64,000 bases of DNA from Hydrogenobacter thermophilus TK-6 (GTDB taxonomy: Bacteria; Aquificota; Aquificia; Aquificales; Aquificaceae). Positions 1 through 64,000 of the stretch are shown one piece after another. Every line of letters begins with the position of its first letter. Position 1 is the stretch's first letter. The stretch covers positions 1,116,001 through 1,180,000 of the forward strand of contig NC_013799.1 in NCBI RefSeq assembly GCF_000010785.1, in the 5' to 3' direction. Under the pieces are notes generated by a model, which was not told where the DNA came from, did no database searches, and saw only the letters and a list, made by a program, of their open reading frames with translations. Position numbers and translations under genes: made by a program.

Positions 1-6
1 AAAAAG

Positions 7-372
7 ATGATAGAAATTGTGCTTTCGCAGGTGCCGGTACCCAAAAGCAATCGTTATGTACGCAGAAAAGGTGGTAAGGTCTTCAAACCCCCAAGGGTAA
101 AAAATTGGGAGGTAAGAGCCTTATGGGAAATATCCCAACAGTATAGCGGAAAGCCTCTTGAGGGAAAGCTGTCTATGGATGTGGTGCTGGTGCTTCCCAA
201 CAACAGAAAGAGGGATATAGACAACATGCTAAAAAGTCTTTGGGATATACTGGAAAGAGCAGGCGTTATAAAAAACGACCATCAGATATACGAAATAAGA
301 ACCATCAAGAAGGTGATAAAGGGTGAGCAGAAAACCATCGTAAGGATAAAGGAGTTTACAGAAGATCACTGA
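7..372 (+). CDS. rusA: RusA-type Holliday junction resolvase
   Basis: A 121-residue protein of the RusA family, homodimeric endonucleases that resolve Holliday junctions. The motif RDIDNMLK is present, and D70, D72, K76 and D91 fall at the same numbers as the essential acidic and lysine residues of E. coli RusA (family knowledge), so an active enzyme is likely. Length matches the family (about 120 residues). The start lies six bases from the window edge, so its ribosome site cannot be judged. It converges on the LysM gene, overlapping its 3' end by 7 bp. RusA is often phage-borne, but no other phage gene is near, so a chromosomal role in recombination is inferred. Confidence 0.9.
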   Translation: MIEIVLSQVPVPKSNRYVRRKGGKVFKPPRVKNWEVRALWEISQQYSGKPLEGKLSMDVVLVLPNNRKRDIDNMLKSLWDILERAGVIKNDHQIYEIRTIKKVIKGEQKTIVRIKEFTEDH

Positions 373-1781
373 GCATTCCTGAGATATTCGGTGGGATCAA
401 GTGGCACACCATCTTTTGTTCTAAGCTCAAAGTGAAGCATGCACTCCCCCGAGTTGTTTTTTGTACCTGCGGTTGCTATTTGCTGTCCCTTACTGACTGT
501 TTCACCCCTTTTTACCATATTTTTGGAGTTGTATGCGTAAAGTGATATAAAATCTCCGTGTTCTATTATCACCATGTTGCCGTATGCTTGAAGGTCATCA
601 CCGCTGTATATAACCTTTCCGTCGTCAACGCTTCTTACAGCTTCTCCACAGTTGGTTATAATGTCCACACCCCTCGTAGATTTTACCACCTTGCCGTCAA
701 CAGGCATGGGTATACTGCCCTTTGAGACCTTTATCTCTGTTGGTGGTGCCTGTCTCTCTTCGGGAATGCTTGCCGTGTTTTTCTCACCGAGTTTTGGAGT
801 TTTTTCCTCCTTTGCTACCGCTGAGACTGGAATTTTTAACACCATACCCACATGCAGCTTTTTGCTTTTTAAATGATTTACTCTCATGACCTCCTTTGTG
901 GACACGCCATACTTCTCTGCTATAGAGCTAATGGTCTCTCCCCTTCTTACCCTGTGTTTGACATAGCTTACTTTAGTTTTCCCCCCCGGTATTTCCTCGC
1001 TTTTTGCCGTTCCCTTGGGTATCTTTACTCTTGTACCTTTTTTGAGCCAGACACCTTTGTACTCTGGATTTAACTTTTCTAAGGTTTTTAGCGATATGCC
1101 AAGTTTTTTGGATATGTGCTCAAGTTTTGCACCACGCTCAACGGTGTAAAAGTCGTAGCTTTCTTCTGCAACTTTCTTCTCCTCTTTTTCTTCTCCTTTA
1201 GGCACCTTTACCTTAGTACCTTTGCTCAAAAATTTACCCTTGTATTCTGGATTTAAAGCTTCTAACTCTTTTAGAGGCACACCCAACCTTTTAGCTACAT
1301 GTTCAAGCTTCCCTCCTTTCTGCATCACATAGTAGTCGTAATCTTGTTTTGCTCTTGTGGTTGCTTCTTTGGTTTGCTCGGCTTTTAAAACTCCCTTTGG
1401 TACTTTTACCTTTGTGCCTTTTTCAAGCCAAGCACCCTTATACTTTGGATTTAGCTCCTCTAACTCTTTTACAGGCAGTCCTAACCTTTTGGCTACATGC
1501 TCAAGCCTTCCTCCTCTTTCCACCACATAGTAATCATACTCCTTAGTTTTTGCCCTCACTGACTTTACATAACCCGTAGGTATGCATATCTTTTCACCAA
1601 CCTTTACCCTGTTAGGGTCAAGGTGCTTGTTATGGCTCAGTATATCTTCTACGCTCACACCTTTTTTCTTAGCTATGCCTGTTAATGTGTCACCTTTTTG
1701 AATTTTGTAGTATTCGCACTCTTTGGCATACGCAAAACCCAACAATACACTAATACCTAACGCTAAAACCTCTCTCTTCAT
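366..1781 (-). CDS. Five-LysM protein with degenerate M23 (LytM) domain
   Basis: A 471-residue exported protein: a signal peptide at residues 1-19, five LysM peptidoglycan-binding repeats (about 23-68, 83-128, 147-192, 207-252, 275-318) and a C-terminal LytM/M23 domain from about 355. In active M23 enzymes zinc is held by HxGxD and HxH; here these read TRGVD and MLH, so one His of each pair is missing. By analogy with NlpD/EnvC it is probably a non-catalytic regulator of an amidase; an amiC-type amidase lies at 36366. Repeats 2-4 are near copies of one another. The start is supported by GGAGG spaced seven bases before ATG. It overlaps the acylphosphatase gene by 32 bp. Confidence 0.88.
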   Translation of the reverse strand: MKREVLALGISVLLGFAYAKECEYYKIQKGDTLTGIAKKKGVSVEDILSHNKHLDPNRVKVGEKICIPTGYVKSVRAKTKEYDYYVVERGGRLEHVAKRLGLPVKELEELNPKYKGAWLEKGTKVKVPKGVLKAEQTKEATTRAKQDYDYYVMQKGGKLEHVAKRLGVPLKELEALNPEYKGKFLSKGTKVKVPKGEEKEEKKVAEESYDFYTVERGAKLEHISKKLGISLKTLEKLNPEYKGVWLKKGTRVKIPKGTAKSEEIPGGKTKVSYVKHRVRRGETISSIAEKYGVSTKEVMRVNHLKSKKLHVGMVLKIPVSAVAKEEKTPKLGEKNTASIPEERQAPPTEIKVSKGSIPMPVDGKVVKSTRGVDIITNCGEAVRSVDDGKVIYSGDDLQAYGNMVIIEHGDFISLYAYNSKNMVKRGETVSKGQQIATAGTKNNSGECMLHFELRTKDGVPLDPTEYLRNAQ

Positions 1782-2022
1782 CTCTTATTACCTCCTTTCT
1801 TATCTCCATGAGTTCCACCTTAGAAAGGGGTGGACCTTCGGAGAGTTTTTTAAAAAAGTCCCACACTGTGTCTTTGTCCCCCTGAACAAAAACCTCAACC
1901 CTTCCATCGGGCATGTTTCTAACCCATCCATCAAGACCATAACTCTCCGCAAGGGTTTTTGTGTATGCTCTAAAGCCTACTCCCTGAACGATCCCGCTCA
2001 AAAAAACTCTGTAAGCAACCAT
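1750..2022 (-). CDS. acyP: Acylphosphatase
   Basis: A 90-residue acylphosphatase, a small cytoplasmic enzyme hydrolysing acyl phosphates such as carbamoyl phosphate. The signature GIVQGVGFRAYT contains the catalytic Arg, and GWVRNMPDGRVEV supplies the catalytic Asn in the usual position. Length is normal. No Shine-Dalgarno precedes ATG; instead TAAAAT lies six bases upstream, suggesting a leaderless transcript. The LysM gene follows with a 32-bp overlap. Confidence 0.93.
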   Translation of the reverse strand: MVAYRVFLSGIVQGVGFRAYTKTLAESYGLDGWVRNMPDGRVEVFVQGDKDTVWDFFKKLSEGPPLSKVELMEIRKEVIRDEERGFSVRY

Positions 2023-2028
2023 AAAAAA

Positions 2029-2034
2029 ATTTTA
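2029..2034 (-). promoter_or_regulatory. Predicted -10 box of acyP (leaderless)
   Basis: TAAAAT on the minus strand, six bases before the acyP ATG, with no ribosome site between. No good -35 is visible; the region upstream is the end of the lipoprotein gene. Confidence 0.45.
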
Positions 2035-2039
2035 CCCTA

Positions 2040-2405
2040 TCAGAAGGCTTCCTTGGACCTCACTTCCTCTATGAGATTGCCTCTCTCGTCGTATATTCTC
2101 ATAATGGCTTTTGTTTTCCTGATTTGCGTTTCTGACCTTATGGTCCCTCCTTTGTATTGGACCCATCTCTGCCTTGACCCATCCTGAGTAAAGTATATTT
2201 CGGACCTCATATCTCCGCTGGTAATAACCACCTTGCACCAGTTTAGCTCTTCGTAATCCACTATACCCTCAACAGTTATGCTGGTAATACCGCTAAAGCT
2301 GACACCCTTTGGACACCAGCTATTGGTAGCCTCCTTATAAGTACCTTTTCCTGTACAGGAGAATAACCCAAGGGCAATGATAAAGCTCATTAACCGTTTG
2401 CACAT
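2040..2405 (-). CDS. Small predicted lipoprotein, function unknown
   Basis: A 121-residue protein starting MCKRLMSFIIALGLFSC: a short signal peptide ending in a lipobox-like LFSC, so probably lipid-anchored at Cys17. The mature part is beta-rich in appearance, with two further Cys (near residues 31 and 57) and a charged C-terminus. I recognise no family. ATG at 2405 is preferred over an upstream in-frame GTG because TATAAT lies eight bases before it, whereas the GTG would be only two bases from that box. It is divergent from ispH and upstream of acyP on the same strand. Confidence 0.65.
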   Translation of the reverse strand: MCKRLMSFIIALGLFSCTGKGTYKEATNSWCPKGVSFSGITSITVEGIVDYEELNWCKVVITSGDMRSEIYFTQDGSRQRWVQYKGGTIRSETQIRKTKAIMRIYDERGNLIEEVRSKEAF

Positions 2406-2413
2406 TAACACAC

Positions 2414-2436
2414 ATTATACACCAAAGGTTTATATT
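2414..2436. promoter_or_regulatory. Divergent -10 boxes, lipoprotein / ispH
   Basis: TATAAT on the minus strand (2414-2419) lies eight bases before the lipoprotein ATG. TATATT on the plus strand (2431-2436) lies seven bases before the ispH ATG. Neither gene has a Shine-Dalgarno. The start codons are only 38 bp apart. Confidence 0.5.
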
Positions 2437-2443
2437 TTTATCC

Positions 2444-3349
2444 ATGGTAGAAATAGTGGTGGCAGAGCATGCAGGTTTTTGCTTTGGAGTTAAAAGAGCT
2501 ATAAGTATTGCAGAGCAATCTTCCGAGCTTTCCAAACAGGGCAAAAGGGTCTTCACCATGGGACCCCTCATACACAACCCACAGGAAGTAGAAAGGCTGA
2601 GAAAAAAGGGTGTTGAGCTTTTATATACTGAAGATGCACTCAAAAGCGGAGATACCGTCATAATAAGGTCTCACGGCATACCCCCCAAAAAGGAAAGACA
2701 GTTAAAAGAGCTCGGTCTTAATGTGATGGATGCCACATGCCCCTATGTGAAAGCAGTCCATGATGCGGTGGTAAAACTCTCTCAAGAGGGTTATTTTGTG
2801 GTGCTGGTGGGAGAAAAGAGCCATCCTGAAGTGATAGGCACGTTGGGTTATCTTGAGGAATCTGGCGGAAAAGGCACTGTGGTGGAAAGTTTTGATGACC
2901 TAAAAGCAGTTCTGGGTAAAGACAAGGTAGGCATAGTGGCACAGACAACCCAAAACGAACAGTTTTTTAAGGAGGTGGTTGGAGAGATAGCCATCTGGGC
3001 AAAAGAGGTAAAAGTAATAAACACCATATGCAATGCAACTTCCGAGAGACAGGAAGATGTTTATAAGCTTGCTCCGGAAGTTGATGTAATGATCATAATA
3101 GGTGGTAAAAACAGTGGAAACACAAGGAGGCTTTATGAAATATCCAGAAGTTTAAACCTCAATAGCTACCATATAGAGACTGCGGATGATATAAAGCCTG
3201 AGTGGTTTATTGGGGTCAAAAGGGTAGGAATAACTGCGGGCGCATCCACACCTGATTGGATCATAAACTCTGTGGTGGAAAGGATAAGGGAAGTTTCTAA
3301 GGAGGAGCAAAATGAATATAGTAGGACTTGTAGAGAAGGTGCAGGATAA
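2444..3349 (+). CDS. ispH: 4-hydroxy-3-methylbut-2-enyl diphosphate reductase
   Basis: IspH (LytB), the last enzyme of the MEP isoprenoid pathway, reduces HMBPP to IPP and DMAPP with a [4Fe-4S] cluster. The three cluster cysteines are in AGFCFGV (near residue 13), ATCPYV (about 98) and TICNATSERQ (about 193); HSHPEV-like SHPEVIG and TQNEQFF are typical. It has 301 residues, including a C-terminal tail of about 15 residues past the usual end, which overlaps mqnE by 38 bp. No ribosome site precedes ATG; a -10 box ends eight bases before it. Pairing with mqnE fits isoprenoid supply for menaquinone side chains. Confidence 0.96.
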   Translation: MVEIVVAEHAGFCFGVKRAISIAEQSSELSKQGKRVFTMGPLIHNPQEVERLRKKGVELLYTEDALKSGDTVIIRSHGIPPKKERQLKELGLNVMDATCPYVKAVHDAVVKLSQEGYFVVLVGEKSHPEVIGTLGYLEESGGKGTVVESFDDLKAVLGKDKVGIVAQTTQNEQFFKEVVGEIAIWAKEVKVINTICNATSERQEDVYKLAPEVDVMIIIGGKNSGNTRRLYEISRSLNLNSYHIETADDIKPEWFIGVKRVGITAGASTPDWIINSVVERIREVSKEEQNEYSRTCREGAG

Positions 3350-4421
3350 AAACTTAAGGCGCATAGGTGAGAAGGTCTTAAAGGGTGAAAGGCTCTCCCC
3401 AGAAGATGCTATTTACCTCTTTTACTCATCGGAACTTGCCTATATAGGAGCTCTATCCGAATACATAAACAGGAAGAAAAACGGCATGTTTGCTTACTTT
3501 ATAGTAAACAGGCAGATAAATCCCACCAATGTGTGCATATACCAGTGCAGTTTTTGTGCTTTTGGTGTCACTAAATCGGACCCAAGAGCTTACGAAATGA
3601 GCCTTGAAGATATACTTAAGAAGGTAGGGGAAACTTACGCACAAGGTGGAAGGGAGGTGCACATAGTGGGAGGTATTCCTCACCACTGGAAGGCAGAAGA
3701 CTATGTAAGGCTTGTCAGAGAAGTTAAGAGAGCCTTTCCAGAAATCACGGTAAAAGCTTGGACTGCCATAGAGATACACCATATGTCAAAAATATCTGGA
3801 AGGTCTTATGAGGACATCCTCAAAGAGCTAAAGGATGCGGGCGTTGAGGTCCTGCCAGGAGGCGGTGCGGAGATATTCTCCGAGAGGGTAAGAAGCATAA
3901 TAGCACCATACAAGGCAAACGCACAGGAGTATCTTGAGGTACACAGAACAGCCCATAAACTTGGCATACCCACTAACGCCACCATGCTTTACGGTCATGT
4001 GGAGACTTACGAAGAGAGAGTGGAGCATATGCTAAAACTCAGAGAACTTCAGGACGAGACGGGAGGTTTTCAAGTTTTTATACCCTTAGCTTACTGGCCA
4101 GAGGGAACTAAGCTGGGTGGTAAGAGAACATCTTCGGTAGATGACCTTAAAACCATAGCCATATCAAGACTTTTCCTTGATAACTTTGAGCACATAAAGG
4201 CATATTGGGTAACGCTTGGCGAGAAAGTTGCTCAGATAGCTCTCAACTTTGGAGCGGATGATATAGATGGCACCATAGAGGAAGAAAAGATCGTGCACTC
4301 CGCAGGTACAAAATCCGCATACGGACACTCAAGGGAAAGACTTATAAAGCTCATAAAAGATGCTCAAAAGATACCTGTGGAAAGAGACACCTTCTACAGA
4401 CCTGTGAGCATACACTCCTGA
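3312..4421 (+). CDS. mqnE: Aminofutalosine synthase (radical SAM)
   Basis: MqnE (369 residues) makes aminofutalosine from 3-[(1-carboxyvinyl)oxy]benzoate and SAM in the futalosine route to menaquinone. The radical-SAM cluster motif is CIYQCSFC (Cx3Cx2C). HIVGGIPH and AWTAIEIHHMSKISG distinguish MqnE from its relative MqnC and from CofH. The start is preceded by AAGGAGG within the ispH end. Translational coupling to ispH is likely given the 38-bp overlap. Aquificales quinones derive from this pathway (established for the group). Confidence 0.93.
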   Translation: MNIVGLVEKVQDKNLRRIGEKVLKGERLSPEDAIYLFYSSELAYIGALSEYINRKKNGMFAYFIVNRQINPTNVCIYQCSFCAFGVTKSDPRAYEMSLEDILKKVGETYAQGGREVHIVGGIPHHWKAEDYVRLVREVKRAFPEITVKAWTAIEIHHMSKISGRSYEDILKELKDAGVEVLPGGGAEIFSERVRSIIAPYKANAQEYLEVHRTAHKLGIPTNATMLYGHVETYEERVEHMLKLRELQDETGGFQVFIPLAYWPEGTKLGGKRTSSVDDLKTIAISRLFLDNFEHIKAYWVTLGEKVAQIALNFGADDIDGTIEEEKIVHSAGTKSAYGHSRERLIKLIKDAQKIPVERDTFYRPVSIHS

Positions 4422-4428
4422 TAAGCAT

Positions 4429-4470
4429 ATGATGGTAATCATTTAAGTAATGAGATCATCCACCTAAAAT
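4429..4470 (+). promoter_or_regulatory. FNR/DNR-type site and -10 box
   Basis: ATGAT-GGTA-ATCAT at 4429-4442 is a perfect inverted repeat containing the TGAT-N4-ATCA core of FNR/DNR/NNR regulators. TAAAAT at 4465-4470 is a plausible -10, giving a start of transcription near 4477. The palindrome centre (4435.5) would then sit at about -41.5, the class II activator position. The following ATG is at 4479, so the mRNA would be nearly leaderless. Confidence 0.62.
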
Positions 4471-4478
4471 ATATAAGT

Positions 4479-4877
4479 ATGAATTCACTTACAAAAGTGA
4501 ACCTTCTTCTCAGCTTTCTCTACCTCTTATTGGGAAGTCTTCTTGGGCTAATGCTGGGATATAAGCAAACTGCGAGTTCTCTGTTTTCCATGGGTGGCTC
4601 TCCTACCCTTGCTCATGCTCATCTACAGCTTGTGGGCTTTGTCACCCAGATGATCGTTGGCGTTACCTATCACATAGTGCCTATGCTAAGTAGGGGAAAG
4701 ATAAACAGCTTTAAGCTTGGATACTTACACACAGCTCTTTTGAATGCAGGACTCTTAATCCAAGTTTGGGGATTCTTGACAGATAGGATACTCTTTAAAA
4801 GTTTTGGGTCTTTGTTACTTTTTGCATCCATTGTTATGTACCTTTTTAACATTCTAAAAAGCATGAAGTGGAGGTGA
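4479..4877 (+). CDS. Four-helix membrane protein, oxidase/NnrS-like
   Basis: A 132-residue protein with four predicted membrane helices (about 7-27, 43-67, 78-100, 104-124). AHAHLQLVGFVTQ and the following YHIVPML resemble the His-rich helix of heme-copper oxidase subunit I and NnrS-type heme proteins, so heme or metal binding is inferred. It is far too short to be a complete oxidase. No Shine-Dalgarno is present; the FNR-type promoter just upstream suggests expression under low oxygen or nitric oxide. A cupin follows after 4 bp and a ScdA_N protein after that. No family name is claimed. Confidence 0.7.
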   Translation: MNSLTKVNLLLSFLYLLLGSLLGLMLGYKQTASSLFSMGGSPTLAHAHLQLVGFVTQMIVGVTYHIVPMLSRGKINSFKLGYLHTALLNAGLLIQVWGFLTDRILFKSFGSLLLFASIVMYLFNILKSMKWR

Positions 4878-4881
4878 AGCT

Positions 4882-5184
4882 ATGAAAGTAAATCTTCTGA
4901 AAGTGCCCTTTGATGAGTCAAGGACCAGGCACACCCTTGCGTATGACTCCAAGGAGGCGAGGTTGGTGGTTTTTTCCATGCCACCGGGAAGTGAAGTGCC
5001 TCCTCACACAAGCCCCTCAAGAGTGCTCCTGTACTGTGCAAAGGGAAGTGGTGAATTTCTAAAAGGTAAAGATTGGATAGCGGTAGAAGAAGGTGATGTG
5101 GTAGCCTGTGAGCCTTTGGAACCTCACGGTATGAAGGCAAGCACCCCTATGATAGTAGTTGCCACGATAGCACCCGCACCTTAA
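4882..5184 (+). CDS. Small cupin-domain protein
   Basis: A 100-residue single-domain cupin. EVPPHTSPSR with GEF about 15 residues later resembles cupin motif 1, and EPLEPHGM resembles motif 2, but only two of the usual three to four metal-binding histidines are evident, so metal binding is unsure. GGAGG before ATG supports the start. It lies between the membrane protein and the ScdA_N gene in one likely operon, so a role in the same stress response is inferred; the substrate is unknown. Confidence 0.75.
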   Translation: MKVNLLKVPFDESRTRHTLAYDSKEARLVVFSMPPGSEVPPHTSPSRVLLYCAKGSGEFLKGKDWIAVEEGDVVACEPLEPHGMKASTPMIVVATIAPAP

Positions 5185-5199
5185 AAAAGGAGGAGAAGC

Positions 5200-5400
5200 A
5201 TGATAGACAAAAGTATGACGGTAAACGAGCTACTCAGAAGCTATCCTCAGGTACAAGCTCTCCTTGAAAAGTACTACATAGACTATTGCTGTGGAGGACA
5301 CAGGACGCTTGAGGAGGTGGCAAAAGAGCATGGTTTTGACCTTAACGAATTTCTGGAGGAGGTAAGAATACTCATTACAAAGCTTAACAAAGGAGCTTAG
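5200..5400 (+). CDS. Stand-alone ScdA_N (DUF542) domain protein
   Basis: A 66-residue protein made only of the N-terminal domain of the RIC/ScdA/YtfE iron-sulfur repair family: YYIDYCCGG carries the paired cysteines and VNELLRSYP is typical of its first helix. Full-length RIC proteins add a di-iron hemerythrin-like domain that is absent here. AAAGGAGGAG before ATG supports the start. RIC proteins answer nitric oxide and oxidative damage (family knowledge), which fits the upstream FNR-type site. It ends 13 bp from the convergent DsrE gene; no hairpin terminator is visible between them. Confidence 0.85.
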   Translation: MIDKSMTVNELLRSYPQVQALLEKYYIDYCCGGHRTLEEVAKEHGFDLNEFLEEVRILITKLNKGA

Positions 5401-5413
5401 TTCTTACTGTCCA

Positions 5414-5833
5414 TCAGTACTGCATAAATATAGTCGCCGGTTCCGCCTTTTCCGTGAGAAACCATGTAGCCCCTACTATCCCATCCGCTTCAGGGATAAG
5501 GTCCCTCTCCTCAACGCCGAATATCTGAGCTGCGAGACTACAGGCGTATAAATGTACCTTCCCCGTTTCTTTGAGTTTCTTGAAAATCTCATGAAGGTCT
5601 GCTGGAAGTCCTGCTGCTTTTACCCTCTCTTCTATCATTTCTACTGGCGTTCCGGCGTGATCTGCAGAGGGTTTTATAGCTTCAACACCTTGCTTGGAGA
5701 GAAGCCTGACAGCCCAGTTTACGAAAAGGATGTTTATCTCGTCGTAGTATGCCACACCCAAGTAAGCGAAGGCGAGCGGGGTTAAAACCAGGTCGTAAGC
5801 ATCTTGCCTCACAACCATAGCCATAGTTTTCAT
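5414..5833 (-). CDS. DsrE-family sulfur-carrier-like protein
   Basis: A 139-residue DsrE/DsrF-like protein. The fold signature includes NILFVNWAVRLL and the C-terminal YACSLAAQIFGV, whose Cys (about 97) is the likely sulfur-binding residue; no other Cys is present. This single-Cys pattern resembles DsrE2-type proteins involved in sulfur trafficking (inference). AAAGGAGG precedes ATG. The gene lies 60 bp downstream of tetR on the same strand, with a consensus promoter and palindromic operator between, so it is probably the main TetR target. Confidence 0.82.
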   Translation of the reverse strand: MKTMAMVVRQDAYDLVLTPLAFAYLGVAYYDEINILFVNWAVRLLSKQGVEAIKPSADHAGTPVEMIEERVKAAGLPADLHEIFKKLKETGKVHLYACSLAAQIFGVEERDLIPEADGIVGATWFLTEKAEPATIFMQY

Positions 5834-5855
5834 CTTCCACCTCCTTTATTAGAGT

Positions 5856-5884
5856 AAAATAATACCGATCGTTCGGTATGTCAA
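5856..5884 (-). promoter_or_regulatory. dsrE promoter with TetR-type operator in spacer
   Basis: On the minus strand TTGACA (5879-5884), a 17-bp spacer and TATTTT (5856-5861) form a good sigma-70 promoter. ATACCGA-N4-TCGGTAT (5862-5879), a perfect inverted repeat, fills the spacer and touches both boxes, so a bound dimer would block RNA polymerase. The neighbouring tetR product is the obvious candidate. Confidence 0.8.
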
Positions 5885-5893
5885 GAAGTTTTT

Positions 5894-6469
5894 TTAAGGG
5901 GAAAGGGACCTCCATACGCACTCCCCAAGACTACCGGCGTATGAGGTTAATGGATCCTTTATAACACCGTCCCATTTTAGCTGCATGAGACGAACAGGAG
6001 CAGCGGTTATACATACGGCGCAAAGCTCTGGGTCAATATCCCTTATTCTTCCTTTATTTATCTCTTTTCTACAAAATTTCTTGAGAAGTTCCATCGGCTC
6101 TGTGGAACAAACAGGAACATCTAAAATTTCCCTATGTTTAACATACAGAGCATACTCCATTGTGTACCTGTCTTCTTCTGCAAGTATAAGAAGTTCCCTG
6201 ATTATACCTGTTATCTTCTCTTTTGTTCCTTTTCCTTTACGGAGAGCTGTTTCAAGTCTTTCTTTTATCTTTTCTACAGTTTCTCTGTATATCTCACTTG
6301 CTATCTCCTCTTTACTTTTAAAGTGATGGTATAAAGCTCCCGTGCTGACTCCAGCTTCTTTTGCTATGTCTCTCATGCTTGTGTTGAAGTACCCTTTCTC
6401 TACGAAGAGTCTTTTTGCTGTTAGGATTATGCTTCTCCTTGTATATTCACCTAACTGCTTTTTACTCAT
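5894..6469 (-). CDS. TetR-family transcriptional repressor
   Basis: A 191-residue TetR regulator. The N-terminal helix-turn-helix is clear: ILTAKRLFVEKGYFNTSMR then DIAKEAGVSTGALYHHFKSK (about 14-53). The C-terminal ligand domain carries several Cys (near residues 126, 135, 153 and 156), which may matter in a sulfur-linked regulator (speculative). The open frame continues upstream to 6589 but there encodes CRISPR repeat, so ATG 6469 is preferred; AAGG lies right against that ATG, so the ribosome site is poor. The array's trailing repeat ends about 75 bp upstream on the same strand. Confidence 0.88.
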   Translation of the reverse strand: MSKKQLGEYTRRSIILTAKRLFVEKGYFNTSMRDIAKEAGVSTGALYHHFKSKEEIASEIYRETVEKIKERLETALRKGKGTKEKITGIIRELLILAEEDRYTMEYALYVKHREILDVPVCSTEPMELLKKFCRKEINKGRIRDIDPELCAVCITAAPVRLMQLKWDGVIKDPLTSYAGSLGECVWRSLSP

Positions 6470-6487
6470 CCTTAATTCTTGACATAT

Positions 6488-6514
6488 ATTGTAGCTTATA
6501 CTATGTTCGGTAAA
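6488..6514 (-). promoter_or_regulatory. Possible tetR promoter with operator half-site
   Basis: TACAAT (6488-6493) and TTTACC (6509-6514), 15 bp apart on the minus strand, may form a weak promoter. TACCGAAC (minus strand, 6505-6512) repeats one half of the dsrE operator exactly, while the other half is poorly kept. Weak autoregulation is possible. Confidence 0.35.
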
Positions 6515-6609
6515 AAGGAGGAAGCGAGGATCAGCAATCAGGAGATAAGGACCCTTATAGGCACCTAATAAACGTCCCCGGTGGACCAAACGCCTTTTTT
6601 ACACGCATC

Positions 6610-7210
6610 GTTTCAATCCCTTATAGGCACCTAATAAACTTTATGTCTGCTATTTTCTCCCTTGTTGTGGGTGCCCGTTTCAATCCCTTATAGGCACCTA
6701 ATAAACCGCCTCCAATAAAACAGGGTATAAATATGGGTCTCCGGTTTCAATCCCTTATAGGCACCTAATAAACATTTAACATAGGCATAAGCGAGTAAGT
6801 GTTGATATAAGTTTCAATCCCTTATAGGCACCTAATAAACTTTATGTCTGCTATTTTCTCCCTTGTTGTGGGTGCCCGTTTCAATCCCTTATAGGCACCT
6901 AATAAACCGCCTCCAATAAAACAGGGTATAAATATGGGTCTCCGGTTTCAATCCCTTATAGGCACCTAATAAACATTTAACATAGGCATAAGCGAGTAAG
7001 TGTTGATATAAGTTTCAATCCCTTATAGGCACCTAATAAACTGAGATATGTAGAGCAGCTACAGGAGGCAAAGTTCAGTTTCAATCCCTTATAGGCACCT
7101 AATAAACATTTAACATAGGCATAAGCGAGTAAGTGTTGATATAAGTTTCAATCCCTTATAGGCACCTAATAAACTGAGATATGTAGAGCAGCTACAGGAG
7201 GCAAAGTTCA
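6610..7210. repeat. Nested tandem duplications in old end of array
   Basis: The unit S2-S3-S4 (from 6610) is followed directly by an identical S5-S6-S7 (from 6811), a 201-bp tandem duplication of three repeat-spacer units. S7-S8 is then repeated as S9-S10, a 133-bp shift. The S4 sequence is therefore present three times (6774, 6975, 7108). Confidence 0.95.
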
Positions 7211-7907
7211 GTTTCAATCCCTTATAGGCACCTAATAAACACACCTTCCAAGAAAGGCAGTCAGCGCCTTTGAGGTGTTTCAATCCCTTATAGGCACCTA
7301 ATAAACGTGAAGCGCCGCCAAATGAATAGCGAGCCACATTTAAGTTTCAATCCCTTATAGGCACCTAATAAACGTTCTTGGTGGAGAGCGGGATGATAAC
7401 GGGAACTGGAGTTTCAATCCCTTATAGGCACCTAATAAACGCATGAGCTGCAAGGATTTTCCAGCGAGCCACATTTAGGTTTCAATCCCTTATAGGCACC
7501 TAATAAACAGAGTATGTTTAGCTTTTCTTGGGTAGCCTTGACGAGTTTCAATCCCTTATAGGCACCTAATAAACTTCTTTCTCGTGTTCTTTCTTATTTT
7601 CCTGATATCGCGTTTCAATCCCTTATAGGCACCTAATAAACGTGCTCGGAAGACAAAGGCTCGTACAACCAAACAGCGTTTCAATCCCTTATAGGCACCT
7701 AATAAACTGTTCAAAGCTTTGAGTATCAAGTTCTAATACTTTCGTTTCAATCCCTTATAGGCACCTAATAAACAATACACTTTTCTTTGAGGCAGGGGGG
7801 GGATATACAGTTTCAATCCCTTATAGGCACCTAATAAACTCCTGCAACACTGTCATTTGCATCCAGCGCAATCCCAGGTTTCAATCCCTTATAGGCACCT
7901 AATAAAC

Positions 7908-8153
7908 TCTTCACATTTTCAAAGAGTTTGGAATACCTACAGGGAGTTTCAATCCCTTATAGGCACCTAATAAACATACACACAGAAGAGGTAATTTTAA
8001 AGACTTTGCAAGCCTGTTTCAATCCCTTATAGGCACCTAATAAACTCTTCACATTTTCAAAGAGTTTGGAATACCTACAGGGAGTTTCAATCCCTTATAG
8101 GCACCTAATAAACATACACACAGAAGAGGTAATTTTAAAGACTTTGCAAGCCT
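7908..8153. repeat. Two-unit tandem duplication S21-S22 / S23-S24
   Basis: Spacers at 7908-7945 and 7976-8015 recur in the same order at 8046-8083 and 8114-8153, a 138-bp tandem duplication in mid-array. S22/S24 are the longest spacers (40 bp). Confidence 0.95.
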
Positions 8154-8919
8154 GTTTCAATCCCTTATAGGCACCTAATAAACCAAATCCTTGAGAGGCA
8201 ACCAAAAGAGATGTGGAACAGTTTCAATCCCTTATAGGCACCTAATAAACACTCCTTATTGATCATAGCGTTTTTGATGATATATGCGTTTCAATCCCTT
8301 ATAGGCACCTAATAAACCATAGGCATTGACGAAGGGGATATCTACTTTACCGCCGTTTCAATCCCTTATAGGCACCTAATAAACATGAATATCTTTTTTT
8401 GTTTTTCGTAGGCGTGGTAGAGTTTCAATCCCTTATAGGCACCTAATAAACACAGAAGAAAACAGCTCGCCTTCTATCCAAACTTTCCGTTTCAATCCCT
8501 TATAGGCACCTAATAAACGGGTATACTTGAGAGAGAAATTTCAGGACCAAAAATCGTTTCAATCCCTTATAGGCACCTAATAAACCCCGGGGGTTTAAAG
8601 GGGACCTTCACTTATATATACAGTTTCAATCCCTTATAGGCACCTAATAAACTATTCCACCCTTTTCCCTTTTGCCCTGCTGTTCTTCAGTTTCAATCCC
8701 TTATAGGCACCTAATAAACAAGAATTATGCATTTTTCCAGTTTTTGGAATTTTGCAGTTTCAATCCCTTATAGGCACCTAATAAACGTTCTTGGTGGAGA
8801 GCGGGATGATAACGGGAACTGGAGTTTCAATCCCTTATAGGCACCTAATAAACTTCCGGAAGCAAGCGAGGAACTTATTGACGGATTAAGTTTCAATCCC
8901 TTATAGGCACCTAATAAAC

Positions 8920-9080
8920 TTGTTAGGAACAAACCCATATTCAGTTGTCAAAAAGCTTTTGGTGTAGTAAGCTTGCATGTGTATTATAAACCCTAGTGGC
9001 AAGTTAGTCAAGTGGGGTTATTTTTCTGTCCACCTCCAATCTTGCAAAAATTCCGGGGGATAGACAAAGTATTGGAAGGC
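8920..9080 (-). promoter_or_regulatory. CRISPR leader with consensus promoter
   Basis: This 161-bp non-coding stretch between cas2 and the first repeat is the leader. On the minus strand TTGACT (9006-9011), a 17-bp spacer and TATAAT (8983-8988) make a near-perfect sigma-70 promoter. Transcription should start near 8976, about 57 bases before the first repeat, so pre-crRNA can be made independently of the cas operon. No hairpin terminator for cas2 was seen. Confidence 0.85.
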
Positions 9081-9347
9081 TTAGACTATAAAGTCCTCGT
9101 GGGAAGGCTTCTCTATCCCGAGGGTTTCTCTTTCGTAATACTGCTTTGTCCTGAACTTGTAGATTATCACCGAGTCGTAGGTTTCATCCATAATGCCTTT
9201 TAGTTCGTCTTTGAGCATCCTGAGCTTTGCTTCCGTTATTTCGCCTTCAAATACCGAGTTTTGAACCCAAGTAAGATACTTTCTGCAAATTTTTAGTGCT
9301 TTCGCCACTCGTTCTTCCTTTACATCGTAAACGAGTATTACAAACAT
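9081..9347 (-). CDS. cas2: Cas2, spacer-acquisition nuclease-fold protein
   Basis: An 88-residue Cas2. It starts MFVILVYDVKEERVAKALK, the canonical first beta strand with the conserved Asp, followed by CRKYLTWVQNSVFEGEI. Cas2 dimers bridge two Cas1 dimers in the complex that inserts new spacers at the leader. It begins one base after the cas1 stop, the last gene of the cas operon, directly before the leader. Confidence 0.97.
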   Translation of the reverse strand: MFVILVYDVKEERVAKALKICRKYLTWVQNSVFEGEITEAKLRMLKDELKGIMDETYDSVIIYKFRTKQYYERETLGIEKPSHEDFIV

Positions 9348-10337
9348 CTACCATTCTCCTACAAAAGGTTTATAAATCTCCTCGTCCATAAAATGCTTGT
9401 AAAGCTTATAACACTCTATACGCATGAGTCTGCGGTAAGAAACATTGCCTAAGTTTCTATGCTTGATTGTAGTGTTGAGCTTGTCCTCAAATTCCTTAAC
9501 AAAAATACTTCTACCTTTATCGTTTAGATAAGAAAAACCCACATCGCTGTCAAAATGCTTGAGCTGCATCTGTCCTTTGTTAAGAAGAGAAAATATAACT
9601 CTATCTACTATAACCGGCTTAAAAACTTCTGAAATATCAAGGTTCAGACTGAAGCTCCTCTGGTTTGTTTCGTGTAGATATCCTATCCTAGGGTCAAGGT
9701 GTGTTCTGTATATCTCACTAAGTACTGTGGTGTAGAGCAAAGAGTTACCAAAGCTTATCAAGGCATTTATTGGATTTTCCGGAGGTCTCTTTGTTCTTTT
9801 ATCAAAATAAAAGCCTTCTACTTGAATTATGAGGTTGAAAGACTCGTAATAGGTTTTCCTTATCTCACCTTCTACCTGCATTAGCTCTGCTATAGAATCC
9901 ACACTTGATACAGCTTTAAACTTTTCCTCTATGGAGCTTATCGTCTCCTTTAGGTCTTTGCCTTTTCTTCTATAGTATTCAAGATTCTTTAAGATGTTGT
10001 TTACTGCACCGGCAACAAAGCCCTTTGCCAGATACATGCGTTTTTCTCTGTCAAGATAGTGTTCTGCTTGTTTCAGGATTATAAAGCCCGAGTTTAAAGC
10101 TTCCCTCGGATAGAAGCTTCCTATGTAGTAGCCGTAGTGGTTAAAGAAGTGGACAGGTATCTGGTTTCTGGTCAGGAACTCCAACGCCCTCTTGTTTATA
10201 TCCAGCTCCCCGAAAACCTTTATTTCCGAAACGCTGTTTATGGGTATAACTTTCCTCCCCTCTTGCGTCTCAAGGGAGAGTGTGTTTTCTCTTCTTTCAA
10301 GCCTCCCGCTGGAAAATATGTATAGAGGTTTTTTCAT
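9348..10337 (-). CDS. cas1: Cas1 integrase
   Basis: A 329-residue Cas1 of the I-B type. MKKPLYIFSSGRLERRENTL opens the beta-rich N-terminal domain; the catalytic domain shows NALISFGNSLLYT, GYLHETNQRSFSLNLDISE with the His and Asp/Glu metal ligands, and a C-terminal YKPFV. The ATG at 10337 is chosen over the upstream TTG/ATG candidates because it overlaps the cas4 stop as ATGA and starts exactly where Cas1 proteins begin. Adjacent cas4 and cas2 complete the adaptation module. Confidence 0.97.
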   Translation of the reverse strand: MKKPLYIFSSGRLERRENTLSLETQEGRKVIPINSVSEIKVFGELDINKRALEFLTRNQIPVHFFNHYGYYIGSFYPREALNSGFIILKQAEHYLDREKRMYLAKGFVAGAVNNILKNLEYYRRKGKDLKETISSIEEKFKAVSSVDSIAELMQVEGEIRKTYYESFNLIIQVEGFYFDKRTKRPPENPINALISFGNSLLYTTVLSEIYRTHLDPRIGYLHETNQRSFSLNLDISEVFKPVIVDRVIFSLLNKGQMQLKHFDSDVGFSYLNDKGRSIFVKEFEDKLNTTIKHRNLGNVSYRRLMRIECYKLYKHFMDEEIYKPFVGEW

Positions 10338-10840
10338 GCCCAGCACATACTCCTGTAAGCACACTTTTTGCAGTAAGGTATCTTTACCGCCTTTGGGGGT
10401 TTTTCAAGCTTCAGAATTCTTCCGATATCCTCTATCACCTCTTCAATCTCCCTTTCCAGCTCTGGAGTAAGAGAAACCTTGATCCGCTTCCTCTCCTCGG
10501 GAATAAGTAAGACTCCCTCCATGTCAATACCCTTTTCCCGTTTCATATAGTAAAGGTAGAAGACAACCTGCATCTTGGCGCTCTCTAAGAACTTTGAGCT
10601 TTTCTTTATCTCTCCGATCACCTTCCTTCCTGGGAGGATATCTATTTTTATCGTGTTGTCTATCATAATCTCTTTCCTCTTTCGGGTGTAGAAGATCTCC
10701 TGAATGTACCTTCCCAGAAGGATATAGTCGTTCTCCTGCTCAGCTTCTATCCCATGCCCTATTAGCCACACCTCCCTTTTGCAGATGTAGTAGTACCAGA
10801 CCAGAGTCCCTCCAATAGAGATTCTGTCTTCATACCTCAA
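10334..10840 (-). CDS. cas4: Cas4 Fe-S exonuclease of spacer acquisition
   Basis: A 168-residue Cas4 (Dna2/RecB-like nuclease). The iron-sulfur cysteines are one near the N-terminus (YICKREVWL) and three at the C-terminus (YCKKCAYRSMCWA). The nuclease core carries GEIKKSSKF-like lysine and acidic residues. Cas4 trims prespacers and selects the PAM in type I systems (family knowledge). It overlaps cas3 by 11 bp and cas1 by 4 bp. Confidence 0.96.
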   Translation of the reverse strand: MRYEDRISIGGTLVWYYYICKREVWLIGHGIEAEQENDYILLGRYIQEIFYTRKRKEIMIDNTIKIDILPGRKVIGEIKKSSKFLESAKMQVVFYLYYMKREKGIDMEGVLLIPEERKRIKVSLTPELEREIEEVIEDIGRILKLEKPPKAVKIPYCKKCAYRSMCWA

Positions 10841-13136
10841 AGAAAGCCTCCCCTTTCTCTATAAAGCCTGTCTCAGAGTTATAGTATCTTTCCAGCATAT
10901 CCTGGCTTACGAAGAACGTTTTAAGCTCTTGGTCATAAGAGGGCTCGTTTTCCTTGATATTTACCGTGACTACAAACTTATAAAAGTCGGGTTTGAGCTT
11001 CTCAAACTCTTCCTTAGCTTTAAAAATGTCTATCTTCTTCTTCTTTAAATCCTCAATTATTGACTTAGCTCTACTCCACACCTCGGAAGCCTCATCGTTT
11101 ATCTCCACAAAGACATCTTTCTTATATCTATCATCCTCCATAAGCTCAAAGTTCCGTATTGAAATATCACCCGAAGAGAAGCTGAAGCACTTCACAGCCT
11201 CCAGAATTTTCTTTGACTTGTCGGGGGTGGTTTTCTCCCATACTTTACAAAAGTACTCTTCTATCAGGTTGGTAAGTTCTGGCTCCGATAACTCTTTCAC
11301 TCCTTTAAGCATTTCCTCCGTTATGTTACAGAGAACAGAATCGTATATTCTTGAATAAAAGGGTTTTCCTTCTGAATCTGTAAGTTTAATCACATAAAAG
11401 TTTCCTTTCCCCCTTTCCATATTACGATTGCATCTACCTGCGGATTGATTCAGAGAATCAAAAGGCGCAAAATCTCTATAGACTTCGTCAAAGTCAATAT
11501 CAACCCCAGCCTCCACAAGCTGGGTGCTAACGACAAAGCGATATTTTCCTTTCTTTATCTCCTCTATCCTTCTTAGCCTCTCGTAAGGCAAAACTGAAGT
11601 AGAAAGGTAGCAAATTTTCTCATTCATACGCTCTTTAAGCAATCTATAAAGCTCCTTTGAAGAACTTATTGTGTTGGTGATAAATAGGTATGTTTTATCT
11701 TTCTTAAATTCTAAGGAATTTACAAATTGACCTAAACTAACACCCTCAAGATTTATGAAAACCCTTATTCTGTCCAACCTTTTTCGGAACACATGGGGGT
11801 CCGCCAACTCTACAGCTTCTTCAAGTAAGTAGGGCTGCGTAGCTGTCATCAAAATTATATATACATCAAGATTCTTAGAAACTTCCCTGAGAACTTCCCG
11901 TATTAGATGCCAGTATTTTGTAGGAAGCGCTTGGACCTCGTCTATGAGCAAAATGGAGTTTGCGAGTTTATTAAACCTGCGAAACTCGGAGTTTCTTGCA
12001 GATATTAGAGTATGGAAGAGCTGAACAAAGGTGGTAATTACTATCTCTGAATTCCATCCCTCAGTAAGAAGCCTTGCCTCGCTGAACTCATACTCTTCAA
12101 ATCTGGGTTCGGAAAGATGATGATGTTTAATGAGTATTCTACCCTCTATCTCATGGAATTCCGTTTTTAGAACCTTTATAAGTACCTCTGCATTCTGGTC
12201 AATTATGCTAACAAAGGGAAGTGAATAAATAATCCTTGGCGTGGTGCCTTTTTCGTTCTTAATCAACTCTCTTAGCTTCAGAGCAAAGGCAAAGCCAGTA
12301 AGCGTTTTACCCATACCTGTGGGAAGTGTTATTGAATAAATCCTTTTAGAGAGGTCAACTTCCTTGCTCAGGATCTCTTTGTAAGCTTCCTCCCTAAGAT
12401 GGTCTATTTCTCTGCTTTTGGGAAGGTTATTAGCTTTGTATCGGCTCACCACATGTAAGGGAATACAGCTCACTCGCTTAGGTCTAAAGGATTTTGCACC
12501 AGTCTCGGTTTTGTCAGAATCAAGCAGAAGAGAGAAAAGGTACTGAAACTTAACAAAGTCCTCTATTTTTGACTCACATTTGTGAAAGGACTTCCGGAAA
12601 CTTTTAATCTCTTTTTCTATTTCAGTAAGCTTGTTCTTAAACTCTTCCTTGTTCAAAAAGAGGCTTTTTTTCACATTTTCCGGTAAATTCAAGTTTGAAA
12701 TAAATATATTTGTCTTTTCTTGATCTATGCTTTCAATCTGTATCTTTAAACGCTCAATTTCATCTTTATCAAATGTAAACTCGCTGGTAAAAGACTCAGG
12801 GTCGGTGTGGTGGCTTTTACATGCCACGAAGGAGAAAGAGAGTAATTTCGGGTCGCTTATAAGCTTTTTTGCACAGTAATATGTATAAACTGCAGAGAGA
12901 AGGGAATGCTTGCTGAATTCTGATCTGCGCCCTTTACCTGTTATGTAATCCTGAAAATATTTAGTACATTTTCCAAAGTCATGAAGGGCAACTGAAAGCG
13001 TTGCAGACAGAACAAACTCATCACTTATCAGTGGGAGCTCCCTCTGAAGGTAAAAACTCAAAAGCTCTAAACACCTGTTAATATGGTCCTCTATAAAGAT
13101 TCCTGGATGGGAGTAGATTCCTGACTTTGTTTCCAT
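10830..13136 (-). CDS. cas3: Cas3 HD nuclease-helicase
   Basis: A 768-residue fused Cas3. The N-terminal HD nuclease has ALHDFGKCTKYFQDY (about 51-65), SKHSLLSAVY and CKSHHTDPES. The SF2 helicase follows: Walker A LPTGMGKTLTGFA (about 270), LLIDEVQALP (the DEVQ-type Walker B), LMTATQPYL and the motif VI QSAGRCNRN. Cas3 unwinds and degrades target DNA after Cascade binding. The start ATG lies 46 bp inside cas5; GGAGAGG about ten bases upstream supports it. Both active sites look intact. Confidence 0.97.
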   Translation of the reverse strand: METKSGIYSHPGIFIEDHINRCLELLSFYLQRELPLISDEFVLSATLSVALHDFGKCTKYFQDYITGKGRRSEFSKHSLLSAVYTYYCAKKLISDPKLLSFSFVACKSHHTDPESFTSEFTFDKDEIERLKIQIESIDQEKTNIFISNLNLPENVKKSLFLNKEEFKNKLTEIEKEIKSFRKSFHKCESKIEDFVKFQYLFSLLLDSDKTETGAKSFRPKRVSCIPLHVVSRYKANNLPKSREIDHLREEAYKEILSKEVDLSKRIYSITLPTGMGKTLTGFAFALKLRELIKNEKGTTPRIIYSLPFVSIIDQNAEVLIKVLKTEFHEIEGRILIKHHHLSEPRFEEYEFSEARLLTEGWNSEIVITTFVQLFHTLISARNSEFRRFNKLANSILLIDEVQALPTKYWHLIREVLREVSKNLDVYIILMTATQPYLLEEAVELADPHVFRKRLDRIRVFINLEGVSLGQFVNSLEFKKDKTYLFITNTISSSKELYRLLKERMNEKICYLSTSVLPYERLRRIEEIKKGKYRFVVSTQLVEAGVDIDFDEVYRDFAPFDSLNQSAGRCNRNMERGKGNFYVIKLTDSEGKPFYSRIYDSVLCNITEEMLKGVKELSEPELTNLIEEYFCKVWEKTTPDKSKKILEAVKCFSFSSGDISIRNFELMEDDRYKKDVFVEINDEASEVWSRAKSIIEDLKKKKIDIFKAKEEFEKLKPDFYKFVVTVNIKENEPSYDQELKTFFVSQDMLERYYNSETGFIEKGEAFFEV

Positions 13137-13852
13137 AAGTATATTACCTCTCCGTTACCGAGCTTAATCAGATCGGTAAACTTTCCGTATATGGCTCCTC
13201 CTTCCACACTGAAAACTACATCTTCGTACATTTTTACCATCCTATTACTGTCCATGACGACAGGTATTCTTTCCTTTCCTATTTTCTGAACCTTTCCAAT
13301 ATCAATCTCCCTTATAATTCTTGAAGGTATTACGCTGTCTGCTCTGTCCGAAACATCTATGGGATGACTATCAAAGACTCCTACAAAGCTAAAATCCGCC
13401 AAGAGCTCCGAAAGACCGAGAGAAACGGTGTAGTAGGTTTTGTGATTTTTCACCATATCCGTAAGTTTTTTCAGAAATTCTTCACTCGCAGAGATGTATA
13501 TTCTATAACGAGGGTCTTTGACAAATTCAAATTTTACCTGGGTCCTTAATGTTTTGTTGGCATCACCTTTTCTTGAAGGATCTAAAGTTGGGTCAAATTC
13601 CCCTGAGCTTCCCTTGGTGAATATAAGGTTTAAGCCTGTTCTCAGCTTTTTTATGGGATTGACTATCTTAACTCCCACGTAGATATCTTTTGTCTTATCA
13701 AGATACTCTTCCTTACCGAACCCCATGATAGCTCCTATAATTCCCCTTATTGTGGGCTGTGGTGGAAAAGGAAAAGTCAAGGGTGAAGAGGTGGTGTAAA
13801 ACTTTCTGAAATGTCCTAAATCGCCAAAGAGGTCAAAGACCAAAACCTTCAC
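13091..13852 (-). CDS. cas5b: Cas5 (type I-B), Cascade subunit binding crRNA handle
   Basis: A 253-residue Cas5. The N-terminal GDLGHFRKFYTTSSPLTF followed by PPQPTIRGIIGAIMG is the hallmark of type I-B Cas5 (Csh-type), and a glycine-rich region is near the C-terminus. Cas5 caps the 5' handle of crRNA. GTG is the start, with GGAGG about 16 bases upstream in the end of cas7. The 46-bp overlap with cas3 suggests coupling. Confidence 0.95.
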   Translation of the reverse strand: MKVLVFDLFGDLGHFRKFYTTSSPLTFPFPPQPTIRGIIGAIMGFGKEEYLDKTKDIYVGVKIVNPIKKLRTGLNLIFTKGSSGEFDPTLDPSRKGDANKTLRTQVKFEFVKDPRYRIYISASEEFLKKLTDMVKNHKTYYTVSLGLSELLADFSFVGVFDSHPIDVSDRADSVIPSRIIREIDIGKVQKIGKERIPVVMDSNRMVKMYEDVVFSVEGGAIYGKFTDLIKLGNGEVIYLWKQSQESTPIQESL

Positions 13853-13858
13853 GCCCTG

Positions 13859-14761
13859 TTAAACCTCCTTAGCCCATTTAAATTCTTCAATAGCGATCCC
13901 ACTAAAAACCTCCTTCAAGGATGGTTCTATTCTGATTCTATCGTTGATTATGTAATTAACTTTCTCTATCTTGTCTTTATACTTTTGCACTTTTTCCTTT
14001 AGTCTGCTTAGGTCTATCTCCACCTCCTCTATGTCTCTTATCTCCTCATCCCTCTTGTCGGTATTTATCCTCACCAGTTTGTCTAACTCTCCCATGTGGG
14101 TGAGTGTGCCCTCTTTGTAAATAATCTCAATTAGTAGCCTTGGCTCGTGTCCAAATTTTGAGCGGGAAATCACATCTGTTGAACTTTTATGCCCAACCCA
14201 TAGAGCCTTAAGCATTATGTCTATATCTTCATCCTTAAGTTTCGTTTCCTTTGCTGCATTTTCATTGGCAATTCCGTAAAAAACTATCAAAGAGTAAGGA
14301 ACAACGTACATCTCAGTCATGGTCCCCTGTGCTTTCTGTTCTGCAGAAGGCATGACAGTGGTCCCCTTAACAAATTCCATCTTTACCCTGTGCAAGGATT
14401 TACCAAACTTGAACTGGACAGGACCTGTGAAGCACCTTTGCTGGTTCTTGATAGCAAAGGTCCCCCCAAAAAGCCTGATGTCTATACATTTTTCTAACAC
14501 TTGGTTGTAATCATTCCCGTACTTTGCAAATATACTCTCTTTGGTCTTTAGGTTTCCGTCATCAGTCCTTTCTTCCTTGATGAAGACTTCATGACCCATT
14601 TCTGCAAGCTGATCCCTGACTGTTCTTTTAAGCCTTACATCTGTAACATAGTTAATCCCGGTCTCTTCATCGATTCTCGGCTTGTTCTCGTCCATAGTGT
14701 CGCCATTTGGATTTGCCCACGAAACATCGTAAATAAACAGAAACTCACGCCTGCTCTTCAT
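13859..14761 (-). CDS. cas7b: Cas7 (Csh2 type), Cascade backbone
   Basis: A 300-residue Cas7 of the Csh2 subfamily. MKSRREFLFIYDVSWANPNG with DENKPRIDEETG and VTDVRLKRTVRDQL are diagnostic, as is RCFTGPVQFKFGKSLHRV in the middle. Multiple copies coat the crRNA in Cascade. AAGGAGGT five bases before ATG gives a strong ribosome site, as expected for the most abundant subunit. It overlaps cas8b by 17 bp. Confidence 0.96.
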   Translation of the reverse strand: MKSRREFLFIYDVSWANPNGDTMDENKPRIDEETGINYVTDVRLKRTVRDQLAEMGHEVFIKEERTDDGNLKTKESIFAKYGNDYNQVLEKCIDIRLFGGTFAIKNQQRCFTGPVQFKFGKSLHRVKMEFVKGTTVMPSAEQKAQGTMTEMYVVPYSLIVFYGIANENAAKETKLKDEDIDIMLKALWVGHKSSTDVISRSKFGHEPRLLIEIIYKEGTLTHMGELDKLVRINTDKRDEEIRDIEEVEIDLSRLKEKVQKYKDKIEKVNYIINDRIRIEPSLKEVFSGIAIEEFKWAKEV

Positions 14762-15167
14762 TGCTTACCTCCTTTTTGGAATATATATACCCAGCAGCTT
14801 TATCAAACATACCCATACCAAGTGAGAAGTAAAAGTTAAGCTCTTCTATGCTCATATTCCAAACTGCTGGAGCCTTTGAAAAATACTCTGAGGTAAGGTT
14901 AAAGAGCTTCATTTCACCAGCACGAAATTTATCGTACTCTTCTAACTTATTTCTAACTTCTGGTAAAAGCCCCTTAAGATCGTTTTCATTCATCTTTAAT
15001 CCCTTTAACTTCTTTAGGAAAGGTTTACTTCCCCTTTCGCTTTCCTGAACTCGTAATAGTCTCTCTGTCAAAGCACCTAATAAAAATAAGCCTTTTTTAA
15101 GGTCGTTGTTAAGTGTAGGCAAACTTTCCAGAAACTCTTCAAGGCTGTTAACATCTTTTACCTCCAT
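14745..15167 (-). CDS. cas11b: Predicted Cas11b small subunit from internal start
   Basis: Inside cas8b, in the same frame, ATG at 15167 is preceded by AAAGGAGG (15173-15180) with five bases between: the best ribosome site in the cas operon. Starting there gives a 140-residue, helix-rich, charged protein ending at the cas8b stop. Type I-B, I-C and I-D systems are known to make their Cas11 small subunit by internal translation of the large-subunit gene, and size and position match. Function is inferred from that precedent; expression is not shown by sequence alone. Confidence 0.78.
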   Translation of the reverse strand: MEVKDVNSLEEFLESLPTLNNDLKKGLFLLGALTERLLRVQESERGSKPFLKKLKGLKMNENDLKGLLPEVRNKLEEYDKFRAGEMKLFNLTSEYFSKAPAVWNMSIEELNFYFSLGMGMFDKAAGYIYSKKEVSNEEQA

Positions 15168-16487
15168 GTCAACCTCCTTTGTTGTAAGTTTTACAAAGAC
15201 AAACACACTAAAGGCGTCTTTTATTAAATTTTTGTAGCCTTCTTCCTTCTTTATAGCATCCCTTATCCCCTTCATGAGAAAGTTTAACAGAAACTTTTCG
15301 TCTATTTTGACACCCCTAAAGGTCTTATCAAGAACTTCCAAGAAATACTTTCTGAGGTCTGGTTCTTTCTTGGTTGAGTCACTTTTGGAAAAGAACTTGT
15401 AAATAGTATAGTAATTAAAAGTATAACTAAATCCGTTTGAACTAAAGAGCTTTTCTACTTTCCTTTTAGCCTCAAACAGTTCCCTTAGCCTTGAGGGATA
15501 AACATCCTGTATTAAAAGTAAAATCCTTTCGGCTGAAAGCTCGGATTCAAGGAATAAGAAATTCAAAGTAAGGACGTCTCTTTCATCACTTAAGATCTCA
15601 AGTATTTCCTCTTCATCAGCCATAAGAGATTTATGCTCCCTTGAGCTTAACATTATTTTCCTAACTTCGGGATTACGGGGAAAGAGAATATCAAAAGTTT
15701 CCTTTTTTATTTTGTCTCTTCCCAATATGAACTCCGGTATTAAATAGTAAGTTATTACTCCGCCAATTTTAAACTTTAATTTTTTTTCTAATATTTCTTC
15801 TCTCCCTCTCTTTATGTAATCTCTACACTCATAACACAGGGGAAAATTTTTAAAGGCAATTTCTTTTTTGAATCCTCCGGTTATATAGCCAGGTTTGTCA
15901 ATCGTATAAAACTTAAAGGGAGCGATATCTCCGCTCACTTCCTTTTCCTGAAGACAGACAGAGCAAATTCCCGTTCCTCTACTTTCCCTACCCTCCTCCT
16001 CAAGCTCTTTTTTCAAAGCTTTTATAAAATCTTCTATCTCTCCCACATATTTACCACCTATTTTAATAGTGAGTAGTATCTTCTCTTTAGCCGGTATTAT
16101 CTCAGTAATCCTGTATATTTCCTCCTCCAACTTTTTCTTATCCAAGGTCGGTCTTGCTATCTTTTCAAACTGAATTTTGTTGAGAACTTTTTCTAAATTA
16201 TCCAAGGTTCTCATCACAGGAGATTTCTTATCATCGGGTTTCTTTTTACCTCTTTGAAGTATGATAGTGGGTGTGAGTGTTGGAGGATTGCTTCCCTTTG
16301 CTTTTTTATATAAATACTTTTCTTGCTTGCCTTCAAAAAAATCCTCAAGATCAGTTTTTACAAACTCCCCCTTTTCATCAAACTCAAGGACAAGAACTCT
16401 ATCAGCTTTTTCTACTTCATCGTAAAGCTTTACACCCCCAAATAGCTCACCTATATCTCTACCTATATCTCTAATCGCCTTCAACAC
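14745..16487 (-). CDS. cas8b: Cas8b (Csh1 type), Cascade large subunit
   Basis: A 580-residue Csh1-type Cas8b, which recognises the PAM. A zinc-finger-like pair, CSVCLQEKEV and CYECRDYI (about 180-223), is typical of Csh1. The sequence is Lys/Glu-rich and by eye more A+T-rich than flanking housekeeping genes. GTG at 16487 lies in the end of cas6 (17-bp overlap); a TTG directly follows, so the exact start is uncertain by one codon. The last 140 codons can be made separately from an internal start (next entry). Confidence 0.92.
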   Translation of the reverse strand: MLKAIRDIGRDIGELFGGVKLYDEVEKADRVLVLEFDEKGEFVKTDLEDFFEGKQEKYLYKKAKGSNPPTLTPTIILQRGKKKPDDKKSPVMRTLDNLEKVLNKIQFEKIARPTLDKKKLEEEIYRITEIIPAKEKILLTIKIGGKYVGEIEDFIKALKKELEEEGRESRGTGICSVCLQEKEVSGDIAPFKFYTIDKPGYITGGFKKEIAFKNFPLCYECRDYIKRGREEILEKKLKFKIGGVITYYLIPEFILGRDKIKKETFDILFPRNPEVRKIMLSSREHKSLMADEEEILEILSDERDVLTLNFLFLESELSAERILLLIQDVYPSRLRELFEAKRKVEKLFSSNGFSYTFNYYTIYKFFSKSDSTKKEPDLRKYFLEVLDKTFRGVKIDEKFLLNFLMKGIRDAIKKEEGYKNLIKDAFSVFVFVKLTTKEVDMEVKDVNSLEEFLESLPTLNNDLKKGLFLLGALTERLLRVQESERGSKPFLKKLKGLKMNENDLKGLLPEVRNKLEEYDKFRAGEMKLFNLTSEYFSKAPAVWNMSIEELNFYFSLGMGMFDKAAGYIYSKKEVSNEEQA

Positions 16488-17208
16488 TGTCCACTACCTC
16501 CACCATGCCAAAGCCCTGAGGATTCTTTGCCCCAAGACCCGCCTCTAAGGCTAACTTTACTATCTGAGTGCTACCCCTTATATTATAATAACCTTCCCAC
16601 GCTTCTATCAGTGATCCTTTATAAACTATCTTTTTCTTGTATCTTTGACTTATCCTGAGGGGTTTTAGCTCCAGCTCTTCCTTATAGCTCTTGCCGTAGA
16701 TAAGTTGGTATTTTTTTATCAAATTGTTCTTGATAAGCTCGTAAAACTCCTCTTGCCATGGACTAAAAAACTGCTTTTTAGTTTCACCTTCTGGAGTGCG
16801 ATAAACCGTTATGGGTGATAGACATCTGACATTTACATCTTCCCGCACAGTTGGTTTAATAAGCTCTACAGACTCCAGTCTTAATCTGTTTTCACCGAGG
16901 AATAAATTTTCCCGCTTTAGGAAAACATTCACCGCGGAAGATACTATATCCATCAAAGGTGAGGCAAAGTAAACCGTTATCTGTGGCTCGAAGAAAACGA
17001 GATTGCCCTGTCTGGAAGCCAATTTGCCTATGATCTTTGAAAAGGTAAATAGTTTAAACCTCCTTCTGTTGTAAACAAAGCCTATCTCGTGGAGGAATTT
17101 AGAGAGCACTGGGTCCGTGTTTTTGTAGAAAAAAGCCTGAAGCAGATGGTTGTAGCTCTTGGGAAGTCTTATAAGCCCCTCACCTGTCAGTTTAATTTTT
17201 AGTATCAT
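16471..17208 (-). CDS. cas6: Cas6 crRNA-processing endoribonuclease
   Basis: A 245-residue Cas6 that cleaves within the repeat to leave the ATTGAAAC handle. The start MILKIKLTGEGLIRLP is the usual first ferredoxin strand, and the C-terminal glycine-rich loop GLGAKNPQGFGMVEVV is the Cas6 signature. SYNHLLQAFFY contains a His that could be catalytic. The frame stays open upstream to 17298, but that part overlaps carB and does not resemble Cas6, so ATG 17208 is chosen. It is the first gene of the cas operon. Confidence 0.95.
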   Translation of the reverse strand: MILKIKLTGEGLIRLPKSYNHLLQAFFYKNTDPVLSKFLHEIGFVYNRRRFKLFTFSKIIGKLASRQGNLVFFEPQITVYFASPLMDIVSSAVNVFLKRENLFLGENRLRLESVELIKPTVREDVNVRCLSPITVYRTPEGETKKQFFSPWQEEFYELIKNNLIKKYQLIYGKSYKEELELKPLRISQRYKKKIVYKGSLIEAWEGYYNIRGSTQIVKLALEAGLGAKNPQGFGMVEVVDSVEGD

Positions 17209-17260
17209 AGCACTCTGTTTAAGAATCCTAAAGCAATGATGTATAATTTTAACAGACAGA
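17209..17260. promoter_or_regulatory. Divergent promoter region cas6 / carB
   Basis: Only 52 bp separate the two starts. TATAAT at 17242-17247 (plus) would start carB mRNA about 7 bases before ATG; no Shine-Dalgarno is present. On the minus strand the same A+T-rich block offers TAAAAT, but no convincing -35. The cas operon promoter is therefore only tentatively placed here. Confidence 0.45.
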
Positions 17261-18934
17261 ATGCCAAAGAGGAGTGATATAAAAAAGATACTCATCATAG
17301 GCTCGGGTCCTATAGTTATAGGTCAGGCTGCTGAGTTTGACTACTCGGGCACTCAGGCTTGCAGAGCTCTCAAAGAAGAGGGCTACAGTGTGGTGCTGGT
17401 CAACTCTAACCCTGCCACCATAATGACGGACCCAAGCGTGGCGGACAGAACATACATAGAACCTTTGACTGTTGAGGTGCTCGAAGAAATAATAAAAGCA
17501 GAAAGACCAGATGCACTCCTTCCCACCCTTGGGGGACAGACAGCTCTCAACCTGGCGGTAAAGCTCTACGAGGAGGGCATTCTGGAAAGGTATGGCGTTG
17601 AGCTAATAGGTGCCAGCTATCAAGCCATAAAGAAGGGAGAAGACAGGGAGCTTTTTAGAGAGTCCATGAAAAAGATAGGTTTAAAGGTTCCCGAAAGTGC
17701 TGTGGTGTCTTCTTTAGAAGAGGGGATGAGTGTTATAAAAAGCATAGGCTTTCCTACCATACTCAGACCTGCCTTTACCTTGGGAGGAACTGGAGGAGCC
17801 ATAGCATACAACATTGAGGAATTCAAAGAAAAGCTTGAAGTGGCTCTAAAAACATCACCAATACATCAGGTTTTGATGGACAAGTCCTTGATTGGCTGGA
17901 AGGAGTTTGAGTTTGAAGTCATAAGAGACTCAAAGGATAACGTAATAATAGTCTGTAGCATAGAGAATTTTGACCCAATGGGTGTGCATACGGGAGATTC
18001 CATTACGGTGGCACCGGCTCAGACACTCACGGACAAGGAGTACCAGATACTCAGAGATGCCTGTATAGAAGTTATGAGGGAGGTGGGCGTTGATACGGGA
18101 GGCTCCAATATACAGTTTGCGGTAAATCCCGAAAACGGGGACTTTTATGTGATAGAGATGAACCCGAGAGTTTCAAGGTCATCCGCGCTGGCTTCAAAAG
18201 CTACAGGCTTTCCCATAGCCAAAGTTGCCGCAAAACTGGCGGTGGGCTACACCCTTGACGAGCTTAGAAACGACATAACCAAACATACACCGGCATCTTT
18301 TGAGCCTTCAATAGATTATGTGGTAGTAAAAATACCCCGCTTTGACTTTGCAAAATTTCCACAAACGGACAGAACCCTCACCACCATGATGAAGTCCGTA
18401 GGTGAGGTAATGGCAATAGGCAGGACTTTCAAGGAAGCCTTCCTTAAAGCCATAAGAAGTCTTGAGATAGACACCTATGGCCTTTTACATCCCTCCTTTG
18501 ACCATGTTTCTGATGATGTGCTTGTGAGAAATCTCAGGATCCCCAACCCTGAGAGGATATGGTATATAGCCTCGGCTTTCAGAAGAGGGTACTCGGTGGA
18601 TGAGGTTTACCATTACACCAAGGTAGACAGGTGGTTTTTGTATCAGATAAAACAGATAGTAGACTTTGAAAGCACACTTGCTCAAGGAGTTCTTGATGAA
18701 GAAAAACTAAGGCAGGCAAAAGAACTCGGGTACTCTGACTTTGAGATAGCTAAACTTGTGGGCAAAAGGGAAGAAGAGGTAAGGGCTTTAAGAGAAAGCC
18801 TTAGGGTACTTCCCGCTTTTAAAGGTGTGGACACATGCGCAGGTGAGTTTGTTGCTTACACGCCTTACTACTACTCTACTTACGAAAAACCCTATTATAC
18901 AATGGACGGACAGGAGATTTTAGACCAAGACTAA
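17261..18934 (+). CDS. carB: Carbamoyl-phosphate synthetase large chain, N half
   Basis: A 557-residue protein covering only the N-terminal half of CarB (usual length about 1070). The first ATP-grasp unit is complete ([50 protein letters not shown]), followed by the oligomerisation domain with [20 protein letters not shown]; it then ends with a short own tail and stop. The second ATP-grasp and the allosteric domain are not in the window. Split CarB genes are known in Aquifex and some methanogens, so this is probably natural. This half makes the carboxyphosphate/carbamate step; carA is at 23000. Confidence 0.94.
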
Positions 18935-18938
18935 CCTT

Positions 18939-20648
18939 CTACTCTTTATCCTTGTCTACAAACTCTTTAACTATCCTCACCGCATCCTCTATGGGGACAT
19001 CTAACTTTTCCCCTGTGTGTCTTTTTTGTAGCTCCACCTTACCCTCCTTTGTCTTTTTACCAACCACTATCCTGTAAGGGAAGCCACAGAGGTCCGCATC
19101 TGCAAACTTAAAGCCTGCGCTGGCTTCTCTATCGTCGTATATAACATCTAAACCCATCTCTTGGGCTTGGTAGTAAATCTTTTCTGCAACAGTCTTTTGT
19201 TCCGCATCCGATGGGTTCAAACATATTACATTCAGTTCAAAGGGAGCTACCACAGTAGGCCACTTTATGCCAAGCTCATCGCTGTACTGCTCAACTATGG
19301 CAGACATACACCTGGATATACCTATACCATAACAACCCATGTATATAGGTTTGTCCTCACCTTGCTGGTCTTTGTAGAAAGCTTTCATAGGCAAAGAGTA
19401 CCTTGTGCCAAGAAGGAATATATGACCAAGCTCCAAGCCTTTGCTTACCTTAAGTGGCGCTCCGCACTTGGGACATGGGTCCTTCTCCACCACCTGCGCC
19501 ACATCAAAAAACTCCCCATAACTAAAGTCCCTACCAGGATTTGCGTTTATGTAGTGATAATCTGGCTCGTTGAAAGCAACCACTGCGTTCTTTATCCCAT
19601 AGACTGAGTTATCCCAGATGACTCTTACATCTTTTGGTATGTTAAAGGGACCAATGTAGCCCCTCTGGGTTTTAAAGAGCGCATAAACCTCTTCATCCGT
19701 AGCAAGCCTGAAGTTTTCTGTGTTTAAGAGAGCTTCCAGTTTGTTCTCATCTATCTCTCTATCTCCCCTTATGACCACCAAAAGAGGCTCTCCGTTAACT
19801 ATGTATAGCACCGACTTTAGTATCTTTCTTGGAGGCACCTTTAAAAAGCTTGATAGCTCTTCTATGGTTCTGGTGTTGGGTGTGTGCACACGAGTCAGCT
19901 GTCTTTCCTCCTCCTCTTCTTCCTTCCCTTTGTTTAGCTTAACTATTTCGGCGTTTGCTGAGTATCCGCAACTTTCACAGTAAGCCACTCTTGCCTCTCC
20001 GTAATCTGTAAGAATGACAAACTCATGAGAGCTCATCCCCCCTATAGCACCTACGCTTGCCTCCACCATCAGCGTTTTTAGTCTTAACTTTTTGAATATG
20101 CGCTCGTAGGCAAACTTCATAGTCTCGTAAGACATGAGCGCGGAAAACTCATCGGTGTCAAAAGAATAGGCATCCTTCATTATAAACTCTCTGCCCCTTA
20201 TGAGTCCAAATCTGGGTCTTTTTTCGTCTCTGAACTTTACCTGTATCTGGTAGAGTATAAAGGGTAGCTGTCTGTACGAGTTTACAAAGGTCCTTACCAT
20301 ATCCGTTATTTCCTCCTCGTGGGTAGGTCCAAGGCAGTAGTCTCTTCCGTGCCTGTCTTTAAGGGTAAATAGCTCTCTGCCGTAGAGGTCCCACCTTCCT
20401 GTCTCTCTCCAGAGTTCTGCCGGGTTTAAAACTGTAAGGAGTAGCTCCTGCGCACCGCTTCTGTCCATCTCCTTCCTTACTATGTTTTCTATCTTCTTCA
20501 AAACCCTGTAGCCAGCAGGAGTAAAGGCGTATATGCCGGAGGCTACCTGCTTTATAAAGCCACCCTTTAGCAGGTACTTGTGAGATGGAGCTTCTGCATC
20601 CGCAGGCTCTTCTTTTGAGGTGTACCAAAAGTAAGTACTCCAGCGCAT
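18939..20648 (-). CDS. proS: Prolyl-tRNA synthetase, bacterial type
   Basis: A 569-residue class II prolyl-tRNA synthetase. MRWSTYFWYTSKEEP and GIYAFTPAGYRVLKKIE open the catalytic core; motif 2 is KFRDEKRPRFGLIRGREFIMKD split around Arg, and the insertion domain (about 235-380) with the YbaK-like editing fold (LYIVNGEPLLVVIRGD) marks the bacterial type. GIGISRCMSAIVEQ is motif 3, and the C-terminal anticodon domain follows. It meets carB tail to tail with 4 bp between. TGATATAAT upstream is an extended -10. Confidence 0.97.
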   Translation of the reverse strand: MRWSTYFWYTSKEEPADAEAPSHKYLLKGGFIKQVASGIYAFTPAGYRVLKKIENIVRKEMDRSGAQELLLTVLNPAELWRETGRWDLYGRELFTLKDRHGRDYCLGPTHEEEITDMVRTFVNSYRQLPFILYQIQVKFRDEKRPRFGLIRGREFIMKDAYSFDTDEFSALMSYETMKFAYERIFKKLRLKTLMVEASVGAIGGMSSHEFVILTDYGEARVAYCESCGYSANAEIVKLNKGKEEEEEERQLTRVHTPNTRTIEELSSFLKVPPRKILKSVLYIVNGEPLLVVIRGDREIDENKLEALLNTENFRLATDEEVYALFKTQRGYIGPFNIPKDVRVIWDNSVYGIKNAVVAFNEPDYHYINANPGRDFSYGEFFDVAQVVEKDPCPKCGAPLKVSKGLELGHIFLLGTRYSLPMKAFYKDQQGEDKPIYMGCYGIGISRCMSAIVEQYSDELGIKWPTVVAPFELNVICLNPSDAEQKTVAEKIYYQAQEMGLDVIYDDREASAGFKFADADLCGFPYRIVVGKKTKEGKVELQKRHTGEKLDVPIEDAVRIVKEFVDKDKE

Positions 20649-20659
20649 GAGTGCCTCTT

Positions 20660-20669
20660 ATTATATCAT
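20660..20669. promoter_or_regulatory. Overlapping -10 boxes of proS and bioD
   Basis: On the minus strand TATAAT (20660-20665), preceded by TG as an extended -10, serves proS. On the plus strand TATCAT (20664-20669) lies seven bases before the bioD ATG, which has no ribosome site. The genes are 28 bp apart. Confidence 0.5.
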
Positions 20670-20676
20670 AAACTTT

Positions 20677-21330
20677 ATGAGAGCTTTTCTCATCACGGGC
20701 ACAGATACGGGAGTTGGAAAGACCTTCATAGCCTATAATTTGGCATATGCTCTCAAGGAAAAGGGTATAAAAGTGGGATACCTAAAGCCGGTAGAAACAG
20801 ATGTCAGAGACCTGCCTGCGGATGGCTCTTTGCTCTGCAGCATAACTGGGCAGGAGATAAAGGAGGCTGTACCCATCACCTACTCGCTACCTCTTTCACC
20901 TTATGCGGGTATTCTGGAAGAAGGCAAAGACTTCTCTCTGCAGGAGCTTTACGCTCAAATGAGGAGGATGCAAGAAAGATATACCGTTCTTATGGTAGAA
21001 GGTGCAGGAGGCATTGCAGTGCCTATAAAGAGAGACTATGACTATGCCAAGTTGGCAAAGGACTGGAACCTTCCGGTGCTTATAGTGGCAAGAGCTGGAC
21101 TTGGCACCATAAACCACACTTTCTTATCTGTCTTTTACGCCAAAAGCATGGGTTTGAGGGTGCTGGGCATAGTTATGAACGGGTTTGAGGGAAGAGATGT
21201 CTCAGAAAAAACCAATCCACGCATAGTGGAGGAGCTTACGGGCATTAAGCCTCTTGAGGTGCCAAGGGTAAGCGGGTTATTGCTTCCTCCTGACATCAGG
21301 AATGCTCTTCTGAACCTTATCGGGCTCTAA
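20677..21330 (+). CDS. bioD: Dethiobiotin synthetase
   Basis: A 217-residue BioD, which closes the ureido ring of dethiobiotin from diaminopelargonate, CO2 and ATP. The P-loop is FLITGTDTGVGKTFI, KPVETDV and VEGAGGIAVPI follow, all typical. The start is set at MRAFLITG, where BioD proteins begin; an upstream in-frame ATG lies in the proS start region. Its 3' end overlaps the convergent ftsI-type gene by 54 bp. BioB is encoded separately at 41015. Confidence 0.95.
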   Translation: MRAFLITGTDTGVGKTFIAYNLAYALKEKGIKVGYLKPVETDVRDLPADGSLLCSITGQEIKEAVPITYSLPLSPYAGILEEGKDFSLQELYAQMRRMQERYTVLMVEGAGGIAVPIKRDYDYAKLAKDWNLPVLIVARAGLGTINHTFLSVFYAKSMGLRVLGIVMNGFEGRDVSEKTNPRIVEELTGIKPLEVPRVSGLLLPPDIRNALLNLIGL

Positions 21331-23013
21331 TCTGTAATAAGCTGCCACCCTTTCCACCATCTGCTTAAAGTAAGGTGCTGCAACAGTCCCACCGTATGCT
21401 GGACCTCCTTTTGGTTCATCCACGGATATGCCAGCCACAAACTTAGGATCTGTCGCGGGAAAGTATCCTACAAAGTAAGCAACAACTTTATCTCTTGAGT
21501 AGCTTCCTGTTTTGAAGTCAAACTTTTGGGATGTGCCAGTTTTACCTGCTATGGTAAAGTAGTCTGACCTGGCTAACCTGGCGGTGCCTTCTTCCACAAC
21601 CTTGATGAGATTCTTGTGAAGCCAGTTCATAACACGCTGGGAAAAAAGGTGGTCTCTTAGCACCTCAGGCTGGTAATAGGTTCTTCTTCCTTCCGCATCC
21701 TCCACATACAGGATAACTCTTGGCTTTACCATTTTCCCTGTGGCAAGTAAAGAAAAGGCACTGCACAGATTAAGAAGGTTTGCAGATAAACCCTGCCCTA
21801 TGCTGGAGTAAACTATATTAGCAGGATATTTATAGTCTGGGAGCTTTGGCTTTGTCTCTCCGAGCAAAACCCCAAAAGTGCTTTTAAAGTGTATCCTTTC
21901 CATCAAGTCCTCCACATCCTTTCTTGATAAAAACTTGGCTATCTTCACCATGCCCACATTGGAAGATTTTATAAGCACCTGGTCCAGCGTAAGATTGCCA
22001 TAAGGGTGTACATCTCTTACTATTCTCCCGTAAACTTCCGTCTTTCCTCCTTCTCCACTCACCACATAATTCTCTGATATATAACCTCTTTCAAGAGCCA
22101 TACCCAGAAAGAAGGGCTTCATGACAGAACCCGGCTCAAAAATATCTGTGACCACAAAGTTTCTCCTTTCCCAAGTGCTGTACTTCTGGTAATTGTTGGG
22201 GTCGTAATAGGGGTATGTAGTCATGCCCAGTATATCCCCCGTTTTTACATCCATAAGCAGTATGGATACCTTTTTGGGTCTCCAGTCTTTTACTATCTGG
22301 TCTCTTATGTCCTCCAGTATGCTCTGGACACCCAAATCTATGGTGGTGTATACGGTCTTTGAATTTAGCACTTGCTCGCTGGATAGCGGCTCCAGCGCTA
22401 ACTTGCCGGCTCCCGCAGACAGGAGAAATGGCACCTTTTTACCTTTCTCATCAAGGAAACTGTTAAGCATGTATTCTAGCCCCTCAAGACCCCTGCCATC
22501 GTCTCCACAAAAGCCCAGCAGATTGCTGGCTAAATGCCCGTGTGGATAAAACCTTTTAAAGTCCTCTTGAATACCTACAGACTTAGTATTATCCGTATCC
22601 CTTATAACTCCTCTTATGTAAGGGAGTAGCTCCTTGTCAGCCCTTCTTATTAGCCATACGAACTTTCTGTCTTTATTCAAACTTTCAAGGATGGCTTTTT
22701 CGGATACATGCACAGCGGCAGAGAGTCTGCTGGCAAGTTCCTCCTTGTTTTGTGTATACTTAGGAAAGGCGTAAACAGAAATGGTAGGAAGGCTCAAAGC
22801 CAATTCATTACCGTTTCTATCTTTTATGGATCCCCTGTAGGAGGGTATCTCCACCAGCGCAAGTTTGGGAAACTTTTCTACTACTTTCTCCACATACTCT
22901 GTCCTACCTATGAGTTGAAGGTATGCTATGCGCGTAAGAAGTATAAGAAAGCCAATAAAGATCAAAAGAGACAGAAAAATGACCTTTGCATTCTCCTTCT
23001 TAGGCTCTCGCAT
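21277..23013 (-). CDS. ftsI: Penicillin-binding transpeptidase, FtsI/PBP2 class
   Basis: A 578-residue class B penicillin-binding protein for cell-wall cross-linking. One membrane anchor (about 10-30) is followed by the dimerisation domain (YRGSIKDRNGNELA) and the transpeptidase domain with the triads PGSVMKPF (SxxK), KSSNVGMVKIA (SxN) and AGKTGTSQK (KTG). The order of motifs and absence of PASTA repeats suggest FtsI (division) rather than the elongation enzyme, with moderate certainty. ATG 23013 is chosen; the open frame upstream lies in carA, which it overlaps by 14 bp. Confidence 0.92.
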   Translation of the reverse strand: MREPKKENAKVIFLSLLIFIGFLILLTRIAYLQLIGRTEYVEKVVEKFPKLALVEIPSYRGSIKDRNGNELALSLPTISVYAFPKYTQNKEELASRLSAAVHVSEKAILESLNKDRKFVWLIRRADKELLPYIRGVIRDTDNTKSVGIQEDFKRFYPHGHLASNLLGFCGDDGRGLEGLEYMLNSFLDEKGKKVPFLLSAGAGKLALEPLSSEQVLNSKTVYTTIDLGVQSILEDIRDQIVKDWRPKKVSILLMDVKTGDILGMTTYPYYDPNNYQKYSTWERRNFVVTDIFEPGSVMKPFFLGMALERGYISENYVVSGEGGKTEVYGRIVRDVHPYGNLTLDQVLIKSSNVGMVKIAKFLSRKDVEDLMERIHFKSTFGVLLGETKPKLPDYKYPANIVYSSIGQGLSANLLNLCSAFSLLATGKMVKPRVILYVEDAEGRRTYYQPEVLRDHLFSQRVMNWLHKNLIKVVEEGTARLARSDYFTIAGKTGTSQKFDFKTGSYSRDKVVAYFVGYFPATDPKFVAGISVDEPKGGPAYGGTVAAPYFKQMVERVAAYYRLEPDKVQKSIPDVRRKQ

Positions 23014-24115
23014 AACAGAGCTGGAGGAACTCCTTAAAGACTCCCTTTGCGTCGTGAGGTCCCGGTGATGCTTCTGGATGGTACTGAAGGCAATATATGG
23101 GCAGGTATTTGTGTCTAAAGCCTTCCAAGGTCCCATCCAAAAGGTTTATGTGGGTGATTTCCACATCTTTCAGGCTTTCTGGGTCTACCGCAAAGTTGTG
23201 GTTTTGAGCGGTTATCTCTATATGCCCGCTTCTTAAATCCTTAACCGGATGATTTCCTCCATGATGACCGAACTTGAGTTTGTAAGTTTTTCCTCCCAAG
23301 GCAAGACCTATTATTTGATGACCCAAGCATATACCCATTATAGGTTTTTCCTCCATAAACTCCCTAACCAGCCTTATGCCTTCCAAGACTCTTGCAGGAT
23401 CACCTGGACCGTTGCTGAGCAAAATAGCGTCAGGGTTGATTTTTTTTATAATCTCAGAAGCATTATAAGAAGGTAAAACTACTACTTTTGCACCTTCGCT
23501 TACAAGCCTTCTGAGTATATTACGCTTGACGCCAAAATCTACAACAGCTACAAGTGGTTTATCGCTCTCTTTTGTTATATAGCCTCTGTAAAGGTCCCAA
23601 TCTCCTTCCTTCCAATAGTAAACCTCATGTGTGGCTACCTCTTTGACCAGGTCCAGCTCAGAGATATCCCTTAAACTTCTTGCCCTCTGTACAAGACTCT
23701 TAAAGTCATGGTCTACAGTTGATATGATGCCTCTCAGCGTTCCCTTTTCCCTTATCCTTTTTACTAAAGCTCTGGTATCTATACCTTGTATGCCCACCAC
23801 ACCATGATCTTTCAAATACTCTTCAAGGCTCTTTTTGGCTCTCCAGCTACTGTAAAAGTTGGAAAGCTCTTTTACCACAAAGCCATTTACCTGCACTCGG
23901 CTGGATTCTATATCTTCGTCATTGACACCGTAGTTGCCTATGTGTGGGTATGTCATAACCACTATCTGACCTTTGTAAGATGGGTCTGTTAGTATCTCCT
24001 GGTAACCTGTCATGGATGTGTTAAAGACTACCTCTCCTTGAGCTTCCCCCTCAGCTCCAAAAGAGTATCCTACAAAACAGGTACCGTCTTCAAGGGCAAG
24101 TATAGCTCTCTTCAT
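23000..24115 (-). CDS. carA: Carbamoyl-phosphate synthetase small chain
   Basis: A 371-residue CarA, the glutamine amidotransferase that feeds ammonia to CarB for pyrimidine and arginine synthesis. The N-terminal domain has GYSFGAEGEAQGEVVFNTSM; the class I GATase has the nucleophile in MGICLGHQIIGLALGG and the His/Glu in QYHPEASPGPHD. ATG 24115 (MKRAILALEDG) is preferred to a TTG four codons upstream. It lies just 12 bp after tRNA-Ser and 5 kb away from the carB half. Confidence 0.96.
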   Translation of the reverse strand: MKRAILALEDGTCFVGYSFGAEGEAQGEVVFNTSMTGYQEILTDPSYKGQIVVMTYPHIGNYGVNDEDIESSRVQVNGFVVKELSNFYSSWRAKKSLEEYLKDHGVVGIQGIDTRALVKRIREKGTLRGIISTVDHDFKSLVQRARSLRDISELDLVKEVATHEVYYWKEGDWDLYRGYITKESDKPLVAVVDFGVKRNILRRLVSEGAKVVVLPSYNASEIIKKINPDAILLSNGPGDPARVLEGIRLVREFMEEKPIMGICLGHQIIGLALGGKTYKLKFGHHGGNHPVKDLRSGHIEITAQNHNFAVDPESLKDVEITHINLLDGTLEGFRHKYLPIYCLQYHPEASPGPHDAKGVFKEFLQLCYARA

Positions 24116-24127
24116 AGCCTTTTCCAA

Positions 24128-24217
24128 CGGAGAGGGCGGGATTCGAACCCGCGGTAGGGTATTTAGCCCTACAACTCCTTAGCAGGGAGCCGCCTTCGGC
24201 CTCTCGGCCACCTCTCC
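24128..24217 (-). tRNA. tRNA-Ser (GCT)
   Basis: A 90-base tRNA. Acceptor GGAGAGG pairs with CCTCTCC, discriminator G. The anticodon loop CTGCTAA has anticodon GCT (plus strand 24181-24183), followed by the long variable arm typical of tRNA-Ser. T-arm GGGTTCGAATCCC. CCA is not encoded. Confidence 0.96.
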
Positions 24218-24229
24218 TGCCTATTTAAG

Positions 24230-24303
<74 letters not shown>

Positions 24304-24316
24304 TCATTGAGATAAT

Positions 24317-24345
24317 ATTATACTACAGCTCTATAAGGTCAAGGC
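24317..24345 (-). promoter_or_regulatory. Possible promoter of tRNA-fMet/tRNA-Ser/carA
   Basis: TATAAT (24317-24322, minus) directly follows the pepQ stop codon and lies 13 bp before the tRNA. A TTGACC is present upstream but only 14 bp away, so the -35 is doubtful. Confidence 0.4.
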
Positions 24346-25387
24346 TAACTTCCGAAAGGGGACTTCCCGAGCCTCTTTCCACCACCACTATGTTTTCAAG
24401 TCTTACTCCAAACTTTCCCGGTATGTATATGCCAGGCTCTACAGTAAAGACCATACCCTCCTCTATAACCCTTTTGCTGTCTTTGCCCTTGTAGTAAACC
24501 CTGGGGTACTCGTGTATGTCTATGCCTATGCCGTGCCCAGTAGAATGAGTAAAAAGCCCTTTAAAGCCCTTTTTCTCTATGTGTTTTCTCGCAGCTCTGT
24601 CCACCTCTCCCAGTGTGTTACCAACTTTAACTTTATCCAGAGCAAAAAGATGAGCATCTTTTACCGTTTGATACACCTTTTTAAACTCCTCATGAGCTCT
24701 CCCGATGAATATGGTTCTTGTAAAGTCTGTGCAGTAACCTTTCCAGACCAAACCCATGTCTATGAGGAGATTTTTACCTGCTTCTATCTGTTTTTGAGAT
24801 GTCTCCCAGTGAGGCACAGAAGATCCTTCACCGCTGGCTACTATGGCAGGAAAGCTCTCCCCGCTTGCACCCTCTCTGAATATCTCCTGCACTATAAAAG
24901 CCCTCATGTCCATCTCCCTCATGCCCGGCTTTATAAACTCAAGGAGCCTTCTGTATATAGCATCGCTCTTTTTTACCCCTTCACGCATGATACTTATCTC
25001 TTCCTTAGTCTTTATAGCTCTAAGTTCCTTTAGAAAGCCAGAAAATCCCACCCACTTTACTCCTCTGGTTCTGAGCATCCTCTGAAACTCACAACTTACC
25101 TTGTCCTTTTCATAGCCTACCTTCTCTGCACCCAGCTCTTTTAAGAAGTTCTTTATGTACCTTACAGCATTCTGCTCTATGAGCCTTACATCCCAATCAG
25201 GAAGCTGAGCCTTTGCCCTCTCGTAATACCTTGCATCTGTAAGGAGATGATGACTTTGGGCAGTTATGACTACGTACGCATGGCTTGACCTGAAGCCCGT
25301 AAGATAGAACACATTGGACTGTGAACTTATCAAAAAGGCATCAAGACCCTTCTCTTTGAGAAGATGCTTTACCTTCTCCAGTCTCAT
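24323..25387 (-). CDS. pepQ: M24 aminopeptidase (Xaa-Pro type)
   Basis: A 354-residue M24 metallopeptidase, aminopeptidase P or prolidase class. The creatinase-like N-terminal domain (1-125) precedes the pita-bread domain with metal ligands in LLIDMGLVWKGYCTDFTRT (two Asp), HSTGHGIGIDIHE (His), FTVEPGIYIPG (Glu) and VRLENIVVV (Glu). It probably releases N-terminal residues next to proline. It overlaps the rpoN stop as ATGA, so the two are translationally coupled. Whether it prefers dipeptides (PepQ) or longer peptides (PepP) cannot be told. Confidence 0.9.
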   Translation of the reverse strand: MRLEKVKHLLKEKGLDAFLISSQSNVFYLTGFRSSHAYVVITAQSHHLLTDARYYERAKAQLPDWDVRLIEQNAVRYIKNFLKELGAEKVGYEKDKVSCEFQRMLRTRGVKWVGFSGFLKELRAIKTKEEISIMREGVKKSDAIYRRLLEFIKPGMREMDMRAFIVQEIFREGASGESFPAIVASGEGSSVPHWETSQKQIEAGKNLLIDMGLVWKGYCTDFTRTIFIGRAHEEFKKVYQTVKDAHLFALDKVKVGNTLGEVDRAARKHIEKKGFKGLFTHSTGHGIGIDIHEYPRVYYKGKDSKRVIEEGMVFTVEPGIYIPGKFGVRLENIVVVERGSGSPLSEVSLDLIEL

Positions 25388-26535
25388 CTTAGTCCCAAAA
25401 GCTTTCTATACTTGGCTACCGTCCTTCTCGCTATGTCTATCCCTCTACCTTTTAGCATCTGCGCCACTTTGCCGTCACTGATGGATGTATTCTCCTGAAG
25501 CACCTCCTTTATGGCTCTCATCAGCTCCTCTTTGCTCATACCTACTTTACTCTCCTTCACAAAAAAGAACCGCAGTGGGTAGATGCCTGCGGGTGTTTTG
25601 GCGTATCTGGAATTGATAATCCTGCTTACCGTTGACATGCTCACTTGTGAACTTTCTGCCACTTCTTTCACCGTGAGCGTCTTGAGAGGTTCGTTTCTTA
25701 GCAAGAAACCTTCCTGCCTTTTTACAATAGCCTCACCTATGTGTCGGAGCACCCTCCTTCTTATGTCAAGAATAAGCTTTATGTTTTTGGCTCTTCTGAG
25801 TTTTTCTTTTTCAATATCATCCTGCGGATGTGCATCTTCTTCTATCTGCAACTCTAAAAAGTCTTCCTGTATGAAAATGTACCAGTTTTCCCCGTCATGC
25901 TCCAAAAGTAGGTCTACTCTTGCTACCGCCGAAGCCGAGCCTTCGTCTTCTATGGGCTTTAACCTCAGATGGGAGATTGCCTCTTTCACATCTTCATCCA
26001 GCTTTCCTGTTTTTATGGCATTTAGCACACGCTCATGAAATTCCACTTGCTTAGGATACATCTCTTGCAATTGCACCTTTATAAACTCTTCCAAATTTCT
26101 GGAGGCAACACCCACAGGCTCTATTTCCGTCATGATAAACTCCCTTATGTCTTCCACATACTCGCTACTTACTCCATAAAGCCTTGCTATCTCTTCTATG
26201 GAATCTTTGAAAAATCCGTTCTCATCGCATCTGTATAAGATCTCAAGAGCTATCTCCTTATCAATATGGTCAAATTCAAGGCTTATCTGTTTTGAAATTT
26301 CCTCCATTAGGCTATTTCTTGCTACAGCCTCTTTTGGTTTCTTATCTTGCTCTTGAAAGAACCACCTGGGTGTGCGCTTGACTACATGAGTTATATAAGG
26401 ATTTTGTTTTTCCTCCTCCTCAAGTATCTGCTCCAACTGCTCAGAGTTCTTATTTAACAGCTCCACATCTTGCTTTAGAAGCACTGAAAGGCTTAGCTTG
26501 GGTTTGACAGTTGTTTTGAGCTCGCCTCTTACCAT
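25384..26535 (-). CDS. rpoN: RNA polymerase sigma-54 factor
   Basis: A 383-residue sigma-54, shorter than most (about 430-480). Region I is reduced but LEQILEEEEKQNPYI is recognisable. The core-binding region follows. The C-terminal part has the helix-turn-helix TVKEVAESSQVSMSTVSRI and the RpoN box ARRTVAKYR, which contacts the -24 element. Sigma-54 promoters need AAA+ activators, none of which is in this window, and I found no convincing GG-N10-GC promoter here. Between the CNNM gene (15 bp) and pepQ. Confidence 0.95.
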   Translation of the reverse strand: MVRGELKTTVKPKLSLSVLLKQDVELLNKNSEQLEQILEEEEKQNPYITHVVKRTPRWFFQEQDKKPKEAVARNSLMEEISKQISLEFDHIDKEIALEILYRCDENGFFKDSIEEIARLYGVSSEYVEDIREFIMTEIEPVGVASRNLEEFIKVQLQEMYPKQVEFHERVLNAIKTGKLDEDVKEAISHLRLKPIEDEGSASAVARVDLLLEHDGENWYIFIQEDFLELQIEEDAHPQDDIEKEKLRRAKNIKLILDIRRRVLRHIGEAIVKRQEGFLLRNEPLKTLTVKEVAESSQVSMSTVSRIINSRYAKTPAGIYPLRFFFVKESKVGMSKEELMRAIKEVLQENTSISDGKVAQMLKGRGIDIARRTVAKYRKLLGLR

Positions 26536-26550
26536 GAGCAGTATAATAAT

Positions 26551-27800
26551 TTAAGCCTTTTCCCCATCATATGCCATTATGTATAGGCTTACTATCCTGT
26601 TGCCATCCATCTTATCCACTACGAACTTAAAGCCGTCGTACTCAAATTCGTCACCTTCTTCTGGCACTTTTGAGAGGTTTGCCATAACAAAACCTCCCAC
26701 CGTGTCATACTCATACTCTTCAGGAAGGCTAAAGCCTACAGTCTTTGCCACCTTTTCTATGTCAGCCCAGCCATAAACTTTGTATGTGTTTTTTGATATC
26801 TTAACCGTATCCTCTTCCCAAACTTCCGGCAGACTCCCCAAAAGCCTTTTGAGTATATCATGAAGGGTGACAAGTCCCGCCACCTCTCCGTGCTCTCCTA
26901 CCACAAGAGCCATTTGCACACCCGATGTTTTCATCTCTTTTAGAAGATTGGTGATGTTTAAGATCTCGGGTACAAAAAGCGCTTCCCTTTTGAACTCTCT
27001 GAGCTTTCTCTTTCCGTTCTCGTAAGCAGGTATAAGGTCCTTCACATAAACTATACCCGTTATGTTATCCATATGGTCCTTATAGACAGGTATCCGAGAG
27101 TGTTTTTTCTCTATTATCCTCTCGTAAGCTTCTTCTACGGTAAGGTCCTCATCAAGGGCAAATATGTCAGGCCTTGGTACCATAATCTCTTTCACCAAAA
27201 GGTCGTCAAGGGACATGGCTCTTTCTGTTATCTCTCTCTCCTCCACAGTAAAGAGCCCCGCAGAGTAGCCCATCTCAAATATATCCCAGAAGACCTGGTC
27301 TAACTTCTTCTCTGCATCCATCTTTATATCAAAGGACCTTAGAAGCTTCTCCAGCTGTGTACCTAAAAGGAGTCTGAGAGGCAAAAAGGCGGTGTGAAAA
27401 AGGTAAAAGATGGGTGCATAAATCAAAGAAAGCCTTGTAGTAAATGGGAGGACAAGATTCTTTGGTATAACTTCACCAAATACAAATATGAGTATGCTCA
27501 TAACCACCACCGAAAGAGTGGCACCTTTTGTACCAAAAGTATCTACAAACATCTTAGTCCCATAAGAAGATATGAGCACATTTACCAGCTCGTTGCCTAT
27601 GAGTACAGAAAGGAGCAGTTCCCTTGGCTTAGAAAGAAGCTTTCCCAAAAGACGATAAACTCTACTTGTGGTGTACCTTTTAAGAAGATACCTGTTGGCT
27701 CCAAAAAAACCACCTCAGAAGAGGAAAAGAACCCAGAAAGGAACAGAAGGAATGAAAGAAGGGCAAGGTCAGTAAAGGTTACATGTGACGAGCCTTCCAT
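26551..27800 (-). pseudogene. CNNM/CorC-type transporter gene with frameshift
   Basis: A DUF21/CBS-domain protein of the CNNM/CorC (HlyC) class, linked to Mg2+/Co2+ export. The N-terminus starts at ATG 27800 (GGGAGG ten bases upstream) and reads [20 protein letters not shown]; the family's next residues, FFGANRYLLKRYTTSRVYRL, occur in the -1 frame, and the rest (more membrane helices, two CBS domains, CorC_HlyC domain) continues open to 26551. The break is at T7 (27703-27709); eight T would restore one frame. A true mutation, a sequencing error or programmed slippage (TTTTTTG is a legal slippery heptamer) are all possible. Confidence 0.8.
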
Positions 27801-28689
27801 TGGACAAAACCTCCCTTATGCTCTCTTTGCAAACCTCCATCCTTTCGGGGCATAGCCAGTAAAAGGGACATCCTTCGTGATACTCATCTTTATAAACTTC
27901 CTTCTGAATAACATCAGCCTTTCTGTGTTTGGGATGCTTTGCCGGTACATTTTCCAGCAGGTACTTGGTATAAGGATGCTTGGGATCTTTTAGCAGCTGA
28001 TCTTTGCTTCCCATTTCCATAAGTCTGCCTGCGTAAATGACACCTACCGTGTCCGCTATCCTCTCAACCGCTCTTATATCGTGGGTTATAAGCAGTGTGC
28101 TTATGCCTGTATTCTTTAGTTCCACAAAGAGGTCAAGTATCTCCTTTCTGACGGTGGCATCCAAAGAAGCAGTTGGCTCGTCCGCAACGATAAGGTCAGG
28201 AAAGAGAGAAACTGCCCTTGCGATGGCAACCCTCTGCCTTTGACCTCCCGAAAGATGCTGTGGTTTTCTATCCAAGAGGCTCTCTGGTAGTCTAACCATA
28301 TGAGCCACCTCTTTCACCCTTTTTTCTCTGTCCTTTATATGGTGAACCACCAGAGGCTCTTCAATTATATGCCTTACTTTCATGTAAGGATTGAGAGAGG
28401 AAAAAGGGTCTTGAAAGACAGCGGATACCCTTCTGGTGTATTCCTTTCCCATCTTTGTTATGTCTATGCCTTTGATTTTTATGCTTCCCTCCGTTGGTTT
28501 TTCAAGCCTGAGAATTATCTTTCCTATGGTGGTTTTACCAGAGCCACTCTCTCCCACCAGCGCGAAGACCTCACTTTCATTTATGCTAAAGCTCACCCCT
28601 TTTACTGCAGTATGGGCTACCCACCTGAAAAGCCCTCTGCTGACTTTATAAACCTTACTTAGGGAGGAAACTTCAAGAAGTTTACTCAT
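27769..28689 (-). CDS. Peptide ABC transporter ATPase, OppF/DppF class
   Basis: A 306-residue ABC ATPase of the oligopeptide/dipeptide importer class. Walker [13 protein letters not shown] (about 46-57), Q-loop [12 protein letters not shown], signature [12 protein letters not shown], Walker [13 protein letters not shown] and switch His THDIRAVE are complete. The C-terminal tail has the Opp extension [12 protein letters not shown] and a Cys-rich [15 protein letters not shown], which in some relatives holds an Fe-S cluster. Permease and binding-protein genes are not nearby. It overlaps hemN by 4 bp. Confidence 0.92.
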
Positions 28690-30056
28690 ATAGTTCTTGA
28701 AAACCTAAGCTCCTTTTTGTTTCTTATGTGTTCGTCAAAAACCATGGCTATGTTCCTGATAAGCAGTCTTCCCTCCGGTAGGACGCTGATCCTTCTGTCT
28801 TTTATCTCCAAAAGACCGTCCTTTTCCATATCCTTTAGCTCACTGAGTTCTCTTTCAAAGTGTATTTCAAAGACTATGCCGAACATGGACTCTATCTTCT
28901 CAAAGGAGCAGGTAAAGTTGCACATAAGGTCCATAATGACCTCCCTTCTTATGAGGTCCTCATAAGTAAGAAGATAACCCCTCATGACAGGAAGCTTCTT
29001 GCCATCAAGAGCCATATAGTAATCCCTTATAGTCTTGTAATTTTGGAAGTATCCGTCGTAGAGCATGCCTATGGAGGTGGCTCCTATACCTATGAGGTCA
29101 ACACCCTTCTTGGTGGTGTATCCCTGAAAGTTTCTCCAAAGAGTGCCTTCCTTTTGAGCTTTAGCTAATTCGTCGTCAGGTTTGGCAAAGTGGTCCATGC
29201 CTATAAAGACATACCCGGCGGACTGAAAGAGTTCTATTGTCATCTCCAGCATCTTGAGCTTGTCCTCGGGTGGGGGCAGAGTAGAGGCATCCATCTTCCT
29301 CTGAAGGGGCTTTATCCAAGGAACATAGGCAAAGTTAAAAACTGCCACCCTATCGGGGTCAAGCTCTATGGTCTTCTCTATGGTCCTTTTAAACTTTTCT
29401 GGCGTCTGATAAGGCAGTCCGTAAATGAGGTCTATGTTTATGCTCTTAAAGCCAAGACTTCTGAGTTGTTTCATAACCTCCCTCATGAGGCTTTCGGGCT
29501 GTATCCTGTTTATAGCCTTTTGGACATCCTCGTCAAGGTCCTGAAGTCCCATACTGACCCTGTTAAAACCTACATCCGCAAGAGTCTCCAGCTGACCTTC
29601 TGAGAGGTATCTTGGGTCTATTTCGGTGCTTACTTCTGCAGAGGAGTCAAAGCTGAAGTTTTCCCTTATCTTACCAAACAGCTCCCTTATCTCTTGGTTG
29701 GTTAAAAAGTTGGGTGTTCCTCCTCCCCAGTGGAGCTGAACTACACTTCTGGAAGGGTCTATGTAGGACTTTAGCATATCCATCTCTCTGTATATGTATT
29801 CAAGATACCTCCTGCTTACATCCTTTCTGTGAGAGATAATAACATTGCATCCGCAAAACCAGCAAGCACTTTCACAGAAAGGTATATGAAAGTATAAGGA
29901 GAGAGGTCTCTTTCTTTCGTTGCTCTCAAGAAGCTTTTTGATATAGTCTCCTTCTTTAACACCGTCGTGAAATTCCGTAGCAGGTGGGTAGCTGGTGTAC
30001 CTGGGTCCTGGTTTGTCGTATTTCTGTATAAGCTCTTTGTCAAAAACCGTTCTCAT
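28686..30056 (-). CDS. hemN: O2-independent coproporphyrinogen III dehydrogenase
   Basis: A 456-residue radical-SAM HemN, which decarboxylates coproporphyrinogen III to protoporphyrinogen IX without oxygen. [15 protein letters not shown] is the HemN-specific N-terminal trip-wire; the cluster motif is [10 protein letters not shown] (Cx3CxxC plus the extra Cys of true HemN). [11 protein letters not shown] and [11 protein letters not shown] bind SAM. This distinguishes it from HemW at 54111. Divergent from grpE, 42 bp apart. Confidence 0.96.
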
Positions 30057-30098
30057 GGTAGATTTAAATATATATTACTTTTCGGAGGTGGTAAAGGA

Positions 30099-30653
30099 AT
30101 GCAAGAAAAAGAAAATCAAGAGGAATTGGTACATCAAGTAGAGGAAGTCAGAGAGGAATTGAGAGAGGAAGAGAAGAAGATAAGGGAACTTGAAGAGAAG
30201 GTCTCTAAGCTGGAACATATAGCCAGAGTTGCCAATCAGAGGTATGTGGACCTTCAAAGGGAAATGGAGCTTTTCAAAGAGAGGTACCGTAGAGATTTGG
30301 AGGAGCAGAGAAAGTACGGATACGAAAAATTAGCTCTGGACCTTCTTGAAATAGTAGATAACTTTGAAAGGGCTTTTGCAAGCGCATCGGAAGAGCTTTC
30401 CACTTATATGACGGGTTTTCAGCTCATATACAGGGAACTCAAAAGAGTGCTGGAAAAGTACGGTATAAGAGAGATGGAGCTGGAAGGCAAAGAGTTTGAC
30501 CCTTACCTTGCGGAAGCTGTAGAAAAAGATTACACTTCAGATGTGCCTCCCAACACTGTTATTAAGGTCATAAGGAAAGGATACATGATCCACGATAGAG
30601 TGCTCAGACCTGCAAAAGTTATAGTATCCGTGCAGGAAGAGGAGATAACATAA
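30099..30653 (+). CDS. grpE: GrpE, DnaK nucleotide-exchange factor
   Basis: A 184-residue GrpE. A long N-terminal coiled coil rich in Glu (1-80) is followed by YGYEKLALDLLEIVDNFERAF-type central helices (split here: ALDLLEIVDNFERAF) and the C-terminal beta wing GYMIHDRVLRPAKVIVS. The start is set by GGAGGT and AAAGGA just upstream; a longer frame from 29967 overlaps hemN. dnaK and dnaJ are not adjacent. Confidence 0.95.
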   Translation: MQEKENQEELVHQVEEVREELREEEKKIRELEEKVSKLEHIARVANQRYVDLQREMELFKERYRRDLEEQRKYGYEKLALDLLEIVDNFERAFASASEELSTYMTGFQLIYRELKRVLEKYGIREMELEGKEFDPYLAEAVEKDYTSDVPPNTVIKVIRKGYMIHDRVLRPAKVIVSVQEEEIT

Positions 30654-30657
30654 CACC

Positions 30658-31155
30658 ATGAAAAAGAGAGCAGGTATATTCATAGACGGTGCCAACTTTT
30701 ACTTTATACAGAAGCACATACTCCATCAGAAGATAGACCTTATAAAGCTGGTAGAGTACTTTAAACGGGATTATACCATATACAACACTTTTTTCTACCT
30801 TGCCTACAGAGAGGGGGACGAAAAGCAGGAGAACTTTATAAAGCTTCTGGCTTTTAGCGGTATAACGGTGGTGAAAAAGCCCATAAAACAGCTCAAGGAC
30901 GGGACTTATAAAGGAAGCCTTGATGTGGATATGGCTCTTGATGTCCTGCTTACAAAGGACAATTACGATGTTGCAGTGCTGTGCTCGGGAGATAGCGATT
31001 TTGAAAGGCTCGTATGGGTTCTAAGGGACTTTAGCAAGGAGGTTATCTGCGTGTCCACAAAGGAAAGCTCATCTGTTGAGCTTGTAAATGCGTGCGACAG
31101 ATACATAGACCTTGCAGACATTATGCCTTACATAAAACTTGAGGAAAGAGAATGA
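30658..31155 (+). CDS. NYN-domain (LabA-like) nuclease
   Basis: A 165-residue NYN protein of the PIN-like nuclease superfamily. The acidic residues of the active site are in GIFIDGANFYF, KGSLDVDMALDVLL and VLCSGDSDFERLV. Such proteins are likely RNases; no target is known here. The ribosome site GAGGAG lies in the end of grpE, 4 bp upstream, and the next gene (panE) overlaps as ATGA, so grpE-NYN-panE form an operon. Confidence 0.9.
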   Translation: MKKRAGIFIDGANFYFIQKHILHQKIDLIKLVEYFKRDYTIYNTFFYLAYREGDEKQENFIKLLAFSGITVVKKPIKQLKDGTYKGSLDVDMALDVLLTKDNYDVAVLCSGDSDFERLVWVLRDFSKEVICVSTKESSSVELVNACDRYIDLADIMPYIKLEERE

Positions 31156-32069
31156 AGTTTCTGGTAGTTGGTGTGGGTGCGGTAGGAAGCGTATTTTTGT
31201 CATTCCTTTCAAGAGCCAAGCACCAAGCCATAGGGCTTGTTAAACCCGGCAGGCATCTCGAAAGGATAAAGGTAGAAGGCATATGGGGTGAATTTGATCA
31301 GGAGGTAATGGTAGTAGATGACATATCCCGTTTGGATTATCTTCCTGATGTTATTATTGTCTCGGTAAAAAGCTACGATACAGAAAGTGCTTTAAAGGAG
31401 GTATCTCGGCTGGTAGAAAAAGGCTCTTACCTTTTGATGGCACAGAACGGCTACGGAAATTACGAAAAAGCCATAAATCTTTTTGGAAAAGACAGGGTGA
31501 TCCTTTCAAGGATCATCTTCGGAGCAAAGCTTTTGGAGTGGGGAAGGGTAAGAGTAACAGTGTGTGCTGACCATGTGGTTCTGGGAAGCCCATACAGTAG
31601 CATAGATGAGGCTTTTTTGAGAAGGCTGGCAGACACATTAAACGCATCTGGTATACCTACAAGATACGACAGGGATGTTTATAAATACCTGTGGGACAAG
31701 ATACTATACAACTGTGCTTTAAACCCGCTTGGTGCTTTGCTGGAGGCAAAGTACGGACAGCTGGCAGAAAATCCTCACACAAGGGAGATCATGGACAGCA
31801 TAATAGATGAAGCCTATGAGGTTTTAAAAGCTTACAAAATTCAAACCTTTTATGCTTCTCCGCAGGAGTACAGGAAGCACTTTTACCAGGAGCTTATACC
31901 CCCTACGGCGGAGCACTATCCTTCCATGCTTGAAGATATAAGGAGGGGAAAAACGGAGATAGATGCTCTAAATGGCTCCATAGTGAGTTTGGCAAGGGAG
32001 GTAGGCATAAAAACACCTGTTAATCAAGCCATTACGGCCATGATAAAGGCAAAGGAGAGTATCATGTAG
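31152..32069 (+). CDS. panE: 2-dehydropantoate 2-reductase
   Basis: A 305-residue ketopantoate reductase (ApbA/PanE) that forms pantoate with NADPH for coenzyme A. The nucleotide-binding motif is VVGVGAVGSVF at the N-terminus; AQNGYG, the catalytic Lys in KYLWDKILYNCALNPLGALL and the late ALNGSIVSLAREVG are conserved. It converges on polX with an 8-bp overlap. Confidence 0.93.
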   Translation: MKFLVVGVGAVGSVFLSFLSRAKHQAIGLVKPGRHLERIKVEGIWGEFDQEVMVVDDISRLDYLPDVIIVSVKSYDTESALKEVSRLVEKGSYLLMAQNGYGNYEKAINLFGKDRVILSRIIFGAKLLEWGRVRVTVCADHVVLGSPYSSIDEAFLRRLADTLNASGIPTRYDRDVYKYLWDKILYNCALNPLGALLEAKYGQLAENPHTREIMDSIIDEAYEVLKAYKIQTFYASPQEYRKHFYQELIPPTAEHYPSMLEDIRRGKTEIDALNGSIVSLAREVGIKTPVNQAITAMIKAKESIM

Positions 32070-33804
32070 CTGCCAGAAGTTTTCTCTTTTTGTAAACAAA
32101 CTCTCTTATGCCTTCCACATCTTTGGTATTCAGGACAAGTTCAGGCATTGCCCAGCCTCTTCTTGCCAGCCCTACTCCAAGTTCTATGTACCTTAGGTGA
32201 GCAGGAGCATGCGCATCCGTAACTATGGCTATAAAAACACCTTTTTGCATACATTTGCGAACATTTTCTGGGGATAGGTCAGCTCTGAAGGTGTTGAGTT
32301 CAAGAGCAGTGCCTGTCTCCTTGGCGAGCTGTATAACCCTGTCCATGTCTAAGGGATAACCTTCCCTCGTGCCGTAAGACTTTCCTGTAGGATGTCCTAT
32401 TAAGTTTACATAGGGATTTTCTATAGCTTTGAGTATCCTGTAGGTGTTGTCCTGTGAAAACCTCGTGTGGATGGAGGCAACTACAAAGTCAAACTCAGCT
32501 AAAAACTCGTCCGGAAGGTCAAGGCTTCCATCAGGGAGAATGTCCACCTCACAACCTTTGAGTATATAAAACCCAAGCGGTTCGTACCTTTTTCTAAGCC
32601 TGTCTATCTCCTTCCACTGCTGTTTGTATCTTTCCATGTCAAGACCTTTTGCCACCTTTGAAGATAAAGAGTGATCACCTATCACCACATATCTGTGTCC
32701 CATGTGGTAAGCTGTTTCCACCATCTGCTCCAGAGAACCTATACCATCGCTCCAGTTGGTGTGTATATGAAAGTCACCCTTTACATCTTCTAGTGAAAGA
32801 AGCTTAGGAAGTTTTCCTTCAAGAGCCAGCTCTATTTCACCCGCATTCTCCCTTATCTCGGGTGGAGGGGTTTGCATACCTATGAGGGCGTAAACCTCCT
32901 CTTCACTTTTTCCACCTATCCATTGGTCGGTGTCAGCCCTAAAAACTCCGTACTCACTGACCTTGAGACCTTTCATCTTTGCTATATCCCTAACTCTTAT
33001 GTTATGTTCCTTTGAGCCTGTAAAGTACTGAAGGGCTGCACCCCACTGATGAGGTTCTACGGTTCTGAGGTCCACCTGTCTCGCATTCTTTAGCACAACG
33101 CTTGATTTGGTCTCTCCCTTCAGAAGCACATCTTTAACATCAGGGAAGCTTACAAAGTGCTCATGTATCTTGCTCCAGTTTTCGTGCATGGCTGATACAA
33201 GCATGTCTATGTCTCCCACAGTTTCTTTTCTTCTCCTTAAACTTCCTGCCAGCTCTATCCTTTCAATGATGTCTCCCAGCCTTTTCATGTAGCTTAGATA
33301 CTCCTGTCCTATCTCAAAAGCTTCTATGAGGGTCATTCTCTCCTTACTCTTCTCCCAAAGCTCAATACCCCTCATGATGTTTTGAAGCTTCTTTTCACCA
33401 AAGCCTGGAAGGGTAGCCAGCATACCACTCCTTACAGCTCTTATAAAGTCATCCTTTGTTCTTATGCCAAGCCTCTCGTAAGCGAGCTTTAGGGTTTTTG
33501 GACCTATGCTGGGAACATTCATAAGTTCCAAAAGGTCCTCGGGTACCTTACCTTTTAATTCCTCGTATTTGGATATCTTACCTGTTCTGAGGTACTCCAG
33601 TATCTTCTCAACGCTTGATGCACCTATGCCGGGTATGTGATGTATCTTCCCGCTTTTGACAAGGTCCTCTACATCCACATTAAGCTCAGAAAGTATGTTA
33701 GCCACACGCCTGTAAGTGGATATTCTGTAAGGATTGTCTCCCAAAAACTCAAGTATGTCAGCCATCCTTTCAAAGATCTCCGCTATCTCTTTGTTTTTGC
33801 TCAT
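32062..33804 (-). CDS. polX: PolX DNA polymerase with PHP exonuclease
   Basis: A 580-residue family X polymerase. The helix-hairpin-helix region has HHIPGIGASSVEKIL and SIGPKTLKLAYE; the polymerase palm has GSLRRRKETVGDIDMLV with the metal Asp pair. The C-terminal PHP domain (from about 340) begins GDFHIHTNWSDGIGSLEQM with complete His/Asp ligands, giving 3'-5' exonuclease and AP-endonuclease activity. Role: base-excision and gap repair. No Shine-Dalgarno; TAAATT lies six bases before ATG. Confidence 0.95.
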   Translation of the reverse strand: MSKNKEIAEIFERMADILEFLGDNPYRISTYRRVANILSELNVDVEDLVKSGKIHHIPGIGASSVEKILEYLRTGKISKYEELKGKVPEDLLELMNVPSIGPKTLKLAYERLGIRTKDDFIRAVRSGMLATLPGFGEKKLQNIMRGIELWEKSKERMTLIEAFEIGQEYLSYMKRLGDIIERIELAGSLRRRKETVGDIDMLVSAMHENWSKIHEHFVSFPDVKDVLLKGETKSSVVLKNARQVDLRTVEPHQWGAALQYFTGSKEHNIRVRDIAKMKGLKVSEYGVFRADTDQWIGGKSEEEVYALIGMQTPPPEIRENAGEIELALEGKLPKLLSLEDVKGDFHIHTNWSDGIGSLEQMVETAYHMGHRYVVIGDHSLSSKVAKGLDMERYKQQWKEIDRLRKRYEPLGFYILKGCEVDILPDGSLDLPDEFLAEFDFVVASIHTRFSQDNTYRILKAIENPYVNLIGHPTGKSYGTREGYPLDMDRVIQLAKETGTALELNTFRADLSPENVRKCMQKGVFIAIVTDAHAPAHLRYIELGVGLARRGWAMPELVLNTKDVEGIREFVYKKRKLLAAT

Positions 33805-33810
33805 AAGAAA

Positions 33811-33827
33811 AATTTAAGGCATAAAAT
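33811..33827. promoter_or_regulatory. Divergent -10 boxes polX / hemC
   Basis: TAAATT (minus, 33811-33816) lies six bases before the polX ATG, and TAAAAT (plus, 33822-33827) six bases before the hemC ATG. Neither gene has a ribosome site, predicting two leaderless mRNAs from a 29-bp gap. Confidence 0.48.
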
Positions 33828-33833
33828 GGTAAT

Positions 33834-34748
33834 ATGAGGCTAAGAATTGGCACAAGAAAAAGTAAGCTTGCTCTCTGGCAGGCAAACTTTGTTAAAGAAA
33901 AGTTAGAAAAGATGGGGCATCAGGTGGATTTGGTGCATATAACCACATCGGGAGACAAAATCTTGGATGTTCCTCTTGCCAAGATAGGTGGAAAGGGTCT
34001 TTTTGTGAAGGAGATTGAAGAGGCACTTATGAAGAAGGAGATAGATTTAGCTGTTCACTCACTTAAAGACGTGCCTATGAACCTTCCTGAGGGTTTAAAG
34101 ATTGGAGCTGTGACCGAAAGAGAAAATCCCTTTGATGTACTCATATCCAAAGACCATCTGCCTTTAGAAGAGCTCCCATCAAATGCTAAGGTAGGTACAT
34201 CCTCTTTAAGAAGGCAGGTACAGATAAAAAGAAGGCGGGGGGACCTTAGAGTAGAAATGCTGAGGGGTAATGTGGATACACGCATCAGAAAACTTGATGA
34301 AGGGCTTTACCATGCGGTGATCCTGGCTTATGCGGGCGTAAAAAGGATGGGGCTTGAGGATAGGATAACTCAGGTGCTTGAAGACTTTATTCCAGCGGTG
34401 GGGCAAGGCTCTTTGGCTATTGAGATAAGGCAGGATGACAGTGCGGTGGAAGAGATAGTGAGCTGTTTTGACCACTATGAGAGCAGACTGAGGGCGGAGT
34501 GTGAGAGGGCTTTTTTGAGAGAGCTTCAGGGCGGCTGTCAGGTACCTATAGGTGCTTACTCTTGGATAGAGGGAGACACCATCTTTATAAAAGGTTTCGT
34601 ATCTGACTTGGAAGGGATTAAATTTATAGAAGGGATGAGGAGCGGAGAGGCTAAAGAAGCTCAGCAGATAGGTAAAAGTTTGGCGCATGACCTTCTCAGA
34701 GAGGGTGCTGACCAAATACTGAAGGAGGTTTATGGATGGACCCCGTAG
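33834..34748 (+). CDS. hemC: Porphobilinogen deaminase
   Basis: A 304-residue HemC, which polymerises four porphobilinogens to hydroxymethylbilane. [18 protein letters not shown], the Asp-containing [29 protein letters not shown] and the dipyrromethane cofactor Cys in [12 protein letters not shown] are all present. The mRNA is probably leaderless. The HerA-like gene starts 13 bp before its end. Confidence 0.97.
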
Positions 34749-36394
34749 GCATAGTGCTTGGGACAAGACCTATATCTCCCCTTGAGTTCTGGATAGGTAT
34801 TCAGGAGCATCACCTTCTTCAGCTGGATGATGTAGTGTATGTAGAATCTACAATAAATGATAGTAAGGTGACCTTTTACGGGATAGTTCAGGAAGTACAG
34901 AAGTTTCTGGAAGGTGCTGAATCTGTTTATGACGCTCACCTTGTGACTCGTGGTATTATACCTGTCAACATAGCCTACACCGCAAAGGTAAGCATCACAA
35001 GAATAGAACCGGAGCTTTTTGTTCCACCAAGCCCCGGGGATCCGGTTTTTAAGGCAACAGGAAGGCACTTGGATAAGGCGCTTTACTACGACCAGATGAA
35101 GGTAAAAATCCCTGCCGGCATCACCAGAAGTGGAGACCCCGTTTATATTAACTACCACTTCCTCAATGGCAAAGAGGGCGCTCATGTGAGCATATCGGGT
35201 ATGTCTGGCATTGCCACAAAAACCTCCTATGCTCTCTTTTTGCTTTACTCCCTTTTGAATAAAGCGGATGACCTCAAGCAAGGTGTTCACGGTATGATCT
35301 TCAATGTAAAGGGCAAAGACCTTTTGTGGATAGACAAAAAGAACCGTAATCTTTCCCAGGAGGATAGAGAAATCTTTGAAAGGCTTGGACTTAAACCAGA
35401 ACCCTTTAAAAAGGTGGTCTTTTATGTACCACCAGATGAAAGGGACCCTAACATCCCGGCGTGTGAGAGGTTTGATGACAAGGTAGTACCTTTTTACTGG
35501 AGTATGAGGGAGTTTGCGCAGGAGGGGCTTATAAAGTTCATGTTTGTTGAGGGTGAGGAAGGCATGTCTAACATAAATTATGCAATAGACAGGGTTGCCA
35601 ATAAACTTTACAGTCTTGCCAAGCAAAGCCCAGGGGATAGATTGATAGACAGCTACGGCAGAGACATAGAAAGCTTGGAAGACTTAGAAAGGGTGCTTGA
35701 AGAAGCTATTCAGGACAGGTATCAAAACAAAAACTCGGAACTGTATAAAGATTGGTTTGGTAATGCGGATACCCAAACAACCTACGCCTTTATGAGGAGG
35801 TTCCAAAGGGCTATTACCTACATAAAGAGATTTGTGAGAGGGAGTCTCTCATCACCTATAAACTGGAAGGACCACAAGCTGTTGGTGATAGATATAAGCG
35901 GGCTTCACAGCATAGCCAAGATGTTTGTGGTGGGTTCTATCCTCAAGAAAGTCTTCAGGGAAAAGGAGGAACAATCTAACCCTTACCCCAAGCTCTTTGT
36001 GGTGCTGGACGAGCTCAACAAGTATGCGCCCAAGGAGGGTTGGAGTCCCATAAAGGACATACTTCTTGACATAGCAGAAAGAGGAAGAAGCTTAGGCGTT
36101 ATACTCATAGGCGCTCAGCAGACAGCCAGCGAGATAGAAAAGAGAGTTATTGCCAACTCGGCGGTGAAGGTGGTGGGAAGGATGGATAGCTCCGAAGTGC
36201 TTAGCAAAGAGTATGAGTTTCTTGTCGGAAATTTCAAGCAAAGAGCCATAATGCTAAAAAAAGGCACCATGATCATGTATCAACCAGATATACCCACTCC
36301 CATCATCTTCAGGTTCCCAAGACCGCCTTGGGCAACCAAAAAGGAGGAAGTAGAGGAGGAGGTGCATGTACCAGAGGATTTTAATAATTTTTAG
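34736..36394 (+). CDS. HerA-like hexameric ATPase (DUF87 class)
   Basis: A 552-residue ATPase of the HerA/FtsK superfamily. An N-terminal beta-barrel (HAS-barrel like, 1-105) precedes the ATPase: Walker [15 protein letters not shown] is a variant (GxxGxxxKT), Walker B is [13 protein letters not shown], and [11 protein letters not shown] holds the sensor Gln. HerA partners the nuclease NurA in DNA-end resection in archaea; no nurA is visible here, so the role is uncertain (resection or DNA pumping). AAGGAGG precedes the start, which lies inside hemC. Confidence 0.85.
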
Positions 36395-37556
36395 CCTGCT
36401 CTTTTGCCTCTCCTTTGGTCAGGTGGTGAGCGTAAGGTACGGCGATTATCAGGAAAAGGAAAGGATAGTTTTAGACTTTGACCAGAGGGTTGACTACCGA
36501 GTTATTTTGCTGGAGGCTCCCAAGAGGATAGTGGTGGATGTACTATCCGAAAAAGACTTCAGCCTAAGAGTGCCAAAAGGTATAGCCTATCGCGTGGGAA
36601 AGCATCCGTGGGGCACGAGGATCGTGTTTGAAAAGGACTTTTCCAGTGTAAAAGCTTTTTCTTTAGAAGACCCCTTTAGGATAGTCATAGATGTGTTTAA
36701 AAGTGCAAGCAAGGAAGATAGAGAGGTTAAGGAGGATGATGCTCTCATAGCCATTTTAGACCCCACTGTCCTAAAGGTCATACAGTACAGTGAAGGAACA
36801 AAGGAGCGGGTGATAAGTGAGCGCAAAAAGGGTGCCATCCTGACGCAGAGGAGAGTCATTGTGGTGGATGCGGGACACGGTGGACACGACCCTGGCGCCA
36901 TAGGTTATATGAACATAAAAGAGAAGGATGTAAACCTTGCCATAGCAAAGAAGTTGGCGGAATACCTTTCAAAAGATGGAAGATTTAGGGTAATTATGAC
37001 AAGAAAAGATGACACCTTTATACCCCTTCAGGAGAGGGCAAACATAGCTTTAAGGAACAGGGCGGACCTGTTTATAAGCATTCACGCCAACGCATCTCCT
37101 CAAGGCATATCTCAGCATGCAAGCGGCACTTATGTGTTTGCCATATCCTCCGATGCTGCCAAAAGAAAGAAGCAACAGATAATAAACAATGACAGCTATG
37201 CTAAGTTAGTTTTGGGAGCATCAGATGTTCCTATAAATGCGAGGAAAGTGCTGGCAGACTTGGCAATGGATGTCACCCTTTATGAGAGTGTATCCTTTGG
37301 TGAGAAGATAGCAAAAAGTATTGCAAGAGAGCTGGGCAGGGAGGTGGAGTTTAAGGGAATCCAGCGGGCTGGCTTTGCTGTATTAAAAACACCAGGCATA
37401 CCCTCCGTCTTAGTAGAAGCAGGTTTTATAACTAATCCTGACGAGGCAACCCTTATGGCGGACAGAGACTTTCAGGATAAATTTGCCTACGCCATATACA
37501 GAGCTATAGTCAATTACTTTTTCCCCACCGAAAGGAAGCTCACTTTAAACCAATGA
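36366..37556 (+). CDS. amiC: N-acetylmuramoyl-L-alanine amidase (AMIN + Amidase_3)
   Basis: A 396-residue periplasmic amidase that cleaves septal peptidoglycan. Signal peptide 1-18, AMIN domain about 20-115, and zinc amidase from about 162: VVDAGHGGHDPGAIG, KEKDVNLAIAKKL, FISIHANASP and VLVEAGFITNPDEA supply the His/Glu/His/Glu ligands. GGAGG precedes ATG, inside the HerA-like gene (29-bp overlap). Such enzymes need LytM activators; the degenerate LysM/M23 protein at 366 is a candidate (inference). 3' overlap of 17 bp with convergent queE. Confidence 0.94.
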   Translation: MYQRILIIFSLLFCLSFGQVVSVRYGDYQEKERIVLDFDQRVDYRVILLEAPKRIVVDVLSEKDFSLRVPKGIAYRVGKHPWGTRIVFEKDFSSVKAFSLEDPFRIVIDVFKSASKEDREVKEDDALIAILDPTVLKVIQYSEGTKERVISERKKGAILTQRRVIVVDAGHGGHDPGAIGYMNIKEKDVNLAIAKKLAEYLSKDGRFRVIMTRKDDTFIPLQERANIALRNRADLFISIHANASPQGISQHASGTYVFAISSDAAKRKKQQIINNDSYAKLVLGASDVPINARKVLADLAMDVTLYESVSFGEKIAKSIARELGREVEFKGIQRAGFAVLKTPGIPSVLVEAGFITNPDEATLMADRDFQDKFAYAIYRAIVNYFFPTERKLTLNQ

Positions 37557-38196
37557 GTTTGTGCATTTGAGGTACAACTCTAACGGTGTATCCTTCTCTA
37601 AGCAGAAGGTTTTGAAGCTCAAGGGCTTTTTGGAGGAATTTAGTCTTATTACCTTCTGGCTGAAGCACCACCAAACCCTCCTCTAAGAAAGGCATAAACT
37701 CACGCCTTTTTATCACATTATAGCAAAGCTCATGGTCAACTACAAACTTTAACTCTTTGGCGCTTGAGAGCACAGCTGGGTGTACATACCAATCCGCCAC
37801 ACCCTTAGGTGAGCATGTTATATGCACCTGAGAGACCACCTCTCTTAAGTTTTCATTCCAGAGAGTTCCATTGGTCTCTATCTGCACTGAATACCCTCTG
37901 CACAAAAGCTCCTGCACCAGAAGGTGCAGGTTTGGCTCGGCAAAAGGTTCACCACCTGTTAGGACCACGTGTTTTTGAGGATACTTTTGGAGCTCCTGCA
38001 AAAGTTCTTTTAGATCTGTGTTTGCTCTCTTGAAGGATAAAGCGGACGGCTCATCACACCAGGGACACCTGAGATTACATCCCTGAAACCTCACAAAAAG
38101 ACAGGGCTTTCCTATCAAAAGACCCTCACCTTGCACGCTGGGGTATATCTCGTTTATGCTCAGAGCTGTGCTTGTTCTAACTTCACTTCGTAGCAT
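37540..38196 (-). CDS. queE: 7-carboxy-7-deazaguanine synthase
   Basis: A 218-residue QueE radical-SAM enzyme, converting carboxy-tetrahydropterin to CDG in queuosine synthesis. [19 protein letters not shown] and the cluster motif CNLRCPWCD (Cx3Cx2C) are diagnostic; [14 protein letters not shown] and QIETNGTLW bind SAM. The start is uncertain: ATG 38196 lies 37 bp inside infB, and a GTG 15 bp downstream is possible. It is last in the gyrB-to-queE run. Confidence 0.92.
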
Positions 38197-40400
38197 TCTA
38201 TTATATCACCCACCTTTATGTCGTTATAGTCTTTGAGTTTTATGCCACACTCATATCCTCTTGCCACTTCTTGCACATCCTCCTTGAACCTCTTTAAGCC
38301 TTCTATTTTACCATCGTACACAACTACACCATTCCTTATGAGCCTCGCCTTTGCGTTCCTCAATATCTTCCCGTCAAGTACATAACAGCCCGCCACACTC
38401 CCTACGGACTTTATCTTAAAGACAGCCCTGACCTCTGCAGAACCTAAAACTACCTCCTTCTCTACGGGCTTTAACATACCTTTTAGAGCCTTCTTTACAT
38501 CATCCACCACTTCGTAGATAATGCCGTATAATCTCACATCCACCTTTTCCCTCTCTGCCGCTTCTTTGGCTTTCACATCTGGTCTTGTGTTAAAGCCTAT
38601 CACTATAGCACCGCTCGCTTTTGCCAGCATAATGTCATTTTCTGTTATACCACCTACATCTCCGTGTATTATTTTGACAGCTACCTCCTGCGTGGATATT
38701 TCCGACAGGGACTTCTTTATGGCTTCCAAAGAACCAACCGTATCCGTCTTAACTATCAGCCTGAGCTCCCTTATTTCTCCTTCCTGGATCTTTCTAAAGA
38801 CCTCTTCAAGGGCAAGACCCTTTGAAACCTTCTCTAAATGTTCTTTCTGCAGTTTTCTAGCTTCCGCTATGTGTCTTGCGGTTCTTTCGTCATCCACCAC
38901 CTTGAGAGTATCACCAGCCATGGGAAGGTCCTCAAAACCGAGCACTTCCACCGGAGTGGATGGACCCGCAGACTTTAGCCTCCTGCCCTTGTCATCCATC
39001 ATAGCTCTAACTTTCCCGTAGGTTATGCCTGCTACGAATACATCACCTACTTTGAGTGTACCTTCTTGCACCAGTACTGTAGCCACAACTCCCTTCTGCT
39101 TGTCCAGTCTTGATTCTATGATGGTACCTTTCGCCTTTTTGGTAGGGTCAGCTTTGAGTTCAAGCATTTCAGCCAGTAGTAGTATATACTCAAGAAGCTG
39201 GTCTATGTTTTTACCGGTTTTTGCAGAGACATCCACAAATATGGTATCGCCTCCCCACTCTTCGGGTATAAGCCCCAGTTCTGACAGTTCCCTTCTGACT
39301 TTCTGAGGGTCAGCCCCCGGCTTGTCTATCTTGTTGACAGCTACCAAAATGGGTACATTAAAGGCTCTTGCATGATTTATGGCTTCAACAGTTTGTGGCA
39401 TTACTCCATCATCCGCAGCCACCACCAGAACCGCTATATCTGTAACTTGCGCACCTCTTGCTCTCAGAGATGTAAAGGCTTCGTGACCGGGTGTATCTAA
39501 GAAGGTTATCCTTCTTCCGTCTGCCAACTCAACCACCGAAGCACCTATTTGTTGGGTTATACCGCCTTTCTCCCTTTCTGCTACATTGGTTTTACGTACA
39601 GCATCAAGGAGTGTTGTCTTTCCGTGATCCACATGACCCATAACTACCACAACCGGTGGCCTTGGCTGGAGGTTTTTTTCTTCCTCCCTTTCTTCTTCCT
39701 CCTCTATTTTCTCTTCTATCTTTTTTATCTCCGCAAGGAAGCCCATGTCTTCTGCTATAGATAGAGCCACATCAGAGGGTATTGTCTGATTTATGGTAGC
39801 TAATATACCCTTCTTGAGAAGCTCTGCCATAATTTGATTTGGTGGGACTTTAAGTATTTCAGAAAGCTCCCTTACGGTAACTACTTCCGGTATTTCAATT
39901 ATTTTTACCTCTTCCTCTTTTTTTTCCTCTCTCTTCTTTTTTTCTATTTGCTGCTCAAGTTTTTTAAGAAGATGCTCCTCTTCCTTGCTCGTCTTTTTCT
40001 CCACCGGTGCTTCCCTTTTGGGTTTTTCCTCCACTTTTTGTTCTTTGGGTAAAGGTGGAGGGGGTGGTGGAGCTTTTTGTTGTGGTTTGGGTTTTACCTC
40101 CTTTTTATCTCTAAGCGGGGGTCTTGCATCTTCCCTTCTGTACCTTTTGGAGCTTTCCACCTGGAGTGGTCTCTCTTCCCTCTTTTCTACCTTAATTTCT
40201 TCCTTTTTCATTTCTTGCGGTTTTTGCTGTATGTCCTCCTCCTTTTCCGTGATAAAGTTGTCATATATGATCTGCAACTCCTCCTCTTCCAGGTGTGAAA
40301 AGTTAGACTTTTCTATACCGTAAGTCTTTAAAAGATCTCTTATATCCTTCACGCTTTTACCTAACTCTTTGGCTACATCCTGCAATCTTACTTTGCTCAT
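38160..40400 (-). CDS. infB: Translation initiation factor IF-2
   Basis: A 746-residue IF-2. An N-terminal helix bundle ([19 protein letters not shown]) is followed by a long Lys/Glu/Pro-rich linker with a run of prolines (about 90-135). The GTPase has [20 protein letters not shown] and NKIDKPG; domains II-IV follow to a normal end. IF-2 positions the initiator tRNA on the ribosome; it is also thought to help leaderless mRNAs. TATAAT eight bases before ATG suggests that infB itself has a leaderless start besides readthrough. Confidence 0.97.
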
Positions 40401-40408
40401 AAGAATTA

Positions 40409-40436
40409 ATTATAAGCTCTCGCATAGCACTTGCAA
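40409..40436 (-). promoter_or_regulatory. Internal promoter before infB
   Basis: TTGCAA (40431-40436), 16 bp, TATAAT (40409-40414) on the minus strand. The -10 is formed by the last Leu codon TTA plus the TAA stop of the preceding gene. Transcription should start about two bases before the infB ATG. Confidence 0.6.
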
Positions 40437-41018
40437 AATCTCCTCTTTACCAAGCCCCATCTCCTCAGCGCATACTATGCGACCTTTCAGTTCCTCCTGC
40501 GGTACCTGTGTTATCTGACTGAGCATGAAATAATCAAAGTTTAAGAATACGCTCCCGTGCACCAAAAAAGCGGTTTTTAGTGTTCTCATGGCACAAGCGA
40601 CGAACTTTTTTCCTCCTACTGTTAATTCCCCAAAGTTGGGATAAAAGAAGCAAAAGTAGTGGTGAGTTTGGTTGCCTCTCTGTTTGTGAAGCTCCACATT
40701 TATACCCATCTTCCTGAAGGTGTCTACCAGTCTTTCACTGAAGTTTCTGTATATGTCTGTAAAGCTCCTTCCCCAAACTTCTTTGTAATCTACCAAGGAG
40801 AAGGATATGTCCCAACCGTGCACCAGGGCACCCCCTCCTGTAGGTCTTCTAATCACCGGAAGTGCAAACTCTCTTGGCTTTTGGGAATAACCGATACTTA
40901 TGGTAGGCTCACTCCACATGTATATCCTCTTAGTTGGCTCCCTCCTCCCTTCTTCAAGGGCTAACAGATTTTCCCAATCTATGGTCATGTTTTCTGCGCC
41001 AGTTCTTACCTCTATCAT
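40410..41018 (-). CDS. Lipoate-protein ligase A/LipM-like protein
   Basis: A 202-residue protein of the biotin/lipoate ligase fold. RRPTGGGALVHGWDISFSL is the lipoate-family motif and GGKKFVACAMR aligns with the catalytic-Lys motif KISGSAYR of LplA; a Cys replaces the Ser. LplA C-terminal domain is absent, so it may be an octanoyltransferase (LipM type) or ligase needing a partner. It overlaps bioB by 4 bp. A GcvH-like lipoyl protein is encoded at 55742. Assignment to lipoate rather than biotin is fairly firm; the reaction is not. Confidence 0.78.
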   Translation of the reverse strand: MIEVRTGAENMTIDWENLLALEEGRREPTKRIYMWSEPTISIGYSQKPREFALPVIRRPTGGGALVHGWDISFSLVDYKEVWGRSFTDIYRNFSERLVDTFRKMGINVELHKQRGNQTHHYFCFFYPNFGELTVGGKKFVACAMRTLKTAFLVHGSVFLNFDYFMLSQITQVPQEELKGRIVCAEEMGLGKEEILQVLCESL

Positions 41019-42019
41019 TCAAACACTCTCTGCAATCTTTCCGCGTTTATGTCTTTGAGTAGCTGATAGTCCTTCTTTATGTCCCTTCCTGCACGAGTCA
41101 GATAACCTCCCACCATCATGGCATTGGTCATAAGCACAGCCATACCGTGAAAGTCTCTAAGGGTCTGTTCCCTACCTCCGCAAAGCCTGAGTTCCGCCTT
41201 GGGGTTGGTGAGTCTAAACATGGCTATGATCTTGAGCGCTTGAAGGGGACCAACACCAGGCGCATCCTGCATAGGCGTACCTTCTATAGGCATGAGGAAG
41301 TTTAGGGGTATAGAATCCACCTCCAGCTCCCTGTAAGTGAGAGCAAGAGCCACCCTGTCCTCGTCCGTCTCACCCATACCGAATATGCCACCGCAGCATG
41401 TGGAAAGTCCCACAGCCTTTATGCGCTTTATAGTCTCGTAGCGCTCTCTCCAGGTGTGAGTGGTGACTATGCTGGGGAAGAACCTTTCGGAAGTTTCAAG
41501 GTTGTGATTTATCCTTTTGACTCCTGCAGATTTTAGTTTTACAAGCTCCTCCTCATCAAGAGTGCCTGCGGACACACACACATTTATAGGTAGCTTTTCC
41601 ACATGCTTTATCTCCCTTACCGCATCCGCTATCTTATCCACCTCCTCCTTGGAAGCTTTCTTTCCGCTCAAAACCACACAGTATCTGTTGGCACCAAACT
41701 CAACACCTCTGTAAGCACCTTCCATTATCTCCTCTTTGGGCACCAAGGCGTATATGTTTATGGGTGTTTTGTAAAATTTAGACTGGGCGCAAAACTTACA
41801 ATCCTCCGAGCAAGCACCACTCTTTGCGTTTATTATGGAGCAAAACTCCACCTTTGAAGGTGAAAAGAAGGCATTTCTCACCTTCTGGGCTGTGTAGACA
41901 AGAAGAGCTATGTACTCATCTGGAAGCCTTAGCACAGCAAGAGCCTCTTCTTTTGTGAGAGGCTCATATCTTAGCGCCTTTTCTCCCATATCTATGATAA
42001 ACTTCTCAAAGCTATCCAT
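41015..42019 (-). CDS. bioB: Biotin synthase
   Basis: A 334-residue radical-SAM BioB, inserting sulfur into dethiobiotin. CSEDCKFCAQS is the Cx3Cx2C cluster motif; INVCVSAGTL, NHNLETSERFF and STCCGGIFGMGE with Cys ligands of the auxiliary cluster are present, and Arg in LRLCGGREQ. GGAGGTGAT before ATG supports the start. bioD is 20 kb away, so the pathway genes are scattered as usual in Aquificales. Confidence 0.97.
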   Translation of the reverse strand: MDSFEKFIIDMGEKALRYEPLTKEEALAVLRLPDEYIALLVYTAQKVRNAFFSPSKVEFCSIINAKSGACSEDCKFCAQSKFYKTPINIYALVPKEEIMEGAYRGVEFGANRYCVVLSGKKASKEEVDKIADAVREIKHVEKLPINVCVSAGTLDEEELVKLKSAGVKRINHNLETSERFFPSIVTTHTWRERYETIKRIKAVGLSTCCGGIFGMGETDEDRVALALTYRELEVDSIPLNFLMPIEGTPMQDAPGVGPLQALKIIAMFRLTNPKAELRLCGGREQTLRDFHGMAVLMTNAMMVGGYLTRAGRDIKKDYQLLKDINAERLQRVFE

Positions 42020-42038
42020 CTTATCACCTCCGTATAAA

Positions 42039-42689
42039 TCATATATACCTTCCTTCGCTTTTTAGCAACACATTTATGTACCTACCTTTTTCCTGTATGC
42101 TTTCTACAGTATAGTCGTAAAAGTTTATCTTAAAGAGATTTGAAATGTTTAGGTTCTTTTCTGCTATATAACGAAGGGTGTAGGCTCTGTGGGGCATGGG
42201 ATTTTTTACTTTCTTGTTGGCTTTGTAGTACTCAAAGGTGATAACTTTGCTTGCGGTAGAAAGGTCCAGAAGAGATGCCTCTTTTTTACCTACAAAAAGT
42301 ATAACCACTTTGTCTTCCAACAGCTTTTTGGTGAGGTTTTTTATATCTTGAACCCAAAAGTCTCTGAGCTTTACACCTTCGCACTCATCCTCCCAGCCAA
42401 AGTTATACTTAGGCGTCGGGCTATCCACCAGAGCGATACCTAAAAGAGGCGAAAGGACTAAGGACCTCTCCTTTATACGCTTTTGGACAGCAGGAGGAAG
42501 CACCCAATACTCAAGGCTCTCCCAGAAGGCATTCTTAAACCTTCTGAATACAGGCAGAAGGTCATCACCCACACTAAAGCATCTTACGAGTTTTTGAGCT
42601 TTTGTCTCAAAAAATCCCGTATGTGGCATGCTTTGTTGAGAGCCTTTCATCTTTGACTGCTTTTTGCTGGATGGCAGTATGTAAAACAT
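42039..42689 (-). CDS. YaaA/DUF328-family protein
   Basis: A 216-residue protein resembling the YaaA (DUF328) family: MFYILPSSKKQ at the start, a mid-region SPLLGIALVDSPTPKY and the late HRAYTLRYIAEKNL match the family's layout. In E. coli YaaA lowers free iron under peroxide stress and its fold binds DNA (family knowledge); function here is not shown. ATG 42689 is chosen: it starts two bases after the rsmI stop, with GGAG about ten bases upstream, while the longer TTG start is inside rsmI. Confidence 0.68.
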   Translation of the reverse strand: MFYILPSSKKQSKMKGSQQSMPHTGFFETKAQKLVRCFSVGDDLLPVFRRFKNAFWESLEYWVLPPAVQKRIKERSLVLSPLLGIALVDSPTPKYNFGWEDECEGVKLRDFWVQDIKNLTKKLLEDKVVILFVGKKEASLLDLSTASKVITFEYYKANKKVKNPMPHRAYTLRYIAEKNLNISNLFKINFYDYTVESIQEKGRYINVLLKSEGRYI

Positions 42690-42691
42690 TT

Positions 42692-43360
42692 TTAGTGTCT
42701 CCAAAGGATCACCACCTCTCCTTTTATCTCCTTCCTTGAAAGGAGCTCCTCATACACCTGTGCAAGCTTGCCTCTGAGAAACTCCTCATGCATCTTGGTT
42801 AGCTCCCTTGCCACGCATATGGGCAGATCCTCTCCATAGACCTCTTTCATGACCTCAAGGCTCTTTAATAAGCGGTTTGGTGATTCAAAAGCTATAAAAG
42901 TTGTGCCTTCACATTTTTTGAGGTCCTCAAAGAATCCACCAAGACCCTTTCTTGGTAAAAATCCTACAAACAAAAATCTGTCGGTGGGAAGCCCCGAGCC
43001 TACAAGTGCCGTCAGGACTGCGCTTGGTCCTGGAATTACTTCCACCTGGATACCTCTGTCTATGCAAGCTTTTATCAGTTTGTATCCTGGGTCTGAGATG
43101 CTTGGAGTTCCGGCATCGGTAACAAGCGCCACATCTTCCCTCTCAAGGAGCTTTAGTATCTTGGGCACCTGAACACTCTCCTTTGGTTCGTAATAAGAAA
43201 GGAGCTTTTTACCCTCTATCTTAAAGTGGTTCAGAAGGATGCTGGTTCTTCTGGTGTCTTCGCAGGCTACAAAACTCACTTCTTTGAGCACTTCTAAGGC
43301 TCTTAGTGTTATGTCTTTTAAGTTACCTATGGGTGTGGCAACCACATAAAGCTTCCCCAT
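42692..43360 (-). CDS. rsmI: 16S rRNA C1402 2'-O-methyltransferase
   Basis: A 222-residue RsmI (YraL), tetrapyrrole-methylase fold. LYVVATPIGNLKDITLRALE, ACEDTRRTSILLNHF, VTDAGTPSISDPGYKLI and IPGPSAVLTALVGSGLPTD are diagnostic. It methylates the ribose of C1402 in the decoding centre, with RsmH. It follows the usp gene by one base and is followed at once by the YaaA-like gene. Confidence 0.96.
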   Translation of the reverse strand: MGKLYVVATPIGNLKDITLRALEVLKEVSFVACEDTRRTSILLNHFKIEGKKLLSYYEPKESVQVPKILKLLEREDVALVTDAGTPSISDPGYKLIKACIDRGIQVEVIPGPSAVLTALVGSGLPTDRFLFVGFLPRKGLGGFFEDLKKCEGTTFIAFESPNRLLKSLEVMKEVYGEDLPICVARELTKMHEEFLRGKLAQVYEELLSRKEIKGEVVILWRH

Positions 43361-43361
43361 T

Positions 43362-46614
<3,253 letters not shown>

Positions 46615-46622
46615 TCAGAAAC

Positions 46623-46651
46623 ATTATACGGAAATTTAAAAGAATTGTCAA
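46623..46651 (-). promoter_or_regulatory. Consensus promoter of tRNA-Glu-gyrB run
   Basis: TTGACA (46646-46651), 17 bp, TATAAT (46623-46628) on the minus strand: a perfect sigma-70 consensus. The TGA of the -35 box is the stop codon of bpsA. Transcription should start about 9 bases before the tRNA. Confidence 0.85.
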
Positions 46652-47721
46652 GTAGTGGAGCCTTCCTCGTCAAGATAAAAAACATCGTCGGAGATGGCAT
46701 CGTTCCATCTTTTAAAGCCTGGCAGTGCCTCTATCCTGTACCATGAGGACCTGTACCATATACCCTTTGGATCCCTTTTGACGGGAGCAACTTGTGCAGC
46801 CTTGGTTTCTCTGTGATAATCCCAGGTTATGTATGCGTTGAAGTCTTGAACTATATCGGTTATGGCAACGCCAAACTCGGATGTGAGTGCTATCTGGAAG
46901 TCTCTCCACCTGAACACGGATGAGTCCCTCAGAGTAAGACCGAAGTATCCTACACCACCCTCCTCTTTGAGGGTTGCTATACCCCTACCTATGAAGGCTC
47001 TAAAAGCAGGCAGGGTTTCGGGAGGGTCTGATACAAAAACATCATAACATCCCAAAATCTCGGAGGGGAACGGGTTTCTAAGGTCCCAAACTCTCGCTTC
47101 CGCATTATCTATACCAAGCTCCCTAAAGATGCTGTTATCAAAATCAATGAGCCTTTTATCTATGTCAATAACAAGAACACTCTTAGCTTTTCTTGTAAGT
47201 GCTACCGCAAGGCCGGTAAGGTCATCCTCCGCACCTAAGACGATTATATCTTTATTTCTGAGGTCTCCCCTTGAGTCCATAAAGAGGACTCTTGAGATGG
47301 TGGTTTCGGGCGTCACAGACCCCTGGTCGTAATCCCTTATAGCCTTAGGTCTGTCCTTTGTGAGCTGTAAAAAGGTTCTATAAAACTCTATATCCGTGTA
47401 AAAAGGTATGCCCCTTCCTTCGCAGGCCTGGCAAACATAATCTACATAAGGTTCTATGCCGAGGTCTTTGATAAGGTCATAGCCCTTCTGAGTGAGCCTT
47501 ATATTCTCCTCGTCATCAATAAAAGCGTATCCTTCCCTTATAAGCACCTTAATTATGCCTGATGCAGCGGGCACGGGAAGGTCTGACATGTCCACCACTT
47601 CCCAAAAATCACCGCTTTTTAAAAGGGCAGACAGAACTCTCTCAACATTCTTTTGGTATATCCTAACCTGGCTTTCTTCTCTCGCCTTAAAGGCAAGCTC
47701 TACCAATAAACTCACCGCCAT
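46648..47721 (-). CDS. bpsA: N4-bis(aminopropyl)spermidine synthase
   Basis: A 357-residue branched-polyamine synthase. An N-terminal winged-helix-like domain (1-100) and CQACEGRG lead to the transferase domain: GAEDDLTGLAVAL, VLVIDIDKRLIDF and the active-site SDPPETLPAF are characteristic of BpsA. It adds two aminopropyl groups to spermidine; branched polyamines stabilise nucleic acids in hyperthermophiles. AAGGAG abuts the ATG at 47721, so the GTG at 47715, six bases on, may be the true start. Extended -10 TGATATAAT lies at 47751-47759. Confidence 0.93.
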   Translation of the reverse strand: MAVSLLVELAFKAREESQVRIYQKNVERVLSALLKSGDFWEVVDMSDLPVPAASGIIKVLIREGYAFIDDEENIRLTQKGYDLIKDLGIEPYVDYVCQACEGRGIPFYTDIEFYRTFLQLTKDRPKAIRDYDQGSVTPETTISRVLFMDSRGDLRNKDIIVLGAEDDLTGLAVALTRKAKSVLVIDIDKRLIDFDNSIFRELGIDNAEARVWDLRNPFPSEILGCYDVFVSDPPETLPAFRAFIGRGIATLKEEGGVGYFGLTLRDSSVFRWRDFQIALTSEFGVAITDIVQDFNAYITWDYHRETKAAQVAPVKRDPKGIWYRSSWYRIEALPGFKRWNDAISDDVFYLDEEGSTT

Positions 47722-47750
47722 CTCCTTTTCAAAAACAATTAAGATAAACT

Positions 47751-47759
47751 ATTATATCA
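47751..47759 (-). promoter_or_regulatory. Extended -10 promoter of bpsA
   Basis: TGATATAAT on the minus strand, about 30 bp before the bpsA start, in the 46-bp gap after the flavoprotein gene. No -35 is obvious. Confidence 0.5.
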
Positions 47760-47767
47760 CAGTATTT

Positions 47768-48370
47768 TTAATCTTCCTCAGGCATATCGTGTATAACTAT
47801 TCTTTTGCCTGCCATGCGTGAGAGGATCTCGCACGCCACCTCTACACCTGAGCCTGCACAGGATGTAAAATGAGAGCTAAGTCCTGCTAAAGTGCCAATT
47901 ACAAAAAGGTTAGGCAGCACTTCAAAATCTTTGTGTTTTATCATCACCCTTCCGGGCTTTGGAGATTTGGTGTTTTCCACCACCTGCAGTTCTAAACCCT
48001 CCATGTTGAAACCATGAAAACCCGTAGCCAAGACTAAAAATTCTGCGGTAAAGCTCTTTCCTGAGGAGGTATTTACCGTATACATGCCATTTTCCTGACT
48101 TATACTTCTGGCTTCTTCCTCCAGTATATCCACCCCACCCCAATCTTGTATCTGTTTTCTTATCTTTTCTAAAAGGTCCTTGCCCAAAATGGGATCAAGC
48201 CCAGGAACATTTTTAAGATAAGCCTTGTTTAGGTCAGAGCCTCCCTTGTCTAAGAGAAGGTACCTTTTGTCTTCTGCCCACTGCCAACCTCTACCTCTTG
48301 AAGAAGCCAGCATCAGAGCGCAGGAAAGCCCAGAAGCACCACCACCTACTATGACAACATGGTACTTCAT
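47768..48370 (-). CDS. Small FAD-dependent thioredoxin-reductase-like protein
   Basis: A 200-residue pyridine-nucleotide-disulphide-reductase-like protein. VVIVGGGASGLSCALMLAS is the FAD-binding motif, and VLATGFHGF and LPNLFVIGTLAG the second FAD signature. The NADPH domain and the CxxC redox pair of thioredoxin reductase are missing, so it is a short FAD-binding protein of unknown reaction. CAGSG near the C-terminus is notable for its Cys. TATAAT, extended by TG, lies eight bases before ATG, directly after the gspN-like stop. Confidence 0.78.
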   Translation of the reverse strand: MKYHVVIVGGGASGLSCALMLASSRGRGWQWAEDKRYLLLDKGGSDLNKAYLKNVPGLDPILGKDLLEKIRKQIQDWGGVDILEEEARSISQENGMYTVNTSSGKSFTAEFLVLATGFHGFNMEGLELQVVENTKSPKPGRVMIKHKDFEVLPNLFVIGTLAGLSSHFTSCAGSGVEVACEILSRMAGKRIVIHDMPEED

Positions 48371-48378
48371 AGAGCTTT

Positions 48379-48387
48379 ATTATATCA
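48379..48387 (-). promoter_or_regulatory. Extended -10 of the flavoprotein gene
   Basis: TGATATAAT on the minus strand; its TGA is the stop codon of the gspN-like gene and its TATAAT ends nine bases before the next ATG, with no ribosome site. Confidence 0.5.
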
Positions 48388-49035
48388 CCTTTTGAACTCC
48401 AAAGTAGGATTATCAAGGCTTCCGTAAATTATCAGGCTTATGCCATTGCCGCTTACCGTAACATTCAGTTGCGAATTCAGAAAATTTTTTCTGCTGAGTA
48501 CAATACTGCCACTGCCTGATAGCGTATAGTCAGATACCAATGCCCTTCCATCAAAAGATTTCCCTTTGAATACCAGCGAAAGCTCATCCACTTTTGTATC
48601 CTTTACCTTAAGATTTAGGAGCTGTGCAGTCCCTCTTATACCGTCGTTTAAGCTAAGGTCCAAACTCTTCACATAAAAACCTTCAAAGCATCTAAAATCC
48701 TTTCCCTGAAGATGCGCCTTACCAAAAGGGTATAACTTAGCCGTCAAATATCCATCGCCACACACTCCCTTCAAAAGCAGATAAGGCACTATCAGGGATA
48801 TGTCCAGCCTGTCAAAACTGACCACCTTTGAGTTTTTGCCGTACAGGTTTACTCCTTTCAAACTCAGGTAAGTAAGTCCTTCCTGCACATGGTTTGCTGT
48901 TAGGTATATACCCTTTGACATGAGCCACATATCCAGGAGAAGAAACTTGGGAAGAGTCAGAAAAGCAAGAAGGATAAAAAGAATTGCAGAGCTTGTAAAA
49001 AGAAGAACAGAAAATTTAAGGCTGCTTTTTCTCAT
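48385..49035 (-). CDS. GspN-like membrane-anchored protein
   Basis: A 216-residue protein with one N-terminal membrane anchor (about 9-32) and a beta-rich periplasmic part. Its position behind gspC-gspD and repetitive LKGVNLYG / SLDLSLNDG strands resemble type II secretion protein N, but the match is by context and architecture, not by a clear motif. It overlaps gspD by 20 bp. Confidence 0.6.
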   Translation of the reverse strand: MRKSSLKFSVLLFTSSAILFILLAFLTLPKFLLLDMWLMSKGIYLTANHVQEGLTYLSLKGVNLYGKNSKVVSFDRLDISLIVPYLLLKGVCGDGYLTAKLYPFGKAHLQGKDFRCFEGFYVKSLDLSLNDGIRGTAQLLNLKVKDTKVDELSLVFKGKSFDGRALVSDYTLSGSGSIVLSRKNFLNSQLNVTVSGNGISLIIYGSLDNPTLEFKR

Positions 49036-51016
49036 TACCCTTCTTTTCTCTTTCTTCTATAAGTTTTTTAAGCTCCTCAGCCATCTTTTGATGCTGGCGC
49101 GTTATTTCAGAAAGTTCCTCCGGCTTTTCTATAACATAGGGTGTCAGAAATATAAAGAGAGAGACCTTATCCTCCGTTTTTGTATCCCTTCTGAAGATCC
49201 TTCCCAATCCCGGAATGTCCTTGAGTCCTGGGACTCCCTGTGTGCTGGTAAGTGTTTTGGTGTTTACCAAACCGCCTATGATGATGGTTTGTCCGTTTTC
49301 TACCACCACATCCGAGTTTACCTGTCTGTTGGATGTGACGGGAACTGCGTAGCTAAGTGTTCCTATCTGGGGTCTTATGTAATCTACAATGTCCTGAAGC
49401 TTGAGGTTTATCTGAAGCCTGAGGTCTTTGCCCGATATGGTGGGAGTAACTCCCAGGTCTAATCCCACTTCCTTGTAGTCATATGTAATGACAGGCATAC
49501 CGTTTATGTCAAACTTTACACCCGATGCGTAAGGTACCACCTGACCCACCTTTATCTCCGCAGTTTGATTATCCAAAGTCAGAACCTTTGGATTTGATAC
49601 TATGTTAAAACCGCTACCACTCTCCAAAAGAGAAAAGAGCAGTAGAAGGTCTGGGAAAAATAGCTGGGTGCCCCCTATGGTAACCGTCCTTCCAGCTGTG
49701 CTGAGTACTCCCATGATAAAGTTCCCAGAAAGTATGGCATTGTATACATCCTGAAGACTTCCACCTCCAAGGCTCACACCTCCTTGTGTCCCTATTATCT
49801 GCCACTTTACACCTATATCTAAGGCTTTGCTGGTACTCATCTCCACTACCGTTGCTGCCAAGAGAACCTGTTTTCTTCTTACATCCATTTTCTCTATAAG
49901 GGATTTGACGCCTTCGTACTCCTGAGGAGTTGCGTAAAGTATTACCGAATTAGTGCCTCTATCAAAACCTATTCTCATACCCTCCTTTGTCTCTATGGGC
50001 ATAAGCTGGAGCTGTGTTTGTTTGGGTCGCTCCTCCCTCCTAAGGGGCGTTTCCAATCCTCTTATTTCTGGCATCTGGGGTGCTGTGGAAGGATAAGGCT
50101 CCTGAGGTTGCACCGCTCCTACAGGGCTTATTCCTCTAAAAAGACTCTGGAGACTTTTGTATATCTCTTCAGCAGATACAAACTTCAAAGATATGATGTA
50201 AAAGTTCCTCTCCAATCCCCCCAAGCTCTCCCTGTCTAAGGTGCCTATAACTTCCTTCACTATATTCTGAACGCTTTCGTTAGCCGCCACTATTATGGCA
50301 TTGCTGTCTTTATTAAAGGTTATAAAAGTGGGACTGCCAAGCTGTTGCTGAAAAGCGGCAGTCAAAGGTTGAAGACTTTGAAATACAGTGTCTGCCTTTG
50401 CTCTCTCCAGCCTGTAAACCTTTACCTTTATTGCCCTTTCTGGTGAGTCCAGCTCTCTGAGTATGGCTTTTACCTTTTCTATGTTTTTGGCTATGTCAGC
50501 AATAAGGAGAGTGTTGGACTGTTGATGTATGGCAAGTTTTGCAAAGGGTGAAAGGAAAGGCTGAACAGCCTGTTGAAGCTGAAGTGCCTGCGTATTTTCA
50601 GCCTTGTAAAGGTAAATTATCACCTCTCCAGAGGTGGAAGGTCTTTTTAAACTTGCAAAAGAGGTAGCTTGCCCAAGCGGAACTATCCTTACAAAACCCC
50701 TCTCCTCTATAACTCCGTATCCCTGCATAGACAGAGATAGTACAAAAAGGTCCCAGGCCTCTCTTATACTCACGGGTTTTGCCGAGCTTATGGTCAGGCT
50801 CCCCTTCACATTAGGGTCAAGGACTATGTTTTTGCCTGTTAGCTCGGACATAAATTTGGCAATTGCGGAGATATCGGCATTCTGAAAGTTGAGATATACC
50901 TTCCCAGTCTTTTTTTGCTCCTGTGCCTGCTTTTGAAGCTCCTCCGCCGTTTGGGCATAAACACCCACCGAGAGAACAAAGAGGGAAAACACTAAAATAA
51001 ATAACCTTAGCATCAC
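49016..51016 (-). CDS. gspD: Type II secretion secretin GspD
   Basis: A 666-residue outer-membrane secretin. Signal peptide 1-21; N0 domain (VYLNFQNADISAIAKFMSEL), N1-N3 domains and a Pro-rich linker (about 300-345); then the pore domain with KVLTLDNQTAEIKVGQVVPY and the secretin signature VPGLKDIPGLGRIFRR. A charged C-terminal tail (about 640-666) may hold the pilotin-binding site. It overlaps gspC by 4 bp. Other gsp genes are not in the window. Confidence 0.95.
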   Translation of the reverse strand: MMLRLFILVFSLFVLSVGVYAQTAEELQKQAQEQKKTGKVYLNFQNADISAIAKFMSELTGKNIVLDPNVKGSLTISSAKPVSIREAWDLFVLSLSMQGYGVIEERGFVRIVPLGQATSFASLKRPSTSGEVIIYLYKAENTQALQLQQAVQPFLSPFAKLAIHQQSNTLLIADIAKNIEKVKAILRELDSPERAIKVKVYRLERAKADTVFQSLQPLTAAFQQQLGSPTFITFNKDSNAIIVAANESVQNIVKEVIGTLDRESLGGLERNFYIISLKFVSAEEIYKSLQSLFRGISPVGAVQPQEPYPSTAPQMPEIRGLETPLRREERPKQTQLQLMPIETKEGMRIGFDRGTNSVILYATPQEYEGVKSLIEKMDVRRKQVLLAATVVEMSTSKALDIGVKWQIIGTQGGVSLGGGSLQDVYNAILSGNFIMGVLSTAGRTVTIGGTQLFFPDLLLLFSLLESGSGFNIVSNPKVLTLDNQTAEIKVGQVVPYASGVKFDINGMPVITYDYKEVGLDLGVTPTISGKDLRLQINLKLQDIVDYIRPQIGTLSYAVPVTSNRQVNSDVVVENGQTIIIGGLVNTKTLTSTQGVPGLKDIPGLGRIFRRDTKTEDKVSLFIFLTPYVIEKPEELSEITRQHQKMAEELKKLIEEREKKGNEKKQP

Positions 51017-51756
51017 TCCACCCTCAGATTAAGCTCCACAGGTGCGCCATCCCTAAGAAGGCTTATCTTTAGGCTCGTTTCGTTTCTCAGTGCCTGAAGT
51101 ATCCTGAAAGCATCCTCACCGCTCCTTATCTCTTGGTTGTTTATAGCTATTAGCACATCACCGGCCTTTATGCCAGCTCTGGAAAATATGCTCTGCGGGT
51201 CCACCCACTCAAAGAGAAAACCTCTTGTCTGCCCGTTCTGTACATAAGGCACCAACCTTATCTGTCTAAACATTATGCCCGGATCTGCCGTTACATTCTC
51301 TATCTCCCGTTTGGAAACCACAGCCTGAAGGCTCTCAGAAGGTGAAGATAAGCTTGGAGCTTCCTGCCTCAGAGCAACAGTCTTGACAGGCTCGAATCTA
51401 AAACCAACAGTCTTAGTCTCCTGACCCTTACCCAGCAACAGATAATTCCTCTGAATGTCTATTACTCTATAACTTCCCACCTGACTGCCGATCCTCACCG
51501 TTTGCACCTTTCCCCCCATATCAACAAGAGCCATCCTGATGCTCCCGCTCACCGTTGCTATAAGATGCATTTTTGTTATGTCTTCACTGGGAAGAGCCTC
51601 CTGCTCCTTAAAGATGGCGCTAAAGTCGGGAGTGCTGGCTCTTTCTCTTGGCATCTGAGGTACGCTGAGATGCCAGAAGGGCAAAAGAGAAAAGTAGTAA
51701 AGGGTAAGTGCCAAAAAGGCAAAGTTGGCAAGAAAAAGCAAATACACTCCCACCAT
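51013..51756 (-). CDS. gspC: Type II secretion protein GspC with PDZ domain
   Basis: A 247-residue inner-membrane protein: one membrane helix (3-24), a homology region that contacts the secretin (about 60-110, MHLIATVSGSIRMALVD) and a C-terminal PDZ domain with GIKAGDVLIAINNQEI. GspC links the inner-membrane platform to GspD and may bind cargo. TACAAT lies ten bases before ATG and forms half of the promoter palindrome shared with hslV. Confidence 0.92.
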   Translation of the reverse strand: MVGVYLLFLANFAFLALTLYYFSLLPFWHLSVPQMPRERASTPDFSAIFKEQEALPSEDITKMHLIATVSGSIRMALVDMGGKVQTVRIGSQVGSYRVIDIQRNYLLLGKGQETKTVGFRFEPVKTVALRQEAPSLSSPSESLQAVVSKREIENVTADPGIMFRQIRLVPYVQNGQTRGFLFEWVDPQSIFSRAGIKAGDVLIAINNQEIRSGEDAFRILQALRNETSLKISLLRDGAPVELNLRVE

Positions 51757-51766
51757 ATGGGTATAA

Positions 51767-51779
51767 ATTGTACTACAAT
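51767..51779. promoter_or_regulatory. Palindromic bidirectional -10 of gspC / hslV
   Basis: ATTGTA-C-TACAAT is a perfect palindrome. Read on the minus strand TACAAT serves gspC (ten bases before ATG); read on the plus strand TACAAT (51774-51779) serves hslV (six bases before ATG). Confidence 0.6.
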
Positions 51780-51785
51780 TTTAAT

Positions 51786-52319
51786 ATGAGCCTTCACTCT
51801 ACCACCATCCTTGCTGTCAGAAGGGATAACACCACCGTCATAGGAGGTGATGGACAGGTGACGCTGGGGCATTCGGTTATAAAGCACGGGGCAAAAAAGA
51901 TAAGGAAGCTGTACAACGATAGGGTGCTTGTGGGTTTTGCGGGCTCTGCGGCGGATGGACTTGCTCTCATGGAAAGACTTGAGGCAAAGCTTGAGGAGTT
52001 CAGAGGAAACTTAGTAAGAGCTTGCGTTGAGCTGGCAAAGGAGTGGAGAATGGACAAGTACCTTAGAAGGCTTGAGGCTATGCTTCTTGTGGTGGATAAA
52101 GACAACATGCTTCTACTTTCGGGAAATGGTGATGTTATAGAACCTGATGAGCCTGTTATAGCCATTGGGTCTGGTGGAGACTTTGCAAGGTCAGCAGCGC
52201 TCGCTCTTTATAGACACACCAACATGTCTGCTGAGGAGATAGTTAAAGAGGCGCTCAAAATAGCCAGTGAGATATGCATATACACCAATTCCAACTTTGT
52301 AATAGAAAAAGTGAGCTAA
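51786..52319 (+). CDS. hslV: HslV (ClpQ) protease subunit
   Basis: A 177-residue HslV, the proteasome-like peptidase that works with the HslU ATPase. A short propeptide MSLHS precedes the catalytic Thr in TTILAVRRDNTTVIGGDGQV; GFAGSAADGLAL and GSGGDFARSAALAL are typical. ATG 51786 is chosen; the longer frame from 51708 lies over the promoter and gspC. hslU is not adjacent. No ribosome site, so the mRNA is probably leaderless. Confidence 0.96.
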   Translation: MSLHSTTILAVRRDNTTVIGGDGQVTLGHSVIKHGAKKIRKLYNDRVLVGFAGSAADGLALMERLEAKLEEFRGNLVRACVELAKEWRMDKYLRRLEAMLLVVDKDNMLLLSGNGDVIEPDEPVIAIGSGGDFARSAALALYRHTNMSAEEIVKEALKIASEICIYTNSNFVIEKVS

Positions 52320-53030
52320 ATGCTAGAGAAAGGTCTTTTAAAGGTGCTTCTTAAGCTGCAAGATACCCAGATGAGCATAGAAAGACTTGAAAAAGCTCAG
52401 AAGAAGCTAAAGGAGGAAGAATCCAGATTAAGAAGAGAGTTCTCAAAGCTTGAAGAGGAGGAAGCTCAAACACTTCTGGTCATAAAAAACATAGAGAGTC
52501 AGATAAAGCAAATCAAGGAAGAAATTTCAAGATGCAAGGAAGGTATAAAAAGAGCAGAAAGTAGACTCAATATGGTGAGGAAGGCACAAGATTATAAGGC
52601 ACTTTTGAGAGAGAAGGCAAAGTATGAGGACAGCATCATAAAGCTCAGTCAAGATTTAAAAAACCTTGAAACAGAAAAGAAAGAAAGGGAAAGCGCTTAT
52701 GCAAAGGAGAAAAAAGTATTTGAGAGAAGATACAGAGAGATTAAAGAAGAGCTTGAATACATCACCTTAGAGCAGGAGAATATCTCAAAAAAGCTCAAGG
52801 AAGTAAAAGGTCAAGAGCAGAGGCTAAGGGAGAGTATTCCTTCCCAGGTGCTGATGGAGTACGAAAAACTAAAGGATCATGTGGGGCTTCCTGTGATAGT
52901 TTCTGTGGTGAGCTTTGGAGCATGCGGTGGCTGCGGTATGACACTACCTGCTACGCTATACTCAAAAGTGGTATCGGGGCAGATAATAAACTGTCCCAAC
53001 TGTGGCAGATGGGTCTACTATGAGACTTAA
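52320..53030 (+). CDS. Coiled-coil protein with C4 zinc ribbon
   Basis: A 236-residue protein: a long antiparallel coiled coil (about 10-175) rich in Glu/Lys and a C-terminal zinc ribbon with FGACGGCGMTLPATLY and INCPNCGRWVYY. This is the DUF164/CT398 family, whose members bind partners such as RpoN or secretion proteins in Chlamydia; here the partner is unknown, though rpoN and type II secretion genes are in the window. It starts at the base after the hslV stop. Confidence 0.88.
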   Translation: MLEKGLLKVLLKLQDTQMSIERLEKAQKKLKEEESRLRREFSKLEEEEAQTLLVIKNIESQIKQIKEEISRCKEGIKRAESRLNMVRKAQDYKALLREKAKYEDSIIKLSQDLKNLETEKKERESAYAKEKKVFERRYREIKEELEYITLEQENISKKLKEVKGQEQRLRESIPSQVLMEYEKLKDHVGLPVIVSVVSFGACGGCGMTLPATLYSKVVSGQIINCPNCGRWVYYET

Positions 53031-54114
53031 AGGCATAGACCCAGTCCTGATGATGGCGCTTGTCCTGGTGCAGCTGATAGGCTTCCTGGGTGTCTTTAGC
53101 GCAACTTATAAAGATGGTATTTCTCCTCTCTTTTTAAAGCAATTTCTTTATACGGTTCTTGGCTGGATCATGTTGATAGTTATTACATTTACCAATTTTC
53201 GCATGCTTTACGATATGGCTCCAGTCATATACATGCTGAATCTTTTTTTTCTTGTTCTGGTGCCTCTTTTTGGAAAGACGGTTTACGGAGCAAAAAGGTG
53301 GCTGGACCTTGGTCCTTTTAGCTTGCAACCTTCTGAGTTTATGAAGTTCTCCCTGCTGCTCTTTATCACTTACATACTTGGACACACAAAGAAAAGCGTT
53401 AGCAAAGAATCCGTCATTCTGATGCTTGCCTTTTTGATCCCAGCCATCTTGACTCTCAAACAGCCAGACCTTGGGACTGCAATATCTTACGGGATAATTC
53501 TTCTGTCTCTGCTTTTTTTTAAAGGTGTACGTCTGAGGTTCTTTTTTGCTTTGGGATTTTTACTTTTGGTGCTTTCACCTTTAGTGTGGCATTTCTTGAA
53601 GGATTACCAGAGGGAGAGGATAATGGCGGTCATAGACCCTTATGCGGACTATGCTGGAAGTGGATATCAGCTCATACAGTCTGTAATAGCGGTGGGTTCT
53701 GGTGGCATAGTGGGTAAAGGTCTTTTGAAAGGTACTCAATCGCACCTTCTGTTCCTCCCTGAAAAGCATACAGACTTTATATTCTCCGTAATAGCGGAAG
53801 AGGGAGGATTTGTGCTAAGTCTTTTGCTGTTATCCTTGTACTTCCTACTTATATACCGATTGATAACTTATGGCATGCGCATCTACGACGGAAACCAGAG
53901 GCTATTTTTGGGTGGCGCTGTATCGCTTTTGCTTTTTCAGGTGTTTGTAAATTTAATGATGACTATGGGACTTATGCCTGTTGTTGGCATACCTCTGCCC
54001 TTTGTGAGCTTTGGAGGAAGCAGCGTTTTAACCTTTAGCATGCTGCTGGGAGTCTGCTTTTCTATAGTAAGAGAGTACAGGTTAAAGGACATACACTTTG
54101 AGGAAAAGCTATGA
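53020..54114 (+). CDS. rodA: RodA-type SEDS glycosyltransferase
   Basis: A 364-residue, ten-helix SEDS protein that polymerises peptidoglycan glycan strands for cell elongation. GPFSLQPSEFMKFSLLLF, KQPDLGTAISYG (catalytic Asp), KGTQSHLLFLPEKHTDFIF and IPLPFVSFGGSSVLTFSM are present; KGTQSHL...LPEKHTDFIF favours RodA over FtsW. ATG 53020 overlaps the zinc-ribbon gene by 11 bp. Its partner transpeptidase may be encoded elsewhere. Confidence 0.92.
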   Translation: MRLKGIDPVLMMALVLVQLIGFLGVFSATYKDGISPLFLKQFLYTVLGWIMLIVITFTNFRMLYDMAPVIYMLNLFFLVLVPLFGKTVYGAKRWLDLGPFSLQPSEFMKFSLLLFITYILGHTKKSVSKESVILMLAFLIPAILTLKQPDLGTAISYGIILLSLLFFKGVRLRFFFALGFLLLVLSPLVWHFLKDYQRERIMAVIDPYADYAGSGYQLIQSVIAVGSGGIVGKGLLKGTQSHLLFLPEKHTDFIFSVIAEEGGFVLSLLLLSLYFLLIYRLITYGMRIYDGNQRLFLGGAVSLLLFQVFVNLMMTMGLMPVVGIPLPFVSFGGSSVLTFSMLLGVCFSIVREYRLKDIHFEEKL

Positions 54115-55256
54115 TAGAGAGTCTTTATGTGCATGTGCCTTTCTGCTCCTACAAATGCCCTTACTGTGATTTTGTATCCTTTGCAAGTTCTGCTATATCT
54201 CATGAAGATTACCTTAAGCTGCTCATTAAGGAGCTTGAGCTATACAAAGGTGAGAGCTTTTCTCTTAAGACTCTTTACTTGGGAGGTGGGACTCCATCTC
54301 TTATAAGCCCAGAGCTTTACAGGGAGTTTTTAAAGGCTCTTGACGTGGACCTTAGCCAGCTGGAGGAGTTTACCATAGAGTGCAATCCAGAGACTTACAG
54401 AGAGGATGAGTTCAAAAAAATGAAAGACCTGGGATTAAACCGGGTGAGTGTTGGGGTTCAGAGCTTTAAGGAAAAGGGGCTAAGGATGCTGGGAAGGAGG
54501 CACACTGTAAAAGAATCCATAGACTGCATTATGTCAGCCTATCATGCTGGGATAGAGAATATAAGCATAGACCTCATATACGCCTATCCCAACCAAACCC
54601 TCAAGGACCTCAAAGAGGAGCTAAGATTTATAGAAGACCTTCCCGTAAAGCACGCCTCCTGCTACATACTCACACCTTACGAGGATACTCTCTTTGGGTA
54701 TCTTTTGAGCAAAGGCAAGCTTCAACTTCCGGATGCAGACAAGATAGCGGACATGTACCTGTTTCTTGTAGAAAAGCTCAGTTCTCTTGGCTTTGACCAC
54801 TACGAGATATCCAACTTTGCTATGCCCGGTTATGAGTGCAGGCATAATCTCTCTTACTGGCTTGGGAAGGAGTTTTTGGGTTTGGGTGTCTCTGCGTGGA
54901 GCTTTGTAAGGGATGTGAGGTTTGGAAACACGAAAAATCTTGATAAGTATGCTACTTTAGTGCTTATGGGGAGAAAACCTGCTCATCAGTGCGAAGTGCT
55001 AAAAGGTAAGAGAAAACTCCAAGACACGCTCTTTACAAGACTCAGAACCAAGTGGGGCATTCCCAAAGAATACGCAAATCTGATACCAGAGGACTTATCT
55101 GAATTTTTTGAAATAACCAACGAAAGTATCAGGCTCAAAGAGGAGGGTATGCTTCTTATCAACGAGATACTCCTCAGAGTTTTCCGTCTTTTGGAGGCAA
55201 GGCATGGTCTACTACCAGATGAGGAAGCTCCAGCTAATTGGCAGGCTACTCTTTGA
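54111..55256 (+). CDS. hemW: HemW-like radical SAM heme chaperone
   Basis: A 381-residue radical-SAM protein of the HemW class. SLYVHVPFCSYKCPYCDF carries Cx3Cx2C without the fourth Cys seen in true HemN; LYLGGGTPSL and SIDLIYAYPNQT follow. HemW binds heme and delivers it to respiratory enzymes rather than oxidising coproporphyrinogen (family knowledge). It overlaps rodA by 4 bp (ATGA) and the aldolase gene by 38 bp. Confidence 0.9.
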   Translation: MIESLYVHVPFCSYKCPYCDFVSFASSAISHEDYLKLLIKELELYKGESFSLKTLYLGGGTPSLISPELYREFLKALDVDLSQLEEFTIECNPETYREDEFKKMKDLGLNRVSVGVQSFKEKGLRMLGRRHTVKESIDCIMSAYHAGIENISIDLIYAYPNQTLKDLKEELRFIEDLPVKHASCYILTPYEDTLFGYLLSKGKLQLPDADKIADMYLFLVEKLSSLGFDHYEISNFAMPGYECRHNLSYWLGKEFLGLGVSAWSFVRDVRFGNTKNLDKYATLVLMGRKPAHQCEVLKGKRKLQDTLFTRLRTKWGIPKEYANLIPEDLSEFFEITNESIRLKEEGMLLINEILLRVFRLLEARHGLLPDEEAPANWQATL

Positions 55257-55749
55257 GGAGGGGCTTGTGGATGCAAGAGCTGGAAATCTATCTGTCAGGA
55301 TAGGTGATAAGATGCTCATAACCAGGAGGGGATCTTTCTTGGGAGACCTCAAAGACCACGACTTTATACTCTTGGACATTAAAAGGGAAAGCCTTCTTGA
55401 TGAGAGGGCATCTTCTGAGCTTGTGGTCCACAGGGAGGTTTATTTAAAAACACAAAAACGTGCCGTAGTTCATGCACATCCTGTGAGCGCAGTAAAGCTC
55501 TCTTTTGAAAAAGACCTTATAGTGCCAAAAGATTCGGAAGGGAAGGAGCTTTTGGGAAGCGTTAGGGTGCTTAAAGAGCTGCCTTCGGGAAGCTACCAGC
55601 TGGCTCAAGCGGTGGCAGAGACTTTAGCTGGGGAGAAGTTGGTGGTAGTTAGGGGACACGGGGTTTTCAGTGCGGACACAGATGTCTTTTATGCTTACAG
55701 TCATATATCTGTCCTTGAGCATTCGTGTAAAATACTGCTTGATGAATGA
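55219..55749 (+). CDS. Class II aldolase/adducin-family protein
   Basis: A 176-residue zinc aldolase-fold protein, short for the family (about 200). GLVDARAGNLSVRIGDKMLIT is the N-terminal signature; the zinc His residues are in VVHAHPVSAVKL and VVRGHGVFS, with catalytic Glu in SSELVVHREVY. Substrate could be fuculose-1-phosphate or another sugar phosphate, or the methylthioribulose dehydratase reaction; the sequence does not decide. ATG 55219 fits better than one five codons upstream. Confidence 0.85.
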   Translation: MRKLQLIGRLLFEEGLVDARAGNLSVRIGDKMLITRRGSFLGDLKDHDFILLDIKRESLLDERASSELVVHREVYLKTQKRAVVHAHPVSAVKLSFEKDLIVPKDSEGKELLGSVRVLKELPSGSYQLAQAVAETLAGEKLVVVRGHGVFSADTDVFYAYSHISVLEHSCKILLDE

Positions 55750-56191
55750 GCTAATCTACAAGGGTTGTAAGATACCTTCCGAGCTTTATTACGACATAGA
55801 AAATCAGGTTTGGTATAAGCTGGAGCCTGATGGCACCGTGAGGGTTGGAGCAACGGACATAGGACAGACAAGGGCAGGTAGGATGGTCAATGTCAGGATA
55901 AAGCCGCCCGGTAAACATGTGCCAAAGGGAAAGCCGATTGCGAGCCTTGAGAGTGGAAAGTGGACAGGTCCAATACCTGCAGTCATAGAAGGCCAGGTGG
56001 TGGAAAGGAACGAGGCGCTCTTTGACACACCAGACCTTATCAACGACGACCCTTATGGCAAGGGGTGGATAGCAAGGCTAAAACCCACCAACTTAGAGAT
56101 GGACCTAAAAGACCTTGTCACTGGCGAAGAAGCTATAAGAAGGATGAAAGAATACATAGACAGAGAAGGCGTAGAGTGTAAAAGTTCATAA
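55742..56191 (+). CDS. GcvH-like lipoyl-carrier protein
   Basis: A 149-residue protein of the glycine-cleavage H fold. The lipoylation loop reads LESGKWTGPIPAVIEG, with K73 as the likely lipoyl-lysine; WYKLEPDGTVRVGATDIGQ and ALFDTPDLINDDPYGKGWI are typical of the H-protein fold. No gcvP or gcvT is nearby. Aquificales carry several GcvH paralogues, some tied to sulfur oxidation through the sHdr system (LbpA); that link here is inference. It overlaps the aldolase gene by 8 bp. Confidence 0.88.
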   Translation: MNELIYKGCKIPSELYYDIENQVWYKLEPDGTVRVGATDIGQTRAGRMVNVRIKPPGKHVPKGKPIASLESGKWTGPIPAVIEGQVVERNEALFDTPDLINDDPYGKGWIARLKPTNLEMDLKDLVTGEEAIRRMKEYIDREGVECKSS

Positions 56192-57532
56192 AGCTTTTGC
56201 CAGCAGGGAGGGTATCATCTTTAGCTCCTCATCCAGAATGGTTCTAACATCCAAAAGAAGCTGGTCTTCTTTTATTCTGCCTATTATGGGCGGGTCAAGG
56301 CTTCTGAGTATTCTGTCAAGCTCCTGGGCTGTTAGCTTTTTGTGTATTACTGCAACACAGTAAGTTTCAAGGCTTAGCTCGGGCAGAGACCCACCTCCGC
56401 ACTTGGAGAAATCCTTAACAAGATAAACCTCAACTTCTGGAAGAGCTTTCTTTATGGCTCTTAGAAGTCTCAGTGCACGCCTTTTTAGTTCTGAGGCTTT
56501 GTAAGTTAGCATCTTAAATATGGGGATGTCCCAGTATCTTTCTTCAAGATAAAGCCTTAGCGTCATTTCAAGCGCTGCCAGTGTCATTTTGTCTATCCTG
56601 ACTATCCTGCTGAGGGGATTTTTCCTTATGGGTTCTATAAGGTCTTTTTTGCCTATGATGATGCCTGCCTGAGGACCACCTAAGAGTTTGTCTGCACTTC
56701 CCGAAACTATGTGTATGCCTTTTTGTATGGAGCTTTTAAAGTCAGGCTCTTGGGAGTTTATACCCAACTTTTTTATGTCAATTAGCATCCCGCTACCAGC
56801 ATCGTAATAGACGGGCAGTCCAAAAGTCAGAAGCTCTTCTGGTTTGACTTCTTCCACAAACCCTTCCATGTAAAAGTTGCTTCTGTGAACTTTCATAAGC
56901 AGAGCCGTGTTTTGATTTATTGCTATCTGGTAATCTTTTAGTTTTGTTTTGTTGGTGGTACCTACTTCTATCAGTTTTGCACCGCTTGCTCTCATTATGT
57001 CAGGTATGCGAAAACTTCCACCTATCTCCACAAGCTCCCCCCTTGAAACCACCACCTCCTTACCGCTGGCTAAGGTATTAAGCACCAAAAAAACTGCGCT
57101 TGCATTGTTGTTTACCACAAAAGCCGACTCACAACCTGTAAGATGGATAAGGTAATCCTCCACAAGCTTTGACCTTGAACCTCTCTTTCCCTCCTCAAGG
57201 TCATACTCCAAGTTAGAGTAGCCTGTTGCTATGTGTTTTACGAACTGTCCCACCTCCTCGGCAAGTGGCGACCTTCCCAAATTGGTGTTTATTACCACAC
57301 CAGTGGCGTTTATAACCCTTCTTAGCTGGGTTTGAACCCTCCTTTTTATACTCTCCTCTACAAGCGTGTGGAGGTCTTCCAAGCTGTTCCTTTTGCCCTC
57401 CTTTATCTCCTGACGCACCCGCTCCAGCACCTCCTTTATGGCTCTTTTGGCATAAACCTCCGGATACTTATCTTTGTATAACTCTAAAAGCTTAGACACC
57501 TGTGGTAGGGATCTGAGAAGGTCCTCCTTCAT
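56186..57532 (-). CDS. selA: Selenocysteine synthase SelA
   Basis: A 448-residue PLP enzyme converting Ser-tRNA(Sec) to Sec-tRNA(Sec) with selenophosphate. VINATGVVINTNLGRSPLAE and the PLP-lysine in GSADKLLGGPQAG are diagnostic; RALRLDKMT-like IVRIDKMTLAALEMTL follows. It overlaps selB as ATGA, so the two are co-translated. Its presence implies selenoproteins (for example formate dehydrogenase) elsewhere in the genome. Confidence 0.97.
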   Translation of the reverse strand: MKEDLLRSLPQVSKLLELYKDKYPEVYAKRAIKEVLERVRQEIKEGKRNSLEDLHTLVEESIKRRVQTQLRRVINATGVVINTNLGRSPLAEEVGQFVKHIATGYSNLEYDLEEGKRGSRSKLVEDYLIHLTGCESAFVVNNNASAVFLVLNTLASGKEVVVSRGELVEIGGSFRIPDIMRASGAKLIEVGTTNKTKLKDYQIAINQNTALLMKVHRSNFYMEGFVEEVKPEELLTFGLPVYYDAGSGMLIDIKKLGINSQEPDFKSSIQKGIHIVSGSADKLLGGPQAGIIIGKKDLIEPIRKNPLSRIVRIDKMTLAALEMTLRLYLEERYWDIPIFKMLTYKASELKRRALRLLRAIKKALPEVEVYLVKDFSKCGGGSLPELSLETYCVAVIHKKLTAQELDRILRSLDPPIIGRIKEDQLLLDVRTILDEELKMIPSLLAKAL

Positions 57533-59247
57533 CTTATAAACCTCCTCACATCACCTTCTCTCACAGTCAAGCCCTTTCTGTCCATATACTCCAGCAGGGG
57601 TATGAGATACTTTCTTGTAAGTCCAAGCCTTTCCTTAGCCTGCTGGACGCTAAAAGTCTCCCCTATCTGCCTTAGCTTTTCCACCAGCTCTTTAAACAAA
57701 GTATCACCTATGTAAAGGAACTCCCCCAAGCTGTGTATGTATCCTTTCTTTATAGCTATAGGAAGCAGGTCTTTAAAATCAACAAGCTCCTTCTCTTCCT
57801 TTATTTGGCTTTTCACGGTTTCCATAAGTCTTTTAAAACTCTCAAGCTCTTCAACTTTTGATTTTTTCTCACTCAGAAGGTAATCCTCTACTATTTTAAG
57901 GTCCTTCCTCTCCTTGAGAAGATAACTTAGCACATCCTCCTCCAGCCTTAGCTTGCTCTTTAACTGTGCAAGCTTTACCATACCACCCTGTTTTTCAAGA
58001 AACTCTGTAAGCTTTTCCTGAACTTCTTTTAAAATACCTTGGGAGTAAATACGGTCATTTATGCGTACCCCCGCTACGTGTTGAGGATTTACAGCCCTTC
58101 CTAAGGATGCGCTTATATCTTTTATCTTCAATCCCTTTATTCCAGCCTCCAGCATCTGATAGCTTATCAGGTCATCCCTGAGAAGATTTATATGATTTCT
58201 TATAAAGCTTTTGGAAATCCTTTTGGGAATGGGGTCAAGGACGGTAAAGCTTCCTGCGTGTCTGCCAGAAGTATCAAGCACCGGACCCCTATCACCTCTC
58301 ACACACACAACCTTTTGAGAGAGTCTAACTAAATAGACATCTTCTTGCACATGCCTTAAAAGTCCCAGCACGCCTCTCATGCCAAAAAAGAAAATGTACT
58401 CTTTGCCTGGCTTTAGACCTTCCGCGGATACAAGCACCACATTAGTTTTCCCAAGTTCATCCTTTTTTACAAGCCAGAAGCCCCTCTCTACAAGCTTGGC
58501 CTCCATTTCAGGAATGTTTAATGCAAGCCTCTCTCCCGCTCTGCCCTCTTTAACAAACCTGCCGTGATTCTGTATCTTCCTTACCCTGCCCAAAAGCCCA
58601 ACAGGTTCCAGGCTTAGAGTATCACCCTCTCTTACCGTACCTGCCACACAGCTACCTCTAAGCACAGTCCCATAGCCTTTCACATGGAAGGCTGAGTCTA
58701 TATTCATCCTGAAGAAGGCCTGACAGTCAGGCTCTTTTATATTCCTCACATAGCTGTATATCCCCTCTTTTAGCTCCTCAAGTCCACTTTTTTGGACAGA
58801 AGAAACAGGATAAAAACCAAAACACTTTATACCCTCTTTGCTTAGTAGTCTCTCTGTCTCTTCTCTTACAATTTCCACAAGCAGATGTTCGCATCTGTCT
58901 ATTTTGGTAAGCACCACCAAGCAGTGGTCTATCCCAAAGCTTTTCATAAGCTTTATGTGTTCTTCTGTTTGAGGCATTGGACCCTCACTGGCATCTATCA
59001 CCAAAAGAACCCCCTGCACACTTGAAAGCCCTGCTATGGCATTTCTTATAAACCTTTCGTGTCCTGGGATATCTATGATCTCAACTCTTACACCATCAAA
59101 GTCAAGAAAGGCAAAACCTATGTCTATGCTCATACCTCTCTCTTTCTCCTCTGGCAGTCTGTCCGTATCTATGCTGGTGAGTGCTTTTATCAGAGATGTC
59201 TTGCCATGGTCTACATGCCCAGCAGTTGCCAAAGTTATGTATCTCAT
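57529..59247 (-). CDS. selB: Selenocysteine-specific elongation factor SelB
   Basis: A 572-residue SelB that brings Sec-tRNA to UGA codons marked by a SECIS hairpin. The EF-Tu-like GTPase has [26 protein letters not shown] and VLTKIDRCE; domains II-III follow, and the C-terminal winged-helix repeats (about 380-572) bind SECIS RNA. It starts five bases after pncB. No selC gene or SECIS was found in the window. Confidence 0.97.
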   Translation of the reverse strand: MRYITLATAGHVDHGKTSLIKALTSIDTDRLPEEKERGMSIDIGFAFLDFDGVRVEIIDIPGHERFIRNAIAGLSSVQGVLLVIDASEGPMPQTEEHIKLMKSFGIDHCLVVLTKIDRCEHLLVEIVREETERLLSKEGIKCFGFYPVSSVQKSGLEELKEGIYSYVRNIKEPDCQAFFRMNIDSAFHVKGYGTVLRGSCVAGTVREGDTLSLEPVGLLGRVRKIQNHGRFVKEGRAGERLALNIPEMEAKLVERGFWLVKKDELGKTNVVLVSAEGLKPGKEYIFFFGMRGVLGLLRHVQEDVYLVRLSQKVVCVRGDRGPVLDTSGRHAGSFTVLDPIPKRISKSFIRNHINLLRDDLISYQMLEAGIKGLKIKDISASLGRAVNPQHVAGVRINDRIYSQGILKEVQEKLTEFLEKQGGMVKLAQLKSKLRLEEDVLSYLLKERKDLKIVEDYLLSEKKSKVEELESFKRLMETVKSQIKEEKELVDFKDLLPIAIKKGYIHSLGEFLYIGDTLFKELVEKLRQIGETFSVQQAKERLGLTRKYLIPLLEYMDRKGLTVREGDVRRFIR

Positions 59248-59252
59248 GACTT

Positions 59253-60518
59253 TTAAGTTAAGCTCTCCACATCCACCCTGTAGTCAGACTTTTCAAGGGA
59301 GGCAAGGCTCTCTGGCAAGGTTTTTAGCTCTTCCATCAAAAGCTCTCTTATATCTTTGAGCGTAGGGAGTGGTTTTTTGAGCGTGCCTTTGTCTACCACC
59401 AGCTCCACAAGACCCCCCTCTCTGTACTTGACTACCTGATCGTAGGACATCTTTCCGTCCGAATAATGCCTTATTATCTGCCTTTTGTAAGGGAAGGTGG
59501 CTTTGCCTGGGCTTAGCTTATACTTGGGTTTTCCCTCATACTCCACCAGCTTGTAAGCTATGTCAAGATATGGGGCATCTTCGGAGGTAATAAACTTGGT
59601 GCCTACGCCAAAGGCATCTATGGGACATCCTGCAGAGAGCCATCTGTTTATATCATACTCGTCAACACCACCGCTCACTACAATCTTTACATCCCTATAG
59701 CCTTCCCTGTCAAATATTTCTCTGACAGCCTTTGAAAGCTCCTCTATGTCTCCACTGTCAAGCCTCACGCCAACAACCTTCACACCTTCCTTCATGAGCT
59801 TTACAGCCTTTTTGGCTCCCTCTATGGTATCGTATGTGTCTATAAGAAGCACAGTTCTTTCTGGAAAGGACCTTGCAAAGGCTCTGAAGGCTTCTATCTC
59901 TTCATCAAAGACCATTACGAAGGAGTGAGCCATAGTACCAAAAACGGGTATACCGAACTTCATTCCAGCAAGTAGGTTTGATGTACCACTAAAACCAGCT
60001 ATATAGCTTGCTCTCGCTGCATAAAGCCCAGCCTCTGGCATGTGTGCCCTTCTGAGACCAAAGTCTATTAAGCCTTTACCTCTTGAAACCAAGTAGCTCC
60101 TCACCGCCTTTGAAGCTGAGAGCGTTTGAAAGTGTATTATGTTTATGACCAGAGTTTCCAGAATCTGCACATCTGGTAGAGGACCCTCCACTTGAAGGAT
60201 AGGCTCGTTTTGAAAAACTATCCTGCCCTCAGGTACCGCATACAAGCTTCCCCTAAATTGATACTCTCTCAAGTAATCAAGAAAGCTATCTTTGAACATG
60301 TTGAGACTTCTAAGATACATTAACTCTTCATCACCAAACCTGAACCTCTCCATGTAATCTATGAGCGTCTCAAGTCCGCATGAAACTAAAAAGTTTCTGT
60401 TTTTGGGAAGCTTTCTTACAAATAGACTAAAAACAGCATTACCAACTTTTGAGTTTTCCAAGTAGCTCTGAGCCATAGTAAGCTCATAGAGGTCTGTGAT
60501 TAAAGCAGTGGATAGCAT
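59253..60518 (-). CDS. pncB: Nicotinate phosphoribosyltransferase
   Basis: A 421-residue PncB for NAD salvage, joining nicotinate and PRPP. TDLYELTMAQSY at the N-terminus, the substrate-loop GFSGTSNLLAG, His in GTMAHSFVM, and VVGVRLDSGDIEELS plus VSGGVDEYDI match the family. No ribosome site is seen; TATAAT ends seven bases before ATG. Confidence 0.95.
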   Translation of the reverse strand: MLSTALITDLYELTMAQSYLENSKVGNAVFSLFVRKLPKNRNFLVSCGLETLIDYMERFRFGDEELMYLRSLNMFKDSFLDYLREYQFRGSLYAVPEGRIVFQNEPILQVEGPLPDVQILETLVINIIHFQTLSASKAVRSYLVSRGKGLIDFGLRRAHMPEAGLYAARASYIAGFSGTSNLLAGMKFGIPVFGTMAHSFVMVFDEEIEAFRAFARSFPERTVLLIDTYDTIEGAKKAVKLMKEGVKVVGVRLDSGDIEELSKAVREIFDREGYRDVKIVVSGGVDEYDINRWLSAGCPIDAFGVGTKFITSEDAPYLDIAYKLVEYEGKPKYKLSPGKATFPYKRQIIRHYSDGKMSYDQVVKYREGGLVELVVDKGTLKKPLPTLKDIRELLMEELKTLPESLASLEKSDYRVDVESLT

Positions 60519-60524
60519 AGATAA

Positions 60525-60530
60525 ATTATA
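60525..60530 (-). promoter_or_regulatory. -10 box before pncB made from comF stop
   Basis: TATAAT on the minus strand, six bases before the pncB ATG. As at infB, it is built from a final Leu codon TTA and the TAA stop of the gene upstream (comF). No clear -35. Confidence 0.5.
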
Positions 60531-61179
60531 AGGCTTTGGCTACAAAGAAGGCGTGCACCTCCAAAGCTCCCACCATCAGTGAAAGCTCTGCCAATCTTGT
60601 TATGGTGGCACCAGTTGTCAGAACATCGTCAAATATCAGCACCTTCTTGTTTTCTAAAAGGTCAATAGCCTCATCCTTAAGAAGATGAGTCTGCACCACC
60701 TTTAACCTCTCCTCTTTTTTTAATCCTGCGGAAGGAGCTTGAAAACCAACTCTTTTAAATACGCTTATGTAAGGCACTTCAGCACCCTTTAGTATCTCCT
60801 CAGCGTGGTTAAAACCCCTTGACCAGTAGCGCCTTAAATTTATAGCAGGAGTGGTTATAATGTCTGGCTTTGTGCTGTCTATATACTCCCACAGGTAAGG
60901 AGCTATTACCTTCCCCAGCCAGTGTGCAAGAGGGATGTTAGCATTAAACTTTATGCTGAGTATCACATCCTTTAGAGTGCCTTCGTACAATCCAAACACC
61001 CTGTAGGATTTTACATAATCCAATCTTTTGTACTCAGCAGGATGGTGAGGTTTTAAGCTGTTTATGCAATTCTCGCATACAAAACCTTGTTGCCAAGAAG
61101 ATATCTTACCACCACAGGAGATACAATCCTCCTGACACATACCGAGAGATTTTATAAGCTCTGCAAAAAACCTTATCAC
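60526..61179 (-). CDS. comF: ComF-family amidophosphoribosyltransferase-like protein
   Basis: A 217-residue ComF-like protein. The N-terminal zinc finger is CISCGGKISSWQQGFVCENC; the PRTase domain has RYWSRGFNHAEEI and the PRPP loop VLIFDDVLTTGATI. ComF proteins help handle single-stranded DNA in natural transformation (family knowledge). GTG 61179 is preferred: it starts where the family does, and TAAAAT lies seven bases before it. A longer frame to 61251 would overlap murC. Confidence 0.88.
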   Translation of the reverse strand: MIRFFAELIKSLGMCQEDCISCGGKISSWQQGFVCENCINSLKPHHPAEYKRLDYVKSYRVFGLYEGTLKDVILSIKFNANIPLAHWLGKVIAPYLWEYIDSTKPDIITTPAINLRRYWSRGFNHAEEILKGAEVPYISVFKRVGFQAPSAGLKKEERLKVVQTHLLKDEAIDLLENKKVLIFDDVLTTGATITRLAELSLMVGALEVHAFFVAKAL

Positions 61180-61182
61180 CTT

Positions 61183-61192
61183 TATAATTTTA
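61183..61192. promoter_or_regulatory. Overlapping divergent -10 boxes comF / murC
   Basis: TATAAT on the plus strand (61183-61188) is seven bases before the murC ATG; TAAAAT on the minus strand (61187-61192) is seven bases before the comF GTG. The start codons are 16 bp apart and neither gene has a ribosome site. Confidence 0.6.
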
Positions 61193-61195
61193 CTG

Positions 61196-62554
61196 ATGTT
61201 CAGGGAGAAGATAAAAAGGTTCCACTTTGTAGGTATTGGTGGTATAGGCATGAGCGGAATAGCTCAGGTTCTTCTGGAGATGGGCTACGAGGTCTCTGGT
61301 TCTGATATCAGAGAAAACAAAAACACGGAGCTTTTAAGGAAAAAAGGCGCCAGAGTATTTATCGGGCACCGGGCTGAGAATGTTAACAGTGTGGATGTGG
61401 TGATCTACTCTTCCGCTGTGTCCGAAAGCAATCCAGAAATAGTGCAAGCCAAGAAAATGGGCATACCCGTAATACCAAGGGGTGATATGCTGGCAGAGCT
61501 TTTCAGGCTCAAAGAAGGAATAGCTGTTTGTGGCTCTCACGGAAAGACAACCACCACATCTATGATAGCTCACATGGTTCACGAAGCTGGCTACGACCCA
61601 ACTGTGATAATAGGAGGAGTGCTCCAAAAGTTTGGTAGCAACGCAAGACTCGGTAAAGACCAGCTCATCATATCAGAAGCGGATGAAAGCGATGGCTCCT
61701 TTTTGAAGCTTCTTCCAACCGTAGCGGTGATTACCAACATAGACAGAGAGCACCTGGGATACTATAAGGACCTTGATGAGATAAAGAGTGCCTTTCTGAG
61801 GTTTGCCAACAGCGTCCCCTTTTATGGGTTCTGTGTTATGAACGCAGATGACGAAAACTCAAGGGAGGTGATGAAAAGTGTTAAGGCACCTCTTATAACT
61901 TTTGGTATAGAAAGAGAAGCACATCTTATGGCAAGAAACCTGAGCTTAGAGGGAGGATGCTACAGTTTTGACCTCTTTTACGAAGGAAAACCGTTAACGA
62001 GGATACATATGTCCGTTGCAGGAAGGCACAACGTTTACAACGCTCTTGCAGGCATAGCGGTGTGCCTTCGTATGGGCATTTCGGTAAGCAACATAAAGAA
62101 AGCTTTAGAAAGCTTCAAAAATGCTGAAAGAAGGCTTGAGTTTAAGGGCTACTTTAAAGGTGCTGCCGTGTATGACGACTATGGGCACCATCCTACCGAG
62201 ATAAGGGCTGTTATAAAAGCTTTGAGGGAGATGTATCTCCAAAGGCGTATTGTTCTTGTCTTTCAACCTCACAGATACTCAAGGACTTATTACCTTTTTA
62301 AGGATTTTGTGGAGGTTCTCAAAGAAGCCGATGTGTGCCTTTTGACAGACATATACTCAGCAGGTGAGGAAAACTCTTATGGGGTTTCCGCACAAGACCT
62401 TGCAAAAGCCGCAGGTTGTGCCTTCTTTGAAAACAAAGAGGAGCTTTTTGATGCTATAGAGAAAAAAGTAAAGGACGCGGATGTGATCCTCTTTATGGGT
62501 GCTGGAAGTATATCCCGCTGGTGTGAAGAGTTTTTGGAGACAGTCAAGATATGA
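61196..62554 (+). CDS. murC: UDP-N-acetylmuramate-L-alanine ligase
   Basis: A 452-residue MurC, which adds L-Ala to UDP-MurNAc in peptidoglycan synthesis. HFVGIGGIGMSGIAQVLL, the ATP loop GSHGKTTTTSMIAHM, EADESDGSFLKL and YDDYGHHPTEIRAVIKAL are all present; length is normal. The mRNA is probably leaderless. It overlaps recJ as ATGA. Confidence 0.97.
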   Translation: MFREKIKRFHFVGIGGIGMSGIAQVLLEMGYEVSGSDIRENKNTELLRKKGARVFIGHRAENVNSVDVVIYSSAVSESNPEIVQAKKMGIPVIPRGDMLAELFRLKEGIAVCGSHGKTTTTSMIAHMVHEAGYDPTVIIGGVLQKFGSNARLGKDQLIISEADESDGSFLKLLPTVAVITNIDREHLGYYKDLDEIKSAFLRFANSVPFYGFCVMNADDENSREVMKSVKAPLITFGIEREAHLMARNLSLEGGCYSFDLFYEGKPLTRIHMSVAGRHNVYNALAGIAVCLRMGISVSNIKKALESFKNAERRLEFKGYFKGAAVYDDYGHHPTEIRAVIKALREMYLQRRIVLVFQPHRYSRTYYLFKDFVEVLKEADVCLLTDIYSAGEENSYGVSAQDLAKAAGCAFFENKEELFDAIEKKVKDADVILFMGAGSISRWCEEFLETVKI

Positions 62555-64000
62555 AGGGTATATCTGGAAGGGATTGGCTAATACTGAGCCATCTTATAAA
62601 ACCCCAAAGGCAGATGGAGGAAAAGTACGGATACTTGATAGCTCAGATACTTGCCAACAGAAACTTGGATGACAAGATTTTTGACAACCGGCTAAGGAAT
62701 CTGCTTCCTTATCACCTCATACCCAACATAGAGCAAGCTGTGGAGAAGATAGCAAGGAGTGTAAAGGAAGGGAAGAGAATAGTTATATACGGGGACTACG
62801 ATGTGGATGGTGTAACGGGAAGTGCCATCCTTTATGACTTTTTAAAAAAGGCCGGAGCTAAGGTCTATGCTGTGCTTCCCACAAGACAGACAGGCTACGG
62901 ACTTAGAAAAGAGCTGGTGGAGACTTTTTCTAAGTATGCCCAGCTTCTGATCACCATTGATAACGGCACTACGGCTATTGAGGAACTCAAAGACCCTCCA
63001 ATAGAAACCATAGTAGTGGACCATCACAATCCCCACGAAGAGCTTCCCAATGCGCTGGTTGTAAACCCAAAGATAGACGAAGGGTTACCCAACGAACTAA
63101 AGGAAATATCCTCGGTAGCCTTGAGCTTTTATTTGGTGGCAAGGCTCAGAAGAGAGCTGGAAGTAGATGTGGATGTAAGAGATTACCTTTACCTTACCTC
63201 CATAGGCACCATTGCAGATGTTATGCCACTCAATCCTCTGAATCGCATACTTGTATCCAACGGTATCAGGATGCTAAACTACATTGCATCAGGTGGGGAG
63301 ACAAAAGCTTACGGTATAAAAGTTTTAATGGAGAGCATAGGCATAAGGGGCGAGGTCACCTCAAGGGACATAGCCTTCTCTATAGCTCCAAGGCTCAACG
63401 CACCGGGCAGAGTTTCAAAACCGAGTATAGCCATGAACTTGCTCCTATCAAAGGACGAAAATACTGCCAGAATGTGGCTTAAAAAAGTGGAAGAGGCAAA
63501 CGAGCAGAGAAAGTATATCTCCAATGTAGCTTTTGAAAAAGCTATGAGTGAAATAACTTCCAAAAAGGATAGGAACTTTCTTGTGGTGCGTATGGGCGAG
63601 TGGGCAAGTGGAGTGGCTGGCATTGTGGCAGGCAAACTTTCAAGCATGCTTTCAAAACCTTCTGCGGTTTTTTCCGTAGGTAAAGACCTGGCAACCGCTT
63701 CCGTAAGAGGCGTGGAAGGTATAAATGTTTACGAGGGGCTAAAAAAGCTTTCACACATGTTTTTAAGGTGGGGAGGGCACACCAGCGCTGCAGGTCTAAC
63801 CATAAGAAAAGAGCATCTGGACGAGTTTGAAATGATGATTGACCAAGTGTTTTCGGAAATAAAGGGAGAAGAACCAAGATTGTATATAGACATGATCCTG
63901 GACCCTACCCATGTGGATGAGGGTGTTCTCAGAAGTCTCAAGATGCTTGAACCTTACGGTGAAGGCTTTCCGCAGCCAGTGTTTGTATCCGAACCTCTGA
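62551..64000 (+). CDS. recJ: Single-strand DNA exonuclease RecJ (3' end cut off)
   Basis: An open frame of 483 codons that runs off the window; most of RecJ is present. The DHH phosphoesterase motifs are YGDYDVDGVTGSAI, ITIDNGTTA and VVDHHNP, with SIGTIADVMPL; DHHA1-like GVAGIVAGKLSS and GGHTSAAGLTI follow, then the start of the OB-fold (LEPYGEGFPQP). RecJ digests 5' single-stranded ends in RecF-pathway repair. Start ATG overlaps the murC stop. Confidence 0.95.
   Translation, partial: MKGISGRDWLILSHLIKPQRQMEEKYGYLIAQILANRNLDDKIFDNRLRNLLPYHLIPNIEQAVEKIARSVKEGKRIVIYGDYDVDGVTGSAILYDFLKKAGAKVYAVLPTRQTGYGLRKELVETFSKYAQLLITIDNGTTAIEELKDPPIETIVVDHHNPHEELPNALVVNPKIDEGLPNELKEISSVALSFYLVARLRRELEVDVDVRDYLYLTSIGTIADVMPLNPLNRILVSNGIRMLNYIASGGETKAYGIKVLMESIGIRGEVTSRDIAFSIAPRLNAPGRVSKPSIAMNLLLSKDENTARMWLKKVEEANEQRKYISNVAFEKAMSEITSKKDRNFLVVRMGEWASGVAGIVAGKLSSMLSKPSAVFSVGKDLATASVRGVEGINVYEGLKKLSHMFLRWGGHTSAAGLTIRKEHLDEFEMMIDQVFSEIKGEEPRLYIDMILDPTHVDEGVLRSLKMLEPYGEGFPQPVFVSEPL

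Follow-up and report, generated by a model that had tools for sequence, protein, structure and literature searches.

The window, a stretch of 64,000 nucleotides from Hydrogenobacter thermophilus TK-6, carries a complete type I-B (Cas8b1/TM1802) operon of cas6, cas8b, cas7, cas5, cas3, cas4, cas1b and cas2, together with a CRISPR array. On the minus strand, cas6 (16471-17208) is followed by cas8b (14745-16487), which starts with GTG and encodes 580 residues, and by cas7b (Csh2; 13859-14761), whose Shine-Dalgarno (SD) sequence AAGGAGG lies within the 3' end of cas8b/cas11. Further along the same strand are cas5b (Cas5h; 13091-13852), cas3 with its HD and helicase parts (10830-13136), cas4 (10334-10840), cas1b (9348-10364) and cas2 (9081-9347). 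The array (6534-8890) is composed of the repeat GTTTCAATCCCTTATAGGCACCTAATAAAC with a unit of about 67 nt. The large subunit matched PF09484 (Cas_TM1802) with an E value of 1e-156, matched TIGR02556 as well, and was called as Cas8b by PADLOC; the genome has one PF09484 gene. The initial annotation had described it as an Aquificales-type Cas8b1, a designation which has to be abandoned, as there is no such separate kind: its family is PF09484/TIGR02556, which takes its name from Thermotoga maritima TM1802.

Several details of gene calling and array structure were noted at the locus. The longest cas6 frame (16471-17298) overlaps carB, the gene for the carbamoyl-phosphate synthase large subunit, in head-to-head orientation. 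Relatives such as the gene of locus L024 agree with the start at 17208 (MILKIKL), which gives no overlap and is preferred, with 17298 probably being wrong. The 557-aa ORF divergent from cas6 (17261-18934) resembles, by eye, the N-terminal half only of carB; a split carB is known in Aquifex and some archaea. With respect to cas1, the gene was called from GTG 10364, where there is no ribosome site, and ATG 10337, which has ACAGGAGT upstream, is the likelier start. Blocks of spacers in the array are duplicated exactly and in tandem, with 6610-6810 identical to 6811-7011 (three units), 6945-7077 to 7078-7210 (two units) and 7878-8015 to 8016-8153, and a spacer beginning GTTCTTGGTGGAGAGCGGG is repeated at 7343 and 8756.

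Inside cas8b, the sequence ACAACAAAGGAGGTTGACATGGAG consists of the SD motif AAAGGAGG (15180-15173, minus strand), the 5-nt spacer TTGAC and an ATG at 15167-15165. This ATG is in the cas8b frame and opens a putative cas11b reading frame of 140 residues (14745-15167, minus strand), with the stop at 14745 common to both products. Both the coordinates and the sequence of this in-frame ribosome site and ATG had been given correctly in the initial annotation, which had further claimed greater strength for this site than for cas8b's own. Calculation of the anti-SD duplex agreed, giving -13.0 kcal/mol for the internal site versus -10.7 kcal/mol for the cas8b GTG start (GTGGAGGTAGTGGACA-GTG). Among the genes of the operon cas7 alone (-13.6 kcal/mol) outdoes the internal site, which also tops all 25 in-frame ATG, GTG and TTG codons of cas8b by a margin of 2.3 kcal/mol.

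Taken alone, this single site is only mildly unusual when compared with chance, and it proves little. One AGGAGG-N5-ATG was found in the window and 0.71 would be expected by chance; an equally strong site is present at 12 of the window's 1976 ATGs; and, in this gene alone, recoding the seven upstream codons synonymously yields a site as strong in 11% of cases. Such figures are what might be seen if a purine-rich stretch had arisen by chance in a linker rich in lysine and glutamate, with cas8b encoding full-length Cas8b only. It is because the site is conserved in 89 relatives that it amounts to far more than chance. Accessibility of the SD sequence in the mRNA was also calculated and was dropped as support for an internal start, since the site is no more open than random in-frame positions.

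For the family comparison, PF09484 was found in 31 of 136 Aquificota genomes, and 80 more loci were taken from GTDB contigs labelled as Anaerolineae, Firmicutes, WOR-3, Atribacteria, Nitrospirae, Thermodesulfobacteria, archaea and others. The GTDB scan gave no matches when queried with a single protein and succeeded with an alignment as the query. Once duplicates and truncated copies were removed, the final set contained 89 distinct cas8b genes (PF09484/TM1802) in 48 clusters at 60% identity.

Conservation in relatives, a check which the initial annotation had named, was clear-cut. All 89 genes have an in-frame start codon no more than two codons away from the Met441 column (82 ATG, 4 GTG and 3 TTG), a count which is slightly generous since, for genes without an ATG in that column, the choice fell on whichever start codon had the best SD in a range of eight codons. 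Met occupies the exact column in 77 of the 89, and an SD core (GGAG, GAGG, AGGA or AGGT) precedes the internal start in 85, with an SD-to-start spacing of mostly 5 or 8 nt across the family. Among clusters the Met column shows 81% identity and its flanks about 40%.

The controls separated this signal strongly from coding constraint. The family mean SD energy was -11.36 for the 89 observed genes versus -6.40 for synonymous recodings, in which the seven upstream codons were redrawn 300 times according to each gene's own codon usage (standard deviation of set means 0.27). As the best of the 300 null sets reached only -7.07, such sets never came near the observed mean, and on this comparison of sequences chance is already refuted as a family-wide explanation; we attach a vanishingly small probability to it. 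The result was similar with one gene per cluster (mean -11.6 versus -6.27 for recodings). An SD energy of -9 was reached at 86.5% of Cas11 starts versus 1.4% of 737 other in-frame ATGs of the same genes, and the Cas11 ATG was the strongest in-frame ATG in 83/89 genes. Strong sites were present at 92% of Cas11 Met positions and at 0-8% for the other internal Met columns common to at least 40% of clusters (window residues 405, 427, 499, 545 and 558).

Codon choice and reading frame point the same way. Among Glu codons located three to four codons before the internal start, 44 of 47 are GAG, with 14.8 expected (p=4e-19). The GGAGG motif is written as xxG-GAG-Gxx in 62 genes, as GGA-GGx in 8 and as xGG-AGG in 1, encoding K-E-V, G-G and R-R-V, respectively; its occurrence in all three reading frames argues that the nucleotides have been kept and not the residues. 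In L019, where the Met is shifted four codons downstream relative to the aligned column, GGAGG is found just 5' of this Met. These data provide strong comparative evidence that, in the Cas8b1/TM1802 family, the start codon and ribosome site are conserved beyond coding constraint. They also bear on the proposal that a small subunit could be a proteolytic fragment of Cas8b with no independent translation, the interpretation once given to short Cas8b fragments of Clostridium thermocellum and Methanococcus maripaludis, as recounted in PMC11899642. Proteolysis does not predict that a ribosome site is conserved beyond what synonymous recoding gives, nor a bias towards GAG codons, and we regard this origin as extremely unlikely.

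A small number of relatives depart from the common pattern. The gene of L109, from a metagenome-assembled genome labelled as Bacteroidetes, keeps the internal ATG and has no SD, which may be expected since Bacteroidetes make little use of SD sequences. Two archaeal genes (L082 and L083) have a TTG start with GGAG, the sites of L044 and L046 are weak (GGAG), and most of the Hydrogenothermaceae-like genes (L002-L007) have GAGGT only, of moderate strength at about -7.

The 140-residue product was predicted by AF2, using a 25-sequence alignment, to be all-helical, with seven helices, disordered ends and a mean pLDDT of 88.7, in keeping with the earlier description of a helical protein of this length. 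In the AF2 model of full-length Cas8b, Met441 is located in a loop (436-448) between helices 418-435 and 449-455. According to these models, the product is a complete, compact alpha-helical domain beginning at an interdomain boundary. A Foldseek search with the 140-residue model against 350,542 PDB chains gave no significant match; the top two were weak (E about 1, TM 0.39-0.55) and were 9jhc_A (TM 0.46/0.55) and 7kha_K, both chains of type I-C Cascade which we take as Cas11c from their lengths of 112 and 120. For the full-length Cas8b model (pLDDT 83), all ten matches with E below 1e-3 were type I-C Cascade chains, the best with an E value of 1.3e-10. Profiles of Cas11 and Cas8b, searched against PDB sequences, gave no meaningful match and none to a solved Cas11. 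A search for Cas8c (PF09709) in Aquificota gave subthreshold matches only, all of them inside the same cas8b genes.

The small-subunit gene had been described as missing from the locus, and the search of the complete genome agreed that there is no other. A profile of the 140-residue product matched only itself, the Cse2 and Csm2 families gave no match, and Cmr5 gave a subthreshold match of 12.9 bits (cut-off 21) inside a 560-aa frame. Internal SD-like motifs have sometimes been proposed to cause ribosome pausing, and the position of the motif at the interdomain loop would suit a signal that slows elongating ribosomes at a domain linker and aids folding of Cas8b, with no free small subunit being made. 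Pausing, however, requires no start codon, and one is kept in 89/89 genes, of which 7 use GTG or TTG; the SD-start spacings, too, cluster at 5 or 8 nt. Moreover, the system would then lack the small subunit found in related Cascades, and we judge pausing to be a very unlikely explanation.

We therefore favor the reading in which cas8b encodes two proteins in one frame, Cas8b and an internally started Cas11b, to which we assign a probability of about 0.94. The initial annotation had proposed as much, and conservation of the start, the predicted helical fold, the boundary at the interdomain loop and the lack of another small-subunit gene in the genome all support it. Most likely the operon transcript would be read twice across cas8b. 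Ribosomes starting at GTG 16487 would produce full-length Cas8b of 580 residues, and those drawn by AAAGGAGG to ATG 15167 would produce Cas11b, the C-terminal helical domain of Cas8b as a free protein. Translation of the product, its stoichiometry and its function we infer by analogy with other type I systems, according to which several copies of Cas11b would line the Cascade belly beside the C-terminal domain of Cas8b and hold the displaced non-target DNA strand. The strong internal site may supply Cas11b in excess over Cas8b. It is the stronger of the two sites in 63 of 85 genes, a comparison which relies on inferred cas8b starts, and this would fit a need for excess Cas11b.

The putative Cas11b is thus a well-supported further case, on comparative grounds, of an internally translated Cas11. 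Such translation was described as widespread in types I-B, I-C and I-D (McBride et al. 2020, as reported in PMC7684278 and PMC10212523), and the initial annotation had called it established for several systems of these types. The novelty is lower than the initial annotation had claimed for an Aquificales-type Cas8b1, since an internal Cas11 was assigned in the Cas8b1 of Thermotoga maritima in 2026 (PMC13199841). That type I-B1 protein, of about 15 kDa, is likewise internal and in frame and comes from the same large-subunit family, for which the PF09484 profile gave matches in T. maritima. The Thermotoga site was described by its authors as suboptimal (PMC13199841), whereas that of the window is near consensus. 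Recombinant Thermotoga cas8b1 produced no Cas11 in E. coli, so that such a site may stay unused when the host is a foreign one, and the authors state that experimental demonstration in Thermotoga is still required (PMC13199841). For this reason, the comparison across the Cas8b1/TM1802 family, which strongly favors internal translation of Cas11, should be useful.

In Haloferax volcanii, Cas11b of the type I-B system likewise begins at a Met codon in frame within the 3' third of cas8b and was shown to be a separate protein by tagging, mass spectrometry and mutation of the Met; it is archaeal, has a mass of 28.9 kDa and a weak SD (GGATG), in contrast to the bacterial 140-residue product with a strong SD described here (PMC11899642). 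In Synechocystis PCC 6714, too, the type I-B Cas11b is translated from a ribosome site within the 3' end of cas8b, and cryo-EM of the Cascade revealed three Cas11b per Cas8b, with the non-target strand held (PMC11096372). The Synechocystis Cas8b is of the Cmx8 kind, and its sequence relation to the window protein was undetectable in the PDB search. Cas11c of the type I-C system of Desulfovibrio vulgaris consists of residues 489-612 of Cas8c and is made from an internal ribosome site (PMC7684278). As a separately made C-terminal part of Cas8c, it suggests the same anatomy as here, and the window proteins find their best structural matches among type I-C Cascade chains. The subtype is different, however, with sequence identity of 17-20% and a weak structural score for the small domain.

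An internal Cas11 product of this kind is missed by gene callers, and reconstruction of these thermophilic type I-B systems in a different host should include a separate cas11. A further proposal, which we offer tentatively and would sooner doubt than accept, is that, all through the TM1802 family, the ratio of Cas11 to Cas8 is set by tuning how strong the internal site is. If so, a single gene would carry the stoichiometry of assembly in its translation signals, and the silent Thermotoga site in E. coli would represent a host effect or a lineage exception.

Two apparent cases of natural cas8b fission were considered and rejected. The break at the Cas11 boundary in L024 is a stretch of N letters in the contig sequence, and the gene of L025 is truncated at the end of its contig. 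The cas8b of Thermodesulfobacterium thermophilum DSM 1276 (L050:736-2476) is interrupted by a single stop codon, in frame, where its N-terminal half meets the C-terminal half, and its internal Cas11 start (GAGGAGGGAGCC-ATG) and frame are intact despite this stop.
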